Source of the DNA: Candidatus Aminicenantes bacterium JdFR-78
Lineage (GTDB): Bacteria; Acidobacteriota; Aminicenantia; JdFR-78
NCBI GenBank assembly: GCA_002010665.1
Contig: MTON01000024.1
Location: forward strand, 206,072 to 268,811
Direction of reading: 5' to 3'
DNA length: 62,740 nt
Made by a program: the position numbers and the translations under genes. Positions 1-62,740 of this stretch are shown here, one piece after another. The notes beneath the pieces were generated by a model. It did not search any database, was not told the origin of the DNA, and worked only from the letters and a program-made list of their open reading frames with translations. Positions within the stretch are counted from its first letter, which is position 1. The number at the start of each line of letters is the position of its first letter.

Positions 1-994
1 CTCTATCAAGCCACTCTCCAAATTTACTTGTTTTCAACTTTAATCTTGCAACTTCACCGTCACATCCATCTATAACAGAAGACAATTGAGCTGTGATCCC
101 GGCTAAAATTGCCCAAAAATATGTTCCAAAAGAGAAGAATATTCCGGAAACACAGGCCAATAGAAAGCTTAGAAATGTTAGGAAATTAGGTGATATATTA
201 TGATTTACAAATACTGGGGATATTAAAAGAGAAAGAGGTCTATTGAGATATTTTGAAACAGGGCCATCTGTTTCTTTACATAGTCCCTTTAATAAAAAGC
301 GTTTTGCTTTACTCAGGGCTTCCTCATCATCAACATCTATCCAGAAATGTCCTGTAATATCAACTGTTTTTAATTTTCCGTTTTTACTCAACATCTGGTT
401 ACCCTCGGAAAGAGAATATTTCCCTTCAGAGACACTTTCATCAAGAGCCTGAAATATTGAGGAATTGCATAAGAATATTCCGGTATCTATTGCATTGAAG
501 GTTTTTATATCCTTTCCTATATTTTTAACCTTCCCATTTACAACCTGTGCTTTAGTTGCATCTGTAATATTGAAATGTTCACCCTCAAGATTACGGTCAA
601 TAGCCAGATAACAATATTTTCCATCATCCTTATAATCAAGTAATTTTTCCAAAATGGATTTATCAAAAAGATGATCAGACATTATTAACAAGAAATTCTC
701 GTTTTTATTTATATGATCTCTAGCTTTCAAAACCGAAACTCCATTACCCTTCTCCCACTCATCATTGAAAATATACTGTATTCTGACTCCATATCGTCTC
801 CCATCTCCTATTTTTTCCATTATTTCTTTTGCTTTATAACCAACCACAATTATAAAATCTTTTAATCCTACATTTTTACAATTTAAAATAACTCTTTCAA
901 GTAAAGATAATCCATATATAGGAGTTAAAGGTTTTGGAGAAAATTTATGTTTTAATCTGCTTCCTTTACCTGCTGCACAAATTAAAACTTTCAT
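1..994 (-). CDS. Bifunctional IPCT/DIPP-synthase-like protein (3' end cut by window edge)
   Basis: The frame opens with ATG at 994 behind a strong GGAGGGG Shine-Dalgarno and runs off the left edge after 331 codons. The N-terminal ~230 residues are a nucleotidyltransferase: AAGKGSRL near residue 8, a downstream Lys-Pro, WEKGNGVSVLKA near 90 and MSDHLF near 115. The C-terminal part begins a CDP-alcohol phosphatidyltransferase whose signature DGCDGEVAR, then GEWLD, sits just before the edge. This domain order is that of inositol-1-phosphate cytidylyltransferase fused to di-myo-inositol-phosphate-phosphate synthase, which makes the precursor of the thermolyte di-myo-inositol phosphate in hyperthermophiles. 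Other CDP-alcohol products are possible, because substrate choice cannot be read from the motifs. The first domain would be cytosolic and the second membrane-embedded. Confidence 0.75.
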   Translation of the reverse strand, partial: MKVLICAAGKGSRLKHKFSPKPLTPIYGLSLLERVILNCKNVGLKDFIIVVGYKAKEIMEKIGDGRRYGVRIQYIFNDEWEKGNGVSVLKARDHINKNENFLLIMSDHLFDKSILEKLLDYKDDGKYCYLAIDRNLEGEHFNITDATKAQVVNGKVKNIGKDIKTFNAIDTGIFLCNSSIFQALDESVSEGKYSLSEGNQMLSKNGKLKTVDITGHFWIDVDDEEALSKAKRFLLKGLCKETDGPVSKYLNRPLSLLISPVFVNHNISPNFLTFLSFLLACVSGIFFSFGTYFWAILAGITAQLSSVIDGCDGEVARLKLKTSKFGEWLDR

Positions 995-1219
995 TTTTCC
1001 CCTCCTCTCCCGACTTTTATCAAAAAATCAAAGAACATTCATATAATTGTGAAAATCAAAAATAAAATCTATTTAAATTTACTGCCGTGTAGGAAAGGAA
1101 ATTTTCATTATATTTTACTACAAAAAAAGAAAATTTTCAAATTTCAATCTCAAAAATATGAACGCTCACGCAAAGAGATCTTGCATTTATTTATAAATGC
1201 TCAGAAATTTCAATTAAAT

Positions 1220-2620
1220 TTAATTCAAAATATGAATAGATTCCTTTAAGACATTCAAATTAGCCTCCCAGATTGATTCTGAAAGGGTGGGATGAATATG
1301 GATGGTCTTCCCTATTTCTCTGATTTTTCTTTTTAGACGTATTGCCAGGGATAATTCAGCTATTAATTCACTTGCATAAGGGCCAAGAACATGAGCCCCT
1401 ATTATTTCTTCATTCTCATTGGCGATAATTTTGACAATTCCTTCTCCCTGACCGATTGTTACAGCCCTTCCATTCGCCCTGAAAGGAAATTTTCCTATTT
1501 TTATTTTAATACCCTTTTCTAAAGCCTCTTCTTCTGTTAAACCTACTGTAGAAAATTCTGGCTCAGTAAAAACAGCAGAAGGAAGAGCTAAATAATCAAA
1601 TTCAAAGGGTAAACCACATATATTCATAATAGCGCCTATACCTTCATGTGATGCTTTATGAGCCAACAATTTTCCGCCTATTAAATCACCTATTGCATAA
1701 ATGCTTGGTATATTTGTTTTATATTCAGTATTGACTTTTATAAAACCTTTATCATCAATTTCTATTCCCAACTTATCAATTCCGAGATTCTGATAATTTG
1801 CTTTCCGCCCCACTGCAAGCAATATCTTCGACCCTTCAAAATTTAAGATTTGATTGTTCTCTAAGTCCACTCCTTCCAATCTAATTGTATCTTTATTAAT
1901 CTCTGCTTTTTCTATTCTTATTTTTGTGTGAATTTTTATTCCTTTTCTCCTAAGGATATTTTCTAAATTACAAACAATTTCTTTGTCATTTCCAGGTAAA
2001 ATTGTGGACATGATTTCAACAATTGTAACATCAGCTCCTAATCTGTGATAAATTAATCCTATTTCAAGTCCAATTGCACCTGCACCAATAATTATGAATT
2101 TCTCGGGTATTTCCTTGATTTCAAGAGCCTCTTTGCTGGATATCACTCTCTTTCCATCAATTTTCAAAAATGGTAATTCTGAAGGTAAACTTCCTGTTGC
2201 TAAAATTATATTATCAGCTTCAATTATATACTCTTTTTCTTCCGAAAATACTTTAACCGTATTTTCACTCTCCAAATGGGCTCGTCCTTTTACAAGCCTC
2301 ACCTGGTTTTTCTGAAGCAAAAATTCCACTCCTCTAACGAGCTGATTCACTATTCGGGTTTTCTTCTCCCTCATTTTATTAATATCTACTGACTTTATTT
2401 CTGTATTTATTCCCCACTGCGCGCCTCTTTTAATTTCTTTAAGAATCCCGGTGCTATAAAGGAGAGCTTTTGTGGGAATACATCCATAATTGAGACAGGT
2501 CCCTCCAACTTTATCTTCTTCTATTAAAATTATTTTTTTACCCAATTGAGCCCCTTTTATAGCGGCCACATATCCACCCGGTCCTCCTCCAATAATTAGG
2601 ATCTCAGTTTTTTCTTTCAT
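1220..2620 (-). CDS. lpdA: Dihydrolipoyl dehydrogenase (E3)
   Basis: At 466 aa this is a full-length flavin disulfide reductase. It has an FAD-binding GGGPGG at residues 11-16, the redox pair C42/C47 in CLNYGC, an NAD-binding GAGAIG near 175, the second FAD segment YAIGDL near 310, and the active-site HPTLSE with H443 and E448 near the C terminus. It reoxidises dihydrolipoamide in the 2-oxoacid dehydrogenase complexes or the glycine cleavage system. No E1 or E2 gene is nearby, so it is transcribed alone from the promoter at 2656-2684 and its partner complex cannot be named. An AGGGG Shine-Dalgarno precedes the ATG. Confidence 0.95.
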   Translation of the reverse strand: MKEKTEILIIGGGPGGYVAAIKGAQLGKKIILIEEDKVGGTCLNYGCIPTKALLYSTGILKEIKRGAQWGINTEIKSVDINKMREKKTRIVNQLVRGVEFLLQKNQVRLVKGRAHLESENTVKVFSEEKEYIIEADNIILATGSLPSELPFLKIDGKRVISSKEALEIKEIPEKFIIIGAGAIGLEIGLIYHRLGADVTIVEIMSTILPGNDKEIVCNLENILRRKGIKIHTKIRIEKAEINKDTIRLEGVDLENNQILNFEGSKILLAVGRKANYQNLGIDKLGIEIDDKGFIKVNTEYKTNIPSIYAIGDLIGGKLLAHKASHEGIGAIMNICGLPFEFDYLALPSAVFTEPEFSTVGLTEEEALEKGIKIKIGKFPFRANGRAVTIGQGEGIVKIIANENEEIIGAHVLGPYASELIAELSLAIRLKRKIREIGKTIHIHPTLSESIWEANLNVLKESIHILN

Positions 2621-2655
2621 ATTCTAACCCCTTTCATATACTTGTGAAACAGGTC

Positions 2656-2684
2656 AATATAACATTGATTTTTTAGATTTTCAA
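2656..2684 (-). promoter_or_regulatory. Sigma70-like promoter for lpdA
   Basis: Read on the minus strand, TTGAAA is followed by 17 nt and TATATT. The predicted start lies about 28 nt before the lpdA ATG, leaving room for its Shine-Dalgarno. It overlaps the oppositely directed promoter of the Fe-S oxidoreductase gene. Confidence 0.5.
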
Positions 2685-2693
2685 TGATAGACT
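2665..2693 (+). promoter_or_regulatory. Sigma70-like promoter for the Fe-S oxidoreductase gene
   Basis: TTGATT, a 17-nt spacer and TAGACT are followed by a leader of about 30 nt that carries GGAGGTG before ATG 2730. The two back-to-back promoters share the 110-nt divergent intergenic region. Confidence 0.45.
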
Positions 2694-2729
2694 AAAATTT
2701 ACTTTTAAGCAAATCTTTTGGAGGTGAAC

Positions 2730-4718
2730 ATGTTATCTATCAGTGAAATTATTATATTCATATTTGTTCTAACTCTTACTGCATATGGGGTTTTTAAACC
2801 CTTTAAACTCAAATATAAACTTATTCGACTTGGAAAACCAGAGAATCGTTATGATAGACCTTTAAAACGAATAAAGGATGCTATTTCCTCCTTTTTACTG
2901 TTAAAATGCTCGGTGAAAAGAGAAAGAATTTTTACCGGGTTCATGCATTTCTTCATCCTTTATGGATTTTTAGTTTTTTTAACAGTTACGATAAACCATA
3001 TACTATCAGGTTTAAAAAATAATTTTAGTCTTTTCGGTCATGGTATAGTAAACTCAATTTACTCCTTTGCAGTGGATCTCTTTGCAATTCTTGTATTGAT
3101 TGGTGTTGTATATTTTATGATAAGAAGGTATATTTTTAAGCCTAAATCCCTTACTTATCCCTCACCTGAATCAGCAATTATATATCTTTTCCTGTTTATG
3201 GTAATTTCAACCTTTCTGTTTTATGAAGCTTTCACAATTAATGTTTTCTCTGAAAACTCAAAATGGGCTTTTGCAGGAAATTTATTATGGAATTACTTGA
3301 TAAAAAATAAACTTGATATTCAAAATATAAAAATTCTTATTCATGTTTTTTGGTGGTTTCATATATTGACTGTTTTCGGATTTGCTCTTTATATTCCCCG
3401 TTCCAAGCATCTTCATATTGTATTTGGTCCAATAAATATTGGTTTCAAAAACTATAATCCAAAAGGAATTTTAAAACCAATTGATATCGAGAGAGCAGAT
3501 GTTTTTGGTATTGAAAAACTCACTGACTTCACATGGAAAGACCTGATGGATGCATTTACATGTGTGGAATGCGGTAGATGCCAGGATTACTGCCCTGCTT
3601 CCCGGAGTGAGAAACCTCTTTCACCAAAAGAAATTATTCTAAACTTAAAAAAAACATTACTGAATGATGGAATAGCACTTTTGAATCAGGAAATTAAAGA
3701 ATTAAAACCTCTTATGAATAACATTTATTCTGATGATGAAATATGGACGTGCACATCCTGTGGAGCATGTATGCAGGTTTGTCCAGTTGAGAATGAGCAC
3801 CTGCCAAAAATAATAGGTCTAAGACAGAGTCAGGTTCTCATGGAGGGTAAATTTCCTTCAGAATTGAATCAATTCTTCAGAAACATAGAAACAAATAGCA
3901 ATCCATGGGGAATTGGATTTTCAACAAGAGGAGATTGGGCAAAGGATTATAAAATAAAAACCGTTGCTGAAAATCCAAATATTGATGTGCTCCTCTGGGT
4001 TGGATGTGCAGGCTCTTTTGATGAAAGGGCAAAGAAAATTACTTTTTCAGTTATTAAAATCTTAAACACTGCAGGAATAAGTTTTGGCATCTTAGGTAAA
4101 GAGGAAAAATGCTGTGGAGACCAGGCAAGAAGACTCGGAAATGAATATCTTTTCCAAACCCTTGCGCAGGAGAATATTGAAACTTTCAAAAAATATAATA
4201 TAAAAAAGATTCTCGTAACATGTCCTCATGGATATCACACTTTCAAAAATGAATATCCTCTTTTATCAAAACTCTTGAATATTGGCGAATGGGATATTGA
4301 GGTTGTCCATCATACAGAGTTTATCTTTGATCTAATTAGGGAAGGAAAAATTAAGTTGAAAAGAACAGAAAGATCAATAACATATCACGACCCCTGCTAT
4401 TTAGGCAGACATAATAGCATATTTAAACAACCTCGATTAATCTTAAATGCCTTAAATGGAGAATTCATTGAAATGAAGAATTGTGGTTCCCATAGTTTCT
4501 GCTGTGGAGCAGGAGGCGGATTGATGTGGACTGAAGAAAAAATTGGAAAAAGGATTAACCATATAAGAACAGAGGAAGCAATAAACACAGGCGCAGAACT
4601 CATATCAACTGCATGTCCCTTCTGTCTTACAATGCTTGAGGATGGTCTCAAAGAAAAAAACAAAGACAATGAATGCAAAGTGAAAGATATTGCAGAGTTA
4701 GTAGCAGAGTGCTTATAA
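2730..4718 (+). CDS. Membrane Fe-S oxidoreductase, probable EtfAB:(mena)quinone oxidoreductase (EMO/FadF type)
   Basis: The start is ATG 2730, because GGAGGTG at 2720-2726 is its Shine-Dalgarno; an in-frame TTG at 2718 lies on that site and is not the start. About six N-terminal membrane helices (to ~residue 240), with histidines spaced as in NarI-like cytochrome b anchors, are followed by a ferredoxin-like pair of 4Fe-4S motifs starting at C278 (CVECGRCQDYC) and C341 (CTSCGACMQVC). Two cysteine-rich CCG domains have CCG at 461-462 and 591-592. This architecture (662 aa) matches the proteins that pass electrons from acyl-CoA dehydrogenases via EtfAB to the quinone pool. The acyl-CoA dehydrogenase at 53-54 kb fits that role, although no etf gene is in view. 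A heterodisulfide-reductase-like donor other than Etf remains possible. Confidence 0.8.
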   Translation: MLSISEIIIFIFVLTLTAYGVFKPFKLKYKLIRLGKPENRYDRPLKRIKDAISSFLLLKCSVKRERIFTGFMHFFILYGFLVFLTVTINHILSGLKNNFSLFGHGIVNSIYSFAVDLFAILVLIGVVYFMIRRYIFKPKSLTYPSPESAIIYLFLFMVISTFLFYEAFTINVFSENSKWAFAGNLLWNYLIKNKLDIQNIKILIHVFWWFHILTVFGFALYIPRSKHLHIVFGPINIGFKNYNPKGILKPIDIERADVFGIEKLTDFTWKDLMDAFTCVECGRCQDYCPASRSEKPLSPKEIILNLKKTLLNDGIALLNQEIKELKPLMNNIYSDDEIWTCTSCGACMQVCPVENEHLPKIIGLRQSQVLMEGKFPSELNQFFRNIETNSNPWGIGFSTRGDWAKDYKIKTVAENPNIDVLLWVGCAGSFDERAKKITFSVIKILNTAGISFGILGKEEKCCGDQARRLGNEYLFQTLAQENIETFKKYNIKKILVTCPHGYHTFKNEYPLLSKLLNIGEWDIEVVHHTEFIFDLIREGKIKLKRTERSITYHDPCYLGRHNSIFKQPRLILNALNGEFIEMKNCGSHSFCCGAGGGLMWTEEKIGKRINHIRTEEAINTGAELISTACPFCLTMLEDGLKEKNKDNECKVKDIAELVAECL

Positions 4719-4722
4719 GTTC

Positions 4723-5763
4723 TCAATATTTTAAGATCTCTTTAAAGGCTTTTATAGTCTTTTCAACATCTTCATCATTTATATCCTTGTGAGTAACAAG
4801 ACGAATTCGTCCTGCTAGACCGAGGGCAAGAATGCCTTTTTCTTTCAATTTATTTAAAAATTCCTGAATGGAAATTCTTGGATGATTAAATTTTAAAAAG
4901 ATAATGTTAGTTTCAACATCTTTTGGATCCAACTCTATTCCAGGCAAATTACAAATTCCCTCTGCTAATCTTTTGGCTCTATTATGGTCCTCAGCTAGTC
5001 TATCAATCATTTCAGTAAGAGAAATAATTCCTGCTGCTGCAATAACACCGACCTGTCTCATTCCTCCACCAAGAAGCTTTCTGATTCTTCTTGCTTTTTC
5101 AATAAATTCTTTACTTCCTGCAAGTAGTGAACCAATAGGAGCTGAAAGCCCCTTGGAAAGACAAAACATCACAGAATCCACATATTTTGTATATTCTTTA
5201 ACAGGAACACCAGAAGAGATACTGGCATTGAAAATTCTAGCACCATCAAGATGTATTTTTAATCCGTGTTTATCTGCTATTTCTCTCATAGCTCTAAAAT
5301 TATCAATAGGAACAACTGCTCCCCCCCAGTAATTATGTGTATTCTCAATGCATATCAAGGAAGTTCCAGGAATATGAAGCGCTGGCTTCCGGATAGCTTT
5401 TTCAACTAATTCAGGATCCATAGCCCCTCTTCTGGATGGAAGCGGTCTGGGTATAACTCTTGAAATAAATGCAATGTGAGTCGATTCCATATTGTATATA
5501 TGTGATCTCTCCTCCACAATTATCTCCTCGAGTTCTTTTGTCCATACCTTAACTGCTATTGAATTTCCCATTGTTCCTGAAGGAACAAATAAAGAAGCCT
5601 CTTTTCCAATCTTTTCAGCACCAAGCTCTTCTAATTTTTTAACAGTCGGGTCATCACCAAACACATCATCTCCCACTTCAGCATTGGCCATTGCAAGTCT
5701 CATTTTTCGAGTGGGTTTTGTAACAGTGTCACTTCTAAAATCAGAAAATATCTTTTCTCCCAT
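4723..5763 (-). CDS. ltaE: Low-specificity L-threonine aldolase
   Basis: This 346-aa fold-type I PLP enzyme cleaves L-threonine or L-allo-threonine to glycine and acetaldehyde. It begins with the family signature FRSDTVTKPT, has HLDGAR around residue 171 and carries the PLP Schiff-base lysine K204 in CLSKGLSAP. The length is normal. GGAGGT precedes the ATG. It faces the Fe-S oxidoreductase gene tail to tail with only 4 nt between the stop codons. Confidence 0.92.
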   Translation of the reverse strand: MGEKIFSDFRSDTVTKPTRKMRLAMANAEVGDDVFGDDPTVKKLEELGAEKIGKEASLFVPSGTMGNSIAVKVWTKELEEIIVEERSHIYNMESTHIAFISRVIPRPLPSRRGAMDPELVEKAIRKPALHIPGTSLICIENTHNYWGGAVVPIDNFRAMREIADKHGLKIHLDGARIFNASISSGVPVKEYTKYVDSVMFCLSKGLSAPIGSLLAGSKEFIEKARRIRKLLGGGMRQVGVIAAAGIISLTEMIDRLAEDHNRAKRLAEGICNLPGIELDPKDVETNIIFLKFNHPRISIQEFLNKLKEKGILALGLAGRIRLVTHKDINDEDVEKTIKAFKEILKY

Positions 5764-5800
5764 TTAAAACCTCCAAATTTACTGTTTTTTTAGATTTTTT

Positions 5801-5830
5801 ATTATAACTTCTTTTTTAAAACAAAAACAA
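5801..5830 (-). promoter_or_regulatory. Sigma70-like promoter for ltaE
   Basis: On the minus strand, TTGTTT is followed by 18 nt and a perfect TATAAT. The transcript would have a leader of about 30 nt containing GGAGGT before the ltaE ATG. Confidence 0.45.
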
Positions 5831-5843
5831 ATAAATTCATATA

Positions 5844-5872
5844 TTTACTAAATACTTAATGTATGCTATAGA
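5844..5872 (+). promoter_or_regulatory. Promoter for PASTA gene, probably leaderless
   Basis: TTTACT, 17 nt and TATAGA end only 12 nt before ATG 5885. There is no Shine-Dalgarno in the interval, so the transcript would start about 5 nt before the ATG. Confidence 0.4.
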
Positions 5873-5884
5873 TAAAAGATAAAA

Positions 5885-6610
5885 ATGGGAATACTGAAAG
5901 TTGAAAAAATAGTAAAATTAGCAATATGGTTCCTATCTCTAATAGCTTTAATGCTTTTTACAACTCTAATAACAATGAAAATAATATTAAAGGAAGATGT
6001 TGTAAGAGTTCCAGATTTAAAAGGTAAATCAGTGGATGAAGCAAGAGAAGAACTTGCAAACATAGGATTATATCTTGTCCAAAAAGCAACTAAATTCAGT
6101 ATGAATGTACCCTTTGGTAAAATTATGGAACAAGAACCTGAACCTGGCTCTAAAATAAAAAGAAATAAAGAAGTAAAGGTAATTGTAAGTGCAGGAAGGG
6201 AAAGAGTTAAAGTACCTAATCTAATCGGTAAAGATCTAATGGAAATAAAAGAAATTCTAAAAAAATCAAATTTAAGAAGGGGGTTAATTGTTCAGACCCA
6301 CTCACCAAAATTCAGTGCTGGAAGGATAATTGCTCAAAGTCCAGAGCCTGGATTAGAAGTAGAAAGTGGAAGCCGGATAAGTCTTCTTGTAAGTCAAGGA
6401 TACGAGGAAGAAAAATATATAATGCCGGATTTAATCGGAAAAAAGTTAGAGACAACAATTCCATTACTTCAGAAATTGGGTTTTAAAATAGGAATTATCA
6501 GATATACATATTACCCTGGATTAGAACCGGGAATTATAATAAAACAGCTTCCATTGAGTGGTTACAGAGTCTATAAAAGCAATTTAATCTCCTTGGAGGT
6601 AAGCAAATAA
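5885..6610 (+). CDS. Membrane-anchored three-PASTA-domain protein
   Basis: The 241-aa protein has one N-terminal transmembrane helix (about residues 13-33), then three PASTA domains at roughly 38-103, 104-171 and 172-241. Each opens with VPDLKGK/VPNLIGK/MPDLIGK-type turns and contains a PxPG-like loop. PASTA domains bind muropeptides or beta-lactam-like ligands and usually sit on the extracellular side of Ser/Thr kinases or PBPs. Here no catalytic domain is attached. The stop overlaps the rpe start (TAATG), so the two are translationally coupled, and the gene heads the operon with rpe and the epimerase. The exact role is unknown; a periplasmic cell-wall sensor or scaffold is inferred. Confidence 0.85.
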   Translation: MGILKVEKIVKLAIWFLSLIALMLFTTLITMKIILKEDVVRVPDLKGKSVDEAREELANIGLYLVQKATKFSMNVPFGKIMEQEPEPGSKIKRNKEVKVIVSAGRERVKVPNLIGKDLMEIKEILKKSNLRRGLIVQTHSPKFSAGRIIAQSPEPGLEVESGSRISLLVSQGYEEEKYIMPDLIGKKLETTIPLLQKLGFKIGIIRYTYYPGLEPGIIIKQLPLSGYRVYKSNLISLEVSK

Positions 6611-7275
6611 TGGTAAAAATAGCACCTTCAATTTTGTCAGCTGATTTTTCAAGAATTGGTGAGGAAATCAAGATGGTAGAAAAAGCCGGTGCTGATTTAA
6701 TTCATATTGATATAATGGATGGACATTTTGTGCCGAATATAACTTTTGGACCTGATTTTGTAAAAACTATAAGAAAATTAACTACACTTCCATTGGATGT
6801 TCATTTGATGATAAGCAATCCTCACGACTTTATAGAAAAATTTGCTAATGCTGGTGCTGACTGGATATCCTTCCATATAGAGGCATCCCCTCATCCACAT
6901 CGCTTAATCTATCAGATTAAAAATCTCGGGAAAAAAGCTGGAATTACATTAAATCCAGGAACACCTATTCATTTTTTGAACGAGATACTGAAGGATATTG
7001 ATTTTGTTCTTATTATGAGTGTGAATCCAGGATTTGGAGGTCAGGAATTTATTCCTTCATCTCTTCCAAAAATTGCTCAGTTAAGCCACTGGATAAAAGG
7101 GAAAAACTTATCAATTCCGGTTGAAGTAGATGGAGGAGTGAATATAAATAATTGCGAGGAACTTGTGAGAAATGGCGCGGACATTCTGGTATCTGGCTCG
7201 GGAATATTTCATTCTCCAGATCCTTCTGAAACAATAAAAAAAATGAAAAAAATATGTGAAAGAATAGAAAAATGA
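6610..7275 (+). CDS. rpe: Ribulose-phosphate 3-epimerase
   Basis: This 221-aa TIM barrel interconverts D-ribulose 5-phosphate and D-xylulose 5-phosphate in the pentose phosphate pathway. It has the N-terminal PSILSADF, metal ligands H32 and D34 in HIDIMDG, H65 in DVHLM, the MSVNPGFGGQ phosphate loop and EVDGGVN with the second catalytic Asp. It overlaps its neighbours by one base upstream and four bases downstream, in a tightly coupled operon. Confidence 0.96.
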   Translation: MVKIAPSILSADFSRIGEEIKMVEKAGADLIHIDIMDGHFVPNITFGPDFVKTIRKLTTLPLDVHLMISNPHDFIEKFANAGADWISFHIEASPHPHRLIYQIKNLGKKAGITLNPGTPIHFLNEILKDIDFVLIMSVNPGFGGQEFIPSSLPKIAQLSHWIKGKNLSIPVEVDGGVNINNCEELVRNGADILVSGSGIFHSPDPSETIKKMKKICERIEK

Positions 7276-8213
7276 GATGTTTAGTAACTGGATGCGCTGG
7301 TTTTATTGGGTCTCATTTATGTGAAAAATTGATAAAAGAGGGTTTTGAAATTGTTGGAGTGGATTCCCTTTCAGATTATTATCCTCCAAGCATAAAATTA
7401 AAAAATCTTGAAAATTTAATAAAAGAGAAAAAATTTAAATTCTTAAAGAACAAAGTTGAAGAACTGAATTTAGAAGAAATGGACTTAGATTATATCTTCC
7501 ACTTAGCAGCACAACCAGGAGTTAGAAAAAGCTGGGGAAAAGATTTTGCAATTTATACCGAAGCAAACATTATGGCTACACAAAAGCTGTTAGAAATGGC
7601 TAAAAATATACCGTTAAAAAGATTTGTTTTTGCTTCTTCGTCTTCTGTATATGGATTATGTCCTGAACTTCCAATGAAAGAGACAAGTCCTCTTTTTCCT
7701 ATTTCTCCCTATGGTGTCACAAAATTAGCGGGCGAAAAACTTTGTTATTTATATCACAAAAATTTTGATTTACCAATTGTATTACTTAGATATTTTACTG
7801 TTTATGGTCCAAGACAAAGGCCTGATATGGCATTTCACAAATTTATGAAATCAATATTATTCAACGAAGAAATTGTTATCTTTGGAGATGGAAATCAGAC
7901 AAGAGACTTTACATATATTGACGATGTTATAGATGCAACTATTAAGGCTGCAACAAACGGAAAAAATGGTGAAGTTTATAATATAGGTGGAGGTAGTAGA
8001 ATAAGATTAAATGATGTTCTTAATTTACTTGAAAGAATAACGGAAAAGAAAATCAAAATAAGAAGAACAGAACCCCAAAAAGGAGAAATGCCTCATACCC
8101 TTGCTTCTATCGAAAAAGCAAAAAGAGATTTAAGCTATTTACCTCAAACAAAAATTGAGGATGGACTTCTCAATGAATGGGAATGGATAAAAAATATATA
8201 CTGCACAAAATGA
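7272..8213 (+). CDS. NAD-dependent sugar-nucleotide epimerase/dehydratase (GalE/UDP-glucuronate epimerase-like)
   Basis: This 313-aa extended SDR enzyme has the Rossmann motif TGCAGFIG (residues 6-13), the catalytic SSSSVYG near 122-128 and the YxxxK pair Y147/K151, followed by RYFTVYGPRQRPD, typical of UDP-glucose or UDP-glucuronate 4-epimerases. It likely supplies an epimerised sugar nucleotide for surface polysaccharide, but the substrate cannot be fixed from sequence. The start ATG overlaps the rpe stop (ATGA). Confidence 0.88.
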   Translation: MRCLVTGCAGFIGSHLCEKLIKEGFEIVGVDSLSDYYPPSIKLKNLENLIKEKKFKFLKNKVEELNLEEMDLDYIFHLAAQPGVRKSWGKDFAIYTEANIMATQKLLEMAKNIPLKRFVFASSSSVYGLCPELPMKETSPLFPISPYGVTKLAGEKLCYLYHKNFDLPIVLLRYFTVYGPRQRPDMAFHKFMKSILFNEEIVIFGDGNQTRDFTYIDDVIDATIKAATNGKNGEVYNIGGGSRIRLNDVLNLLERITEKKIKIRRTEPQKGEMPHTLASIEKAKRDLSYLPQTKIEDGLLNEWEWIKNIYCTK

Positions 8214-8283
8214 TAGTAAAATCAGGATACTCTACTTTTATTGTCTATATTTCTGATTTTCGAGTTAAAGGAGGGAACAGTTA

Positions 8284-9063
8284 ATGAAAAAAACTAAGGT
8301 ATTATCAACTTTCCTAATAATTTTAATCTTATTGACAAGTTTCTGCGGAAAAAAAGAAACAGAATTAACACCCGAAATTACATCCTCTGATGAAGCCCTT
8401 TATAATTTAGGAATGAAATATATTAAAAAAGACCCTGAAAAGGCACGTCTTTATTTAAGGCAAGTCATGGATTCCTTTCCAAAAAGCCATTACGCTCAAC
8501 TAGCTAAACTTGCAATAGGAGATTCATATTTTTATCAAGGAGATGAAGGAAGCATGATTCTTGCAGCTTCAGAATATAGAGAATTCATCGCTCTGTATCC
8601 ATACAGTCCATTAGCTGCAAAAGCTCAGTATCAGATAGCTATGACTTATTATAAAAAAATGTTAAAACCTGGAAGAGATCAGACAAAAACCTATCAGGCT
8701 CTTGCAGAGTTTAAAAAAGTCGTTGCCAATTATCCTTACAGTGAAGAAGCAAAACTCGCTCAGGAAAAAATAAAAGAATGTGAGGAAAGATTAGCTGAAC
8801 ATATCTATCAAATCGCTGAATTTTATTATAAAACTCACGCTTATAAAGCAGCTGTAAACAGATTTAAAGAAGTCATTGACAATTATCCAAATTACTCAAA
8901 GATTGATAAGGTTTATTATTATCTTGCAATGTCCTATTATAAATGGAAAAAAATAGATGAAAGTATTCCTTTCTTCACAAAGGTCGTTTCAGATTTTCCA
9001 AATAGCAAATATGCAAAAAAAGCTCAAAAAATCCTGAAAAAAATAGAAAAATCCAAATATTAA
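8284..9063 (+). CDS. BamD-like outer-membrane assembly TPR protein
   Basis: The 259-aa protein begins with a signal peptide ending LLTSFCGKK, so it is probably a lipoprotein whose lipobox has an unusual Phe at -1. TPR-like helical repeats follow (for example LYNLGMKY, AQYQIAMTYYK, VYYYLAMSYYK), with spacing and the tyrosine/proline-rich turns of BamD/ComL, which helps fold beta-barrel proteins into the outer membrane with BamA. AGGAGGG lies at a good distance before the ATG. The gene starts a new run 70 nt after the epimerase gene. A more general tol-pal YbgF-like TPR protein is the alternative. Confidence 0.75.
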   Translation: MKKTKVLSTFLIILILLTSFCGKKETELTPEITSSDEALYNLGMKYIKKDPEKARLYLRQVMDSFPKSHYAQLAKLAIGDSYFYQGDEGSMILAASEYREFIALYPYSPLAAKAQYQIAMTYYKKMLKPGRDQTKTYQALAEFKKVVANYPYSEEAKLAQEKIKECEERLAEHIYQIAEFYYKTHAYKAAVNRFKEVIDNYPNYSKIDKVYYYLAMSYYKWKKIDESIPFFTKVVSDFPNSKYAKKAQKILKKIEKSKY

Positions 9064-9071
9064 AAAATCAG

Positions 9072-11774
9072 ATGGACGTTCCCTTCCATTATTTAGAAAT
9101 TAATGAAATCTTAAAAAAATTAAATACGGATTTCTCTGGCCTGAGCTCGGAAGAGGCAAGAAGAAGACTGGAAAAATATGGTTATAATGAAATAAGAAGA
9201 TTTAAAAGAATAACCCCCTTCCAAATTTTTATCAGGCAATTCACCTCCTTTCTTGTTTTAATCCTCATATCCGCGATAGTTATATCTCTCTTGATTGGTG
9301 AAAAATTAGATGCAATTGTTATTTCATGTATTGTTGTGCTAAATGGAATATTTGGCTTTGTCCAGGAATATAAAGCTGAAAGGGCAATTGAAGCCTTAAA
9401 AAAATTGACTGCCCTTAAAGCAAAGGTTCTGAGAGATGGAAAAGTTAATATAATAAATGCAGAGGAAGTTGTCCCAGGTGATATAATCCTACTCGAGACA
9501 GGAGATAAGGTTCCTGCAGATTCTCGTTTATTTTCAACATCTGCACTCCAAATCAATGAAGCATCTCTCACAGGAGAATCAATTCCCTCAAAAAAGCACT
9601 GTAAACCTTTACCAGAAGAAACACCTGTTGTTGATCAGGAAAACATGGCTTTTATGGGAACTGTTGTTACAAGAGGAAGAGGAAAAGCAATTGTGGTTCG
9701 CACAGGAATGGACACAGAACTCGGGAAAATAGCTGAAATGGTCCAGGAAGTTGAAGAGAAACTTACTCCCCTGCAAATAACCTTAAAGGAGTTCAGCAAA
9801 TGGCTTGGTATTGTGACAATAGGAATATGTTTTGTTATTTTCCTTATCGGGATATCCCGTCAATTTATAACTACTGGAAATCTATCAGTGACCTATTTAA
9901 ATATGATTTTTTTAGCAGCGGTCAGTCTGGCAGTTGCCGCAATTCCAGAAGGTCTGCCGGCAATTGTTACAATTACCCTGGCACTGGGTGTTCAAAGAAT
10001 GGCTAAGAGAAATGCATTGATACGACAGCTCCCTGCTGTTGAGACTCTTGGTTGTACAAATATAATCTGTACGGATAAAACAGGAACACTCACTAAAAAT
10101 GAAATGACTGTAAAAAAATTATTTGTTGATAATAAGATAATTGAAGTAACTGGGGAAGGATATAAACCAGAAGGAAAAATTGTTTTCAAAGAAAATGAAA
10201 TAAATAAAAAGGATTTACAACTTTTATTAAAGATTGGTGCTTTATGTAATAATGCAGGCCTCATATACGAAAAAATATGGAAAATAATAGGTGATCCGAC
10301 TGAAGGAGCCTTAATTGTATCTGCTTTAAAATTTGGAATTGATAAAAAGGTGCTCGAAAAGGAACTCCCCAGAATAGAAGAAATACCCTTTGAACCAGAA
10401 AGAAAACTTATGACAACAATTCATAAATGCAATGAAAAAATAATTGCTTTTGTAAAAGGTGCACCTGATATAATATTGGAAAAATGCATGTATATTCAGA
10501 TTAATGGAAAAATAAGGAAAATCACTGAAGGGGATAAAGAAATAATTCTGAAAGCTAATCAAGAAATGGCAAATAAAGCTCTTAGAGTCTTAGGTTTTGC
10601 ATACAAGGAAATAAAAGAAGATAGAAAATTAGAGGAAAAAAATATTGAAAAAGATCTTATTTTTGTTGGGTTGCAGGGAATGTTAGACCCTCTTCGAGAG
10701 GAAGCGAAAGATGCTATTAAAAAATGCAAATTAGCAGGCATAAGGACAGTAATTATTACAGGAGATCACAAATTTACAGCTATGGCAGTTGCTAAGGAGC
10801 TCGGTCTGATTGAATCAGATAAAAAGGTATTAACAGGAGAAGAACTCAACAAAATGGACGACAGAGAACTCGAAGAAGCCATCGATAAAATTGTTATTTA
10901 TGCACGAGTCAGCCCTCATCACAAGGTAAGAATTTTGGAAGCTCTAAAGAAAAAGGGTTATGTGGTAGCAATGACTGGTGATGGAATTAATGATGCACCC
11001 GCATTAAAAAAATCAGACATAGGAGTTGCAATGGGTATAAGTGGAACTGATGTTGCCAAGGAAGCATCTGACATGGTTCTGGTGGATGATAATTTTGCCT
11101 CTATAGTCAATGCAGTTGAGGAAGGAAGAGGAATTTACCAAAGTATAAAAGAATTTGTACAATATACTCTGTCATCAAATCTCGGAGAAATTCTTGTTAT
11201 TTTCCTTGCAATATTAATCGGATGGCCTCTTCCTTTAATTGCTATCCAAATCTTATGGGTCAACTTACTAACAGATGGATTACCAGGACTCGCTCTCGGC
11301 CTGGATCCTTTTGATAAAGCAATAATGAAAAAACCTCCAAGGAGGAAAGGAGAGAAAATTGTGAATAAAGAGGTAATTGAAAATATCTTAATTGTTGGAA
11401 TAGTAATGTGCATTGGAACACTCTTGCTTTTTCATTATTATGGACTAGGCACAACTAAAGCTCGTTCGATTGCTTTTACCACTTTAGTAATGTTCCAACT
11501 ATTTAATGTCTTGACTTACAGAGCTAAGAAATTCAAAATAGAATTTCATAGAAGTAAATTTTTAATTAGTGCTGTAATTATTTCATTGATAATGCAGATT
11601 GTAATTTTATATCCTCCTTTGAATATCGCATTTAAAACAACACCTCTAAGTTTAACTGACTGGCTGAAAATAATTCTGATTTCATTTACTCTCTATATAA
11701 TTCTTGAAGTAAGAAAAATAGTAAAAAATAGGAAATTGAAAATAAACAATAATTATGCTAATTTTTCTCAATAA
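9072..11774 (+). CDS. Cation-transporting P-type ATPase, Ca2+ (type II) family
   Basis: The 900-aa protein has the complete P2-ATPase plan: an N-terminal cation-ATPase domain (LSSEEARRRLEKYG), actuator motif LTGES near 166, membrane motif AAIPEGLP near 295, phosphorylation site CTDKTGTLTKNE near 335, nucleotide-binding domain with FEPERKLM and KGAPD, hinge MTGDGINDAPALK near 635, and four to six C-terminal helices. The PEGLP motif together with a long C-terminal helical bundle is typical of SERCA/PMCA-like Ca2+ pumps, though Mn2+ or Na+ cannot be excluded. It acts in the inner membrane. It starts 8 nt after the BamD-like gene and is probably co-transcribed. Confidence 0.92.
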   Translation: MDVPFHYLEINEILKKLNTDFSGLSSEEARRRLEKYGYNEIRRFKRITPFQIFIRQFTSFLVLILISAIVISLLIGEKLDAIVISCIVVLNGIFGFVQEYKAERAIEALKKLTALKAKVLRDGKVNIINAEEVVPGDIILLETGDKVPADSRLFSTSALQINEASLTGESIPSKKHCKPLPEETPVVDQENMAFMGTVVTRGRGKAIVVRTGMDTELGKIAEMVQEVEEKLTPLQITLKEFSKWLGIVTIGICFVIFLIGISRQFITTGNLSVTYLNMIFLAAVSLAVAAIPEGLPAIVTITLALGVQRMAKRNALIRQLPAVETLGCTNIICTDKTGTLTKNEMTVKKLFVDNKIIEVTGEGYKPEGKIVFKENEINKKDLQLLLKIGALCNNAGLIYEKIWKIIGDPTEGALIVSALKFGIDKKVLEKELPRIEEIPFEPERKLMTTIHKCNEKIIAFVKGAPDIILEKCMYIQINGKIRKITEGDKEIILKANQEMANKALRVLGFAYKEIKEDRKLEEKNIEKDLIFVGLQGMLDPLREEAKDAIKKCKLAGIRTVIITGDHKFTAMAVAKELGLIESDKKVLTGEELNKMDDRELEEAIDKIVIYARVSPHHKVRILEALKKKGYVVAMTGDGINDAPALKKSDIGVAMGISGTDVAKEASDMVLVDDNFASIVNAVEEGRGIYQSIKEFVQYTLSSNLGEILVIFLAILIGWPLPLIAIQILWVNLLTDGLPGLALGLDPFDKAIMKKPPRRKGEKIVNKEVIENILIVGIVMCIGTLLLFHYYGLGTTKARSIAFTTLVMFQLFNVLTYRAKKFKIEFHRSKFLISAVIISLIMQIVILYPPLNIAFKTTPLSLTDWLKIILISFTLYIILEVRKIVKNRKLKINNNYANFSQ

Positions 11775-11784
11775 AGGAGGAATG

Positions 11785-12552
11785 ATGAGAAAAGTTAAAA
11801 TCTTCCTGATTTTATTATTCTCAATGTCAGCATTTATCTTTTCACAAGAAAAACCAACTTTTTATTATGAAAAAACAATTTTCAAACCAGGAATTAATTT
11901 TGAATATCTCTTTAGAAAGCTGGACACAAAAGATGGTAAAGTTCCTGATTTAAGAGCTTACATAGTATCTGTACAAACTGATTCAGAAATAAGTGAAAGA
12001 ATTACTATAAGTCTGTGGATCGGAGGGATTCTCTCTAGTTATAATAATATGATTTTTAAAAAAATTCCTTTCTCCCTTATACTTACAAAAGAAAGTGGAA
12101 CAATCTACGGAGTTTTAGCAGGAGGAGGATTTGACATAAAAATTACAGAATATGATAATTTCCGTTTTGGATTTATTGGAAAATTAGACTATTGTTTTGG
12201 ACTAAAAAAAGAATGGGATATACCAAAGTTAGTAGTTAGTGGAAAGGCTACAGGTAAATCTGACTGGGGAAGAGCATGCATTGGCCCAAAGATTGTTCTC
12301 TCTATTTCTGAATCTGTAAATCCTTACGGCGGTATTATTTTTGATTATATATTTGGAAAATTTAATATGGATGAGAAAATTTCCACTCTTCAAGGTTCAG
12401 AAGGAAAGAAATTTTACTCAAAAACATCATTTGGTCTGCTTCTAGGAAGTGTTATAGCCATAATAGAATCATTTGAAATTAATGGAGGAGCTGTTGTTTA
12501 TCCATCAGGAGAAAATATTAATATCTTTATCGGTTTAAAATACTCATTTTAA
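11785..12552 (+). CDS. Secreted protein, probable outer-membrane beta-barrel, unknown function
   Basis: The frame is open from 11755, but AAAGGAGGA at 11773-11781 places the start at ATG 11785 (ATG 11782 is too close). The 255-aa product has a signal peptide (MRKVKIFLILLF, cleavage near FSQ). The mature part is rich in alternating aromatic and polar strands such as FGFIGKLDYCFGLK and PYGGIIFDYIFGKF, and ends with the aromatic IGLKYSF, a C-terminal Phe typical of outer-membrane barrels. I do not recognise a named family. Confidence 0.7.
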   Translation: MRKVKIFLILLFSMSAFIFSQEKPTFYYEKTIFKPGINFEYLFRKLDTKDGKVPDLRAYIVSVQTDSEISERITISLWIGGILSSYNNMIFKKIPFSLILTKESGTIYGVLAGGGFDIKITEYDNFRFGFIGKLDYCFGLKKEWDIPKLVVSGKATGKSDWGRACIGPKIVLSISESVNPYGGIIFDYIFGKFNMDEKISTLQGSEGKKFYSKTSFGLLLGSVIAIIESFEINGGAVVYPSGENINIFIGLKYSF

Positions 12553-12562
12553 GGAGTAAAAC

Positions 12563-13921
12563 ATGAAAAAGAAAAAATCATTAATATTTATAATCTTTTT
12601 AATTTTTACATTATTCTTGTTTCTAAATTTCAAAGATTTTGAAAGAATTGCTGGAAAAAGAAAAAGGGATTTCCCAGAAAAATCCCCGAATTTTTTAACT
12701 TTGAAATTTAATAAAAAATATGATTCAATTTATGCAGATGATGAAATTCTCGTAAAATTTAAGCCAACAGTTTCCTTTGAACAAATTGAAGCAACTCTTT
12801 TTTCTTACAAAACAAAAAAAATTAAAAGAATACCACGAATTAATGTCTATGAATTAAAAATACCTAAGGAATATACTGTTGATGAAATGATTAAAGCATT
12901 TCAGGAAAATCCTGATGTTGAATTTGCTGAGCCAAATTATATTGCCCATATAACAGTTATGCCGAATGATGACTTCTTTGAATATCAATACGCTCTTCAT
13001 AATAGAGGACAGGAAATAGGCCCGGGTGGACCATCTGGAAAAACAGGAGCTGATATAAATGCCCCAGAAGCATGGAATGAGGAAAAAGGTAAAGAAAATG
13101 TGATAATAGCAATAGTTGACACAGGCATTGATTTAAACCATCCAGATTTAAAAAATAAAATTTACTCAAGTGGTTATGATTTTGCAAATGATGACCCATT
13201 AGCTATGGATGATCACGGACATGGAACCCATTGTGCTGGAATTGCAGCTGCAGACACAAACAATAAAGAGGGAATAGCAGGGGTTGCATGGAATTGTAAA
13301 TTGCTCCCCGTTAAAGTCATGAATAAAGAAGGTTTTGGGCTTTATAGCTGGATAAGTGAGGGAATAATTTGGGCAGCTGATCAGAATGCCAGTGTTATCA
13401 ATCTTAGTATTGGGGGAGAATTCCCATCAAATACATTAAGAGCTGCTCTTGAATACGCCTATAATAAAGGAGTTGTGATAGTCGCAGCTGCAGGAAATGA
13501 GGGAGGAAGTGTTCTCTATCCTGCAGCATACGACGAATACTGTCTAGCAGTAGCAGCAATTGACTATAATGATTTGAGAGTAACACTTCTCACTTATACG
13601 TGGGAATCCAATTTTGGACCAGAAATAGATGTTGCTGCTCCAGGAGTAAGAATTTTAAGCACTTATCCTGTCTCTCTTACACCATCCGGATATCTCCCTT
13701 ATGCATGGGGTTCAGGAACTTCTATGGCTGCTCCTCATGTGGCAGGGCTTGCTGCATTAATCAAATCACTTAAACCTTGGCTGAAAGTTGAACAGATAAT
13801 GGATATTATCCGCTATTCCTGCGATGATATAAATTCAAATAGTTACCCTGGTAAGGATGATTATCTCGGTTATGGTAGAATAAATATGGAAAAGGCACTG
13901 GTTCCAATTGAACTTAAATGA
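12563..13921 (+). CDS. Membrane-anchored or secreted subtilisin-family (S8) serine protease
   Basis: The 452-aa protein has an N-terminal hydrophobic segment (residues 6-23), a fervidolysin-like propeptide (about 58-128, with the ILVKFKP strand and the EPNYIAH end) and a complete S8 catalytic domain: D186 in AIVDTGID, H220 in DDHGHGTH, the oxyanion-region AAAGNEGG near 305, and S387 in GSGTSMAAPHVAG. All catalytic residues are present, so it should be active outside the cytoplasmic membrane. AAGGAG precedes the ATG. Its stop overlaps the recN start by 4 nt (ATGA), an odd translational coupling of an exported protease to a DNA-repair gene. Confidence 0.93.
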   Translation: MKKKKSLIFIIFLIFTLFLFLNFKDFERIAGKRKRDFPEKSPNFLTLKFNKKYDSIYADDEILVKFKPTVSFEQIEATLFSYKTKKIKRIPRINVYELKIPKEYTVDEMIKAFQENPDVEFAEPNYIAHITVMPNDDFFEYQYALHNRGQEIGPGGPSGKTGADINAPEAWNEEKGKENVIIAIVDTGIDLNHPDLKNKIYSSGYDFANDDPLAMDDHGHGTHCAGIAAADTNNKEGIAGVAWNCKLLPVKVMNKEGFGLYSWISEGIIWAADQNASVINLSIGGEFPSNTLRAALEYAYNKGVVIVAAAGNEGGSVLYPAAYDEYCLAVAAIDYNDLRVTLLTYTWESNFGPEIDVAAPGVRILSTYPVSLTPSGYLPYAWGSGTSMAAPHVAGLAALIKSLKPWLKVEQIMDIIRYSCDDINSNSYPGKDDYLGYGRINMEKALVPIELK

Positions 13922-15600
13922 TTACTTCTTTAAGGATTAAAAATTTAGCAATTATTCAGGATCTCGAGATAGAATTTAAAGGGGGTTTCAATATTCTAAC
14001 AGGTGAAACAGGGGCAGGAAAGTCTATTATCATCGATGGTATAAAGCTTGTTCTTGGCGAAAAGGCTTCACCGGATTTGATAAGAACAGGAGAAAAGAAA
14101 GCAACCATTGAGGCAATATTCTCTTTTCCTGATTTGAGCTTTCTAAAAGATTCCTTTCCTGAATTCTCCAAAGAAAAAGAAATATATATTCAAAGAGAAA
14201 TATCTGTTAGTGGAAAAGGAAAAGCATATATAAACGGTACTCTTGTTCCTGCTTCTAAATTAAAAAAACTCGGTGAAAAAATAATTGATATTTATGGACA
14301 AAATGACCATATTTTCCTCCTCTTCCCTGAAAATCATCTCGACTTTCTAGATTATTATGGAGAGAATTTAAATTTAAGAGAGGAAATTTCAAATTTAGCG
14401 AGAGAATTAAAATCTCTTTACGCAAGGAAAAAGGAACTTGAGAAAAAGGAGAAAGAAAGAGAGCAAAAACTTGATTTTTATTTCTTTCAGATAAATGAAA
14501 TAGAAAAAGCTGATTTAAAAGAGAATGAAGAGGAAGAGCTCTTAAAACAGAGAAACATATTAAGAAACGCCGAAAAAATCCTGTCGCTTGCAAAAGAAGC
14601 TCTTGAAATTTCAAGTGAAAGAGATGATTCCTTAATTTCTCTTTTATCCCGTCTGGAAAATAATATTTCTAAACTGAGTGAATACGAAAATGAATTCAAA
14701 TTATTTCTGAAATCATTGGAAGAGTCTTCAATTGTCATAAATGAACTTACACAATCACTTATAAATCTAATAGAAAAAGTTGAATTAGACCCTGCTCAGC
14801 TTGAAAAAATTGAGGAGAGACTTGCATTAATTGAAAAACTTAAAAGAAAATACGGTAATTCAATCAGGGAAATACTTGATTATCTCGAGAGGATAAAAAA
14901 GGAAGTGAAAAATTTAAGAGGATTAAAAGAAAATCAAGAAGAAATAGAGAATTTAATCAAGGAAAAGTTCACAGAATATTGTAAAAAAGCAGTCAAACTT
15001 TCAGAAAAAAGGAAGAAAGATGCGAAAAAACTGGAAAAAGAAATCGAAAGAGAAATTTCTCTTCTTGGCATGGAAAAGGCAAGATTCAGGGTAAATTTCA
15101 AAACAGAGGGATTAAAGGATTTTGAAATTGATAAAATAAAGGAAAAAGGAATTGACGAGGTAGAATTCTATATAAGCCCCAATCCTGGAGAGGATCTAAG
15201 ACCACTCAGAAAAATAGCATCTGGAGGAGAGCTCTCACGAATAATGCTCGGGCTCAAATCAATTGGGAAAGAAAGAGAATTTGCTAAGACGCTTATATTT
15301 GATGAAATTGATGCTGGAATTGGAGGAAAAACTGCAGAAACAGTTGCAAGGAAATTGAAAGGGCTGGCTAAGCTTCACCAAATTATATGTATCACCCATC
15401 TGCCCCAGATTGCTTCTTTTGCTTCATCACATTTCAAAATTGAAAAACAGATTAAAGGAGGCAGGACTTTCGCATATGTAAAATTTCTTGATTTCAAAGA
15501 GAGAGTTGAAGAAATAGCAAGATTAATTTCAGGGTTTAAAATTACTCCAACTGCTCTCAAAAATGCAGAGGAAATGCTCCGTCAGAATTTAAAAGAATAA
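13918..15600 (+). CDS. recN: DNA repair protein RecN
   Basis: This 560-aa SMC-like ATPase acts in double-strand break repair. It opens with LRIKNLAIIQDLEIEF and Walker A LTGETGAGKS (about 28-37), contains a coiled-coil centre of about 280 residues, and ends with the ABC signature ASGGELSRIMLGLK near 437, Walker B TLIFDEIDAGIGG near 458 and the CITHLPQIA switch near 495. The length is normal. It is coupled to the subtilase gene upstream and meets the thioredoxin-TPR gene tail to tail with a single intervening nucleotide. Confidence 0.96.
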   Translation: MITSLRIKNLAIIQDLEIEFKGGFNILTGETGAGKSIIIDGIKLVLGEKASPDLIRTGEKKATIEAIFSFPDLSFLKDSFPEFSKEKEIYIQREISVSGKGKAYINGTLVPASKLKKLGEKIIDIYGQNDHIFLLFPENHLDFLDYYGENLNLREEISNLARELKSLYARKKELEKKEKEREQKLDFYFFQINEIEKADLKENEEEELLKQRNILRNAEKILSLAKEALEISSERDDSLISLLSRLENNISKLSEYENEFKLFLKSLEESSIVINELTQSLINLIEKVELDPAQLEKIEERLALIEKLKRKYGNSIREILDYLERIKKEVKNLRGLKENQEEIENLIKEKFTEYCKKAVKLSEKRKKDAKKLEKEIEREISLLGMEKARFRVNFKTEGLKDFEIDKIKEKGIDEVEFYISPNPGEDLRPLRKIASGGELSRIMLGLKSIGKEREFAKTLIFDEIDAGIGGKTAETVARKLKGLAKLHQIICITHLPQIASFASSHFKIEKQIKGGRTFAYVKFLDFKERVEEIARLISGFKITPTALKNAEEMLRQNLKE

Positions 15601-15601
15601 T

Positions 15602-16657
15602 CTATTTATGTCTCAATTGCTTTTTTAGTTCTTCCAATTTTTCTTTAAGACTTTTATCCTCTGGTTTTAGTTTCACTGCTTTTTCAAGAATTTTCACTGC
15701 CTCTGGATAATTTTTCAATTTTTCGTTTATGTTAGCGATGAGCAAGAGAAGCGATAAATTTTCAGAATCAATTTTGAGACCTTCTTTAGCATATGAAAGT
15801 GCTTTATTTAAATCCTTCCTATAATTTAAGTAGAAATATGCAATTGAAAAATAAAGATATGAATTTTCAGGTTTGTTTTTTAACTCATTTTTTAAAAAAT
15901 TCTCCGCATCATCGAGTTTATTTAAATCTCTATAGGCACGAAGCATCCATGAAAGGGCTCCTTGACCATAGTCAGATTCTGGATATTTAAGAAAGAGTTC
16001 TTTCCAGTATTTCAATCCCTTTTCAGGATTCTCCTTAACACGGGAATAATATCTTCCAAGAACGAATAGAGCATTATCAGTATAGTCTGATGAATTTTCA
16101 GGGTCTAAATCAATTATTCTTGTCAAAAGCTCTATTCCTTTTTTCTCGTCACCTCTCTGGAGAACCCTCTGCCCTACTTCAAAAAGTAATTCTGGATTAT
16201 CCAGGTCCTTTTCCAGTTTCTTTTGGAGCTCTGGTAATGGGTCTTTCCCTTTTGTGTATTTCTTCAAAAGTTTTTCAAACCATTCCTTTCCTGCATAACC
16301 AATAATCCTGTCAATCTCCTTTCCACTTGGAGCAAGCAAAACAACTGTTGGAAGACTTATAATTCTATATTTTCTCTTTATTTTCTGACCATAGGAAGTA
16401 TCAAAATCAACCTCAACACAGATGAAATCCTTCAGAAGTTTCTCTCCAAATTCAGTTTCAAAAATTTCCTTTTTCATCTTCTGGCAGTATGGACACCACT
16501 CTGCTGTAACAGCCATGAATATATTTTTATTCTCTTTCGTTGCTATGGATAGGGCTTTTTCCACATTATTAATGAACTTAACCTCTGAAAACATATAAAT
16601 TCCTGAAATTAATAGCAGGAAAACAACTAACATGCATACCAGTTTTATCGCTTTCAT
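15602..16657 (-). CDS. Exported thioredoxin-fold protein with TPR repeats
   Basis: ATG 16657 is the start: AGGAGGAGGAG directly precedes it, and the more upstream in-frame ATG at 16678 overlaps the promoter -10 box. The 351-aa product has a signal peptide or anchor (residues 5-22), then a thioredoxin-like domain with AEWCPYCQKMKK (C55/C58) like the DUF255/thioredoxin_7 group. Four to five TPR motifs follow from about residue 140. It likely handles disulfides of periplasmic clients while the TPRs bind partners. The CPYC motif is glutaredoxin-like in composition. Confidence 0.85.
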   Translation of the reverse strand: MKAIKLVCMLVVFLLLISGIYMFSEVKFINNVEKALSIATKENKNIFMAVTAEWCPYCQKMKKEIFETEFGEKLLKDFICVEVDFDTSYGQKIKRKYRIISLPTVVLLAPSGKEIDRIIGYAGKEWFEKLLKKYTKGKDPLPELQKKLEKDLDNPELLFEVGQRVLQRGDEKKGIELLTRIIDLDPENSSDYTDNALFVLGRYYSRVKENPEKGLKYWKELFLKYPESDYGQGALSWMLRAYRDLNKLDDAENFLKNELKNKPENSYLYFSIAYFYLNYRKDLNKALSYAKEGLKIDSENLSLLLLIANINEKLKNYPEAVKILEKAVKLKPEDKSLKEKLEELKKQLRHK

Positions 16658-16676
16658 CTCCTCCTCCTTCCTAAGC

Positions 16677-16706
16677 ATTATATTTAATTAACTAAATAAA
16701 AGTCAA
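16677..16706 (-). promoter_or_regulatory. Sigma70-like promoter of the thioredoxin-TPR gene
   Basis: On the minus strand, TTGACT is followed by 18 nt and TATAAT. The predicted start near 16670 leaves a leader of about 13 nt that is almost entirely the Shine-Dalgarno. Its position over ATG 16678 is what decides the downstream start codon. Confidence 0.6.
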
Positions 16707-16778
16707 TTTTGATTTTAAACTAATCCCTGATGAAAGTTTTAAAAAAATTAGAATTATATGTTATTATTTATAATGATA

Positions 16779-18086
16779 ATGAGATTTTTTATTAAAACAT
16801 TTGGATGTCAGATGAATGAAAATGATTCAGAAAGAATGGGAGGATTACTGCACTCTTTAGGATGGGAAAAAACGGATGAAGAAAGAAAGGCGAATTTAAT
16901 AATTGTTAATACATGTGCTGTGAGGGAAAAATCCGAGGATAAACTTTTCTCCTACCTTGGAAGATTGAAAAATTACAAGAGAAAAAATAATACCATAATT
17001 GGTGTAACTGGCTGTGTTGCTCAGCTTGAAAAGGACAAAATTTTTGAGCGTGCTCCGCATGTTGACTTTATTTTAGGCCCACACAATTACCATAAAATAA
17101 ACGAAATTATACGCAATATTCTTGACAAAAGAGAGAAATTAGTTGACACTCAATGGCAGAAGGAATGGCCTGAACTTTCGGAAAAACATGTTTTAAGGGA
17201 AAGTCAGGCAATTGCTTATGTCACTATTATGGAAGGGTGCAACAATTTCTGTGCCTATTGCATTGTTCCTTTTACAAGAGGTAGAGAAAAATATCGTCCT
17301 TTCTGGAGTATTATTAAGGAAGTCGAGCAATTAGCTCAGCAGGGTTATAAAGAAGTCCAATTGCTCGGGCAGAATGTAAATTCTTATTTTGATGTTCAGG
17401 AAGGAAAAAGTTTTGTTGATTTATTGAAGGAAGTCAATAAAGTGAATGGAATAGAGTGGATAAGATTCATCACTTCTCATCCCAAAAATTTCACAAAAGA
17501 TATAGCCCATACCATGAAAGATTTAGAGAAAGTCTGTCCACAACTTCACCTTCCTGTTCAGGCAGGTTCAACATCTGTGCTTCAAAGAATGAGAAGAGGA
17601 TACACAAGGGAAGAATATCTGGAAAAAGTAAACTATCTGAAAAAATTAATTCCAGATATCAGTCTCAGTACCGACATAATTGTTGGATTTCCAGGAGAAA
17701 CAAGAGAGGAATTCGAAGAAACATTAAGTCTATTGAAAGAAGTAGAGTTTGATAATATTTTTTCATTCAGATATTCAGAAAGACCCTATACACTGGCTTC
17801 AAGAATGGATGACAATGTTCCTTATGAAGAAAAAATTAATCGCTTAATAGAGCTTCAAAGATTGCAAAAGGAAATTCAAATAAAAAACAATAAGAAGAAA
17901 ATCGGTAAAATCTTTAAAGTTCTTGTCACAGGAAAAAGCAAAAAAGATAAAAACATGTGGACAGGAAGAAATATTTACAATCAGGTGGTTAATTTCAAAG
18001 GAAATGATTTAAAAATCGGTAAATTCGTAAATGTTTTAATAACCGATATCGGACCATACAGTTTAAGAGGAAAACAAGTGAAATAG
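16779..18086 (+). CDS. miaB: tRNA-2-methylthio-N6-dimethylallyladenosine synthase MiaB
   Basis: This radical-SAM methylthiotransferase modifies A37 of tRNAs reading UNN codons. The N-terminal domain starts RFFIKTFGCQMNENDSE, the diagnostic MiaB opening, with the other auxiliary-cluster cysteines in VNTCAVREK and GVTGCVAQ. The radical-SAM triad is CNNFCAYC, followed by PFTRGRE. A C-terminal TRAM domain ends the protein. In-frame ATGs at 16758, 16773 and 16779 have no clear Shine-Dalgarno; I chose 16779 because the conserved family start follows immediately (435 aa). It ends 1 nt from the DUF192 gene stop. Confidence 0.94.
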   Translation: MRFFIKTFGCQMNENDSERMGGLLHSLGWEKTDEERKANLIIVNTCAVREKSEDKLFSYLGRLKNYKRKNNTIIGVTGCVAQLEKDKIFERAPHVDFILGPHNYHKINEIIRNILDKREKLVDTQWQKEWPELSEKHVLRESQAIAYVTIMEGCNNFCAYCIVPFTRGREKYRPFWSIIKEVEQLAQQGYKEVQLLGQNVNSYFDVQEGKSFVDLLKEVNKVNGIEWIRFITSHPKNFTKDIAHTMKDLEKVCPQLHLPVQAGSTSVLQRMRRGYTREEYLEKVNYLKKLIPDISLSTDIIVGFPGETREEFEETLSLLKEVEFDNIFSFRYSERPYTLASRMDDNVPYEEKINRLIELQRLQKEIQIKNNKKKIGKIFKVLVTGKSKKDKNMWTGRNIYNQVVNFKGNDLKIGKFVNVLITDIGPYSLRGKQVK

Positions 18087-18087
18087 C

Positions 18088-18564
18088 CTACCATTTCTTA
18101 CTCTTTGAGAAAATTATAAAATTAAGCTGGTCATAGAGTTTTAGTTTTTCTTTTTTGGCTTTTCCTGATTTGAGTTCAAGGACATACTGGGCTGGAAGAC
18201 GGGAAATATAAGAGGGGCATGGCGTTTTTTTACACGGAGGGACATTCTCTTCTATATGAACAATTCTCCTATCCTTATCAAGCCAGATTATATCAATTGG
18301 AAAATTCATATTTTTCATCCAGAAGGAATAAAATCCCTCTGCTTCAAAAATAAAAAGCATTCCTTCGTTGTCTTCTATTTCCTCACGAAACATCAAACCT
18401 CTTGCCCGTTCCTCATCTGTAATTGCAAGTTCAGCAACAATTGAATGCCCATTAGGAAAATAAATTTTTATAAATTTCTTTTTTTGATTTCCACAGAATA
18501 ACAGTAAAGGAAAAAATATAAAAATAATTAAGAACCTCAATTTCTTCAATATCCAGCTTCTCAT
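18088..18564 (-). CDS. DUF192 family exported protein
   Basis: This 158-aa protein has a signal sequence ending PLLLFCGNQKKK, possibly a lipoprotein with an atypical Phe before the Cys. The DUF192 core follows: ELAITDEERARGLMFRE, then MLFIFE, FWMKNMNFPIDIIWLD and PAQYVLEL. The biochemical function of the family is not established. AAAGGGAA precedes the ATG. Its tail meets miaB with a 1-nt gap. Confidence 0.9.
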   Translation of the reverse strand: MRSWILKKLRFLIIFIFFPLLLFCGNQKKKFIKIYFPNGHSIVAELAITDEERARGLMFREEIEDNEGMLFIFEAEGFYSFWMKNMNFPIDIIWLDKDRRIVHIEENVPPCKKTPCPSYISRLPAQYVLELKSGKAKKEKLKLYDQLNFIIFSKSKKW

Positions 18565-18590
18565 TTCCCTTTACTCTCCTGATTTCCGGT

Positions 18591-18618
18591 TTTCGTTTTC
18601 CGATTTCCGTTTTCCGAT
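18591..18618. repeat. Low-complexity TTTCCG/TTTTCG intergenic repeat
   Basis: Four irregular copies of a 6-8 nt unit (TTTCCG, TTTTCG, TTTTCCG) fill the gap between the DUF192 and pcm genes. The same words, reverse complemented, recur at 54212-54247, also between genes. Confidence 0.6.
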
Positions 18619-18619
18619 C

Positions 18620-19249
18620 TTAGTGTGTAGATACAAGAGGAACGAACCTCACCGGAATTAATTTTTTCTTTTTAAATTTATTCTTCTGACGTACAACAAG
18701 AACCAGCTCCTGGAAAAAAGAACCAACAGGAATTATCATTCTTCCTCCATCATCAAGCTGGTTCTGTAATGATTCTGGAATTTTAGATGGTGCTGCAGTA
18801 ACTAAAATCGCATTATATGGAGAATATTCCTTCCACCCATATGTGCCATCACCTATTTTAAAATGAATATTTTTATATCCGAGTTCTTTTAAAACTTTCT
18901 GTGCTTTTTTTGAAAGCGATTCAATTATCTCAACTGTGTAAACTTCCTTCACAATTTCAGCAAGAATAGCTGTTTGATAACCTGAACCAGTTCCAATCTC
19001 AAGAACCTTATCATCTTCCTTTAACTCGAGAACCTCTGTCATGTAAGCAACAATATAGGGTTGAGAAATTGTTTGTCCCTCACCAATCGGAAGTGGTTCA
19101 TCATCATAGGAATACTCTCTATATTCCTCTGGAACGAAAAGATGGCGGGGAACCTTTTTCATTACTTCTATTACTTTCTTATCTTTTACCCCCCTTGCAA
19201 TAATCTGCTCTTCAACCATCCTCTCTCTTAAGGTTGCAAATTCTTCCAT
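18620..19249 (-). CDS. pcm: Protein-L-isoaspartate O-methyltransferase, cytoplasmic copy
   Basis: The 209-aa enzyme methylates isoaspartyl residues to start repair of damaged proteins, using S-adenosylmethionine. It has VPRHLFVPEEY near 33, [11 protein letters not shown] near 59, SAM motif [12 protein letters not shown] near 83 and the C-terminal RFVPLV. No signal sequence is present. It lies 12 nt downstream of proS in the same direction. A second, exported paralogue is at 56843-57574. Confidence 0.94.
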   Translation of the reverse strand: MEEFATLRERMVEEQIIARGVKDKKVIEVMKKVPRHLFVPEEYREYSYDDEPLPIGEGQTISQPYIVAYMTEVLELKEDDKVLEIGTGSGYQTAILAEIVKEVYTVEIIESLSKKAQKVLKELGYKNIHFKIGDGTYGWKEYSPYNAILVTAAPSKIPESLQNQLDDGGRMIIPVGSFFQELVLVVRQKNKFKKKKLIPVRFVPLVSTH

Positions 19250-19261
19250 TATAATTAGTTT

Positions 19262-20710
19262 TTAGTATGCTTTTGCAAAATATACTAAATTTTCTGCCTT
19301 TTTACCACAATAAACACAATTTCCTTCGCTCTTCTCTTCTTTTTCCATAGAAATTACCCTAATACTTGCACCAGTCTCATCTTTTATTTTATCCTCACAA
19401 TCTTGATTTCCGCACCAAAAAGTTTTAATGAAGCCTCTCTTATTCTCAATAATTTCTTTAAATTCTTCATAATTGTTGACATTATGAGTATTTTCTTTAA
19501 GGAAATTTAATGCCTGATTATAAAGCGATTTCTGAATTTCTTCAAGAAGAGGTGAGATTTTTTCAATCAGAACATCTTGAGAAACCGGAATTTTCTCTCT
19601 GTTATCCCTTCTCACAAGAACAACCTGCTTCTTTTCCATATCCTTTGGACCAATCTCAATTCTCAAAGGAACTCCTCTCATCTCCCAGTCAGAATATTTC
19701 CAGCCAGGAGTATATTCCTCTCTTGAATCAAAATGTGCTCTTACGCTTATTTTCTTCAGCTCTTTCTCAATATGTTCCCCTTTTTTATAGATCTTCTCCT
19801 TCCATTCATTTGCAGGGATCGGAACAATAACCACTTGTATTGGAGCAATGCGGGGAGGAAATCTAAGTCCTGAATCATCTCCATGAACCATTATTACTGC
19901 TCCTATCAATCTCGTTGAAACTCCCCAAGAAGTCTGCCACACATACTGTAAATTCTGGTTTTTATCTTCATATCTTATATTAAATGCCCGAGAAAAATGC
20001 TGCCCAAGATTATGAGAGGTTCCTGCTTGAAGGGCTCTTCCATCAGCCATTAATGCCTCAATTGAATATGTCCTAAGCGCGCCAGCAAATTTTTCTCTTT
20101 CTGTTTTTTTACCTGCAATCACTGGAATTGCAAGGTCATTTTCAACAAAATCCTTGTAAATTGAAAGTATTCTAAGGGTCTCCTCTTCTGCCTCCTCTTC
20201 TGTTGCATGGGCAGTATGTCCTTCCTGCCATAAGAACTCTGTTGTCCTGAGAAAAGGACGGGTAACCTTTTCCCAGCGAACAATGTTTGCCCATTGATTA
20301 ATTAAAACTGGCAAATCCCTCCAGGACTTAATCCATTTTGCATACATACTGCATATAATGGCTTCTGAAGTTGGTCTTACTGCAAGTCTTTCTTCAAGCT
20401 CTTCATCTCCTCCATGGGTTACCCATGCAACCTGAGGAGCAAAACCTTTAACATGTTCAGCTTCTTTTTTGAGAAAACTCTCAGGAATGAATAATGGGAA
20501 ATAAGCATTCACATGGCCTGTTTCCTTTAATCTTCTGTCCAGAAGTTCCTTTATCTTTTCCCATATTGCATATCCATAGGGCCTTATTACCATCATACCC
20601 TTCATAGGAGCATAATCCACAAGTTCTGCTTTTCTGATGACCTCAATGTACCATCGTGAAAAGTCTTGTGATTTTGGCGTGATTTCTTTTACATATCTTT
20701 CCTCCATCAT
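19262..20710 (-). CDS. proS: Prolyl-tRNA synthetase, archaeal/eukaryotic-type (short form)
   Basis: The 482-aa class II synthetase charges tRNA-Pro. It has no editing insertion between motifs 2 and 3. Its features are RPYGYAIWEKI, RPTSEA near 110, motif 2 RPFLRTTEFLWQEGHTAH near 153, GTSHNLGQHFS near 232 and motif 3 GDDSGLRFPPRIAP near 278. The C-terminal zinc-binding-type extension with CGNQDC and CVYCGKK ends in the terminal Tyr typical of the archaeal/eukaryotic-like type. Bacterial-type ProRS is longer and lacks this tail. It is followed by pcm. Confidence 0.95.
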   Translation of the reverse strand: MMEERYVKEITPKSQDFSRWYIEVIRKAELVDYAPMKGMMVIRPYGYAIWEKIKELLDRRLKETGHVNAYFPLFIPESFLKKEAEHVKGFAPQVAWVTHGGDEELEERLAVRPTSEAIICSMYAKWIKSWRDLPVLINQWANIVRWEKVTRPFLRTTEFLWQEGHTAHATEEEAEEETLRILSIYKDFVENDLAIPVIAGKKTEREKFAGALRTYSIEALMADGRALQAGTSHNLGQHFSRAFNIRYEDKNQNLQYVWQTSWGVSTRLIGAVIMVHGDDSGLRFPPRIAPIQVVIVPIPANEWKEKIYKKGEHIEKELKKISVRAHFDSREEYTPGWKYSDWEMRGVPLRIEIGPKDMEKKQVVLVRRDNREKIPVSQDVLIEKISPLLEEIQKSLYNQALNFLKENTHNVNNYEEFKEIIENKRGFIKTFWCGNQDCEDKIKDETGASIRVISMEKEEKSEGNCVYCGKKAENLVYFAKAY

Positions 20711-20768
20711 GATTCAACCCATACTCTAAAATTTTTGACTTAATCAGTATTAATAAATGCTGGAAAAA

Positions 20769-21527
20769 TTAGATTCGAAAAGAAAGCCCTCCTCTAAGAA
20801 GAAATCCATTCCAAATTCCAGCATCAAATAATATATGAATATTTTCAGTAATCTCTCCTTTGATTCCAAAACTTAATTGAACAATAGGCACTATTGAAGG
20901 AACATCTTCAATATCTTTTAAATTTTCTTCACCACTAATATTTTCTGACTCCAATTCTCCACTTATTCCGTTATAAAACTGTCCAATTAAAGAGTAAGTT
21001 ACATCTCCGTTAAGGGGAGCAACTCCAAAACCAAAAGTAAAATAGGGCCTAACCCTCCAAGAAGGTTTTATATCCCATCTAAAACTGATATTATATGAAA
21101 GAGGCTCCATAATGAAATCTCCCTCTGCATTTAAATCCGCATACGAGCCATCCGTAAACTCATCTCGTACTTTTCCATCGAGTGAAAGCTTCATTTTTGT
21201 TTTTTCAATTGAAAAACCGATACTGAAAGAACCTTTTTCCCCACCAGGATAAAATCTTATTTCAAAACCATAATTGTCTCCTGAAGAGTCGAAATTAACA
21301 TCCTGCGAGTAGTAAGCTTCGATCAAATTAGGATGTTCTTTCAAAATTTCATCTTTAAATTCCTCTTCTATAGCTTCATTTACCATATCTTCGATCATGC
21401 CTTTAAGTAAATTCAGACTCCATGTTGAATAATGAACATTAAATTCCCACTTCCCTTTTGCTGGGAGATTCTGAACCAAAAAAATGAAACAAAAAACAAC
21501 CAAAAAGATTAAAATTTTTTGTTTCAA
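20769..21527 (-). CDS. Secreted protein, probable outer-membrane beta-barrel, unknown function
   Basis: The 252-aa product starts at a TTG codon (21525-21527), supported by GGGAGG 7 nt upstream. A signal peptide (about residues 3-22) ends near LPAKG. The mature chain alternates hydrophobic and polar residues in strand-like stretches (FSIGFSIEKTKMKLSL, VRPYFTFGFGVAPL, ILFDAGIWNGFLLRGGLSFRI), as in small outer-membrane barrels. No named family is recognised. It is separated from proS by 58 nt and from the EF-G paralogue by 41 nt, all on the minus strand. Confidence 0.65.
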   Translation of the reverse strand: MKQKILIFLVVFCFIFLVQNLPAKGKWEFNVHYSTWSLNLLKGMIEDMVNEAIEEEFKDEILKEHPNLIEAYYSQDVNFDSSGDNYGFEIRFYPGGEKGSFSIGFSIEKTKMKLSLDGKVRDEFTDGSYADLNAEGDFIMEPLSYNISFRWDIKPSWRVRPYFTFGFGVAPLNGDVTYSLIGQFYNGISGELESENISGEENLKDIEDVPSIVPIVQLSFGIKGEITENIHILFDAGIWNGFLLRGGLSFRI

Positions 21528-21568
21528 AATAACCTCCCTTTTGAATTTTTTAATATTTGTGCATATAC

Positions 21569-23662
21569 TTACTCCTCTTCGGGAGTGATTCTACCCTCTT
21601 TTATTGCTTCCTGAATTATTTTTTGCTGGAGATGAGCAGGAACCTCCTCATAATGAGAAAACTCCATGTAATAGGAACCCCTTCCACCTGTAATTGATGT
21701 CAAAGTTGGCTCAAAATCCAGCATTTCAGCCATTGGTACTTGAGCTTTTATTATTCTCATGTTTCCCTTCTGGTCAATCCCGAGAACCTTGCCCCTTCTA
21801 CCGTTTAGATTTCCCATTATATCACCCATATAAGCTTCTGGAGTATAAACATAAACATTCATTATTGGTTCAAGAATTGTTGGTTTTGCTTGTTTCATTC
21901 CTTTTTTAAATGCCATGGAAGCTGCTATTTTGAAGGCAATATCTGACGAGTCAACTTCATGATAAGAACCATCGTAAAGGGTCACTTTAAAGTCAACTAC
22001 AGGATAACCTGCAAGAACCCCCTTTTGACGTGCTTCTTGAATTCCTTTTTCAACAGATGGGATGAAATTCTTGGGGATTGCTCCTCCAAAGATTTTATCT
22101 TCAAATTCAAAATCTTTACCTCTTGGTAAAGGCTCCATAATTATTTTAACATCTCCATACTGACCCCTTCCACCTGTCTGCTTTTTATACTTGCCCTGAA
22201 CATCTGCTCTTCCCTTTATTGTTTCTTTATATGGAATCTTTGGAGGTTTAAGTATCACATTAACCTTATATCTCTTCTTCAACTTCTCTGTAATAACCTC
22301 AACATGAAGTTGTCCATTACCTGAGATTATCAATTCTTTTGTCTGAGGTTCTCTTTCTACTTTTACAGTTGGATCCTCTTCCATAATTCTCTGAATAGCT
22401 TGAGAAATTTTATCTTCATCAGCTCTTGTCTCTGGCTGAATTGCAAATGAAATCGAAGGAACAGGAAAAACTATTGGAGGAAATACAATATTAGAGCCTT
22501 TTGCACACAGGGTATCACCTGTAAAGGTCTCTCTCAACTTAGTTGTTGCAACAATCTCTCCACATTTTGCCTGGCCTGCAGGAACCTGTTCCTTTCCTTG
22601 GAGATAGAATAATCCAGAGAATTTCTCGTCAACCCCTCTTGTTGAATTTAGAACTGTTGAATCTGGTCCAACTTTTCCTGAAAAAATCCTCATAAGAGAA
22701 ATTCTTCCAGCATAAGGGTCGGATAATGTTTTAAAAACAAACGCAGAAAAAGGCTTATTTATTGAAGGTTCTATCTCTCCATCCTTTCCATTTATTTTTG
22801 CTTTAACACTTCCTCTCTCTCCTGGTGAAGGAAGGAAATTTATTATATTATCCAGAATCGGTTGTGTTCCAATATTTAAGAGTGCAGAACAGACAACTAT
22901 TGGATAAATCTGATTGTTTAATACTGCTTTTTTAAGCCCAGTTTTTAATTCTTCAGAAGATAAATCTCCTTTTTCAAAATATTTTTCCATTAACTCCTCA
23001 TCATTTTCAGCTATCATTTCTGTTAACTCTCTTTTTCTTTTTTCTGCTAACTCTTTTAAATTATCCGGAATATCTTCCTCTTTAAACTTACCACTTTCAT
23101 TTTTTTCATAAATGTAAGCTTTAAAATTAATTAAATCTATTATGCCTTTAAAATCCTTTTCTTTACCTATTGGAATCTGTATCGGGACAGCCTGTCTTCC
23201 AAAAAATTGATGGATTGAGTCAAGTGCTCTATCAAAATCAGCAAGTTCTCTATCAAGTTTATTTATCACAAATATTCGAGGATGCTTCAATTCTTCTACC
23301 ATTTCCCAAACTTTCTCTGTCCCAACTTCAACACCAGACGCTCCGCATACTAAAATCAAAACACTATCTACACCTCTCAAACTCGCTTTTGTATCCCAGA
23401 GAAAATTACTATAACCTGGTGTATCTATAAAAGTTATTTTATACCCATTCCACTCACAAAAACACATTGCAGAACTAATTGAAAATTTTCTTTCTATTTC
23501 TTCTGGGTCATAATCTGTAACAGTATTTCCCTGATCCACCTTACATAATCTTGAAGTCACTCCAGTATTAAATAAAAAGGCAGATACAAGAGAAGTCTTT
23601 CCTGTGGAACCATGTCCCACAAGGGCAACATTTCTAATTTCTGAAACCTGATAGTCTCTCAT
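21569..23662 (-). CDS. EF-G paralogue (FusA2-type translational GTPase)
   Basis: GAGGAGG lies 6 nt before ATG 23662, so upstream in-frame ATGs at 23668 and 23689 are rejected; the product is 697 aa. The G1 motif is VGHGSTGKT, which with G4 NKLD and the short YDPEEIERKFSI switch region marks the divergent EF-G-like group rather than housekeeping FusA (AHIDAGKTT). Domains II-V are present, with the domain IV GRGQYGDVKI segment and C-terminal ITGGRGSYYMEFSHYEEVP. Members act in ribosome recycling or have unassigned roles in translation. It follows rho by 100 nt. Confidence 0.88.
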   Translation of the reverse strand: MRDYQVSEIRNVALVGHGSTGKTSLVSAFLFNTGVTSRLCKVDQGNTVTDYDPEEIERKFSISSAMCFCEWNGYKITFIDTPGYSNFLWDTKASLRGVDSVLILVCGASGVEVGTEKVWEMVEELKHPRIFVINKLDRELADFDRALDSIHQFFGRQAVPIQIPIGKEKDFKGIIDLINFKAYIYEKNESGKFKEEDIPDNLKELAEKRKRELTEMIAENDEELMEKYFEKGDLSSEELKTGLKKAVLNNQIYPIVVCSALLNIGTQPILDNIINFLPSPGERGSVKAKINGKDGEIEPSINKPFSAFVFKTLSDPYAGRISLMRIFSGKVGPDSTVLNSTRGVDEKFSGLFYLQGKEQVPAGQAKCGEIVATTKLRETFTGDTLCAKGSNIVFPPIVFPVPSISFAIQPETRADEDKISQAIQRIMEEDPTVKVEREPQTKELIISGNGQLHVEVITEKLKKRYKVNVILKPPKIPYKETIKGRADVQGKYKKQTGGRGQYGDVKIIMEPLPRGKDFEFEDKIFGGAIPKNFIPSVEKGIQEARQKGVLAGYPVVDFKVTLYDGSYHEVDSSDIAFKIAASMAFKKGMKQAKPTILEPIMNVYVYTPEAYMGDIMGNLNGRRGKVLGIDQKGNMRIIKAQVPMAEMLDFEPTLTSITGGRGSYYMEFSHYEEVPAHLQQKIIQEAIKEGRITPEEE

Positions 23663-23762
23663 TCTCATCCTCCTCAAAATTATGCTCAATTATGATAACT
23701 AAAATGTGTTTCATATGCAAGGCTGTATTTTAATTATAGAAAAAATTGAGGCGAAAAATAAA

Positions 23763-25037
23763 TTATAATCCTTTGCTCATCATATCAAGAAATTCAGCAT
23801 TTGTTTTTGTCTTAGAGAGCTTATCGAGAAGGAGTTCCATTGCTTCAACCTCATTCAACTGGCTTAGGACTTTTCTTAGGACCCATATTCTGTTCAAATC
23901 CTTCTTATCAATCAATAACTCTTCTTTTCTTGTACCTGAACGGCTGATATCAATTGCAGGAAAAATTCTCTTATCAACAAGCCTGCGGTCAAGATTAATC
24001 TCAAGATTACCTGTTCCTTTAAACTCTTCAAAAATAACTTCATCCATTCTACTGCCTGTGTCTATAAGAGCTGTAGCAATTATTGTTAAACTTCCTCCTT
24101 CCTCCACTTTTCTTGCAGCACCAAAAAATTTCTTTGGCTTGCTAAGAGCATTAGCATCAATACCACCTGAGAGAACCTTCCCTGAAGGAGGACATATAGC
24201 ATTGTGTGCACGAGCAAGTCTTGTCAGACTATCGAGGAGAATCACAACATCTCTGCTATGCTCAACCAATCTTTTTGCTTTTTCAATAACAATGTCAGCA
24301 ACCTGAGCATGTCTGCTTGGTGGTTCGTCAAATGTGGAACTTATAACCTCAGCTTTTACAGAACGCTCAAAATCTGTAACCTCTTCTGGTCTTTCATCAA
24401 TTAGAAGAACAATAAGATATATCTCCGGATGATTTTTTTCAATAGATTTTGCAATAGTTTTTAAGAGAGTAGTCTTACCAGCTCGAGGTGGAGAAACAAT
24501 CAGACCCCTCTGCCCTTTCCCTATTGGAGTAAGCAAATCCATTACTCTTGCATTAAGATTGTATCTATCGCCGTCTTCCAGCTTTATTTTTTCATAGGGA
24601 TACAATGGAGTTAAATCGTCGAAATGAACATTCTTTCTTTTTTCCAGGACTATTTCAGGTGGTTCAAAATTAATTGCTTCAATTTTGATCAATGCAAAAT
24701 ATTTCTCATCATCTTTTGGAGGCCTGACTAATCCTGATATAGTATCTCCTGTTCTCAAATCAAATTTTCTGATTTGGGATGGTGAGACATAAATATCGTC
24801 CGGGCTGGGCAGGTAACTGTACTCAGGTGCTCTTAGAAATCCAAATCCATCTGGAAGGCACTCTAGAACCCCCTCTGAAAAAAGATTTCCATTTTTTCGT
24901 GCTTGCGCTTCAAGAATTTTAAACATGAGCTCCTGTTTTGGCATCCCATCTGGATCTGGAACATCAAATTCTTTAGCAATTTTAACTAAGCTTGAGAGAT
25001 TTTTGGATTGAAGATCAAGTAAGCTGTAAGTTTTCAT
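23763..25037 (-). CDS. rho: Transcription termination factor Rho
   Basis: The 424-aa hexameric RNA helicase has the N-terminal Rho_N helical domain ([20 protein letters not shown]), the RNA-binding cold-shock-like domain with [13 protein letters not shown] near 65, and the RecA-like motor with Walker [13 protein letters not shown] near 180 and Walker [14 protein letters not shown] near 262. The size is ordinary and no insertion is seen. AAGAGGT precedes the ATG. Rho matters here because convergent gene pairs in this window leave no space for intrinsic terminators. Confidence 0.96.
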
Positions 25038-25116
25038 TTTTCTCTACCTCTTTTCTAATTTAGTCTTTAGAGAGAAATATATGGTATTTTAAAATTTGCT
25101 AATTATGTATTATTAA

Positions 25117-27498
25117 TCAATTAGTAAATGATAACTTTGATATGTCTTGAGATAAATCTTTTTGTTTATCTTCCTTTGGCAAAGGTTTTGTTAATGCTCT
25201 TTCAAAAACTTCGTCCATATTTTCTACTAAATGAATTTTTATTTTTTCTTTTATTTTCGCTGGAATATCCTTCAAATCAGGTTTATTGTCAATGGGGATT
25301 AAAACTTCTTTAACTTCAGCTCTATGAGCAGCTATTAATTTCTCTTTTATTCCTCCTACAGGCAATACTTTCCCTCTTAAAGTAATCTCACCTGTCATAG
25401 CAACATCCTTATTTACAGGAATACCTGTCAAAAGTGATATAACTGCTGTTGCTATAGTTATTCCAGCTGATGGTCCTTCTTTAGGAACAGCACCTTCTGG
25501 AACATGTATATGTATATCATAATTTTTGTGAAGATTCTTTGCAATCCCGAGTTCAAAGAGTTTAGATCTTACATAACTGAAAGCAGTCTGAGCAGACTCC
25601 TGCATTATTTCGCCAAGTTGCCCTGTTAATGTTAAATTCCCTTTTCCTTGGACCATTGTTGCTTCAAAGGTAAGAAGTTCACCACCAAATTCGGTCCAAG
25701 CAAGTCCATATGCTATACCAACCTCGCTTTTTCTCTCTCTTTCCTGTCGTCTGAATTTTGGTACACCCAAGTATTCCTCAACTTTTTCTTTTGTTATTAC
25801 TTCTGAGAAATCTTTTCCATGCACTACAACTTTTCTTGCAACTTTTCTGCAAATTGAACTTATTTCTCTCTCAAGATTCCTCACACCTGCTTCTCTTGTA
25901 TAATTTCTTATTATTTCAAGAATAGCCTCATCTGTGAATTTGAGGTTTTTCTCAGTTAAACCATGAGCTTTCATCTGCTTCTTTACAAGAAAATGTTTCC
26001 CTATCTGGAGCTTTTCATCTTCAGTATAACCAGGAATCCTTATTACTTCCATTCTATCAACAAGTGCTTTTGGAATGGGCTGAAGCACATTCGCTGTTGT
26101 TATAAATAAAACTTGAGAAAGATCAAACTCTGTATCAAGATAATGATCCAGAAAAGTGTTATTCTGTTCAGGATCTAAAACTTCGAGTAAAGCAGCAGCT
26201 GGATCACCTCTAAAATCCATACTCATCTTGTCAACTTCATCAAGGAGAAATACTGGATTTTTTGTTCCTGCCTTTTTAATCATCTGAATTATTCTTCCTG
26301 GATATGCACCAATATAAGTTCTTCTATGACCACGGATTTCCGCCTCATCCCTTACACCACCAAGTGAAAGTCTTACAAACTTTCTTCCTGTTGCACGAGC
26401 AATTGAACGAGCAAGAGAGCTTTTACCCACTCCTGGAGGACCTACAAAACAAAGTATTGCTCCTTTTGGCTTTTTAACTAATTGACGAATAGCAAGATAT
26501 TCAAGAATTCTCTCTTTAACTTTTTCAAGACCATAGTGGTCTTCATTTAATATTTTCTCTGCCAATTTCAAATCCCTCTTCTCCCGGGATTTCTTCTGCC
26601 AAGGCACAGCAAGCAACCAATCAAGATAATTTCGAGATACAGTTGCTTCAGCAGACATTGGAGGCATTGATTCAAGTCTTTCGAGTTCTTTAAAGGCTTT
26701 CTCTTTGGCATCAGGAGGCATTGGAGTTGCTTCTATTTTCTGTCTCAGTTCTTCTATTTCACTGTACTGGTCATCTCTTCTCATTCCAAATCCTCTCCCA
26801 AAAACCTTCTGCTTTATATCTTGTCCAGGTGGAGAAACTTTTTTCTTCCCTTTACCCTCAACACGAATTCGGATTAATTCATTCTCGAGTAAAAAGGCAA
26901 GTCTTCTCAATCTCTCTCCTGGATTTACAGTTTCAAGTAAATTCTGCTTTTCCTCTAATGGGAGATAAAGATGAGAGGCTATTATATCAGCTATCCTTTC
27001 AGGAGTATTATCTCTAAGGGCAGGAATGATTGATTCAAAATTAACATTTCTGCTAATTTTCACATATTCTTCAAACAATCCTAAAACTTGCTGGAGAATA
27101 TCTTTAACTTCCTCAGGCGAAACATTTATTTTAAGAACTTCTTTTGTAAGAACTTCGTAAAATGGATAAACAGATAAAAATTCTAATATTCGAGCACGTT
27201 TTCTTCCTTCAACAACAACCTTTATATTACTATCAGCTGTTCTTACTGTTTGTACTACTTTTGCTATAATTCCAACAGTGTAAATGTCTTTTGGTTTAGG
27301 AATATCAAGAGTTGGATCCATTTGAGCTGAGAGGAAAATCATTCTATCCTTTTCCATTGCCTTTTCAAGAGCTTGAATTGAAGAATTCCTCCCTATTATG
27401 AATGGAACAAGAGTACTCGGAAAAATCACCAAATCCCTCAAAGGTATCAAGGGATAAGACTTAATTATTTCTGATTTTTCATAATTAGAACCATACAT
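25117..27498 (-). CDS. lon: ATP-dependent protease Lon
   Basis: The 793-aa protease has the N-terminal LON domain ([18 protein letters not shown]), AAA+ Walker A GPPGVGKS at 353-360, Walker [11 protein letters not shown], and the proteolytic domain with the Ser/Lys dyad S677 (PKEGPSAG) and K720 (GGIKEK). It degrades misfolded and regulatory proteins in the cytosol. The start lies 1 nt after the clpX stop, and the gene is the last of tig-clpP-clpX-lon. Confidence 0.97.
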
Positions 27499-27499
27499 T

Positions 27500-28750
27500 T
27501 TAAATACCTACCACTTTCTCTAATTTTTTAAGGTCAAATTTTTTTCTTTCAACCATTTCTGCAGTGATGACAAACTTTTTAATATTCCTATTACTTGGCA
27601 AATGATACATCAAATCCAGCATTAAATCCTCTATGATTGCCCTCAATCCTCTTGCACCTACCTTTTTCTCTATTGCTTTTTTAGCTATTAATCTTAAAGC
27701 ATCATGGGTAAATTCTAATTTAACTCCTTCAAGCTCAAAAAGCTTTTTAAATTGCTTTACTATTGCATTTTTAGGCTTGATTAGAATATCAATCAAATCC
27801 TTCTCATCTAAGTCATCAAGAACAGCAATAATTGGAAATCTTCCAACAAATTCTGGTATCATACCGAATTTTATCAAATCCTGAGGTTGAATATTTTCAA
27901 ATATATTCTCTTCTCTCTTCTTCTTGATATTTTCTGATTTAAAACCAACCGTGGTTTTTCCTATTCTATGAGCTATGATTTTATCCAGTCCAACAAAGGC
28001 GCCGCCACATATGAATAAAATATTCGTAGTATCAATCGGAATAAATTCCTGATAAGGGTGTTTTCTTCCACCCTGTGGGGGAACATTTGCTATAGTTCCC
28101 TCTATTATCTTTAGCAAGGCTTGCTGAACTCCTTCACCAGAAACATCTCTTGTTATAGAGGGGCTATCGCTTTTTCTGCTTATTTTATCAATCTCATCAA
28201 TATAAACAATACCCTGTTGGGTTTTTTCAATATCACCATTTGCAGCCTGATATAATTTTAAAATTATATTCTCTACATCTTCCCCCACATATCCTGCTTC
28301 AGTCAGGGTTGTGGCATCTGCTATTGCAAAGGGAACTGATAAAATTTTTGCTAATGTCTGAGCTAGTAAGGTCTTACCAGTGCCTGTAGGCCCAATTAAA
28401 AGGATATTGCTTTTTGAAATCTCAACATCTTTTATCGCTTTTTGAAGTCTTATTCTTTTGTAATGATTGTACACAGCCACTGAGAGTTTCTTTTTAGCTC
28501 TTTCCTGTCCAATTACATATTCATCAAGAGCTTTTTTAATTTGATAGGGGGTTGGAATACTTTCTCTTATGTATCTCTCTTCCTCTCTAACCTTATCTGA
28601 GGTAATAATGGAATGAGCAACCTCTATACAACTATCACAAATATAAACCCCGCTTGGACCTGCTATAAGTTTTTTCACTTGGGATTGAGGTCTACTACAA
28701 AAAGAACATCTTACATTTGCTCCAAACCTTTCATGATAATTGTCTCTCAT
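27500..28750 (-). CDS. clpX: ClpX, ATP-dependent unfoldase of ClpXP
   Basis: The 416-aa AAA+ protein begins with a zinc-binding domain (C15, C18, C38, C41), then Walker A GPTGTGKT near 117, Walker [10 protein letters not shown], sensor/arginine region [15 protein letters not shown], and a C-terminal small domain with [10 protein letters not shown]. The [12 protein letters not shown] segment is present. It feeds substrates into ClpP, encoded immediately upstream, with a gap of 47 nt. Confidence 0.97.
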
Positions 28751-28797
28751 GATTAATCTCTCTTTTTAATATTCATATTTATATTTTTCAAGGAAGG

Positions 28798-29385
28798 CTA
28801 CTTTTTTCTCTTTTCAATAACATCATCAATAATTCCATATTTCTTTGCCTGCTCTGGAGTCATTATAAAGTCCCTCTCCAGATCCGCCTTTATCTTTTCC
28901 TTTGGCTGACCTGTATGTTTCATTAATATTTCATTTAGCCTTTCCCTTATTCTTAAAATTTCCTTTGCATGAATTGCTATATCTGAAGCCTGACCTTGAA
29001 AACCACCAACAGGCTGATGCAAAATTATTCTTGAATTCGGAAGGGCAAATCTCTTGCCCCTTGTTCCAGCTGCAAGGAGTAAAGCTCCCATGCTTGCAGC
29101 CTGTCCAATACAAATGGTTGATATATCTGGTTTTATGAATTGCATTGTGTCATAAATAGCCAACCCAGCAGTCACTAAACCTCCTGGTGAATTTATATAA
29201 AGGAAAATATCCTTATCAGGATTTGCAGCTTCTAAATATAGCATCTGAGCAATCACCAAATTTGCAACATTATCATCTATCTCTGAACCTATGAAAATTA
29301 TATTATCCTTAAGAAGGCGAGAATAAATATCATATGCTCTTTCTCCCCTTCCATCTTGTTCTATGATTAAGGGAACCCAAGTCAT
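28798..29385 (-). CDS. clpP: ClpP, proteolytic subunit of the Clp protease
   Basis: The 195-aa serine peptidase has the full catalytic triad: S98 in GQAASMGA, H123 in ILHQPVGG and D172 in ERDFIMT. The N terminus ([22 protein letters not shown]) is that of standard ClpP. The ATG directly abuts the tig stop codon. Confidence 0.97.
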
Positions 29386-30651
29386 TTACTGAACCCTACC
29401 TTTAATTATAGCTTCTTTCAATAAAAAGTCAACCGTCTTTCTAATCAGTAAATTATTTTTCAAATCCTCCTTTCTGTCATTCTCTTCCATTTCCCTTTTC
29501 ATCACACTATATGGAACATTATTTATTTCTGCTAATTTTTTTATTTCTTCCTCGATCTCCTCTTCTTTTACCTCAATATTTTCTTTTTTAGCAATTTTTC
29601 TAAGAATCAAATAATGCTTAACTCTTTTTTCTGCTTCTGGTTTTAATTTTGCAAAAAGTTCTTTTCTCTGATCCTCGTTCAATCTATTAAACTCTTCTCT
29701 TCTTACCATTGCCATGATCTGTGCATCCACAAGAGTTTTTGGAACTTCAAAATTTGTTTTTTTGGAAATTTTCTCCAATATTTTTTCCACCATTTCCTCT
29801 CTCTGAATCCTCTCTTTTTCCTCCTTTATTTTCTCCTTAATATCTTTTTTCAGCTCATTCAAATTATTATACTCTCCTACGCTTTTAGCAAAGTCATCAT
29901 TAACTTCTGGAAGTTTTCTTTCTTTTATGCTTAAAACCTTTATATGATACTCTACTTTTTTACCTGCTAATTTTGAATCATTATAATTATTAGGAAAATT
30001 TATTATAAAACTTTTCTCCTCATTTATCTTCATACCAATAAGATTTTCGTTCAAAACTGGTTCATTCGAAGAATGACCAGCTATAACAGTTAGTTTTTCA
30101 GGGGATAATTCTTTATTTTCATTTAAATATTTACCTTTAATTTCAATAATCACATAATCTCCTTTTTCAACAATCTTTCTCTTTGAAGGAACGAATTCTG
30201 CAAACCTTTCCTGTAAACTTTTTAAGTAGTTATCAATTTCTTTGTTCTTCACATCAACCTTCTTTTTTTCTACTTCTATGCCTTTATAATTTTCCACATC
30301 AAAATCAGGAAGAATCTCGAAAAGAACAGAAAAAGTAAGAGGCTTTCCATGTTCATAATTAATTTCTTTTACCACAGGTGAATTAAGAGGATTTATTTTC
30401 TTTTCCTTAAATACTTCATTTATAATTTCTGGTATAAGTTCATTAATCAAATCATTTTTTATTTCTTCTTTATATAGTCTTTCAATTAAATCCTTTGGCG
30501 CTTTCCCAGGTCTAAAACCCTTAATTTTAACTCGATTAATATATTGTTTTATAATCTTTTCTTTTTTAGACTCGACCCTGTGGTGAGGAACTTCAATTTC
30601 TAGTAATTTCTGACACTGACTAATTTCTTTTAGGTTGCTTGTTATATTCAT
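29386..30651 (-). CDS. tig: Trigger factor (ribosome-associated chaperone)
   Basis: The 421-aa protein has the N-terminal ribosome-binding domain with the signature GFRPGKAPKDLI, an FKBP-like middle domain (about 160-240) and a long lysine/glutamate-rich helical C-terminal arm. Pairing with clpP and clpX is the common bacterial arrangement. The start is ATG 30651; an in-frame TTG nine bases upstream is less likely. No Shine-Dalgarno is visible and tRNA-Leu ends only 25 nt upstream, so translation may rely on the processed tRNA junction. Confidence 0.93.
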   Translation of the reverse strand: MNITSNLKEISQCQKLLEIEVPHHRVESKKEKIIKQYINRVKIKGFRPGKAPKDLIERLYKEEIKNDLINELIPEIINEVFKEKKINPLNSPVVKEINYEHGKPLTFSVLFEILPDFDVENYKGIEVEKKKVDVKNKEIDNYLKSLQERFAEFVPSKRKIVEKGDYVIIEIKGKYLNENKELSPEKLTVIAGHSSNEPVLNENLIGMKINEEKSFIINFPNNYNDSKLAGKKVEYHIKVLSIKERKLPEVNDDFAKSVGEYNNLNELKKDIKEKIKEEKERIQREEMVEKILEKISKKTNFEVPKTLVDAQIMAMVRREEFNRLNEDQRKELFAKLKPEAEKRVKHYLILRKIAKKENIEVKEEEIEEEIKKLAEINNVPYSVMKREMEENDRKEDLKNNLLIRKTVDFLLKEAIIKGRVQ

Positions 30652-30676
30652 AATAATCAATTAATTTATAATTTTA

Positions 30677-30761
30677 TGGGCAGAGCGGGACTCGAACCCG
30701 CAATCCTTTAAAAGGAACTAGGTCCTAAGCCTAGCGCGTATACCAATTCCGCCATCTGCCC
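30677..30761 (-). tRNA. tRNA-Leu (anticodon UAG)
   Basis: An 85-nt class II tRNA. The acceptor arm GGGCAGA pairs with TCTGCCC, and the discriminator is A. The anticodon stem CTAGG/CCTAG encloses the loop CTTAGGA with anticodon TAG. A long variable arm and the T arm GCGGG-TTCGAGT-CCCGC complete it. The 3' CCA is not encoded, so it must be added enzymatically. It lies inside the tig-clpP-clpX-lon transcript. Confidence 0.96.
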
Positions 30762-30802
30762 ATTTTTATTTTGAATCGGATTGGAAAATAGTCTTAGATA
30801 AT

Positions 30803-30831
30803 TTTTTAACATTTCTTAAAGACATTGTCAA
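30803..30831 (-). promoter_or_regulatory. Sigma70-like promoter for tRNA-Leu and the tig-clpPX-lon operon
   Basis: On the minus strand, a consensus TTGACA, 17 nt and TAAAAA. The start would be about 35 nt before the mature tRNA 5' end. It is the only strong -35 box between the TPR gene and tig. Confidence 0.45.
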
Positions 30832-30847
30832 ATTTAAAAGTGACTCT

Positions 30848-32662
30848 CTATCTGGAAATTAATTCATAAAGTTTTTGGGCTAATCTGGGATTTAAATTTC
30901 TCAAAATTCTATATTCATCCATAGCACTTAATCTATCTCTTAAATTAAAATATGCTATTCCAAGATTATAATGAGCAAGAGCATGATCAGGTTTTAACTT
31001 GACTGCCCTTTCAAGAGGTGGAAGTGCGCTCTCAAACTGCCTCAGGGCTACGTAACATGTCCCAAGATTGTAATATCCTTCTGGATCATTGGGATTCAAT
31101 TTTATATATTGTTTAAATATGTTTATGGCAGACTCATACCGCCCTATTTTGAAATAAACTATTCCTAAATTGTAATAAGCTAATGCATAGTTTGGATCTA
31201 AAGCAATAACCTGATTAAAAACACCAATTGCTTTATCATAATCCTTTAATTTCACATATTCAACACCAAGATTATAATAGGAGGCAGGATTATATGGATT
31301 CTTTATTATTAACTGTTTAGCAGCCTCAACTGCCTTCTCATACTGACCTGCTCTGTCATATAATTTAACCAATTGACCATAATAAGCTTCTGCTCCTTCT
31401 GGATTTAATTTAATGAGCTCATTATATAATTGAGAAGCTTTTTCAAATTGATCCAATTTGTCATAAGATAAAGCAAGATAATAATTAACTTCAAAATTTT
31501 CAGGTCTTATCTCTCTTGCTTTTTCTAAGAATTTAATCGCATTTTCTGGTTTATTCATCTTATAATAAATCTTTCCAATTCTAGTATAGATATATAAATC
31601 AGTTGAAGGCTCAGGATTTAGTTCAAGGAATTTTAAATATGCTGTTAATGCTTTACTGTCTTCTCTTAGTTCTTCATAAGCCACTCCAAGATTATAATAA
31701 GCATCTACCAGATTTGGATTAAGAGAGATTGCCTTTTCCAGTGCTGTAATAGCCTTTTCATATTGTCTTAATTTAATATAAGATATTCCAAGTCCATAAT
31801 GGATTTCTGGAGAATAAGCAAATTTATCTTTCACTTGCTCATAAATTTCAACTGCCCTTTCATCCATTCCCAATTTGCTATAAATCAATCCTAATTTCGC
31901 AATATTGACATCTTCAGGCGAACTCACAAGTAATCTCTCTAAATATGTTCTAGCTTTTGCAAAATCACCTGCCAAATAATAACAAATTCCTATTAATAGC
32001 ATTCCTTCTGGACAGGTCCTATAATCTATTTTCTCAAAAGCTGCCAAAGGAGAAGGTTTAACATTCTTTATTAGATTAAGAGAATATACTGTTGGAATAA
32101 TTACATTTATCCCTTCAACCAGAGGAGTGGAAAGCCCAATTACCCTTCCCTGATTATTGAAAATTGGAGAGCCAGCGTAATTCATTATAGGAATATCAAT
32201 TATAAAGAATTTCCTTCCTCCTTCAAGTTCCTCTACCCTCAGAATGCTACCTTCAATAACATTTTCTCTGTTCAACAAATAAATTCTTTGACCAGCAGGA
32301 AATTCTTCGGAATAATCCATCAGAACCATAGGTAGATCATTTCCTTTAATTTTAATAATAGCTAAATCCATTTTTTTATCTATATCAATAACCCCCTCGA
32401 AATCCTTCTTTTTACCATTAACTTCAACTATTAAAGATGTAGCATTTGAAATTAGATGGTAATTGGTGAGTATCATTCCATTTTCTGAGACAAGAATGCC
32501 ATACCCCGTTTCCACAACATTTCCATATGGATTCAGCGATTTTATTACAGCCAGTGCTTTTTTATTTTCCTTATATATTCTCTTCGCAATTTCCTGGGGA
32601 TAAATATATCCAAAAATAAAAATTAAAGAAATCAAAATTATTAAAATTTTGTTTCTTTTCAT
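30848..32662 (-). CDS. Exported trypsin/HtrA-like pseudoprotease fused to about 11 TPRs
   Basis: The 604-aa product has a signal peptide (residues 5-22), a chymotrypsin-fold domain (about 30-190) and then about eleven TPRs (about 215-600; repeats beginning YYNLG occur several times). In the protease domain, H69 sits in TNYHLIS and D99 in KMDLAIIK, as in HtrA/DegP. The GNSGGP box reads NYAGSP, so alanine 163 replaces the catalytic serine. The fold seems kept and catalysis lost. It probably works as a periplasmic binding scaffold. GGGAGGAAGG precedes the ATG, and a 7-bp hairpin lies in its leader. Confidence 0.85.
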   Translation of the reverse strand: MKRNKILIILISLIFIFGYIYPQEIAKRIYKENKKALAVIKSLNPYGNVVETGYGILVSENGMILTNYHLISNATSLIVEVNGKKKDFEGVIDIDKKMDLAIIKIKGNDLPMVLMDYSEEFPAGQRIYLLNRENVIEGSILRVEELEGGRKFFIIDIPIMNYAGSPIFNNQGRVIGLSTPLVEGINVIIPTVYSLNLIKNVKPSPLAAFEKIDYRTCPEGMLLIGICYYLAGDFAKARTYLERLLVSSPEDVNIAKLGLIYSKLGMDERAVEIYEQVKDKFAYSPEIHYGLGISYIKLRQYEKAITALEKAISLNPNLVDAYYNLGVAYEELREDSKALTAYLKFLELNPEPSTDLYIYTRIGKIYYKMNKPENAIKFLEKAREIRPENFEVNYYLALSYDKLDQFEKASQLYNELIKLNPEGAEAYYGQLVKLYDRAGQYEKAVEAAKQLIIKNPYNPASYYNLGVEYVKLKDYDKAIGVFNQVIALDPNYALAYYNLGIVYFKIGRYESAINIFKQYIKLNPNDPEGYYNLGTCYVALRQFESALPPLERAVKLKPDHALAHYNLGIAYFNLRDRLSAMDEYRILRNLNPRLAQKLYELISR

Positions 32663-32681
32663 TACCTTCCTCCCTCTTTAT

Positions 32682-32703
32682 AGGTTGAAAAAAACATCAA
32701 CCT
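32682..32703 (-). promoter_or_regulatory. Hairpin in the leader of the pseudoprotease-TPR mRNA
   Basis: Arms AGGTTGA and TCAACCT (7 bp, 8-nt A-rich loop) lie between the promoter and the Shine-Dalgarno. There is no U-tract, so it is not a terminator. A 5' stabilising stem or protein site is possible. Confidence 0.35.
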
Positions 32704-32737
32704 TTAAATTCCGCTTTTCAGGGAAAGTTCGTTTAAT

Positions 32738-32766
32738 AATTTAATGACTATTTTAAAAAATGTCAA
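32738..32766 (-). promoter_or_regulatory. Sigma70-like promoter of the pseudoprotease-TPR gene
   Basis: On the minus strand, consensus TTGACA, 17 nt and TAAATT. The leader would be about 70 nt. It is back to back with the promoter of the GT87-like gene. Confidence 0.55.
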
Positions 32767-32776
32767 TATTTTAAAA

Positions 32777-32805
32777 TTGACAAACAAGATTTTTTAAGTT
32801 AGTTT
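32777..32805 (+). promoter_or_regulatory. Promoter of the GT87-like gene, probably leaderless
   Basis: Consensus TTGACA, 17 nt and TAGTTT end 10 nt before ATG 32816, with no Shine-Dalgarno between. This also argues against the in-frame TTG at 32804, which lies in the -10 box. Confidence 0.5.
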
Positions 32806-32815
32806 GAAATTCAAA

Positions 32816-33952
32816 ATGGGTAAAAATATTAAAAAAGCAGTCCTCATTGCAATGATTTTGCTATTATTATTCCCCCTTTTTGAATTCAAAATTCGTCATA
32901 ATATGGTGGATTTTGAGGTCTGTTACAAAGCAGGGAAAAGATTTATAAAAGGAGAAATTTTATACCAGTTGGAAGACGGACACTATCAATTCAAATATCC
33001 TCCCTTTTACTCCTTTATTGTTACTCCTATATCAATATTTCCATTATATTTTGCTAAATTAATTTGGTATTATTTGATTCTAATATTCATATTTTTCATT
33101 TTCTATTTCTCATATACTTTGATACCGGGAAATGAAAAAAAATGGGAAGTCTTAATTATTCCAACTTTATTAATCTTGGCGAAATTTTATGGAAGAGAAC
33201 TTGATTTAGGACAAGCCAATGCTTTTCTCGTATTTTTAATTTTAACATCAATTTACTACACAATTAAAGGAAAAGAAAAAATTGCTGGAATTTCTCTTGG
33301 ACTTGCTTCTGCTGTGAAACCATATGCATTGATATTCTTCCCTTATTTTCTTTTTAGAAAAAAATTCAAGATTTTTTTCATAAGCTCTGTTTTTTTTATT
33401 TTTGCATTACTCTTTCCTTCAATTCGATATGGATGGCAGGGAAATATTGAATTATTAAAGAAATGGCAGTATACATTGTCTCTTTCAACTCCAAAATTAT
33501 TTAATTCTCAAGACAATGTTTCATTTTTTGGATTTTTTTCGAAATTAATTTTCCAAGATAGAATAGATCTGATTTATATAAGCTCCCTGATATCTATAAT
33601 TACATTCTTTGTACTTTTCATTCTTATTGCAAGAAGAAAAATTAATAGAATTACCTTTCTCTTGGATTGTTCCATTTTACTTATTTATATCCCTCTTTTT
33701 TCTCCTCTTGGATGGGATTATATATTCCTAACCTCAACACTTGGAATTATGCTTTTGATTTACAAGATAAACCAATTCTCTATTCCTTTTAGATATTTTT
33801 TAATTCTCAATTTTATAATGATCGGTGCTACTCTTTATGATATAATGGGACGGCAACTTTATTCTAAGTTCATGCAGTTGTCAATTTTAACTATTAATTT
33901 TTTAATAATTATTATATATCTGGCTATTTTAAGAATTAAAAATTCTGATTGA
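32816..33952 (+). CDS. Polytopic glycosyltransferase, GT87/DUF2029-like
   Basis: The 378-aa membrane protein has 8-10 hydrophobic segments and the GT87 (mannosyltransferase/arabinofuranosyltransferase-C-like) pattern. After the first helix come VDFEVCYKAGKRFIKGE, LYQ and then FKYPPFYSFIVTPIS, with an LGQANAFLVFL helix near 130 and ASAVKPYALIFFP near 155. Such enzymes use polyprenyl-phosphate sugars at the outer face of the inner membrane. The acceptor is unknown. Confidence 0.75.
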   Translation: MGKNIKKAVLIAMILLLLFPLFEFKIRHNMVDFEVCYKAGKRFIKGEILYQLEDGHYQFKYPPFYSFIVTPISIFPLYFAKLIWYYLILIFIFFIFYFSYTLIPGNEKKWEVLIIPTLLILAKFYGRELDLGQANAFLVFLILTSIYYTIKGKEKIAGISLGLASAVKPYALIFFPYFLFRKKFKIFFISSVFFIFALLFPSIRYGWQGNIELLKKWQYTLSLSTPKLFNSQDNVSFFGFFSKLIFQDRIDLIYISSLISIITFFVLFILIARRKINRITFLLDCSILLIYIPLFSPLGWDYIFLTSTLGIMLLIYKINQFSIPFRYFLILNFIMIGATLYDIMGRQLYSKFMQLSILTINFLIIIIYLAILRIKNSD

Positions 33953-33977
33953 CTTTGAAATAAGCTTTTCTTATTAT
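33949..33977 (+). promoter_or_regulatory. Promoter of the DUF2085 gene, probably leaderless
   Basis: TTGACT overlaps the stop of the GT87-like gene; 17 nt later TATTAT ends 7 nt before ATG 33985. No Shine-Dalgarno fits into that gap. Confidence 0.5.
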
Positions 33978-33984
33978 AAGAAAA

Positions 33985-34491
33985 ATGAAAAAATTATCTT
34001 ATTTTTCAGTTCTAAGTATTACTTTTATGTGTGTAACTCTTATTTTCCTTGCACCTATTCTTGTATATTTCAAAAGCAAGTATGGATTTTTAATATATTT
34101 TATTTTCTCCCCTTTATGCCATCAAATATCCGAGAGAAGTTTCCATATATTTGGATTTCAATTAGCAGTTTGCTCTAGGTGTACAGGTATTTATCTTGGA
34201 TTGTTTATTGGAACTATTCTCTATCCCCTTATTTTTTCTATAAAAAGACAAAGAATTCCTTCTTTTAAACTTTTTATTTTATTTTCTTTTCCCATGGGCT
34301 TAGATGTCATTGGAAATATTTTAAATTTATGGATTTCTTCTGGTATAATTCGATTTTTAACTGGATTTATTTTTGGACTTCTCCTCCCTTTTTATTTAAT
34401 ACCTGGAATAATGGATCTTGCAGAAATAAAATTTAATTTTAATAAAAATTTTATAAAAATAGAAAATGAAAATAAAATTTCCAATTACTAA
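33985..34491 (+). CDS. DUF2085 membrane protein
   Basis: The 168-aa protein has four hydrophobic helices and the DUF2085 signature FSPLCHQISERSFHIFG, then AVCSRCTGIYLGL. The conserved Cys/His residues suggest a metal or redox site, but the family has no proven function. It sits in a run of small membrane-protein genes. Confidence 0.85.
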   Translation: MKKLSYFSVLSITFMCVTLIFLAPILVYFKSKYGFLIYFIFSPLCHQISERSFHIFGFQLAVCSRCTGIYLGLFIGTILYPLIFSIKRQRIPSFKLFILFSFPMGLDVIGNILNLWISSGIIRFLTGFIFGLLLPFYLIPGIMDLAEIKFNFNKNFIKIENENKISNY

Positions 34492-34521
34492 TTTCAAATT
34501 TCCAAATTTGGGAGGATAGGA

Positions 34522-35046
34522 ATGAATAATCAAAAACCTGATATTTTTAAACCAGCTTTAATAGGAGGAGTAGTTATAGGTTTATTGTCAGGACTCCCTG
34601 TTATTCAGCTCGGAAATTGCTTCTGCTGTCTATGGGTACTTGTAGGAGCTGCACTCTCAGCCTACCTTCTATCAAAAGAATCTCCTGTAAAGGTAAAGGG
34701 AGGTGACGGAGCAATTGTTGGAATGTTTGCTGGAATTATAGGAGCGATAATCTCTTCTTTAATAAATTTACCATTTCGTGCACTTAACCAGCAAATAGTT
34801 GCGCGTGTTTTAGAAAGACTCCCTGAATATGGAGGTGAGTTTCCCCAAGATATGGACTTGTGGTTAAAGAGAGGAGCTGAATTTTCATTACCAATGTTTA
34901 TGTTTGGTTTAGTTATATCTGTTATAATCTATGCGCTTTTCGGCGCACTGGGAGGTATTATTGGAGTTTCCTTATTTGGCAAGAAAAAAGCTCCTGAAGA
35001 AACTCCTCCTCAGGTTTCTTCGCAAGAACCTAAAGAAGAAAAGTAA
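34522..35046 (+). CDS. Small four-helix membrane protein, unknown function
   Basis: The 174-aa protein begins after GGGAGGATAGG. It has about four transmembrane segments (about 10-30, 33-50, 66-86, 122-152), a CFCC cluster near 34-37 between the first two, and a charged proline-rich C-terminal tail (KKAPEETPPQ). I do not recognise the family. The stop is 3 nt from the lipid kinase start, so the two are co-transcribed. Confidence 0.7.
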   Translation: MNNQKPDIFKPALIGGVVIGLLSGLPVIQLGNCFCCLWVLVGAALSAYLLSKESPVKVKGGDGAIVGMFAGIIGAIISSLINLPFRALNQQIVARVLERLPEYGGEFPQDMDLWLKRGAEFSLPMFMFGLVISVIIYALFGALGGIIGVSLFGKKKAPEETPPQVSSQEPKEEK

Positions 35047-35049
35047 AAA

Positions 35050-36006
35050 ATGATATTAATTAAAACCTTTTCGAAGTTTAAAACAAGGATAATAGTAAAC
35101 CCTCAATCAGATAGGGGGAAAACTGCTACTCGATGGGAAAGGATAAAAGAAGCTTTAAAACATTATATAAAAGAATTTAAATATGAATTTACTGAGAAAC
35201 CCCTCCAGGCAATAGAACTCACAAGAGAATCAATAAAAGAGGGTTTTAATTTTATAGTTGGAGTTGGTGGAGATGGCACCTTAAACGAGATCGCTAATGG
35301 TTTTTTTGAAGAAAATAAAATAATTAACCCTGAAGCTAAACTTGGTATAATTCCATCTGGAACAGGGTGTGATTTTATAAAAAGTCTTAAAATTCCAAAA
35401 AAAATAAAAAATGCTCTTGAAATAATCAAAAATGGGAGTCCTTTCTTAATTGATATAGGAAAAGCGGTTTTCAGAGACTTTTCTGGTAGAAAAATGGAAC
35501 GTTACTTTATAAATGTTGCAGATTTTGGATTAGGTGGTGAAGTAGTAAAAAGAGTAAATGAGAAAAGAATGGAAAGAAAGACAAGCTCGTATTTGAAAGA
35601 ACTTATATTAACAATGGTCAAATATAAGAATAAGAGATTGAAAATATCAGTAGATGGAAAAGAATTACCAGAAGATGAGTATTTAGTTGGTGCTATTGCA
35701 AATGGAAAAATATTTGGTGGTGGCATGAAAATCGCTCCAGGGGCAAGCTTAAATGACGGTCTTTTTGATTTTGTAGTAATAAGAGGATTTACATTTTTAG
35801 AATTTTTAAGACACGGATGGAAAGTTTTCTTTGGGACACATCTAAAACATCCAAAAGCTAAATTAATTAGAGGAAAAAGAATTAAAGTTGAATGCATGGA
35901 AGAAGAGAAAGTTTTGTTGGAATTGGATGGCGAACAACCTGGAATTTTACCAGCAGAATTCGAAATTATTCCTCTGAGTTTAAAGGTTCAGGCTTCATCT
36001 TTTTAA
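35050..36006 (+). CDS. Diacylglycerol/lipid kinase family protein (YegS/BmrU-like)
   Basis: The 318-aa protein has IIVNPQSDRGK, the nucleotide-binding GVGGDGTLNEIANG near 75, IPSGTGCDF near 100 and the C-terminal beta-sandwich with FGGGMKIAPGASLNDGLFD near 222, as in the DAGK_cat family. It likely phosphorylates a membrane lipid such as diacylglycerol or undecaprenol. It meets the lytic transglycosylase gene tail to tail after 9 nt. Confidence 0.9.
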   Translation: MILIKTFSKFKTRIIVNPQSDRGKTATRWERIKEALKHYIKEFKYEFTEKPLQAIELTRESIKEGFNFIVGVGGDGTLNEIANGFFEENKIINPEAKLGIIPSGTGCDFIKSLKIPKKIKNALEIIKNGSPFLIDIGKAVFRDFSGRKMERYFINVADFGLGGEVVKRVNEKRMERKTSSYLKELILTMVKYKNKRLKISVDGKELPEDEYLVGAIANGKIFGGGMKIAPGASLNDGLFDFVVIRGFTFLEFLRHGWKVFFGTHLKHPKAKLIRGKRIKVECMEEEKVLLELDGEQPGILPAEFEIIPLSLKVQASSF

Positions 36007-36015
36007 AAAATCTGA

Positions 36016-40485
<4,470 letters not shown>

Positions 40486-40499
40486 TTATATCACCACCT

Positions 40500-41423
40500 T
40501 TATATATAAGTTAACCAGTTATACTTATCCTCCCTTTCTCCATTTATATATGCAAAAAATTCCTTTTGCAATCTTTCTGTTATCTTTCCTCTTTTTCCAT
40601 TGCCTATGATTATTTTATCAATGGAGCGAACTGGAGTAATTTCTGCTGCAGAGCCCGTGAAGAAAACTTCATCTGCAATATAAAGAGCTTCCCTCGGTAT
40701 TGTATCTTCTTTTACAACCAGACCTATGTCCTGAGCCAGTTTAATAACTGTATCTCTTGTAATCCCTGGAAGTATGGAAGAGGAAAGTGGAGGAGTGTAG
40801 AGAATTCCATTTTTTACTATAAAAATATTTTCTCCACTACCTTCACTTACATGTCCCCTTACATTTAGGGCAATCCCTTCACTATATCCATCTATTATTG
40901 CCTCCATTTTAATTAATTGGGAATTCATATAATTTGCTCCTGCTTTGGCAAGGGCTGGAAAAGTATTAGGCGCCATTCTTTGCCAAGAAGAAACCTTTAC
41001 ATCCACTCCCTTTTCAAGAGCCTCTTCTCCCAAATATTTTCCCCAATCCAGTACAAGAATTGCAGCTTCCACTGGATTTGGAAAAGGATTTACTCCAAGT
41101 GAATTCATTCCTCTATATACTATTGGTCTTATATAGCAGGATTTCTTATTATTTGCTTTAACAGTTTCAATAATAGCCTTTTCGAATTCTTCTTTTGAAT
41201 AAGGAATCTCCATTCTGTAAATTTTACAGGAATTATAAAGACGTTCAACATGGTCACGCAATCGAAAAATCGCCACTCCTTTGGGTGTATCATAGGCTCT
41301 CATCCCTTCGAAAATTGAAGTTCCATAATGAATAACATGGGAAGCTATATGAATTTTTGCATCTTCCCAAGGAATTAATTTCCCATTCATCCAAACCTTT
41401 CCTTTTTCTTTGGATATCCCCAT
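40500..41423 (-). CDS. ilvE: Branched-chain amino acid aminotransferase
   Basis: The 307-aa fold-type IV PLP enzyme interconverts Val/Leu/Ile with their 2-oxoacids. Features are HYGTSIFEGMRAY, the PLP lysine K160 in LAKAGANYMNS, GYSEGIALNVRGHVSEGSGENIF near 180 and FFTGSAAEITPV near 255. AAAGGAG precedes the ATG. With the acyl-CoA dehydrogenase and the methylmalonyl-CoA genes elsewhere in the window it may serve catabolism rather than synthesis. Confidence 0.94.
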   Translation of the reverse strand: MGISKEKGKVWMNGKLIPWEDAKIHIASHVIHYGTSIFEGMRAYDTPKGVAIFRLRDHVERLYNSCKIYRMEIPYSKEEFEKAIIETVKANNKKSCYIRPIVYRGMNSLGVNPFPNPVEAAILVLDWGKYLGEEALEKGVDVKVSSWQRMAPNTFPALAKAGANYMNSQLIKMEAIIDGYSEGIALNVRGHVSEGSGENIFIVKNGILYTPPLSSSILPGITRDTVIKLAQDIGLVVKEDTIPREALYIADEVFFTGSAAEITPVRSIDKIIIGNGKRGKITERLQKEFFAYINGEREDKYNWLTYI

Positions 41424-41469
41424 TTTGTATTACTCCTTTTTTAATTTAAATTATTAATACGGTAAAATA

Positions 41470-41498
41470 ATCTTACTTGAAAATGGAGGAATAGTCAA
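41470..41498 (-). promoter_or_regulatory. Sigma70-like promoter for ilvE-pilT-alaS-slt
   Basis: On the minus strand, TTGACT, 17 nt and TAAGAT. The -35 box overlaps the last bases of the kinase gene, and the leader to ilvE is about 40 nt with its own Shine-Dalgarno. Confidence 0.5.
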
Positions 41499-42433
41499 AT
41501 TTTCTCACCACATTTAGGGCATCTCTTAACTTTAGGAGGAAGGGGCTGTCTACAATTCCAGCATATTTCATCCTTTCTTCTTTCCCTTGCCCTTATTCTT
41601 TCTCGGATATTTTCAAGTTCTAAATCATAATCTGGAGTTTCTTTGTATTTCTCAATTTCTCTAATTATATGAGAAGCCTTCTTATACCTATTCTCTATTT
41701 TTACTTCGAGGCACTTCATTATGATATCATTAATTTCTTTTGGAATACTTGAATTTTTAAGTTTAGGTGGTGTTATTTCGCCTTTCTCTGCTTTCTCCAA
41801 GATTTTAAATGGATCAGAATCATATATAGGAGGATGTCCTACCAACATTTCATAAAATATACAACCTATTGAATAAATATCAGAAGCATAGGTTGCCTTT
41901 CCCTTAAATTGTTCAGGAGCCATATAAGGTGGAGACCCAATACGGGTTGATGCATATTGAATATTTTCAAGCCATGTAGATGTCCCGAAATCTGTTATTT
42001 TTAAAACTCCTTTTTCAGAAATTATAATATTGGAAGGTCTTAAATCCCTGTGAATTATTTTATGATTGTGAGCATGGTCAACAGCAAAACAAATCTGTTT
42101 TATATAATCAATTGCTGTCTTTAAATCAAGGATTTTTTCCCTTTCCAGAATTTTCTCAAGGGTTTCTCCTTTAACATATTCCATAACCATAAAAAAAATG
42201 GAACCCTGTTTTTCTGCAGTTATTAATTGAACTACATTTGGATGATTCAATACCGCCTGCAACCGAGGTTCTTTTAAAAGTTTAAACAAATCCTTGGATT
42301 GTTTATGTGGAATCTTAAGGGCAACTTTTTTGTTCAGCCAGGTATCCTTTGCTAAATATACAGTGCCAAAACCTCCGCTCCCAAGAGCCCTTATTATTTC
42401 ATATTTACCTATTTTTTCTCCCTTTAAAAACAT
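41495..42433 (-). CDS. Hanks-type Ser/Thr protein kinase with C-terminal zinc ribbon
   Basis: The 312-aa soluble kinase has a glycine loop LGSGGFGTVYLAKD (18-30), the ATP-anchoring K40, the catalytic loop HRDLRPSN with D130 (R132 replaces the usual Lys), DFG with D148, and PPYMAPEQ. A zinc ribbon with CWNC and CPKC ends the protein (about 288-310). There is no membrane segment and no PASTA domain. It is the last gene of hrcA-grpE-dnaK-dnaJ-rsmE, which suggests a stress link, and starts 4 nt after rsmE. Confidence 0.9.
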   Translation of the reverse strand: MFLKGEKIGKYEIIRALGSGGFGTVYLAKDTWLNKKVALKIPHKQSKDLFKLLKEPRLQAVLNHPNVVQLITAEKQGSIFFMVMEYVKGETLEKILEREKILDLKTAIDYIKQICFAVDHAHNHKIIHRDLRPSNIIISEKGVLKITDFGTSTWLENIQYASTRIGSPPYMAPEQFKGKATYASDIYSIGCIFYEMLVGHPPIYDSDPFKILEKAEKGEITPPKLKNSSIPKEINDIIMKCLEVKIENRYKKASHIIREIEKYKETPDYDLELENIRERIRARERRKDEICWNCRQPLPPKVKRCPKCGEKI

Positions 42434-42437
42434 TTTT

Positions 42438-43172
42438 TCAATGTTTCCAGAAGTGTATTATTATACCAAGTGCGCAGATAGCTGCTGTTTCTGAACGCAG
42501 GATTTTCTCTCCCAAACTCACTGGTTGAAAACCAGAATCTATAAGCATTTTTTCTTCCTCTTTTGCCCATCCACCTTCAGGCCCTATCAATACCAAAACT
42601 GATTTTGGAATATTTTCTAATGAATCAATTACTATATTTTTGAGTAGCTCTCCCTCTCTCTCATTTAGAAATAATTTCTTCTCGACCTCATAATTGGATA
42701 ATTCATTTAATTTTATTGGAGATACAATTTTAGGAATGAATACTCCTCCTGACTGTTTAAGTGCTTCTATTGTTATCCTTCTCCATCTTTTCAAACGCTG
42801 ATTTAAAATTTCTTCTTCTGGAAGACTTCGTGAACGCTTTGAAACAACAGGAATAATTTCGTCGATCCCTAATTCAGTTGATTTCTGAACAATTAATTCC
42901 ATTACAGAAGGTTTAATCAGAGCCTGCGCTAGAATTACTTTTATCTGGGAAGGTTCTTTTTCTCTTAATTCTAGTATTGATATTATGGTCTCTTTTTTTT
43001 TTACCTCATCAATCTTACCAAGATAGCTCTTGCCATCCTCATCAAAAAGCCATACTCTTTCATTTTCTTTCATTCTAAGAACATTGCTTAAATGATGGTG
43101 CTCTCTTCCTCTTAGAATTGCCTTTTTTCCATGAATCTGGCTTTTCTCAATAAAAAAACGATTTGCTGTCAT
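42438..43172 (-). CDS. rsmE: 16S rRNA (uracil1498-N3)-methyltransferase RsmE
   Basis: The 244-aa SPOUT methyltransferase has the N-terminal PUA-like part with HHLSNVLRMKENE and the C-terminal knot with SRSLP, LVLIGPEGGWAKEEE near 193 and LGEKILRSETAA near 220. It modifies the decoding region of 16S rRNA. Its place after dnaJ is a common bacterial arrangement. Confidence 0.95.
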   Translation of the reverse strand: MTANRFFIEKSQIHGKKAILRGREHHHLSNVLRMKENERVWLFDEDGKSYLGKIDEVKKKETIISILELREKEPSQIKVILAQALIKPSVMELIVQKSTELGIDEIIPVVSKRSRSLPEEEILNQRLKRWRRITIEALKQSGGVFIPKIVSPIKLNELSNYEVEKKLFLNEREGELLKNIVIDSLENIPKSVLVLIGPEGGWAKEEEKMLIDSGFQPVSLGEKILRSETAAICALGIIIHFWKH

Positions 43173-43175
43173 TTT

Positions 43176-44303
43176 CTAATTAAAAAATTTTTTGGTCTTC
43201 TGAAAAATATTTTCTTTTTCATCCTCTAAATCTTCACCTCGTAGATGTGCTAAATTTTTAAGCAATTCTTTTTCTTCTTTAGAAAGGTTTTTGGGTATAA
43301 CAACTTTAATTTTCACATATAAATCTCCTTTTCCATGTCCTCCAAGGCTTCTCATCCCTTTTCCCTTTATTCTGAACACCTCGCCCGGTTGAGTTCCTTC
43401 AGGAATTTTTATTTTCTCTTTTCCTTCCATGGTTGGCACTTCGATTGTTCCTCCTAAAGTTGCCTTAACCATTGAAATTTCTCTTTCACAGAAAAGGTCA
43501 TTTCCTTTCCTAGTGAAAATCTCATGTTTTTTAATCCTTATTGTAATATATAGGTCTCCCTTCCCTCCATATAAATCGCCTACTTCTCCTTCACCTTGAA
43601 GTTTTAGTTTTGTGCCATTATCCACTCCTGGAGGAATCTTCACCTTTAATTTATCTTTTCTTTTAATTTTTCCTGACCCTCCACATTCATTACAAGGATG
43701 TTCAATTATCTCTCCTGTTCCATAACAATGAGAGCATGTTCTTGAAAAAGTAAAAAATCCCTGATGATAACGTACTTCTCCTGCTCCACCACAAGTTGGG
43801 CAAGGAATCTTTCGAGTTCCAGGTTTTAAACCACTACCCTGACATTTTGGACAGAAATCTGTTCTTATGAGTGTAACTTCTTTTGTGGTTCCAGAATATG
43901 CCTCTTCAAGGCTGATTTCAAGCTCAAGCCATAAATCCCTGCCTCTCTGAGGTCGATACCTTCTTCTCCTTCTACCAAAAAAGTCAAAACCAAAATCTCC
44001 TAGAATATCTCCCAAAATATCCTCGAATTCTTGAAAAATTGATGAATCAAATCCGCTAAAACCAGTAAAACCCTCTCCCCTTAATCCACTAACTCCATAC
44101 CGGTCATAAATTCTTCTCTTTTCAGGATCGATTAAAACACTATATGCTTCTGCTGCTTCTTTAAATTTTTCCTCAGCTTCCTTATCCCCGGGATTACGAT
44201 CAGGATGATACTTAAGAGCTAATCTCCTATAAGCTTTCTTTATCTCCTCAGGAGTAGCATTCCTGCTAACTCCAAGAATTTTGTAATAATCCTTTTCACT
44301 CAT
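43176..44303 (-). CDS. dnaJ: Chaperone DnaJ (Hsp40)
   Basis: The 375-aa co-chaperone has the J domain with HPD (residues 33-35), a G/F-rich region (about 72-110), four CxxCxGxG zinc motifs between ~145 and 215 ([32 protein letters not shown]) and a C-terminal substrate-binding region. It overlaps the dnaK stop by 8 nt. Confidence 0.97.
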
Positions 44304-46146
44304 CTTTTATCTCTTCAATTCCCTCTTCTTCCAGGATTTTCAATCTATCATTCATCTTAGAAGTTATTAAATTCAAGTGTTTATCTAATATTTTACTATA
44401 TCTTTTTATTTCTTCAAGATTATTGGTCTTTAATATGTCCTCTTTTTGCAGAATTTCTATGATTTCGTTCTTTACTTCTTCACTGAGTTTAAGTTCATCT
44501 TTGTACTGAAAAAACGAAAGTCTGAGAGTAAAAATTTGCTGCTCAATTTTTTTCTTCAACTTTTGAATCTCAATTTCCTCCTTATCCTTATCTGCATACT
44601 CCTCAGCTTCTTTTATTATTTTTTCTATCTCATCCTGACTCAATCCAGTTGAAGGATAAACCTCTATTTTCTGCTCCTTACCTGTAGCCATATCTCTTGC
44701 AGAAACATGCACTATTCCATTAGCATCTATTTCAAAGGTCACTTCAATTTGAGGAACTCCAGCAGGGGCTGGTTCTATACCAACAAGCTCAAACATACCA
44801 AGGGATATATTAGCAGATGCCACTTCCCTTTCTCCTTGCAAAACATGAATTCTAACCTTAGTCTGGTTGTCCTCAACAGTAGTAAATATTTTTGATTTTT
44901 TAGTTGGAATGGTAGTATTCCTTTCAATGATTTTAGTAAAGGTATCATTTTCAGTCTCAACACCTAATGAAAGAGGAGTAACATCTAGAAGAATGAAATC
45001 CTTTACCAATCCTTTAGCTATTCCTGACTGAATTGCTGCACCTAAGGCAACCACTGTTTCAGGATTAATCCCAGCACTAACTGGTTTGCCAAAAAAGTCT
45101 GAAACAATTTTCCTGACAAGAGGCATTTTTGTCTGCCCGCCAACCATAACCACCTCATCAATATCCTCTGGGCTTAGTGAAGCATCATTCAAAGCCTGTT
45201 TTATGTATGGAATTGTCTTCTCCACTAAATCCTCTGTCAATCTTTCCAGTTTTTCTCTTGTCAATGTTTTTGCAAGATGTTTTGAGCCATTTTCATCAGA
45301 ATATATAAAAGGCAGGCTTATCTCAGTCTCCAGAACATAAGAGAGATCTTTTTTTGCTTTTTCAGAAGCTTCTTTTATTCTTTGAAGTGCCATCTTATCC
45401 TGACTCAAATCAACTCCATTTTCTTCTTTAAACTCATCAATTAACCAATCCATAATTCTTGCGTCAAAATCATTTCCTCCCAGAAAGGTATTACCAGTTG
45501 TGGATAATACATTGAAAACTCCTTCTCTCACCTCAAGAATTGATATATCAAAAGTTCCTCCTCCAAGGTCATAGACTGCTATCAACCCTTCTTTTTTCTT
45601 ATCAAGACCATAGGCAAGACAGGCAGCTGTTGGCTCATTAATCACTCTTATAACATCCAATCCAGCTATTATAGCAGCATTTTTGGTTGCCTGTCTCTGC
45701 CCGTCATCAAAATGTGCTGGTACAGTAATAACAATTTCTTTTATTTCTGTGCCAAGAAATGATTCTGCACATTCTTTTAAATATTTTAAAATAAAGGCTG
45801 AAATCTCTTCAGGACTATATTCTTTATCCTGCACAACAATTCTAACATCACCATTCTGCGCTTCTTTCAGTTGGAAGGAAACACGCTTTTTCATTTCTTG
45901 AACTTCTGGAGTATTGTATTTCTTCCCAATTAATCTTTTAACAGAATAAATTGTATTTTCAGGGTTAGTTAAAATCTGTCTATAGGCGATATTTCCAACT
46001 AGTTTTTCACCAGATGAAAGAAAGGCAACTATTGATGGAGTTGTTGGAGTCCCTTCTAGATTCGGGATAACCACAGGATTTTTTCCTTCAAGGTATGCAA
46101 TGCACGAATAAGTTGTCCCTAAGTCAATCCCTATAACTTTTTCCAC
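44296..46146 (-). CDS. dnaK: Chaperone DnaK (Hsp70)
   Basis: The 616-aa chaperone has [17 protein letters not shown], the phosphate loop [12 protein letters not shown] near 192, [13 protein letters not shown] near 329, the linker [13 protein letters not shown] and the substrate-binding domain. The lid is short and lysine/glutamate-rich, ending [11 protein letters not shown] rather than the typical EEVD-like tail of some homologues. It is preceded by grpE. Confidence 0.97.
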
Positions 46147-46155
46147 TTTTTTATT

Positions 46156-46725
46156 TTATTTTCCTTTTTTCTTTGGAATAATAACCTTGACCAGTGCTGG
46201 CCTTAAAAGCCTGTTGAACAAAAGATAACCCTTCTGAAATTCTTCCCCAATTATGGGGCTTTCTACTTCATCTGATTCTTCCTTATCAAGAGCTTGATGA
46301 TATCTTGGATCGAATTCCTTATTTTTTGCTTCTATTGGCTTTACTCCTGCTTTAAGCAGGATATCTAATAGTTGTTTATAGATAAGCTCAACCCCCCTTC
46401 TAAACCCTTCGCCATTTTCTGGAGATGGGTTTGAAAGGGCTCTTTCAAAATTATCAACAACATTTAATAATTCTTTTAAAAATTCACTTAAAGCATATTG
46501 ATAGTATTCACTCTTTTCTCTCTCGAGTCTTTTTCTCAAATTATCAAATTCAGCCAGCTTTCTTAAATATTTATCGTTTAATTCCTCCTTTTCTTTTTTT
46601 AATTGCCTTATTTCCTTTCTTTTTTCAGATAATTTTTTCTTTAATTCCTCTATTTTTTCTTCAAGAGATTTTTCTTTCTTCACTTTTTTTTCTTCAGTCT
46701 CCTGAGTTTTCATCTGATCCTTCAT
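46156..46725 (-). CDS. grpE: Nucleotide exchange factor GrpE
   Basis: The 189-aa protein has a long charged N-terminal coiled coil (about 10-75) and the GrpE core LRKRLEREKSEYYQYALSEF, with the C-terminal beta domain ending GYLLFNRLLRPALVKV. It releases ADP from DnaK. The start lies 2 nt after hrcA. Confidence 0.95.
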   Translation of the reverse strand: MKDQMKTQETEEKKVKKEKSLEEKIEELKKKLSEKRKEIRQLKKEKEELNDKYLRKLAEFDNLRKRLEREKSEYYQYALSEFLKELLNVVDNFERALSNPSPENGEGFRRGVELIYKQLLDILLKAGVKPIEAKNKEFDPRYHQALDKEESDEVESPIIGEEFQKGYLLFNRLLRPALVKVIIPKKKGK

Positions 46726-46727
46726 GT

Positions 46728-47780
46728 TTAAACCTCCCAGTGAGCCTTGCTTATAGCTCTGGTCAAGGATTTAGCAGTATAGTCCACTAAATTTATTACT
46801 TCTTTGTAAGGCATTCTTTTCGGGCCTAAAATACCAAGCGAACCAAGACTCTGATTTTTAAATCTATAATTTGAAATAATCAGAGTGCATCCAGAAAAGA
46901 AGGGCAAATCAATTTCAGATCCTATGATTACTCTTACTCCTTCAGCATTTATAAAATTTGTAAGTAATTTTATAAGCTTTGCTTTCTTTTCTAAATCTTC
47001 AAACAACATTTTTAATTCATCCATTTTGAACAATTCAGGTTTTGCAAGGAGATTCGCCTGTCCTTCAAGAAAGACCTTATCCCTATTCTTTTCAAAATTA
47101 AAATAATTTTTGAGAAAATTTATCAGCTTTTTTATCAATTTATCAAGAAGAGCTCTTTCCTTGGGAAGAGTCTTAAGAAAATAATCTCTTACATAGATTA
47201 AATTTTTACCAGCAAAATTTTTATTCAGATATTCAGATGCTAAGTCAAGTTCATTTTGAGTAAAATTGACTCGTATATAAATTGTATCAGTTATAGTGAA
47301 ATTGGAAGTGGTTGTCATTATGAGCATTATTCTATTCTCGCTGAGTTTGATAAATTTCAATCTTTTAAAATTAATTCGAGATATTCTTGGATAAAGCACT
47401 ATACCGAGGCTATCTGAGAAATCCGAAAGAAATTTCGAAGTTTTTTCAAGCAATAAATCAAGGTCAACTTCTTTTTCGAAAAAATCTTTAGAAACAAAAT
47501 TATATTCTTTTTTAAATGATGATATTTCCTCAAGCAATTTATTTATGTAAAATTTTAAACCCAAATCAGTTGGAATTCTTCCTGCAGATGTGTGAGGCTG
47601 ATAAAGGAATCCCTCTTCATCAAGCTTTGCCATAATGTTTCTTATTGTGGCTGAACTAATTTTATAATTTAATTTTTCTGCTATTAACTTTGAACTTATA
47701 GGCACCCCAGATTTTATATAGTTCTCTACAATTAATTTAAGTATTAGATTCTCTCTTTCCTTTTTTAAGGCTTTTTTCAT
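46728..47780 (-). CDS. hrcA: Heat-inducible transcription repressor HrcA
   Basis: The 350-aa repressor has the winged-helix N terminus (IVENYIKSGVPISSKLIAEK, then SSATIRNIMAKLDEEGFL, HTSAGRIPTDLG) and the conserved C-terminal YKEVINLVDYTA. It heads its own chaperone operon, the usual feedback arrangement with GroE/DnaK. AAGGAA precedes the ATG. No classical CIRCE is seen upstream, but a related long-spacer dyad is present. Confidence 0.95.
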   Translation of the reverse strand: MKKALKKERENLILKLIVENYIKSGVPISSKLIAEKLNYKISSATIRNIMAKLDEEGFLYQPHTSAGRIPTDLGLKFYINKLLEEISSFKKEYNFVSKDFFEKEVDLDLLLEKTSKFLSDFSDSLGIVLYPRISRINFKRLKFIKLSENRIMLIMTTTSNFTITDTIYIRVNFTQNELDLASEYLNKNFAGKNLIYVRDYFLKTLPKERALLDKLIKKLINFLKNYFNFEKNRDKVFLEGQANLLAKPELFKMDELKMLFEDLEKKAKLIKLLTNFINAEGVRVIIGSEIDLPFFSGCTLIISNYRFKNQSLGSLGILGPKRMPYKEVINLVDYTAKSLTRAISKAHWEV

Positions 47781-47812
47781 TTTTTCCTTGAACTTTCATA
47801 TATTTATATAGC

Positions 47813-47818
47813 ATTATA
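47813..47818 (-). promoter_or_regulatory. -10 box of the hrcA-grpE-dnaK-dnaJ operon
   Basis: A perfect TATAAT on the minus strand, about 32 nt before hrcA. Its -35 position (17 nt away, GCATAA) is weak and lies in one arm of the dyad at 47836-47879, which would suit repression. Confidence 0.4.
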
Positions 47819-47835
47819 GTAAAATAATTTCAACT

Positions 47836-47879
47836 TTATGCACAATTCCTGTCTTCAAAAATAAATATAATTGTGCTAA
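47836..47879. promoter_or_regulatory. CIRCE-like dyad with long spacer between hrcA and ldcA
   Basis: GCACAATT (47840-47847) and its perfect complement AATTGTGC (47869-47876) are separated by 21 nt. Read on the minus strand the outer edges are TTAGCAC and GTGCATAA, close to the CIRCE half-sites TTAGCACTC/GAGTGCTAA, but the spacing is far greater than the usual 9 nt. It touches the -35 region of hrcA and the -10 of ldcA. Confidence 0.45.
47866..47871 (+). promoter_or_regulatory. -10 box of ldcA, probably leaderless
   Basis: TATAAT ends 9 nt before ATG 47881, with no Shine-Dalgarno in between. No good -35 is seen. Confidence 0.4.
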
Positions 47880-47880
47880 T

Positions 47881-48804
47881 ATGCTTTCTCCTATGAAAAA
47901 GCCCAAAATTTTAAAAAAGAATGATGTAATTGGAATTTTCGCTCCCGCAAGTCCAGTTAAAAGAGAATTCTTTCAGAAAGGAATATCTGAACTTGAAAAA
48001 TTTGGTTTTAAAATTAAATATTCTGAGAATATTTTTCAAAAGAAAAAATTTTTAGCAGGCGATGATTTAACCAGAGCTCAGGAGCTTATTGAATTCTTAA
48101 AAGATAATAAAGTAAAAGCCTTAATCGGAGCTCGAGGAGGTTATGGTTCTATTAGATTAATTCCTATTCTTGAGAAAATTGATTTTAGCGAAATAAAACC
48201 CAAAATATTAATTGGATCAAGTGATTTAACTTATTTACTCCTTTATTTTAATCAGAAATACAAGTGGGTGGTCTTTTATGGACCTATGGCATGTTCATCC
48301 ATTGCAAAAGGAAATTACGATAGGAAAATCTTCCTTCATGTTTTAACTATATCTTCTCCTCTTCCTCCATTAATTAATGGTAAAGTAATTAAACATGGAA
48401 AAGCAATTGGAATTTTGACCGGAGGTTGCCTTTCTCTCATCTGTTCAACCATTGGAACTCCCTATGAAATTGAAACAACTAATAAGATTTTAATTTTAGA
48501 AGACCATCAGGAAAAACCCTATCGTATAGATCGTTATTTATGGCAACTTAAAATGGCAGGAAAATTTGAAAAAATCAAAGGAGTTGTTTTTGGAGAAATG
48601 AAAGATTGCTTCCAACATCCAGAGCAAGGCTATGAACTTGAAGACATTATAAATGATTTCTTCCAGGAATATGATTTTCCTGTTCTTTATGGTTTCCCTT
48701 TTGGACACAGTGAAGAAACTTTTACCCTGCCCCTTGGAATTAAAGTAGAAATTGATTCATCACTTCCTGGAATAAAATTTCTTGAGGAGGCAACAGTAAA
48801 TTAA
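47881..48804 (+). CDS. ldcA: Muramoyltetrapeptide LD-carboxypeptidase (S66)
   Basis: The 307-aa cytosolic peptidase removes D-Ala from the recycled tetrapeptide. S66 features are IFAPASPV, GARGGYGS near 83 and the nucleophile S114 in IGSSDLTYL, with Glu and His in GGCLSLICSTIGTP and GHSEETFTLPLG. ATG 47881 is chosen because the -10 box is close; ATG 47893 is an alternative. Mpl follows after 1 nt, and the two together form a tripeptide-recycling route. Confidence 0.92.
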   Translation: MLSPMKKPKILKKNDVIGIFAPASPVKREFFQKGISELEKFGFKIKYSENIFQKKKFLAGDDLTRAQELIEFLKDNKVKALIGARGGYGSIRLIPILEKIDFSEIKPKILIGSSDLTYLLLYFNQKYKWVVFYGPMACSSIAKGNYDRKIFLHVLTISSPLPPLINGKVIKHGKAIGILTGGCLSLICSTIGTPYEIETTNKILILEDHQEKPYRIDRYLWQLKMAGKFEKIKGVVFGEMKDCFQHPEQGYELEDIINDFFQEYDFPVLYGFPFGHSEETFTLPLGIKVEIDSSLPGIKFLEEATVN

Positions 48805-48805
48805 A

Positions 48806-50200
48806 ATGAAAATCCATCTACTCGGAATCTGTGGCACAGGGATGTCTGCACTGGCTGGATTATTAAAGGAAAAAGGACATGCTATAAGTGGTTCTGACAA
48901 TAATTTTTATCCCCCAGTAAGTGAAATTATTGAAAAATTAAACATCAAGCTTTTAAAAGGATATAAGCCAGAAAATATTCCACAGGATATTGACCTTGTT
49001 GTAATAGGAAACGTGATTTCAAGAGGAAATCCTGAATTAGAATATATATTAAACAAGAGTATCCCATTCACCTCTATGCCAGAAGCTCTCTATAATTTTT
49101 TTATCAGAAAAAATATCTCAATTGTTATTGCAGGCACTCATGGTAAAACCACTACAACAGGCCTTATTGCATGGGGACTTGAAGTGATAGGTAAAGATCC
49201 ATCCTTTGCTTGTGGAGGAGTAATAAAAAACTTTGGAAAAAATTATAAACTTGGAAAAAGGGGCTATTTTGTAATTGAAGGAGATGAATACGAAACATCT
49301 TTTTTTGATAAAGGGCCAAAATTTCTCCATTATTTTCCAAGATATTTAATTTTAAATGCAATTGAATACGACCATGCAGATATTTTCCCCTCGAGAAAAG
49401 ATTACTTAAGTGCATTTGAAAAACTGATAAATTTAATTCCAGAAAAGGGATTAATAATTTACAATGGAGAAAGCCCTCTTACAAGAAAAATAATAAAGAA
49501 AGCATGGTGCGAAACCCAGAGTTTTGGATTTTCTTCTAAATATACATGGTGGGTTAAAAACATATTTTATAAGGATGGCTTAACACATTTTACTGTTTTA
49601 CGAAAAGATAAAATTTTTGGAGAATTTAAAATACCTTTAATCGGAGATTTTAACATTCTAAATGCTCTTGCCTCAATTGCCCTTCTTTATAACCTTGGTT
49701 ATTACTATTGGCAAATTCAAAAAGCTTTATCTAATTTTGAAGGTATAAGAAAAAGACTCGAGAAAATTACAGAAAATAAAGGAATTATTTTATATGATGA
49801 CTTTGCTCACCATCCCACTGCCATTAAAAAAGTTTTAAGTTCTTTAAGAAACACATATCAAAATAGAAGAATTTGGGCAATATTTGAACCCAGATCATGG
49901 AGTGTCAGAAAAAATATTTTTCAAAATATTCTTCCACTTTCATTTGAAAATGCGGACAAAGTTATTATTTCAGAAGTTTATAAAAAGGAAAAAGTCCCTC
50001 CTTCTCAAAGATTAAATGAAAAAAAATTGGTTGAAGATATAAATAAAAGAAATTCTTCTGCTTTTTTTATACCAAAAACTGCTGAAATTCTGGATTTTTT
50101 AAAAGAAAATCTTAAAGAAAACGACGTAGTTGTTGTTATGTCAAACGGATATTTTGACAATTTGACATGCAGACTAAAGGAAATAATTGAATCTCTATAA
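48806..50200 (+). CDS. mpl: UDP-MurNAc:L-Ala-gamma-D-Glu-meso-DAP ligase
   Basis: The 464-aa Mur ligase reattaches salvaged tripeptide to UDP-MurNAc. It starts IHLLGICGTGMSALAGLL, has the P-loop AGTHGKTTTTG (109-119) and, instead of MurC motifs, the Mpl-type GNVISRGNPELE, GDEYETSFFDKGPKF and YDHADIFPS. It is read with ldcA, and its stop is 3 nt from the convergent DUF362 gene. The presence of Mpl implies meso-diaminopimelate in the cell wall. Confidence 0.92.
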   Translation: MKIHLLGICGTGMSALAGLLKEKGHAISGSDNNFYPPVSEIIEKLNIKLLKGYKPENIPQDIDLVVIGNVISRGNPELEYILNKSIPFTSMPEALYNFFIRKNISIVIAGTHGKTTTTGLIAWGLEVIGKDPSFACGGVIKNFGKNYKLGKRGYFVIEGDEYETSFFDKGPKFLHYFPRYLILNAIEYDHADIFPSRKDYLSAFEKLINLIPEKGLIIYNGESPLTRKIIKKAWCETQSFGFSSKYTWWVKNIFYKDGLTHFTVLRKDKIFGEFKIPLIGDFNILNALASIALLYNLGYYYWQIQKALSNFEGIRKRLEKITENKGIILYDDFAHHPTAIKKVLSSLRNTYQNRRIWAIFEPRSWSVRKNIFQNILPLSFENADKVIISEVYKKEKVPPSQRLNEKKLVEDINKRNSSAFFIPKTAEILDFLKENLKENDVVVVMSNGYFDNLTCRLKEIIESL

Positions 50201-50203
50201 AAA

Positions 50204-51199
50204 TCAGCCTTGTTTTAAAATCTGATAAATCTTTTCTGCATATTTTTTACTTCTCTCATCCTCAGCAACAATTTCTATTTTATCTGGGGAATCTATGCCG
50301 AGACCGAGCTCTACAGCTCTTGCAATTTGTTCCTGCTCAAAAATCTTTTTTCCCATTATAGCTTCATTACTACCAACTTCTTTCAATACTGCAAGCCCTA
50401 CTGCATCTACAGCTATTCTATCCGTTCCAGCAAGGAAAACATTCGTCTGCTTCTTTTTTCCAAAGGATGGTCCTCCATCAACAAATGCTTCCACACCATC
50501 AAGAACTATAAGGCACGGCTCATAAGCCGAATTAATCTCAGCAATCATTTTTCTCATATGGGGCGAAGTATGAAGTTCTCTCATCAATTTCTTTGGTGTC
50601 ATTCCAACAGAAAGTTTCAGTGACATTGTAAAAACACCACCATATTGATGGGTTTTCAAACAACAGGTTGAAACAATTTCGTCCACCTCGGTTGCAATCT
50701 TTGGAATGTAAAATCCCTCTTTCCAGTGATTACCTGGAGGATTAAAATGAACCCATTCATTTTCTTTAAGCTCTTCAAAATTGATTACATTAAAATCCAA
50801 TTCCTTGGCTAAATTAAATATTCCTTTTTCCTCCATTACCTTTCTTGTATCAGGAGGTCCGCTTCTCTCGCCAAGAATTATTTCCCTTGCTCCCATTCTT
50901 CTTAATTCTATTACAAGTTGGGTTAGGGTGTCATTATGTGTTGAAGCAGGGGTAGGATCAGCTGTATTGAAATTTGGTTTTATCATTATTCTCTTTCCTT
51001 TTACTGGATTGATTCCAAGTAAACTGATGGATTTTTTTACACCATATTTACGGTCATCTGTGTATACAAGGGCAACCTTGGTTGATGAGGCTCTTTTCTC
51101 TTTTTCTATTAGATTCCAGGAGAAGGATAGTGCAGGAAAAGTAAGCAAGCCAAAAATAGAGGTTTTTAAAAATTCTCTTCTTGACTGAGTATTCACCAT
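50204..51199 (-). CDS. Tat-exported DUF362 protein
   Basis: The 331-aa protein begins with a twin-arginine signal (SRREFLKTS near residue 6, then a hydrophobic stretch). The DUF362 core has MIKPNFN near 70, LVIELRRMGAREIILGERSG, CCLKTHQYGGVFTMSLKLSVGM and an acidic LDGVEAFVDGGP. The family function is unsettled; a Tat route suggests a cofactor folded before export. GGAG precedes the ATG. Confidence 0.85.
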   Translation of the reverse strand: MVNTQSRREFLKTSIFGLLTFPALSFSWNLIEKEKRASSTKVALVYTDDRKYGVKKSISLLGINPVKGKRIMIKPNFNTADPTPASTHNDTLTQLVIELRRMGAREIILGERSGPPDTRKVMEEKGIFNLAKELDFNVINFEELKENEWVHFNPPGNHWKEGFYIPKIATEVDEIVSTCCLKTHQYGGVFTMSLKLSVGMTPKKLMRELHTSPHMRKMIAEINSAYEPCLIVLDGVEAFVDGGPSFGKKKQTNVFLAGTDRIAVDAVGLAVLKEVGSNEAIMGKKIFEQEQIARAVELGLGIDSPDKIEIVAEDERSKKYAEKIYQILKQG

Positions 51200-51211
51200 T
51201 TAATATTCTCC

Positions 51212-51442
51212 TTATTTTTTAAAGAAAATTTTAAAGAAAATATACAGGAAAAGGCTTAATAAAATACTTATGATAATTGAAGTTGTAAGGGGAAAATAAA
51301 AGGTGAAATTTTCTTTTTTAATCAATATGTCGCCTGGGAGGCGGCCTATCCAAGAAATTTTTCCTGCAATCTTTAAAAGTAAACCAATTCCAACGAGAAT
51401 AAGTCCAAAAATTACAATGATATTTGCAAGTGATTTTATCAT
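51212..51442 (-). CDS. DUF2905 small membrane protein
   Basis: The 76-aa protein has two transmembrane helices separated by the DUF2905 signature GKISWIGRLPGDILIKKENF. The function is unknown. Its ATG overlaps the methylmalonyl-CoA epimerase stop by 4 nt. Confidence 0.85.
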   Translation of the reverse strand: MIKSLANIIVIFGLILVGIGLLLKIAGKISWIGRLPGDILIKKENFTFYFPLTTSIIISILLSLFLYIFFKIFFKK

Positions 51443-51855
51443 TTTTTCTCAAGATATTCTTTAAACTCAATAAGAACACCAGTTGTATTTTTTGGGTGAA
51501 CAAAACAGATTAAACTATTTCCCTCTCCCCTTTTTGGCTCTTTATTCACCAACTCAAATCCATTTTTTTCAAGCTTTTTCATCATCTCTCTTATGTTATC
51601 AACTTCAAAACAAACATGATGTAATCCTTCTCCTCTCTTTTCTAAAAATTTATTCAAAGTAGAAGAACTGTCAAGAGGGGAAATTAACTCAATTTTTAAT
51701 CCTTGACCCTTGATTTCAAACATAGATATCAAAACTCTCTGTTCTTCAATCTTCTCCTCTTTATATGGTTCAAATCCAAGTATATCCTTCCACTTTTTAC
51801 ATGCAGTTTCTAATTCTCTGACAGCTATTCCAATATGATCTATTTTCTTTATCAT
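51439..51855 (-). CDS. mce: Methylmalonyl-CoA epimerase
   Basis: The 138-aa vicinal-oxygen-chelate enzyme converts (S)- to (R)-methylmalonyl-CoA. It has KIDHIGIAV with the first metal His, LGFEP, a helix region with LDSSSTLNKFLEKRGEG, LHHVCFEV with the second His and GVLIEFKE with the metal Glu. It overlaps meaB by 4 nt. A mutase is expected but is not in the window. Confidence 0.93.
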   Translation of the reverse strand: MIKKIDHIGIAVRELETACKKWKDILGFEPYKEEKIEEQRVLISMFEIKGQGLKIELISPLDSSSTLNKFLEKRGEGLHHVCFEVDNIREMMKKLEKNGFELVNKEPKRGEGNSLICFVHPKNTTGVLIEFKEYLEKK

Positions 51856-52784
51856 TTCATTATTTCCTTAACTAATTTTTCAGATAAAGTAAATGGGTCT
51901 ATTTCCTTCTCGTAAATTTTCTCAATATATTCATTAAATTCATCTTCAGGTATTCTCTTCCTTAATTTGTTATAAATTACCTCTTTTAAAATATCCTCAA
52001 GCATCCATCGAATAAATCTTTTCCTTCTTTCTTCTATTCTGCTTTTAATATCTCTACTTTCGAAATTTAATATTTTATCAACCAGCTCACTTACTCCTTC
52101 ACCAGTTGTTGCAATTGTCTTTATTACAGGAACTTTTTTCTCTTTTTCCTTCAAACCAAGGGACAAAATAGCCTGTAATTGTCTCTCAAAATTAGGAGTA
52201 TCTGGATGGTCAGCTTTATTTATTACAAATATATCACCAATTTCCATTATTCCTGCTTTAAATGATTGAATTTCATCACCAGCACCTGGAATAAGAATAA
52301 CGAGCACAATATCCGCATATTTTACTATTTCCACCTCATCCTGACCTACTCCAACTGTTTCTATTATAATCACATCTTTTCCTGAAGCCTCAAGAATGGT
52401 TATGACCTCTCCAGTTGATTTAGCTAAACCGCCCAAATGTCCGCGAGTTGCCATGCTTCTTATAAAAACTTCGCTATCTAGACTATGTCTCATCATTCTT
52501 ATTCTGTCACCTAAAATCGCTCCACCTGTAAATGGACTTGTTGGGTCTATTGCTATAATACCGATTGATTTTTTGTTTTTTCTCAAATGAAAAACCATTT
52601 GATCTATCAGAGTGCTTTTTCCAGAACCAGGAGAACCTGTTATTCCGATAACAAGGGAATTATTAGAAGATAAATATAATTTTCTTAAATAAGGATATGC
52701 TTTTTCTTTCTCATTCTCCACCAGTGAAATCATTTTTGCTATAGCTCTCTGGTTACCCTTTAGGACTTCTTGAACTAAATCCAT
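51852..52784 (-). CDS. meaB: Methylmalonyl-CoA mutase-associated GTPase MeaB (ArgK family)
   Basis: The 310-aa G3E GTPase protects or loads the B12-dependent mutase. It has the P-loop GITGSPGSGKST (47-58), IAIDPTSPFTGGAILGDRIRM near 77, ETVGVGQDEVEI near 142 and NKADHPD near 190. Spacing to the epimerase (4-nt overlap) confirms the pathway. The upstream 249-nt gap contains a repeat-like AT-rich piece, not a clear gene. Confidence 0.94.
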   Translation of the reverse strand: MDLVQEVLKGNQRAIAKMISLVENEKEKAYPYLRKLYLSSNNSLVIGITGSPGSGKSTLIDQMVFHLRKNKKSIGIIAIDPTSPFTGGAILGDRIRMMRHSLDSEVFIRSMATRGHLGGLAKSTGEVITILEASGKDVIIIETVGVGQDEVEIVKYADIVLVILIPGAGDEIQSFKAGIMEIGDIFVINKADHPDTPNFERQLQAILSLGLKEKEKKVPVIKTIATTGEGVSELVDKILNFESRDIKSRIEERRKRFIRWMLEDILKEVIYNKLRKRIPEDEFNEYIEKIYEKEIDPFTLSEKLVKEIMK

Positions 52785-52794
52785 CCCTTTAACC

Positions 52795-53003
52795 TCAAAT
52801 TAAAGTTAAATCCAAAACCCAAATTCCGAATGTCAAATTTTTTTCTTTTATCCAATAATAAAAGAATCGAAGAAAATATCAAGCTCAACTCTTGAGCTTC
52901 CTGCCATAATTTTTGATATTCTATATTTCTATCAGGATTTGCCTTGGCAATCATTCGAAGCCGAATTTTATTTATCATTTGGATTTTGGAATTTGAATTT
53001 TTC
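52795..53003. repeat. AT-rich intergenic element with inverted word-repeat ends
   Basis: The gap between acyl-CoA dehydrogenase and meaB starts with words such as AAATCCAAAA and CAAATTCC, and ends with the same words reverse complemented (ATTTGGATTTTGGAATTTG). A 76-codon minus-strand frame (53005-52775) spans it but is built largely from these repeated words, so I treat it as a repeat element rather than a gene. The middle encodes LWQEAQEL, reminiscent of small four-helix proteins, but too little to call. Confidence 0.35.
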
Positions 53004-53033
53004 ATTTTCTTTAAATTAATTTTTATAGTATAG

Positions 53034-54179
53034 TTAGTATTCGCTCAGAACTTTCTGTGCAATTATCCATCTCTGTATTTCAGAAGTTCCCTCTCCTATT
53101 GTTGCAAGTTTTGAATCTCTATAGAATTTCTCAACCGGATAATCCTTTGTAAAACCATATCCCCCGAAAATCTGCACTGCTATTGAAGAAGCCTTTACTG
53201 CAAGTTCACTCGCAAAAAGTTTTGCCATGGCAGATTCTTTTGGAATTCTTTTTCCTTGATCCTCAAGAAAAGCAGCCTTATATGTAAGAAGTCTGGCTGC
53301 CTCAAGTTCTGTTGATAAATCAGCCAGCATCCATTGAATTGCCTGAAAATTGGCAATTGGCTGATTAAATTGAACTCTTTCCTTTGCATATTTTATACTC
53401 GCTTCTATCGCCCCTGCTGCTATTCCAAGAGAAAAACCCGCAATACTCACTCTTCCTCCATCTAAAACTTCCATTGCATTTCGATATCCTGCTCCTTCCT
53501 CTCCCAAAAGATTTTCCTCTGGAACCTCAACATCCTCAAAAATCAACTCTGCTGTGTCAGAAGCTCTTATCCCGAGTTTATCCTCTTTTTTTCCAACCTT
53601 AAATCCTTTCATTCCTTTTTCCAGAATGAAAGCTGATATACCCTTCTTGCCCTTTTCTTTATCCGTCACAGCAATCACTACAGCTATTTCTGCAACTGAA
53701 CCATTTGTTATGAATACCTTTCTTCCATTTAATATCCAGCGATCTCCTTTTTTCACAGCAGTTGTTCTGATTGCACTTGCATCTGAGCCTGCCTCTGGCT
53801 CTGTTAAAGCCCAAGCTCCAAGAGTTTCTCCTGTTGCAAGGCGTGTTAAATATTTCTTTTTCTGTTCCTCTGTTCCAAAAAGATTAATATGATTTGAGCA
53901 TAAGGAATTATGAGCAGCAACAACAAGACCAATTGATGGATCCACTTTTGAAAGTTCTTCTAAAATTAATACATAATCTAAATTCGAATATCCAGCACCT
54001 CCATATTCTGGAGGAATAATAATCCCTAAAAGACCCATTTCTGCTAATTTCTTCTGAATCTCCAAAGGCCACTCACCTTTTTCATCGTATTCTTTAACTT
54101 TGGGAGCTATTTCTTTCTGAGCAAAATTCCGAATTGATTGTTTTAATAATTCCTGTTCTTCAGTAAGCATAAAATCCAT
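53034..54179 (-). CDS. Acyl-CoA dehydrogenase
   Basis: The 381-aa flavoenzyme has the FAD/substrate motifs [11 protein letters not shown] and [53 protein letters not shown], and the catalytic base E363 in GEGTSEIQ, the short/branched-chain or butyryl-CoA position. Likely substrates are short or branched-chain acyl-CoAs. Electrons would leave through EtfAB to the oxidoreductase at 2730-4718. AGGAGGT precedes the ATG. Confidence 0.93.
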
Positions 54180-54211
54180 ATAATTACCTCCTATTATTAT
54201 AAATTAATAAT

Positions 54212-54247
54212 AATCGGAAATTGAAAATCGGAAAATGAAAAACGAAA
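54212..54247. repeat. Low-complexity CGGAAA/CGAAA intergenic repeat
   Basis: Words ATCGGAAA (twice), GAAAATCGG and AAACGAAA are repeated here upstream of the acyl-CoA dehydrogenase. They are the reverse complement of the 18591-18618 repeat. Confidence 0.55.
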
Positions 54248-54415
54248 TTTTTTAGCTTTTCGTTTATATATTGCATCACTTTAATAATACTTTGAGAGAA
54301 TGCTTTTATCAAGGGAATTTTTCTAGTTAATATGTTATAGAAATTTTCATCATTTAAAATTCTTTTTGCTAAAATTGAAAAAAGTAATGTAAAATTGGAA
54401 GAAATGGGAGAAACC

Positions 54416-56914
54416 ATGGAAACTAATATCCATAGACATTCATTGATATTTCCTGGTATTCTATTTACCTCGTGCTCTGCACTTGCCTTTGAGATTTTTC
54501 TTACGAGATTCTTCTCAATTTCACAGCAATACCACTTTGCTTTTCTTGTTGTAAGTATAGCTCTTTTAGGATATGGAGCAAGTGGTTCTTTTCTTTCCAT
54601 TTTCTCCAGAATTCTGAAATTGAAAATAGAAAAATTTTTATTTATTACTTCACTTTTTTTCTGTGCATCCATTCTTTTCAGCTATATTCTGGTGAACCAA
54701 TTACCATTTGACTTTTTTGAATTAAACTGGAATAAAAGCAAGATTTTTTATATCTTACTTTATTATTTTCTCCTCAATATCCCTTTCTTTTTTGCCGGAC
54801 TTATAATTTCCTTTGCAATCTCAAGAATCTCCTCAGAAGTTACAAAAATTTACTTTTCAGATTTGACAGGTGCAGGAATCGGTTCTTTATTAATCCTTCT
54901 GATTTTTATGCCCAGAGGTGATAGAGGAGCAATTTTAATAATTTTTTCTTTTGCAATCTTGAGTAATTTATTTTTTGCTCTGAGATGGAATAAAAAGGGA
55001 TTATTTGCTATTCCTGTTTTTCTCTTTTTGACAGCAGTCTCTCTATTCATCTATTCTCCTCCTTGGCTTGCCGTAAAAATCTCTCCTTACAAAGCCCTGC
55101 CCTTAGCCCTTAAATATCCAGGTGCCCGTCATCTCTTAATTAAATGGGATTCGATTTCAAGAATTGATGTGATCGATAGTCCGGTTGTAAGATTTGCTCC
55201 TGGAATGAGCCTTATTTATCTCGAGAGAATTCCTACACAGCTTGGAATTTCAATTGATGGAGGAGAATTAAATGCAATTACAGAATTCCGTAATAAAATT
55301 GAAAAATCCGAATTTATTGATTATCTTCCAACATCTCTTGCTTATAAGTTATCCCCCAAGAATAAAATTTTACTGATAAATCCTAAAGGGGGTCTTGAAA
55401 TCCTTGTTGCATTGAAAAATGGGGCAAGAAATATAGTATGTCTTGAAAGCACACCCCTAATAATTAAATTATTGAAAAATGAATATAAAGAATTTTCAGG
55501 CTATTTATACGACAGAGAAAACATCAGAGTTCACTCCACCTTCACAAGGAGTTTTATCAAGTCTACAAAAGACAAATATGACTTAATAACCATCTGTCAG
55601 ACTGATGTTCTCGGTGCTTCATCCACAGGCTGGCAAGGAATAGCTGAAAATTACTTATTTACTGTCGAATCCTTTAAGGAACTAATTTCTCTCCTCACAG
55701 AAGAGGGAATTTTAAATATCACTTCTTATTTAATTCCTCCTCCCCGAGGTGAAATAAGGTTAGTAAATCTGATTGTGCAGGCTTTTGAAGAACTCGGAAT
55801 AAAAAATATCTCTCAACATATTGTTATTTTTCGTTCCTGGGGAACAATCACATATTTAATTAAAAAAGATGAATTCACATATCAGGAATTATCAAAAATC
55901 AAGGATTTCTGTAAATCGAGAATGTTTGACCTTGTTTTTTATCATGGAATTAAACCAGAAGAATTAAATCAATTTAATAAATTTAAAGAGCCAGTTTATT
56001 ACAATCTGATAAAAGAACTTTTTGAGCCGAAAAAAAGAAAAACCTTGGAGAAAAGTTATCTTTTTGACATAAAACCAACTTATGATGATAATCCTTTCTT
56101 TTTTAATTTTTTCAAATTCAGTAAAATCAAATCAACTTATCTGAGTTTCGGAAAAAAATGGCCACCTCTACTTCAAGGAGGATACTTACTTCTTATTATT
56201 TTGATTCAGGCAATTCTAATTGGATTCATAATGATTATTTTGCCTGTTATTCTGAAAAGAAGAAATAAATCTATAACACAAAATAAATCCAGAAAATTAC
56301 GATGGATAGTGTTTTTCTATTTTGCCCTTTTAGGAATAACCTATATGTTCATAGAAATAACTTTTATTCAAAAATTGATTTTATTTTTAGGACATCCCTC
56401 ATATTCAATGTCTGCTGTTATTTTTTCCTTTCTTTTATCTTCTGGATTTGGAAGCTATTTTTCAAGGAAAATTCTTCCAGTTTTTGACCGTACGAATATG
56501 AAAAAATTCCTTATTATCTTGATAATTCTGGGAGGACTTTCCATATTTCAATTCTATTTATCTGACATTATTTTTAAGCTATTTTCAGGTAGTAATTTAC
56601 CAATAAAATTCATTATTAGCTTTTTATTCATCTTTCCGCTTGGTTTCCTTATGGGTATTCCTTTTCCTTCAGGAATAAGGATTCTAAGTTCAAGAGAAGA
56701 ATCTTTAATTCCATGGGCATGGGCAGTAAACAGCTTCTCCTCTGTAATTAACTCAGTAAATGCACAATTTATTGCTTTACTTCTCGGTTATTCAAGTGTG
56801 ATAGTCTTTGCAGGCATCGGCTATATAATTGCAGGCTTTATTTTATTTCTTTCTTTTGGTTATTTCTCCAACCATAGGAACAAATCGCACACCCATAATG
56901 TATTTAATCTTTAA
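54416..56914 (+). CDS. Polytopic membrane protein with spermidine-synthase-like SAM domain
   Basis: The 832-aa protein has a first membrane block (about residues 10-220), a soluble spermidine/spermine-synthase-like Rossmann domain (about 225-560) with a SAM loop [15 protein letters not shown] near 318, [19 protein letters not shown] near 385 and NYLFTVESF, and a second membrane block (about 590-820) with [22 protein letters not shown]. The start is ATG 54416, with GGGAG five bases before it; ATG 54404 and TTG 54395 are alternatives. Polyamine synthesis is not shown, because the family is only fold-related; a membrane-associated SAM or aminopropyl transferase is plausible. Its 3' end overlaps the exported PIMT gene by 72 bp. 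Confidence 0.8.
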
Positions 56915-57574
56915 TTTACCCTTCTTTTTTGTAACCAGAGTAAGGGTCTGATAGTATAGAGTGCTTCCAAGAGGTATGACCAGTCTTCCACCCTCTGCCA
57001 ATTGCTTTATCAAGGGAGGTGGAATGTGATTTGCTGCACATGTGACAATAATAGCATCAAAAGGTGCATATTCAGGCCATCCAAAATAACCATCCCCCCA
57101 TTTAACCTTCACATTTTTATAACCGAGTTTTTTCAATGTCTCCGCAGCTTTTTTTGCAAGTCCACTTCTTATTTCTATTGAAAAAACCTTATCAGTTATT
57201 TCTGCCAGAACTGCTGCCTGATAGCCTGAACCTGTTCCAATCTCAAGAACTTTATCTCCTGGCTTCAGTTTTAAACATTGGGTCATTAGAGCAACTATAT
57301 ATGGCTGGGAAATGGTCTGTCCTTCATCAATTGGCAAAGGATAATCGCGATAGGCTTCTCTTTTGTATTCCGGTAGAACAAATAAGTGGCGAGGAACTTT
57401 TAACATTGCTTTCAGAACTTTTGGATCAGTTATATCCCGAGCTTTGAGCTGATATCTGACCATTCTTTCTCTTTCAGCTCGAAAATAGCTCTCGTCCAAG
57501 TCCTTTGCTGTAAGCAAAATGAAGAGCACAGCTAAAAGTAAAAATATAGATAAAAAAATTATTTTTTTTCTCAT
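56843..57574 (-). CDS. Protein-L-isoaspartate O-methyltransferase paralogue with N-terminal membrane anchor
   Basis: The start is ATG 57574; an upstream in-frame TTG at 57619 lacks support. The 243-aa product has KK-flanked hydrophobic residues (about 5-20), then the acidic DLDE, which by the positive-inside rule places the enzyme outside the cytoplasm. The catalytic domain is complete: [33 protein letters not shown], the [11 protein letters not shown] strand and [12 protein letters not shown] is not known to be available in the periplasm, so the location or activity needs explaining. It overlaps the 3' end of the spermidine-synthase-like gene. Confidence 0.9.
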
Positions 57575-57672
57575 TTTCTTCTTTTCTTTAATTATTCCCC
57601 AGATAAAAGAAAAAATCAATTAAAACCACTTTTATATTAAAGCAAAAGCATAGGAAACAAGAGGATGAATAG

Positions 57673-57872
57673 TTATTTTTTTAAAATTTCATTTATCTGT
57701 TTTAAAAATTCTTCAAAATCATTTATATTTGCTAACGAAGAGTATAAATATTCTTTTTATCTTTCAGAAACGCTTCTTCTTCCAGAGCTATCAAAGATTT
57801 TATTTCAGAAATTGTATCCAGAAGGTCCTTTTCCAGAGTTTTGATTTTTTCAATGTTTATTTCTTTATGCAT
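57673..57872 (-). pseudogene. Remnant of a hepT (HEPN/DUF86) toxin gene
   Basis: An ATG at 57872, overlapping the mntA stop by 16 nt, opens a 46-codon frame whose product (IEKIKTLEKDLLDTISEIK, then EEEAFLKDKKNIYTLR) is a HEPN/DUF86-like N terminus. It stops at TAG 57732. A shifted frame to TAA 57673 reads NINDFEEFLKQINEILKK, a DUF86-type C terminus. The central part with the RX4-6H RNase motif is missing. About half of the usual ~400 bp is left. Confidence 0.75.
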
Positions 57873-58279
57873 TCCATAAGCTCTTTGAAATAGGATTTAG
57901 AAAATTCATAATAATCCATGTATTCCAGTCCAACTTTTTCTAAAAAATCAAGTCTCAAAAGCCTATCTCTTTCAAAAAGCAAAGTGCCTTCATTTATCAC
58001 TGAAAACTGGAATCCAATGGGTGCATAATTAATTACTTTAAAATCCACATTAAATCCAGTCTCTCTTTCAATTTCAGAGGTTATATCAAGTTCAAAATCA
58101 AATACTTTATCCTCAGGTATAAGACAATACCCAGCTATATCAATATCTCTGAAAGGCTGGAGCCCAAATGAACCGTGCAAATAGGCAAAAGATATTTCCT
58201 TATGTTTTAAAAGAACTGATATAATTTTTTGTTTTATCTTCTCAATTTCCTCAGGGGACAATTCAAACCTTTGTGCCAT
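57857..58279 (-). CDS. MntA-type minimal nucleotidyltransferase (antitoxin of a HepT-MntA pair)
   Basis: The 140-aa protein has the nucleotidyltransferase motif GS (36-37) followed by DIDIAGY with D45/D47, shorter than the classical spacing (GS-X7-DxD). Family members AMPylate and so neutralise HepT (type VII toxin-antitoxin). The partner hepT downstream is broken. Start ATG 58279 is preferred to GTG 58282 because the promoter -10 box is only 7 nt away. Confidence 0.82.
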   Translation of the reverse strand: MAQRFELSPEEIEKIKQKIISVLLKHKEISFAYLHGSFGLQPFRDIDIAGYCLIPEDKVFDFELDITSEIERETGFNVDFKVINYAPIGFQFSVINEGTLLFERDRLLRLDFLEKVGLEYMDYYEFSKSYFKELMECIKK

Positions 58280-58286
58280 CACGCTA

Positions 58287-58315
58287 AAGATAGCACAGGT
58301 AAAATAGATTTACAA
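58287..58315 (-). promoter_or_regulatory. Promoter of mntA, probably leaderless
   Basis: On the minus strand, TTGTAA, 17 nt and TATCTT end 7 nt before ATG 58279, with no Shine-Dalgarno. Confidence 0.45.
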
Positions 58316-58341
58316 GAATTTTAGAATAATTCAATTCATAG

Positions 58342-58370
58342 TTGACTTAAAAATTTGAAAGTGCTATTTT
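58342..58370 (+). promoter_or_regulatory. Promoter of metF, probably leaderless
   Basis: TTGACT, 17 nt and TATTTT end 9 nt before ATG 58380; the gap is CATTCTAAA, without a Shine-Dalgarno. It is divergent from the mntA promoter. No SAM or B12 riboswitch fits in the short interval. Confidence 0.5.
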
Positions 58371-58379
58371 CATTCTAAA

Positions 58380-60221
58380 ATGAAAAAAAAGTTTTTAGAA
58401 TTACTGAAAGACAGAGTTCTCCTCTGCGACGGTGCAATGGGCACCATGCTTTACAATAAAGGAGTTTATCTTAATAGCTGTTTTGATGAATTGAATCTTT
58501 CCAATCCAGAACTTGTGAAAAAGATTCATCAGGAATATGTGGATAGCGGTGTGGATATAATAGAAACAAATACATTTGGAGCAAATCGCTATAAATTAAA
58601 AAAATTTGGTCTGGAGGAAAAAGTAAAGGAAATCAATATTGCAGGAGCAAAAATTGCACGAGAAATTGCACAGAATAAAGTTTTTGTTGCTGGTTCTATA
58701 GGACCTCTTGGATTGAAAATTGAGCCATGGGGACCAACTTCTTTTGAAGAAGCAGAAGAAGCTTTTTATGAACAGGCTTCTGGATTGCTGGAAGGAGGAG
58801 TGGATTTATTCATTCTTGAGACATTTTCAGATGTCAATGAAATACATCAAGCAATAAAAGCAGTAAAAAGGCTCTGTGACCTGCCTATTATAGCTCAGAT
58901 GACCATTGAGGAAGATGGAAACAGTCTATATGGAACTTCTCCTGAAGTTTTCACAAGAAGACTTGAGGAATGGGGAGCAGATGTAATTGGAGTAAATTGC
59001 AGTGTTGGACCTGCTGCTACTTTAGCATGTATTGAAAGAATGGTTAAAGTTACTGATAAACCACTCTCTGCAATGCCAAATGCAGGTGTTCCAAGAAATG
59101 TGGAGGGAAGAAATATTTACTTATGCTCACCTGAGTATTTAGCAGAGTATGCAAAGAGATTTATTCTGACAGGAGTGAAGATTGTTGGAGGATGCTGTGG
59201 AACAACTCCTGCTCATATAAGAGCAGTAAGAAGAGCAATCAGAGCTCTTCAACCAGAGAAAAAGGTCTTTCCGAAAATTGAGATAAAAGAAATTGAGAAA
59301 AAACCTGAGATAAAACCTGTAGAAAGAAGAGAAAAATCACAGCTTGCAAGGAAACTTTGCGATAAGGAGTTTGTAATAAGTGTTGAGATTGTTCCTCCAA
59401 GGGGATTTGACCCCTCCCCTGCTCTTGAAAAGGCAAAGTGGTTAAAGGAAATGGGAATTGATTGTGTGAATATACCAGATGGTCCAAGGGCAAGTGCACG
59501 CATGAGTGCAATGTCTTTAGCTGTAATAATAGAAAATAAAGCAGGAATTGAAACAATATTGCACTATACATGTAGAGATAGGAATCTTCTTGGTATGCAA
59601 TCTGACCTGCTCGGGGCATATGCTCAGGGATTGAAAAATATCCTTGTTATTACAGGAGACCCACCTAAGATGGGCGATTATCCTGATGCAACAGCGGTTT
59701 TTGATGTTGACTCAATTGGGCTTTGCAATCTGGTGAATGCTTTAAACAGAGGTATTGACCTTGGAGGAAAAGCACTTAAGAAGCCGACTGGTTTTCATCT
59801 TGGAGTTGGAGCAAATCCAGGAGCTATAAATCTGGATTATGAGATAAGGCGTTTTGAATATAAAGTGGAGGCTGGAGCTGAGTTTGCAATCACCCAGCCT
59901 GTATTTGACATTAAGTTATTGGAAAATTTTCTTAAAAGAATTTCCCATTGCAGAATTCCAATTATTGCTGGAATCTGGCCATTGGCGAGTTTACAGAATG
60001 CAGAATTTATGAATAATGAGGTTCCTGGTGCAAGAGTTCCTCCTGAAATCATGGATAGAATGAGAAAAGCAAATGAAAAAGGAAGCGAATTCGCCCGCCA
60101 GGAAGGAATCGCAATTGCCCGAGAAGTCCTCTCTGAAATTAAAGATATGGTCGAAGGAGTTCAGATTAGCCCTCCGTTCGGAAGAGTAGAAGTGGTGAAG
60201 GAGATAATTTCGGTTTTGTGA
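58380..60221 (+). CDS. Bifunctional homocysteine S-methyltransferase / 5,10-methylenetetrahydrofolate reductase
   Basis: The 613-aa protein has an N-terminal homocysteine S-methyltransferase domain (about 1-290; LCDGAMGTML, zinc cysteines C207, C272 and C273 in GVNCSVGP and GGCCGTTPAHI) and a C-terminal MTHFR domain (about 325-613; VEIVPPRGFDPS near 353, LLVITGDPP-like ILVITGDPPKMGD, GVGANPGA and a flavin-site AGAEFAITQPVFD). The fusion is known in Firmicutes and other lineages (YitJ type). It supplies methyl groups for methionine; MetH/B12 partners are outside the window. Its 3' end is partly copied at 61237-61284. Confidence 0.92.
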   Translation: MKKKFLELLKDRVLLCDGAMGTMLYNKGVYLNSCFDELNLSNPELVKKIHQEYVDSGVDIIETNTFGANRYKLKKFGLEEKVKEINIAGAKIAREIAQNKVFVAGSIGPLGLKIEPWGPTSFEEAEEAFYEQASGLLEGGVDLFILETFSDVNEIHQAIKAVKRLCDLPIIAQMTIEEDGNSLYGTSPEVFTRRLEEWGADVIGVNCSVGPAATLACIERMVKVTDKPLSAMPNAGVPRNVEGRNIYLCSPEYLAEYAKRFILTGVKIVGGCCGTTPAHIRAVRRAIRALQPEKKVFPKIEIKEIEKKPEIKPVERREKSQLARKLCDKEFVISVEIVPPRGFDPSPALEKAKWLKEMGIDCVNIPDGPRASARMSAMSLAVIIENKAGIETILHYTCRDRNLLGMQSDLLGAYAQGLKNILVITGDPPKMGDYPDATAVFDVDSIGLCNLVNALNRGIDLGGKALKKPTGFHLGVGANPGAINLDYEIRRFEYKVEAGAEFAITQPVFDIKLLENFLKRISHCRIPIIAGIWPLASLQNAEFMNNEVPGARVPPEIMDRMRKANEKGSEFARQEGIAIAREVLSEIKDMVEGVQISPPFGRVEVVKEIISVL

Positions 60222-60390
60222 TAAAGTAGCTTGAGAATTCAAATATTAAAATCCAAAATTTAAAACAAAGTTCTTAAATTTCGAGCTAAGTCTTGAAAGT
60301 GTGGAATTATATATCTCTTAGTAAGTAACATTAATAAAGTGGAGATTTAAAGCACCATAGAATACTCCCGACTCGAACTTACTATAATTT

Positions 60391-60741
60391 TTATTCATCA
60401 GTGCCCAGTTTTGCAAGAATGTTTTCTATCTTTTCTTTTAATTCTGGGACTTTATTCTTAATAATATCCCATATAATTTCTGTGTCTATGCCAAAATAAA
60501 CATGAATAAGAATATCTCTTAGCCCTCCGATCTTTTTCCATTCTACATCTGGATTGTCTTTCTTAATACTTTCAGGTATGTTTTTTGTCGCTTCTCCTAT
60601 AATTTCAAGATTTCTTACTACCCCATCTTGAATTAACTCATTCTTCTTAAATTCTTCCAAACTAATATTTTCTGTGTATCTATTAATCTTATTTATTGCT
60701 CTAAGAATATCTTTGAGGTATGCTTTATATTCCCGTGGCAT
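60391..60741 (-). CDS. HepT (HEPN/DUF86) toxin
   Basis: The 116-aa HEPN protein (AYLKDILRAINKINRYTENI, then GEATKNIPESIK) keeps the catalytic RX4H motif, R75 to H80 in LRDILIHVYFGID. It is a predicted RNase toxin of the type VII system. It overlaps the mntA start region by 17 nt, so the antitoxin is made first. In contrast to the pair at 57.7-58.3 kb, both genes here are intact. Confidence 0.88.
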   Translation of the reverse strand: MPREYKAYLKDILRAINKINRYTENISLEEFKKNELIQDGVVRNLEIIGEATKNIPESIKKDNPDVEWKKIGGLRDILIHVYFGIDTEIIWDIIKNKVPELKEKIENILAKLGTDE

Positions 60742-61027
60742 ACTTCACATTCTCTAATATATTGGATTTTAAATCAGGTTTTATAGTTTCTATAATTACA
60801 AGATCTACTTTACAATTGAATAAGTCCTCTAAAAAGAATTTCAGATCCATATAATTATCAAAAGTTTTCATCCCTTTTTCAAACTCTACTAATATGTCTA
60901 TATCACTTCCTGACTTTTGTTCATTACGAACATATGAACCAAATAAGCCTATTTTCTTAACCCCAAATCTTTTGATTTTTTTCTTATTTTCTTTAATTTT
61001 TTCTAATATTTCATCTGATTTTAACAT
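60725..61027 (-). CDS. MntA-type minimal nucleotidyltransferase (antitoxin)
   Basis: The 100-aa protein has GLFGSYVRNEQKSGSDIDILVEF with the catalytic GS-X10-DxD pattern (G30, S31, D42, D44). It is expected to AMPylate HepT. GGAGG lies 9 nt before the ATG. It is a different subfamily from the 140-aa protein at 57857. Confidence 0.88.
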   Translation of the reverse strand: MLKSDEILEKIKENKKKIKRFGVKKIGLFGSYVRNEQKSGSDIDILVEFEKGMKTFDNYMDLKFFLEDLFNCKVDLVIIETIKPDLKSNILENVKYATGI

Positions 61028-61143
61028 TCTAAATAGCCTCCATTTACTGCAACAATTATGATTACCTCATTTAATTTTCTCGTATTTTGGCGTTGCCCCG
61101 AAGGATTTTTTATCATTAATTAGCACTTATTAACCCTCTCTGG

Positions 61144-61173
61144 TTTTATCATAATGAAAAAATAAATTCAAGT
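61144..61173. repeat. Imperfect direct repeat, left copy
   Basis: TTTTATCATAAT followed by an A-tract and TAAATTCAAGT. It matches 62613-62643 with two substitutions and one inserted base. The pair brackets the nuclease gene, but the low complexity makes chance similarity possible. Confidence 0.35.
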
Positions 61174-61189
61174 ATGTAGGAATTTAGCT

Positions 61190-61333
61190 AAGAGGAAAAA
61201 TTGTTCTTCCAAGAAACAATTGTTTTCATCGCACAAATCAAAGATGTGGTCGAAAATGTTCAAATCAGCCCACCGCTCGGAAGAAAATTCACACGAAAGC
61301 GTGAGCTGAAAACAAATATCCACTATTATTAAA
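61190..61333 (+). pseudogene. Relic of a metF-like 3' end
   Basis: The frame between a TAA at 61187-61189 and a TAA at 61331-61333 contains 16 codons (61237-61284) whose translation IKDVVENVQISPPLGR matches IKDMVEGVQISPPFGR at the C terminus of the bifunctional enzyme (60138-60185). Nucleotide identity is 39 of 48 by my count, with many of the changes at third positions. The flanking codons show no match. Confidence 0.75.
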
Positions 61334-61347
61334 AGTCAACAAATAAT

Positions 61348-62433
61348 CTATCCAATTTCTTCTTTTATCCATAGTTTTTCACCTTTGACCCAATCTGTTA
61401 CTATTTGCTTATAATCTTCTTTAATTTTGTATATATGATCTTTCTCACTGTGACTCCACGAACTCTCAATTATATCCTCTTTTTCCAATGGCTTTCTCCT
61501 CATTTTCAACCCAGCTCGAGCCCCAGCAATATCTCTACCCGTTATCTTTTTATCAATTCCTTCAGATGGCCTTCTCTTAGCAATTTCGTTCATCAAAAAA
61601 GTTACTGTTTTACTCGTTGCTGGCTCTTTATCAACTTGAACTAAAGCTGCTAAAAGTAATCGTTGATATGGAGTTGAGTCTTTCAAATATGAAAGAAGTT
61701 CGGCTTTTGTCCAAGGTTCTTCTTTCTTAGCAAACTCCTCTGATTTTCCTTCACCTGGTTCCTCTTCTACAGTTGATTTTGTTGTTGCTATTTCTATTAT
61801 GAGCCTAACTATATTTCCTATATTAATGCTTTCCACAGGTAGAAGAAGATTTTGAACTTTTTCAATAGCTTCTTTTTCTCCTATTACCGGCACTAATTCC
61901 TCTTTTAAGTTTATTATTTCCATCAAATCTTCATAAAGAACCAAACGCATTCTATCTTTATATTTACTCCCAAGAATTTGCTCAGTTAAAGGTTGTATAT
62001 CACCTTTACCAATAATATATAAGCCGAAAATACTTCCTTTTTCTGTTTCCTTAGATAGTTTTTCAAGGTAATCGCCAAGTTGAGTTACACTGCCAATGGG
62101 CCATGTACTTGTTTTAACTTCAAGGACTATAGTATCTCCGTTCTCTCTCCTCCAGACTCCATCATAGTTATCTTCTCCTGATTTTCCTACATACCGTCCA
62201 TATTCTATTTCAAATCCGAGTCTTTTCCCTAATGATATTGCTAAATCCTGAAATGCTCGATTATAAGGGTCATGAGCACCAGAACTTTTGTTTATACATT
62301 CATCTAACCACCCTTTTATTTGCTCAGAAGACCATTTATCTTGTTCTATAAATTCTCTAAACCTTTCTGCTTGTTCAGCTCCATCTTTTAGTTCATTTCC
62401 TATTAAGTGCAAAATATCTTTTATTTCAATCAT
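61348..62433 (-). CDS. PD-(D/E)XK nuclease-like protein with winged-helix-like C terminus
   Basis: The 361-aa protein has a helical N terminus (1-50), a PD-(D/E)XK core: the helix FQDLAISLGKRLGFEIEYG, D91 in DNYDGVW, E105 and K107 in IVLEVKTS, and a RecB-like Q118-X3-Y122. A charged linker follows (about 225-245), then a C-terminal domain (about 250-355: SYLKDSTPYQRLLLAALVQ, then GRDIAGARAGLKMRRKP) resembling a winged helix. No methyltransferase lies beside it, so it is an orphan restriction-like nuclease, probably defensive. AAGGAG precedes the ATG. I do not recognise a named family. Confidence 0.65.
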   Translation of the reverse strand: MIEIKDILHLIGNELKDGAEQAERFREFIEQDKWSSEQIKGWLDECINKSSGAHDPYNRAFQDLAISLGKRLGFEIEYGRYVGKSGEDNYDGVWRRENGDTIVLEVKTSTWPIGSVTQLGDYLEKLSKETEKGSIFGLYIIGKGDIQPLTEQILGSKYKDRMRLVLYEDLMEIINLKEELVPVIGEKEAIEKVQNLLLPVESINIGNIVRLIIEIATTKSTVEEEPGEGKSEEFAKKEEPWTKAELLSYLKDSTPYQRLLLAALVQVDKEPATSKTVTFLMNEIAKRRPSEGIDKKITGRDIAGARAGLKMRRKPLEKEDIIESSWSHSEKDHIYKIKEDYKQIVTDWVKGEKLWIKEEIG

Positions 62434-62472
62434 TTTATAACTCCTTTTTTATTAATTTTCTGATTGTTGACT

Positions 62473-62518
62473 TATATCCGCTCATTTTTGGTGTATATAC
62501 GCTCTTTTGCGGATATAC
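62473..62518. promoter_or_regulatory. Operator-like array upstream of the nuclease gene
   Basis: TATATCCGCTC (62473-62483) and TATATACGCTC (62494-62504) are direct repeats exactly 21 nt apart. The second copy also forms an inverted repeat, GTATATACGC (62493-62502) with GCGGATATAC (62509-62518), 9 of 10 bases complementary, 6-nt gap. The array lies 40-85 nt before the nuclease start, where a repressor would act. The GATATAAG within it could serve as the -10 box. Confidence 0.55.
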
Positions 62519-62612
62519 ATTTCATACCTTTAACAATAAAAAATTTTTAATTCTTAAATCCGAATCAGCTCTTAATCCTCTTTGCCTACTCTGCACTCGA
62601 AACCCCTTTTCC

Positions 62613-62643
62613 TTTTATCACAATAAAAAAATAAATGTCAAGT
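62613..62643. repeat. Imperfect direct repeat, right copy
   Basis: TTTTATCACAAT followed by an A-tract and TAAATGTCAAGT; see the left copy at 61144-61173. Together they bracket a 1.5 kb segment containing the nuclease gene. Confidence 0.35.
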
Positions 62644-62740
62644 TTCAGAATTCTCTTGGCCAAAATAGATATAGACATATTTACCAGTTAGAGAGGAAAA
62701 AGTTAATAAAGAGAGTTGAGGCTGCCCATCACATCCTGGG

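Follow-up and report, generated by a model that had tools for sequence, protein, structure and literature searches.

Divergent promoters predicted to give near-leaderless mntA and metF mRNAs, and a class of Shine-Dalgarno-independent first genes in an Aminicenantes genome

The gap between the divergent genes mntA and metF probably holds two ordinary housekeeping-sigma promoters, set back to back and each so close to its gene that both mRNAs would be near-leaderless. Across the genome, a class of first genes that have no or almost no leader and are independent of a Shine-Dalgarno (SD) sequence is well supported. The first-pass annotation of this DNA, made from its letters alone, had proposed leaderless mRNAs for a defined set of first genes: the SD-poor class with short promoter-to-start distances stands, whilst strict leaderlessness is not established, and the genes form a gradient rather than a sharp list.

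Results

Genome and gene set

The window, i.e. the whole stretch of 62,740 nt that was analysed, covers bases 206072-268811 of contig C1 in a draft genome of 2.53 Mb (42 contigs, 96.79% complete). Its GC content is 33.3%, and that of the genome sample used for genome-wide counts is 32.6%; this sample comprises 838.6 kb, or 33% of the genome (contigs C1-C3 and 100 kb of C4). A simple coding-score caller placed 718 genes in it: 168 divergent, 96 codirectional with a gap of more than 80 nt, 99 with a gap of 26-80 nt, 349 internal and 6 at an edge. The divergent and the 96 codirectional genes together make up the 264 first genes. Starts from this caller are partly wrong (e.g. ATGGAGGTAAGGATG), with SD-preceded starts following some of the wrong ones; it also missed the DUF2085 gene discussed below entirely and put the GT87 start at TTG 32804, and the genome counts miss such cases. 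The draft assembly yielded no 16S rRNA gene, the one that would carry the anti-SD. Amongst the 349 internal genes of the sample, the fraction with an SD match of at least 4 nt is 0.58.

Two promoters between mntA and metF

The gap between the two genes measures 100 nt and is organised as follows.

57857-58279, minus strand: mntA-like gene, 140 aa, ATG start, no SD (match of 3 nt)
58287-58292, minus strand: mntA -10 TATCTT, extended (GTGC before it), ending 7 nt before the ATG at 58279; score 4.1
58310-58315, minus strand: mntA -35 TTGTAA, spacer of 17 nt to the -10
58342-58347, plus strand: metF -35 TTGACT, spacer of 17 nt to the -10
58365-58370, plus strand: metF -10 TATTTT, extended (GTGC before it), ending 9 nt before the ATG at 58380; score 7.2
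58380-60221, plus strand: metF, 613 aa, ATG start, no SD (match of 3 nt)

Every hexamer, spacer and distance that had been reported for this pair was found in place, and the claim that neither gene has an SD is borne out. The metF product is a fusion of homocysteine S-methyltransferase and methylenetetrahydrofolate reductase (PF02574 + PF02219); the mntA-like product is a nucleotidyltransferase with a Polbeta domain (PF18765), for which a GTG at 58282, one codon upstream and 4 nt from the -10, offers an alternative start. The extended -10 GTGCTAT[C/T]TT is common to both promoters (repeat I3).

By a model trained on the genome itself, the metF promoter is strong and that of mntA modest. Scores of at least 7.2 occur at 0.14%, and of at least 4.1 at 0.78%, of first-gene upstream positions; over the eight positions from 5 to 12 nt, this gives chances of about 1% and about 6%, respectively. 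Matches to the promoter consensus between 57000 and 60000 number 9, against 9.2 expected from shuffles, so that no single site reaches significance on consensus matching alone; the support for these sites is the genome-wide pattern.

RNA usually starts about 7 nt after the -10. By this rule, mntA transcription would begin 0-1 nt before the AUG and metF transcription about 3 nt before it, with AAA as the predicted leader. Such RNA is too short for any SD, and the ribosome would therefore have to use an AUG at or almost at the 5' end, much as on leaderless mRNAs. A minority of first genes, mostly divergent, would share this arrangement, with internal and longer-leader genes relying mostly on an SD. 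We infer that these promoters are the ones in use, where the RNA begins and how the ribosome binds.

The gap also contains a perfect 10-bp inverted repeat (ATTTTAGAAT/ATTCTAAAAT, window 58318-58381), its arms 44 nt apart and one of them at the metF start, which is possibly an operator or else a product of chance, being unremarkable in AT-rich DNA. A search for a regulatory RNA upstream of metF, with Rfam at gathering thresholds, returned only one tRNA in the window. The called neighbours of mntA are metF and a gene for a PCMT-family methyltransferase, with no HepT. Just past metF, on the minus strand at 60391-61027, a gene for a HepT-like RNase (PF01934) adjoins one for a nucleotidyltransferase (PF01909), and these two likely form a complete HepT/MntA toxin-antitoxin pair. 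Elsewhere in the genome, a second mntA-like gene (G000:C3:25117-25560, minus strand; 34% identity) has a -10 ending 7 nt before its ATG and an SD match of at most 3 nt; mntA homologs elsewhere and this paralog are only 27-34% identical, too distant for a verdict on conservation.

Other sites in the window

Four further genes of the window had been credited with the same design.

5844-5872, plus strand: PASTA gene, promoter-like TTTACT-N17-TATAGA, 12 nt before the ATG at 5885; score 4.1, weaker
32777-32805, plus strand: GT87 promoter TTGACA-N17-TAGTTT, 10 nt before the ATG at 32816; score 7.2
33949-33977, plus strand: DUF2085 promoter TTGACT-N17-TATTAT, 7 nt before the ATG at 33985; score 7.7, strong
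47866-47871, plus strand: ldcA TATAAT, 9 nt before the ATG at 47881; score -0.16

The design stands firmly at the DUF2085 gene, which follows GT87 after only 32 nt, on the same strand, and would need a promoter of its own. At GT87 it holds only with a corrected start: the longest open reading frame begins at TTG 32804, which overlaps the gene's own -10 box, so that the promoter fits only ATG 32816, and this is the likelier start. The PASTA site is the weaker case, and at ldcA the design falls away, as no -35 was found and a full promoter is not supported; the best-scoring promoter site of ldcA lies 76 nt away (score 4.1). For metF, mntA, DUF2085, GT87 (at ATG 32816), PASTA and ldcA alike, the SD match is only 3 nt. 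Between the -10 and the start codon lie 7 nt for mntA and DUF2085, 9 for metF, 10 for GT87 and 12 for PASTA, against some 6-7 nt in leaderless genes elsewhere.

The contrast that had been drawn with SD-bearing genes is real: the 20 first genes of the window comprise 8 with an SD match of at least 5 nt, 1 with 4 nt and 11 with at most 3 nt. Both genes of a second divergent pair (window 15602-16758) are without SD; by eye, the minus-strand gene has TTGACT and, overlapping the ATG of the longest open reading frame, TATAAT, and its real start may lie downstream of that ATG.

Distance from promoter to start across the genome

Expectation-maximisation (EM), started from the E. coli consensus with a flat position prior, was run on the 168 divergent first genes and retained TTGACA-N17-TATAAT; the same procedure on internal genes or on mononucleotide-shuffled upstreams lost the promoter motif. 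The position posterior of the first run rises from about 6 nt to a maximum at 8-9 nt (13.2 units), followed by a second, wider rise at 30-41 nt; 1.0 units fall at 4-5 nt and 3.1 of 167.8 units below 6 nt. A count of bare TAnnnT by distance with naive starts gave no clear peak in this genome because, at 33% GC, such hexamers abound, and the -35 and -10 were therefore scored jointly.

Could the mRNAs be leaderless in the strict sense? The peak at 8-9 nt, within a range of short distances that is broadly 6-12 nt, would agree with a polymerase that starts 8-10 nt after the -10, and such a reading would refine the near-leaderless explanation rather than exclude it. We regard it as doubtful, as it departs from the usual start at about 7 nt, as the corresponding class of the relative G012 (see below) lies at 6-7 nt, and as distances here extend to 15 nt, mostly without SD, which calls for real short leaders. 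In 60 longer-leader promoters, the frequency of A is highest 4 and 9 nt past the -10 (0.55) and that of G at position 7 (0.27), which does not fix the RNA start.

Strong promoters near the start exceed the shuffled expectation. Of the 264 first genes, 22 have their best promoter at 5-12 nt with a score of at least 6, the figure for mononucleotide shuffles being 0.6; the model behind this count was trained on some of the same genes, hence we repeated it with two halves cross-scored, which gave 19 of 264 against 0.30 in dinucleotide-preserving shuffles. When the choice of start was loosened to all ATG and GTG codons within 75 nt of the longest-ORF start, the short-distance class took in 24 of 168 divergent genes, 5 of 96 codirectional first genes and 5 of 349 internal genes (divergent versus internal, p=1.3e-8). 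The motifs, their positions, the missing SD and the enrichment over shuffles and internal genes are all direct observations.

These counts weigh against a second reading, in which the promoters lie further away, ordinary leaders without SD are bound by S1 at an A-rich, unstructured start region, and the near motifs are chance products of DNA at 33% GC. Consensus matches around mntA and metF are indeed at chance level, the S1 protein is encoded in the genome (rpsA), and A-rich sequence precedes the starts in all three gene groups compared. However, the excess of strong near sites survives held-out scoring, these sites occur in divergent and rarely in internal genes, and within 128 nt of metF or mntA no site was found that scores higher than the near one; we therefore hold the distant-promoter reading to be improbable. 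A ribosome lacking S1, as a separate cause of SD-free genes, is ruled out by the presence of rpsA.

Shine-Dalgarno sequences and start codons

A comparison of -10-to-ATG distances for genes with and without SD, proposed in the first-pass annotation and made here for 33% of the genome, speaks for its proposal. With a promoter score of at least 4.5 and an SD match of at least 4 nt as thresholds, an SD precedes 8 of 43 genes at 5-16 nt but 42 of 60 at 23-60 nt (p=3e-7), a deficit that is partly forced, since a TATAAT so near leaves little room. At 17-22 nt, where there is some room for an SD, it is still missing more often, being found in 5 of 15 genes (p=0.015). The genome thus accepts promoters at distances that exclude an SD, something not expected of a cell that always needs one. 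Amongst the 43 short-distance genes the share of ATG is 0.91. Many of the predicted short leaders end in AAA or AAAA, but A is frequent ahead of the starts of the other gene groups as well.

That the start codons are simply misplaced, with SD-led starts and normal leaders further downstream, is very unlikely: some naive starts are plainly wrong and are followed by SD-preceded ones, and the TTG of GT87 overlaps its -10, but an in-frame start within 30 codons with an SD match of at least 5 nt exists for only 4 of the 43 short-distance genes against 36 of 221 other first genes, and the next in-frame start of metF is codon 20, past the FLE motif (residues 5-7) that its closest orthologs share or nearly share.

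The class in relatives

Relatives were scanned with the model of the present genome, since EM on G011 reached no promoter. In G012 (51% GC), which belongs to the same taxonomic class, the short-distance group includes 11 of 56 divergent against 2 of 133 internal genes (p=3e-5). No clear excess was found in G011 (divergent 5/76, internal 3/98), nor in the GC-rich G037 (68%), to which the fit of the model is doubtful (divergent 4/126, internal 1/36); G042, at only 113.8 kb and 14 divergent genes, was left out of these counts. Codirectional first genes belong to the class in 1 of 96 cases in G011, 0 of 25 in G012 and 0 of 66 in G037.

The distances differ between the two genomes with a clear class: in G012, 10 of 11 class genes have a distance of 6-7 nt, whereas in the present genome 4 of 24 have one of at most 7 nt (p=5e-5) and most distances are 8-11 nt. 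As 6-7 nt is also the distance in Deinococcus radiodurans, leaders of about 1-5 nt would result in many cases here, which points to a short leader, instead of none, in many genes of this genome. We tentatively posit that the lineage moved from true leaderless mRNAs, with the -10 at 6-7 nt as in G012, to SD-free, ultra-short, A-rich leaders of about 1-8 nt, with initiation between the leaderless and the leadered mode; this is conceivable, though we would not favour it.

Parts of G011, G012, G037 and G042 gave 19 ortholog rows for the 43 short-distance genes, with the alignment starting at residue 1 in 7. Inspected by eye, two of the G037 rows show a hexamer resembling a -10 that ends 6 nt upstream of the closest ATG, and several other rows look SD-led. 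In wider sets of orthologs, TAnnnT at 6-9 nt precedes 7 of 17 DUF2085 starts (3.1 in shuffles, the highest of 300 shuffles reaching 8), 5 of 19 PASTA starts (2.9 in shuffles, not significant) and 9 of 111 metF starts (7.4 in shuffles), counts that omit loci with an alignment beginning after residue 25, no near ATG or GTG, less than 45 nt upstream or duplicate upstreams. An SD match of at least 5 nt was found at 0 of the 17 DUF2085 starts examined, at 0 of the 19 PASTA starts (5 of which have a 4-nt match) and at 22 of the metF starts. By these predictions, the near-leaderless mode is present in part of the taxonomic class, but at metF it is seemingly a local state.

Initiation of metF in the nearest relatives

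The six best matches to the metF product (L001-L006) come from drafts and are 69-73% identical; L001, L003 and L005 are titled Candidatus Aminicenantes and L002 Clostridiales. These matches, together with phylum-wide ones that partly repeat the same Acidobacteria loci, point to Acidobacteriota as the phylum. L004 (the same locus as L102) has an SD and an ATG at the metF start, and in L005 the ATG stands behind a purine-rich stretch. The other four have no ATG, GTG or TTG where metF of the window has its ATG: the position is taken by ATC in L001, L003 and L006 and by ATT in L002, in each case with a good SD 6-7 nt upstream. A stop codon five codons upstream leaves L001 and L003 without a canonical start before the FLE motif; in L006 and L002 a canonical in-frame start is present some 20 or more codons upstream. 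On this sequence evidence, metF is not conserved as a near-leaderless gene, its near relatives apparently using SD sites, and metF of L001, L003 and L006 (AUC) and of L002 (AUU) appears to initiate at a non-canonical codon.

Is this a general habit? SD-preceded ATT, ATC, ATA and CTG codons upstream of SD-less starts were compared with other codons, and general use of such starts was not found in the genome parts examined (9/1111 against 151/16479), of which only G042 (L003) belongs to the four genomes with AUC or AUU metF starts. The counts are 1/480 against 12/4008 in the present genome, 0/209 against 9/2200 in G011, 0/54 against 4/397 in G042 and 3/221 against 82/6945 in G037. They are higher in G012, at 5/147 against 44/2929; in four of its five cases, however, the coding score of the added stretch is negative, and in the fifth it lies just below zero.

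Discussion

Near-leaderless first genes are known in bacteria, including Acidobacteria, and are here added in a little-studied lineage; a search of the open-access literature by title found no paper on initiation in this lineage. Leaderless genes are predicted for 21.6% of bacterial species, according to the part of PMC9581028 drawn on here. In the portions of Zheng et al. (2011, PMC3160421) that concern Acidobacteria, they occur in all three genomes considered, at 9.7-19.4% of genes (13.3% on average). The sigma-70-like TANNNT just upstream, the missing SD and the restriction to a minority of genes are common to those genes, as these portions describe them, and to ours. However, the signal given there sets in some 12 nt upstream of the start codon, which leaves about 6 nt after the -10, whereas the peak here is at 8-9 nt, and the fraction here is lower, with 22 to 32 first genes at 5-12 nt amongst 718, under a stricter test that also needs a -35.

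A similar picture emerges from Deinococcus radiodurans, where, in the excerpts of PMC12340547 used here, a -10 lies about 6-7 nt from the open reading frame in nearly a third of genes. In Deinococcus-Thermus, as in our genome, the -10 abuts the reading frame in place of an SD and some starts needed correction; these excerpts give the motif as TANNNT, most often TACACT, whereas here it is TATAAT with a clear -35. Bacteroidetes and Cyanobacteria offer a third comparison, for which the sections of PMC5397173 drawn on here describe an AT-rich signal at about -20 to -10 of non-SD genes and interpret it as either the Pribnow box of a leaderless mRNA or an S1 site. The AT-rich signal ahead of non-SD genes is shared, but in our genome, unlike in the type those sections describe, the SD is still common and its absence is limited to part of the first genes.

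To conclude, these results extend the range of leaderless-type first genes to an uncultured, AT-rich branch that probably belongs to the Acidobacteriota. They also provide a usable rule for correcting start codons in this genome, e.g. for moving that of GT87 to ATG 32816. Lastly, the metF orthologs present a seeming switch between SD-led and near-leaderless initiation.

Follow-up and report, generated by a model that had tools for sequence, protein, structure and literature searches.

Why should the end of a methionine-pathway gene recur, out of context, beyond the gene itself? The question arises in Candidatus Aminicenantes bacterium JdFR-78, where the terminal 62.7 kb of contig C1 (the window, that is, the whole stretch of DNA analysed here) carry an intact metF and, about 1.1 kb past its coding end, a short segment on the same strand that reads like the last part of that gene. 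Between the two lies a putative toxin-antitoxin pair. The features that bear on the question are as follows.

58380..60221, + strand: intact metF, encoding a bifunctional homocysteine S-methyltransferase/methylenetetrahydrofolate reductase of 613 aa (Pfam PF02574 and PF02219; NCBIfam PRK08645.1)
60136..60185, + strand: counterpart of the stray copy within intact metF, 36 nt ahead of the gene end
60391..60741, - strand: HepT-like RNase toxin (putative), 116 aa (PF01934, E 4e-32; R-X4-H-X-Y, read as RDILIHVY)
60725..61027, - strand: MntA-like nucleotidyltransferase antitoxin (putative), 100 aa (PF01909, E 1e-18; GS-X10-DXD)
61132..61173, - strand: partial copy of an intergenic repeat, with a promoter-like TTGAAT...ATAAAA upstream of mntA
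61235..61284, + strand: stray copy of coding sequence from the metF 3' end, comprising 2 bases and 16 codons with 41/50 nt identical, out of context and without the metF stop codon
61348..62433, - strand: gene for an accessory protein of 361 aa, family unassigned, by eye a candidate PD-(D/E)XK-type nuclease (YDGVWRRENGDTIVLEVKT)
62546..62659, - strand: more complete copy of the intergenic repeat seen at 61132..61173, 88% identical to G000:C23:30428-30542

A second, bounded copy of the end of metF

The metF product scores 785 bits against NCBIfam PRK08645.1, for which the cut-off is 453. The nearest MetF proteins share ~72% aa identity with it and come mostly from Candidatus Aminicenantes genomes, with one labelled Clostridiales; the comparison genomes are distant relatives, and none belongs to the same order.

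The initial annotation had placed a metF-like 48-nt site beyond the real one, and this was borne out. Positions 61237-61284 match 60138-60185 at 39 of 48 nt in a shared frame (IKDVVENVQISPPLGR against IKDMVEGVQISPPFGR), and the two bases at 61235-61236 are also identical to metF, which extends the match to 50 nt. Under a binomial model, agreement at 39/48 has a probability of 2.3e-14 per position, corresponding to ~1e-7 genome-wide and 9e-5 for all window pairs, and no stretch of a random control (20 x 250 kb, order-1) matched the metF tail at more than 29/48. When the metF region was compared with its own downstream DNA, blastn returned 61226-61284 at 78% identity over 59 nt (E 3e-10). A search of the 2.53-Mb genome with a pattern fitting both copies returned just two sites, metF and the stray copy. 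The longest exact runs that the two share are short, at fewer than 10 bases.

The similarity ends on both sides. On the right its last bases are GGAAGA, beyond which we found no metF codons; the sequence there is KFTRKRELKTNIHYY, unlike both the present metF tail (VEVVKEIISVL) and the tails of relatives. On the left, tblastn carried the alignment to 61159, but the added part is worth ~3 bits (hand-scored) and crosses stop codons, and this extension was rejected. A scan from 60222 to the contig end gave no other convincing metF remnant, and the 43-aa open reading frame around the stray copy was assigned to no family.

Accessory DNA beyond metF

In three relatives (loci L040, L042 and L043) metF and lpxB are adjacent and convergent, 0-256 nt apart. 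Here the hepT-mntA pair, the stray copy and the 361-aa gene come after metF, together with parts of an interspersed repeat, and the genome's own lpxB opens contig C37. Because lpxB starts that contig while accessory genes trail metF, the gap between the two genes is probably filled with accessory DNA, with the junction itself unassembled. The insertion of accessory DNA beyond metF is real, and since class relatives lack the 361-aa gene and metF faces lpxB in the three loci, the region between metF and lpxB is best described as a patchwork of insertions.

Judged by their motifs, the proteins of the pair would constitute a HepT-MntA (type VII) toxin-antitoxin module, as a HEPN protein with R-X4-H-X-Y is encoded beside an MNT protein with GS-X10-DXD; their scores against the NCBIfam HepT and MntA models, 53.9 and 55.3 bits, both lie under the cut-off of 60. 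In the other modules of the class that were scanned, nothing ties such a pair to a repeated gene end. The 361-aa protein had no match in Pfam, PADLOC or NCBIfam and no homologue among 142 class genomes; a core-like YDGVW...TIVLEVKT, recognised by eye, suggests that it is possibly a PD-(D/E)XK nuclease.

Nature of the nucleotide changes

The nine differences in 48 nt alter seven codons. Four of these are silent, which corrects the earlier remark that many changes are synonymous; the other three are non-synonymous: M4V, G7N, in which all three bases differ, and F14L. In place of the Asn of the stray copy, 68 of 69 MetF tails carry Gly. At codon 14 the stray copy shares its Leu with close relatives (C in 4/6 at site 39). 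If every change is placed in the stray copy, the probability of three or fewer non-synonymous codons and no stop is 0.02; if 2-4 of the nine are taken as silent changes on the metF side, it is 0.07-0.23. Allowing for silent drift in metF, the synonymous bias is not significant, and the pattern fits neutral decay. The argument that an excess of synonymous change speaks against a decaying local duplicate is therefore weak. The same reasoning counsels caution more generally: since silent drift occurs in the intact gene as well, a handful of silent changes in a short repeat is no proof of a separate allele. Sequence-specific mutation of the kind produced by diversity-generating retroelements was ruled out, as the changes are not adenine-specific.

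The stray copy is closer to its own metF than to the corresponding gene ends in relatives, which it matches at no more than 33/48. The divergence from its own metF, 19%, makes it nearly as distant as the metF of the nearest relative, which matches the own metF segment at 37/48, the highest value among the relatives.

A proposed partial duplicate of metF

We favor a model in which the stray copy is a non-functional partial duplicate of ~50 bp, derived from the end of the genome's own metF by illegitimate copying while accessory DNA accumulated between metF and lpxB, and we consider this account about evenly balanced between right and wrong. The copying would have occurred by template switching or repair, and the HepT-MntA pair, the 361-aa gene and the interspersed-repeat pieces would have gathered between metF and lpxB over the same period. 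The duplication and its limits are established, as are the accessory character of the region and the loss of a conserved MetF residue; how the copying took place and the lack of function are inferred. Several observations support the model: the own metF is the closest match, the similarity is bounded on both sides, a conserved Gly has become Asn, the genome holds no further copy, the surrounding 43-aa frame belongs to no family and the changes fit neutral decay. The stray copy likewise resembles other short partial gene duplications, the gene-end relics found in intergenic accessory DNA, in being cut off on either side, removed from its context, devoid of a start or stop of its own and altered at a conserved residue. 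It differs from them in being rather diverged yet free of any indel or stop, and for a bacterial relic of this kind 19% divergence is old. The model must also accommodate the probability of ~0.02 for so few amino-acid changes when every change is assigned to the stray copy, and no direct mark of the copying mechanism, such as microhomology, is readable. Altogether, these data suggest that the stray copy is old and most likely an inert scrap rather than the displaced end of an element that inserted itself.

Possible integration at the gene end

The alternative that survives best, although we judge it unlikely, is integration at a gene end of the type known from e14 and icd. An element would have recombined into the 3' end of metF and brought a replacement tail, leaving either the former end or an internal copy of att on the far side of hepT-mntA; the integrase and the old tail would since have been lost. 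In Escherichia coli K-12, insertion of e14 into icd duplicated 165 bp, with 12 nucleotide exchanges and two conservative amino-acid changes, while the reading frame stayed intact (PMC11148124). A second gene end that has diverged, largely at silent sites, is thus just what such an event leaves behind. Blocks of att identity can be extensive, and attP can contain a replacement sequence (PMC10111431). As in icd, a diverged second gene end lies here past accessory DNA, beside the intact gene, and the metF-lpxB junction that is interrupted in this genome is unbroken in the three relatives, albeit distant ones (~72% aa). The present metF tail agrees with those at loci L039-L044, which are of the Y/F-E/D-x-A-L type, at only 1-4 of 11 positions (by-eye count), as expected of a swapped tail; this low likeness may be plain divergence, as the lineage stands alone in its order.

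The form of the stray copy argues against integration. Irrespective of where crossover took place, the far copy would be expected to run on into the old metF tail, and instead it gives way to the unrelated sequence described above. The initial annotation had proposed that a cassette entered at the metF 3' end and displaced the old tail. Accessory DNA does lie beyond metF, and to that extent the proposal stands, but the stray copy stops 36 nt before the position of the metF stop and lacks the last 11 codons and the stop itself, so that no displaced tail is seen. The DNA to its right is another accessory gene, that for the 361-aa protein, and not old chromosome. The comparison with icd is instructive here. 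The displaced icdC corresponds over 165 bp to the final 54 codons and carries 12 changes, whereas the stray metF copy comprises 50 bp with 9 changes, lacks the last 36 nt of the gene, is accompanied by neither prophage nor integrase and has accessory DNA on both sides.

The search for an element was likewise negative. No integrase is encoded between the copies or from there to the contig end, and the three tyrosine recombinases of the genome, two of them XerC/D-like by sequence reading, lie on other contigs (C24, C26 and C32). Downstream flanks of metF from 78 relatives (<=6 kb, a span that longer elements would escape) contain no second copy of the metF tail, the stray copy had no match in viral contigs, phages or plasmids, and no gene-end repeat of this kind was seen at the HepT loci of class relatives that were scanned.

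A broader version of this idea, that small defence or toxin-antitoxin cassettes use the metF 3' end as their attachment site in Aminicenantia, with the present tail and the stray copy both being marks of integration, we hold to be improbable. Were it true, a metabolic gene would be added to the few protein-coding genes whose ends serve for integration, and the arrival of toxin-antitoxin cassettes in the same intergenic gap would be explained.

Possible alternatives: an imported allele or an antisense RNA

Rather unlikely, in our view, is an origin from a divergent metF allele, as the initial annotation had suggested, whereby a piece of the gene was imported from a related species together with the accessory DNA that adjoined it there. 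The small number of amino-acid changes for nine nucleotide changes (P 0.02 if the stray copy alone decayed), the Leu at codon 14 shared with close relatives and the accessory nature of the adjoining genes are all consistent with import. However, among the MetF sequences compared none is nearer to the stray copy than the genome's own gene, the replacement of a nearly invariant Gly by Asn would require at least two later changes, and the excess of silent change loses significance once drift in metF is counted. A separate allele is a possible source rather than a demonstrated one.

Very improbable is a functional antisense segment, in which minus-strand RNA from the 3' end of the 361-aa gene transcript would pair with the terminal part of the metF mRNA: six of the nine differences retain G-U pairing in the antisense direction, and the predicted duplex reaches -69.8 kcal/mol (-55.6 for the reverse combination, -90.3 for perfect pairing), but the asymmetry (6/7 transitions, p ~0.08 by hand) was spotted post hoc, minus-strand folding is unremarkable (z -1.5), the changes in the stray copy stabilise folding no more than random ones do, and an Rfam search of the region returned nothing relevant. 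A hairpin, RNA or single-stranded DNA element was also considered and rejected, since the plus strand folds slightly better than shuffled sequences (z -2.25) yet gains no more from the changes in the stray copy than from random ones, 23% of randomly changed versions doing equally well.

Other repeats and toxin-antitoxin genes

A general repeat flanking HepT modules was rejected as well. The best repeat flanking the genome's own second module is 71% identical over 35 AT-rich nt, and no such repeat was seen in the scanned class loci. The best pair among these, at L130 (G007:C43), is a 48-nt stretch repeated at 35/48 on either side of the HepT gene (ACCAAAAATCGCGAATT...CCCTTTTTT), which may be an interspersed repeat.

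The intergenic repeat that occurs twice downstream of metF belongs to an interspersed family (62546-62659, 61132-61173, G000:C23:30428-30542 and C23:26363-26413) whose members are up to 115 bp long and 84-88% identical and contain a promoter-like TTGACATTTATTTTTTTATTGTGATAAAA. One of the copies on C23 lies directly 3' of a PIN-domain toxin gene, vapC-like by reading. On the same contig (L161, G000:C23:25000-31585, at ~6250-6400) an attC-like inverted repeat, AACGCCTAAT...GGACATACGG...ATGTCC...ACGTTAGG, was seen by eye after a small methyltransferase gene; it does not match the strict integron core-site pattern.

Further MntA-type genes occur elsewhere in the genome, one on contig C3 and one at 57857-58282 (- strand), just upstream of metF, so that nucleotidyltransferase genes of this type flank metF on both sides. 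A 46-aa open reading frame at 57732-57872 adjoins the latter gene and could encode its partner.

Follow-up and report, generated by a model that had tools for sequence, protein, structure and literature searches.

Near its right end, the window (the whole stretch of 62,740 bp that was analysed) carries a nuclease gene on the minus strand. The genes and gene remnants around it are the following.

60391-60741, minus strand: hepT (Pfam HepT-like, 4e-32).
60725-61027, minus strand: mntA (Pfam NTP_transf_2, 1e-18).
61235-61284, plus strand: 3'-end relic of metH/MTHFR type between the nuclease gene and mntA, 82% identical over 50 bp to 60136-60185.
61348-62433, minus strand: nuclease coding sequence of 361 aa, identified by its ATG start, homologues and codon-position bias.
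62660-62740, no strand assigned: end (81 bp) of a multicopy repeat; about 14 more near-identical copies occur elsewhere in the genome, most of them at the ends of contigs.

The nuclease open reading frame lies exactly where it had been predicted and is a genuine gene, relatives of which occur in distant bacteria and archaea. Between the window gene and the homologue L004 the differences at codon positions 1, 2 and 3 amount to 0.15, 0.06 and 0.45, from which we conclude that the protein is under purifying selection; 136 of the codon changes are synonymous and 61 nonsynonymous. Profile searches in PADLOC, Pfam, NCBIfam and PHROGs yielded no family name for the protein.

The hepT-mntA pair had been correctly recognised beside the nuclease gene (60391-61027, minus strand), with Pfam matches for both genes and NCBIfam equivalogs just below the cut-off. 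Its proposed value as an informative neighbour was not confirmed, as the gene relic intervenes and none of the homologues of the window type has HepT-MntA adjoining. The pair was also considered as a partner of the nuclease and rejected because of the relic, an own promoter-like stretch and its absence beside the window-type homologues. It is a separate toxin-antitoxin unit outside the nuclease system. It is situated between the end of a metH/MTHFR-type gene (60221) and a diverged second copy of that end. A stand-alone MntA-like nucleotidyltransferase is encoded at 57857-58282 (minus strand; Pfam Polbeta, 2e-16), with no obvious HepT partner beside it. The repeat at 62660-62740 is probably the end of an IS element at which the assembly broke.

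The nuclease module and its C-terminal partners

The nuclease can be divided into the following parts.

61789-62433, minus strand: N-terminal module (residues 1-215), a helical lead-in and a PD-(D/E)XK core, recognised from invariant residues, structural model and Foldseek matches.
62161-62163, minus strand: codon of D91, invariant in the alignment of homologous N-modules.
62119-62121, minus strand: codon of E105, likewise invariant.
62113-62115, minus strand: codon of K107, likewise invariant.
61702-61788, minus strand: charged variable linker (residues 216-244), pLDDT 30-45.
61351-61701, minus strand: C-terminal domain (residues 245-361), predicted H-H-H-E-E-H at low confidence.

D91, E105 and K107 were found at the positions claimed for them and are kept, together with G92, W94 and Y122, across 12 aligned N-modules with identities down to 29%, counting the homologues that span these positions. 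The motif Q118-X3-Y122 of the original prediction stands in part: both residues are present and Y122 is invariant, but Q118 is replaced by L or I in divergent homologues. The AlphaFold model of residues 1-200 (pLDDT about 85) contains the expected alpha-beta-beta-beta-alpha-beta core, so that structure prediction supports the PD-(D/E)XK assignment of the N-terminal region. When the model was compared with the PDB by Foldseek, HindIII (E 4.7e-5), Nt.BspD6I (E 2.5e-4), Shedu SduA (8ps5, E 4.5e-4) and R.BspD6I2 (TM 0.56 on the target) were retrieved and EcoO109I and EndoMS also matched; on the query the TM-scores are only 0.2-0.37, partly since large parts of the query have a poor model. Weak, sub-threshold matches to the NucS profile cover the catalytic region, that in L006 having an E value of 0.0006. 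When the PDB was searched with a profile of the N-module, the sole match was a helical repeat, which was judged spurious. By its catalytic triad and its predicted core fold, the part comprising residues 1-215 is a PD-(D/E)XK nuclease.

The charged linker (about residues 216-244) is present as described before, and the model has no confident structure there. The C-terminal domain is strongly conserved in the window-type branch, with 88% mean column identity (n=6 copies), and in its AlphaFold model the pLDDT stays below 50 over much of the domain. On the low-confidence H-H-H-E-E-H pattern of predicted secondary structure the domain reads as winged-helix-like; of the 'wing-like' domain proposed before, this pattern could be seen, but a confident fold was not obtained. 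Searched alone, the domain gave neither a profile match nor a fold match, the fold search being uninformative given the poor model. A profile search with this domain had been suggested as a way to find its other fusion partners; it occurs only in this protein among 396 genomes of the same phylum and had no match in viral contigs and plasmids, so that no other fusion was found in these sets. Pfam and NCBIfam revealed no SRA, EVE, YTH or DpnI_C reader in the window protein. We regard the C-terminal domain as a probable DNA-reading domain.

More distant relatives carry the N-module with other partners. In L013 the module is joined to a domain that resembles EVE (Pfam E 0.022, under the cut-off), and in five relatives (L014 and L076-L079) it is followed by an unnamed C-terminal domain with the motif YW(F/Y)A(F/H/V)H...YWH/Q. 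The C-terminal domains are swapped and the nuclease is therefore a module whose partners can be exchanged, which is what one would expect were the partner domain to determine the target of cleavage.

Two relatives of the branch with the unnamed domain (type 2, not window-type) are situated among restriction-modification or methylase genes. After L077 comes a type I system (hsdM/S/R) with a methylase (E 4.6e-260), a specificity-like open reading frame and a restriction subunit (1.6e-163), in this order. L076 lies between two cytosine-5 methylases, together with a GHKL ATPase. None of the window-type homologues was found in a classic defence island; they reside in integron-type cassettes or alone beside argH. 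The suggested clustering in defence islands is thus seen for the two type-2 relatives but not for the window-type copies. In the loci read, the window-type gene has no evident methylase next to it, the window contig ending 307 bp upstream of the gene at the multicopy repeat. Of the single-protein defence nuclease with a sensing C-terminal domain that had been put forward, the restriction-type nuclease and the separate, swapped domain hold, but not the location in defence islands or the informative HepT-MntA neighbour.

The group at L076 (2257-12733), which comprises the two methylases, the GHKL ATPase and the type-2 nuclease, also includes a HepT-MntA-like pair and a response-regulator-like protein with weak similarity to SduA. 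The pair is about 4 kb away and was counted as coincidence.

Distribution and integron-type cassettes

In the species-level genome collection eight loci encode relatives of the nuclease. The three intact homologues have 67-83% amino-acid identity to the window protein.

L004: WOR-3 MAG, intact, 82%.
L006: Desulfobacca, intact, 70%.
L007: Syntrophobacterales, intact, 68%.
L005: Thermococcaceae MAG, one frameshift, which may be an assembly error.
L008: Nitrosotalea MAG, truncated copy.
L009: second WOR-3 MAG, partial at a contig edge.
L010: Omnitrophica, broken by stops and a deletion.
L011: Micrarchaeota, partial at a contig edge.

These host names depend on the bins of the MAGs, and binning errors could misassign some of them; given the thin genome sampling the family size is a lower bound. 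The gene was detected in 3 of 198 (own genome included), 7 of 395 and 1 of 115 genomes, which disagrees with the possibility, raised along with the original prediction, that the homologues are always core genes. In L006 the nuclease gene separates argG from argH; in L007 it precedes argH. These two are the only cases among 20 argH loci from the order of G200. In a sister genome with a 92% identical argH, argG and argH are about 80 bp apart without a nuclease gene, and a second sister genome, also with a 92% identical argH, likewise has none between them. Since the gene is rare and the argG-argH site is empty in sister genomes, we conclude that it is accessory and does not belong to the core. 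The family is rare, patchy and sometimes broken.

Searches of phages and viral contigs revealed no relatives. A haloarchaeal plasmid of Halalkalicoccus (L015, 8001-8341) carries an isolated fragment from the N-terminal part of the module, probably a pseudogene. With this one partial match on a plasmid and none in phages and viral contigs, an origin from a phage or plasmid was rejected.

The vehicle of several window-type copies is the integron-type gene cassette, a feature that had previously gone unnoticed. Among L004, L005, L009, L010 and L011 the DNA similarity extends beyond the coding sequence on one or both sides. The L004 gene is flanked by GTTATCGGAAATCGCCA (-42 to -26) and TGGCGACTTCCGATAAC (+7 to +23), which form an inverted repeat of 17 bp with a single mismatch, and L010 has a terminal inverted repeat of 16 bp, also with one mismatch. 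The downstream arm of L004 runs into an element of about 90 bp which recurs elsewhere in G202, G203 and G205 as well as in the window's own genome (G000:C23:31261-31347). Six of these elements have two arms in the order of integron attC sites (R''-L''...L'-R'), and the 5' end of the cassette is complementary to R'' in L004 (17 bp) and in L010 (16 bp).

In the arms of the six elements 77.5% of the cells are paired, compared with 71.1 +/- 2.2 in shuffles (3/500), and seven pairs are changed on both sides (19/500 shuffles); the alignment was built, apart from the relatives of L004 themselves, from sequences similar to L004 and the pairs were named from the same alignment, so that the covariation test is partly circular. 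We take the covariation as supportive rather than as independent proof, and the slid controls, with only 24-48% paired, argue against a pure artefact. When folded as single-stranded DNA, three attC-like sequences did not surpass their shuffles (z 0.04 to -1.35) and, for this reason, the attC evidence is founded on arm covariation and not on folding energy. An Rfam search of these loci gave no attC-like family match. A covariance model of the attC sites detected L004 (1e-25) and L009 and, outside its training set, L011 (4e-9), L010 (1e-8) and L005 (3e-6). Sites with paired R and L boxes follow the gene in L004 and L009; the site is degenerate in L011, and in L005 and L010 attC sites are only nearby. 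In the whole genomes the model found 24 sites in G202, six in G198, seven in G205 and four in G204. Those of G202, a Nitrosotalea-labelled MAG whose bin may be mixed, are on contigs C158, C18 and C164, several of them about 0.5-1 kb apart on C158. No attC site was found at the argH-side copies L006 and L007. Between the nuclease gene and argH of L006 (about 5000-5020) the sequence GTTATGTGAAATGG resembles the right end of an attC site and is too short to judge.

We also considered that the terminal inverted repeats might delimit a transposon whose transposase is the nuclease; this was rejected, as the repeats lead into covarying attC-like sites and arrays. In these attC-like sites, cassette-end repeats, arrays and the sharing across domains, the loci agree with the integron cassettes described in PMC9024848 and PMC9668308. 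Unlike in complete integrons, no integron integrase scored over the cut-off in the 11 genomes, whose assemblies are fragmented, and the best matches were read as XerC/D-like. Clusters of attC sites without an integrase are a known pattern (PMC9024848), and the sites reported here follow it. For archaeal MAGs, integrons and cassette sharing across domains have been published, and restriction and methylation functions as well as toxin-antitoxin functions are common cassette cargo there (PMC9668308). Restriction endonucleases are mentioned in the main text of that paper as cargo in general, but no word beginning with 'nuclease' is used in it. At G203:C230 (L039/L033, WOR-3 MAG) an attC-like site was noted by eye between apparent DNA methyltransferase and restriction-endonuclease genes; restriction-modification genes may travel in such cassettes.

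In the window the following features surround the gene.

61283-61328, minus strand: left half of an attC-like site (TAATAGTGGATATTTG...), scored against the attC site of C23; right half missing.
61330-61342, minus strand: 3' inverted repeat arm TTGTTGACTTTTA (+6 to +18, R''-like position), pairing with the 5' arm.
62464-62476, minus strand: 5' cassette-end inverted repeat arm TATAAGTCAACAA (-43 to -31), placed where L004 has its 17-bp arm.
62477-62530, minus strand: leader with GCGKATAT motifs directly before the cassette start, a possible attI-like insertion site.
62546-62659, minus strand: leader that contains a promoter-like stretch of the TTGACA type and matches the C23 cassette leader over 115 bp with 88% identity.

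A textbook single cassette of the integron type is present elsewhere in the window genome (L066, 16640-17350, on G000:C23), behind a PIN-domain (VapC-like) toxin gene. It has the structure G/TTAGGCG...gene...CGCCTAAT-AGTGGACATA...TATGTCC...GTTAGGAG. Its cargo was read by eye as an isoprenylcysteine-methyltransferase-like gene.

Judged from these features, the window copy is likely an immobilised, eroded solo cassette. The alternative is that it is not a cassette, that its repeats and half-site arose by chance in AT-rich DNA and that the gene arrived by another route, which we consider unlikely. It concerns the vehicle and would be compatible with any functional reading. The arms TATAAGTCAACAA and TTGTTGACTTTTA share 10 exact bp, a value reached by 95 of 5000 shuffles (p about 0.02, weak alone) and as such in keeping with chance, but they stand at the same distances from the gene as the arms of L004 and L010. 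The half-site was not detected when the window was scanned with the attC covariance model, a complete attC after the gene being absent, and scored only 17 against the attC site of L004 (105/1000 shuffles), which favours the alternative; against the site of C23, however, it scored 33, compared with 15.2 +/- 2.7 in shuffles (0/1000). In the window the place of the right attC half is taken by the metH/MTHFR 3'-end relic. Also against the alternative, the leader is common to the window copy and the clear cassette in the same genome. The stretches directly before the cassette start are similar between the window and L004 (42 versus 24 +/- 4, 0/500 shuffles), between C23 and L004 (51 versus 24 +/- 4, 0/500) and, to a lower degree, between the window and C23 (34 versus 25, 18/500); on this similarity they may constitute an attI-like site.

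Function of the nuclease

As the best explanation, with about an even chance of being correct, we propose a stand-alone restriction nuclease without a partner methylase, which would cut foreign-looking DNA and is carried alone in an integron-type cassette. A role in restriction and defence as such is likely, and the gene is probably a portable anti-phage gene; that modified bases are read has somewhat less than an even chance. Cleavage restricted to foreign-looking DNA would make a partner methylase dispensable, and the simplest foreign sign would be a base modification absent from the host. The protein would then act as a single-protein barrier of the type IV or type IIM-like kind against phages and plasmids, sparing the host DNA since the host would not have the recognised feature, and the gene would spread as the only gene of its cassette. 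The computations themselves show the nuclease fold with its catalytic triad, the swapped modules, a patchy occurrence with empty sites and, for several copies, cassette ends with covarying attC-like sites; that the protein cleaves DNA, that its C-terminal domain reads DNA, that it depends on a modification and that it acts against phages are inferred.

Among the known systems the nuclease would work most like DpnI or the type IV enzymes. DpnI is an m6A-dependent single protein with an N-terminal PD-(D/E)XK nuclease followed by a C-terminal winged helix, and it needs no methylase (PMC10101028). The window protein resembles it in being a single protein with the nuclease first and probably no need for a methylase, the winged helix being a low-confidence pattern here. 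Unlike DpnI, it does not contain the conserved cysteine pairs, and it is longer (361 versus about 257 aa) and has a charged linker of considerable length. Against DpnI alignments hhalign gave a probability of about 0.2% or less for both domains, and there was no Pfam match; the DpnI alignment used was derived from eight genomes, and its profile retrieves 4esj/4kyw. Homology to DpnI was therefore rejected. The designation as an undescribed system was overstated, since the domains of DpnI come in the same order (PMC10101028), though no sequence homology was found. EVE domains are among the reader types known from modification-dependent enzymes, as in VcaM4I, which combines EVE with HNH (PMC7897488). 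With VcaM4I and the type IV enzymes of the Mrr/McrBC type the window protein shares a nuclease joined to a separate reader of modified bases, here a candidate reader. Unlike in VcaM4I, this candidate is neither EVE nor SRA, and the nuclease is PD-(D/E)XK instead of HNH.

Lone spread into unrelated hosts without a methylase leaves two possibilities: either the nuclease requires a mark that the host lacks, following the logic of DpnI and type IV enzymes, or it is held back until triggered, following that of Shedu. In the second case the C-terminal domain would sense a phage protein, a DNA end or a structure and release a nonspecific or nicking PD-(D/E)XK nuclease, and no modified base would be involved. 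This is conceivable, if rather unlikely. SduA is a single-gene PD-(D/E)XK protein and among the best structural matches (8ps5, E 4.5e-4), the nickase BspD6I was also matched, and a single gene without methylase and with swapped sensor domains suits such a mode of action. Yet no SduA/DUF4263 family profile matched. In Shedu the order of the domains is the reverse of that in the window protein, where the nuclease is N-terminal, and the EVE-like domain of one relative points to base reading. We prefer modification-dependent reading because of the DpnI-like domain order and this EVE-like domain. Against this preferred explanation stand the poor model of the C-terminal domain, the missing homology to DpnI, the EVE match below the cut-off and the fact that no window-type copy is in a defence island, as well as the lack of relatives in phages and viral contigs, the half-present attC of the window copy, the absence of an integron integrase over the cut-off and the missing attC sites of L006 and L007.

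A sequence-specific type II enzyme, with its methylase elsewhere in the host or lost and possibly acting as a selfish addiction gene in the cassette, is improbable. The closest folds are indeed type II enzymes (HindIII, BspD6I and EcoO109I), L076 sits between cytosine methylases, and the attC site of G203:C230 separates apparent methylase and nuclease genes. The matches of the module to R.BspD6I/Nt.BspD6I and HindIII are partial (TM 0.34-0.56), and unlike the window protein these enzymes have cognate methylases or subunits. In none of the loci read, bacterial or archaeal, is a methylase evident beside the window-type gene, and a lethal cutter without methylase should not spread alone. A nuclease for DNA repair or recombination, comparable to EndoMS/NucS or to very-short-patch enzymes, or else a housekeeping helper in cassette recombination, could be suspected from the weak NucS profile matches and the structural match to EndoMS but is very improbable in view of the rare and patchy occurrence (7/395) with broken copies and most genomes without the gene, the swapped C-terminal domains, the restriction-modification neighbours of the relatives and the argH-side copies without attC. 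Both an ordinary type II enzyme and a repair role are less likely than the modification-dependent and the Shedu-like readings.

In a limited search of the open-access literature, covering main texts, no publication naming this nuclease family was found. A module family with swapped readers, carried in integron-type cassettes across bacteria and archaea, is new as far as searched. A bolder claim, which we consider unlikely, would be an unnamed modular family of restriction nucleases with at least three interchangeable readers, whose winged-helix branch, exchanged among bacteria and archaea on a single-gene integron cassette, recognises a DNA modification or other feature read by no known enzyme. 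Should the proposed function be correct, a compact one-gene restriction barrier would cross the boundary between bacteria and archaea by means of integron-type cassettes, and research on integron cargo would be connected with modification-dependent defence. In the conserved C-terminal domain we see a candidate for a new reader of DNA or of base modifications, and in the module a possible source of reagents.
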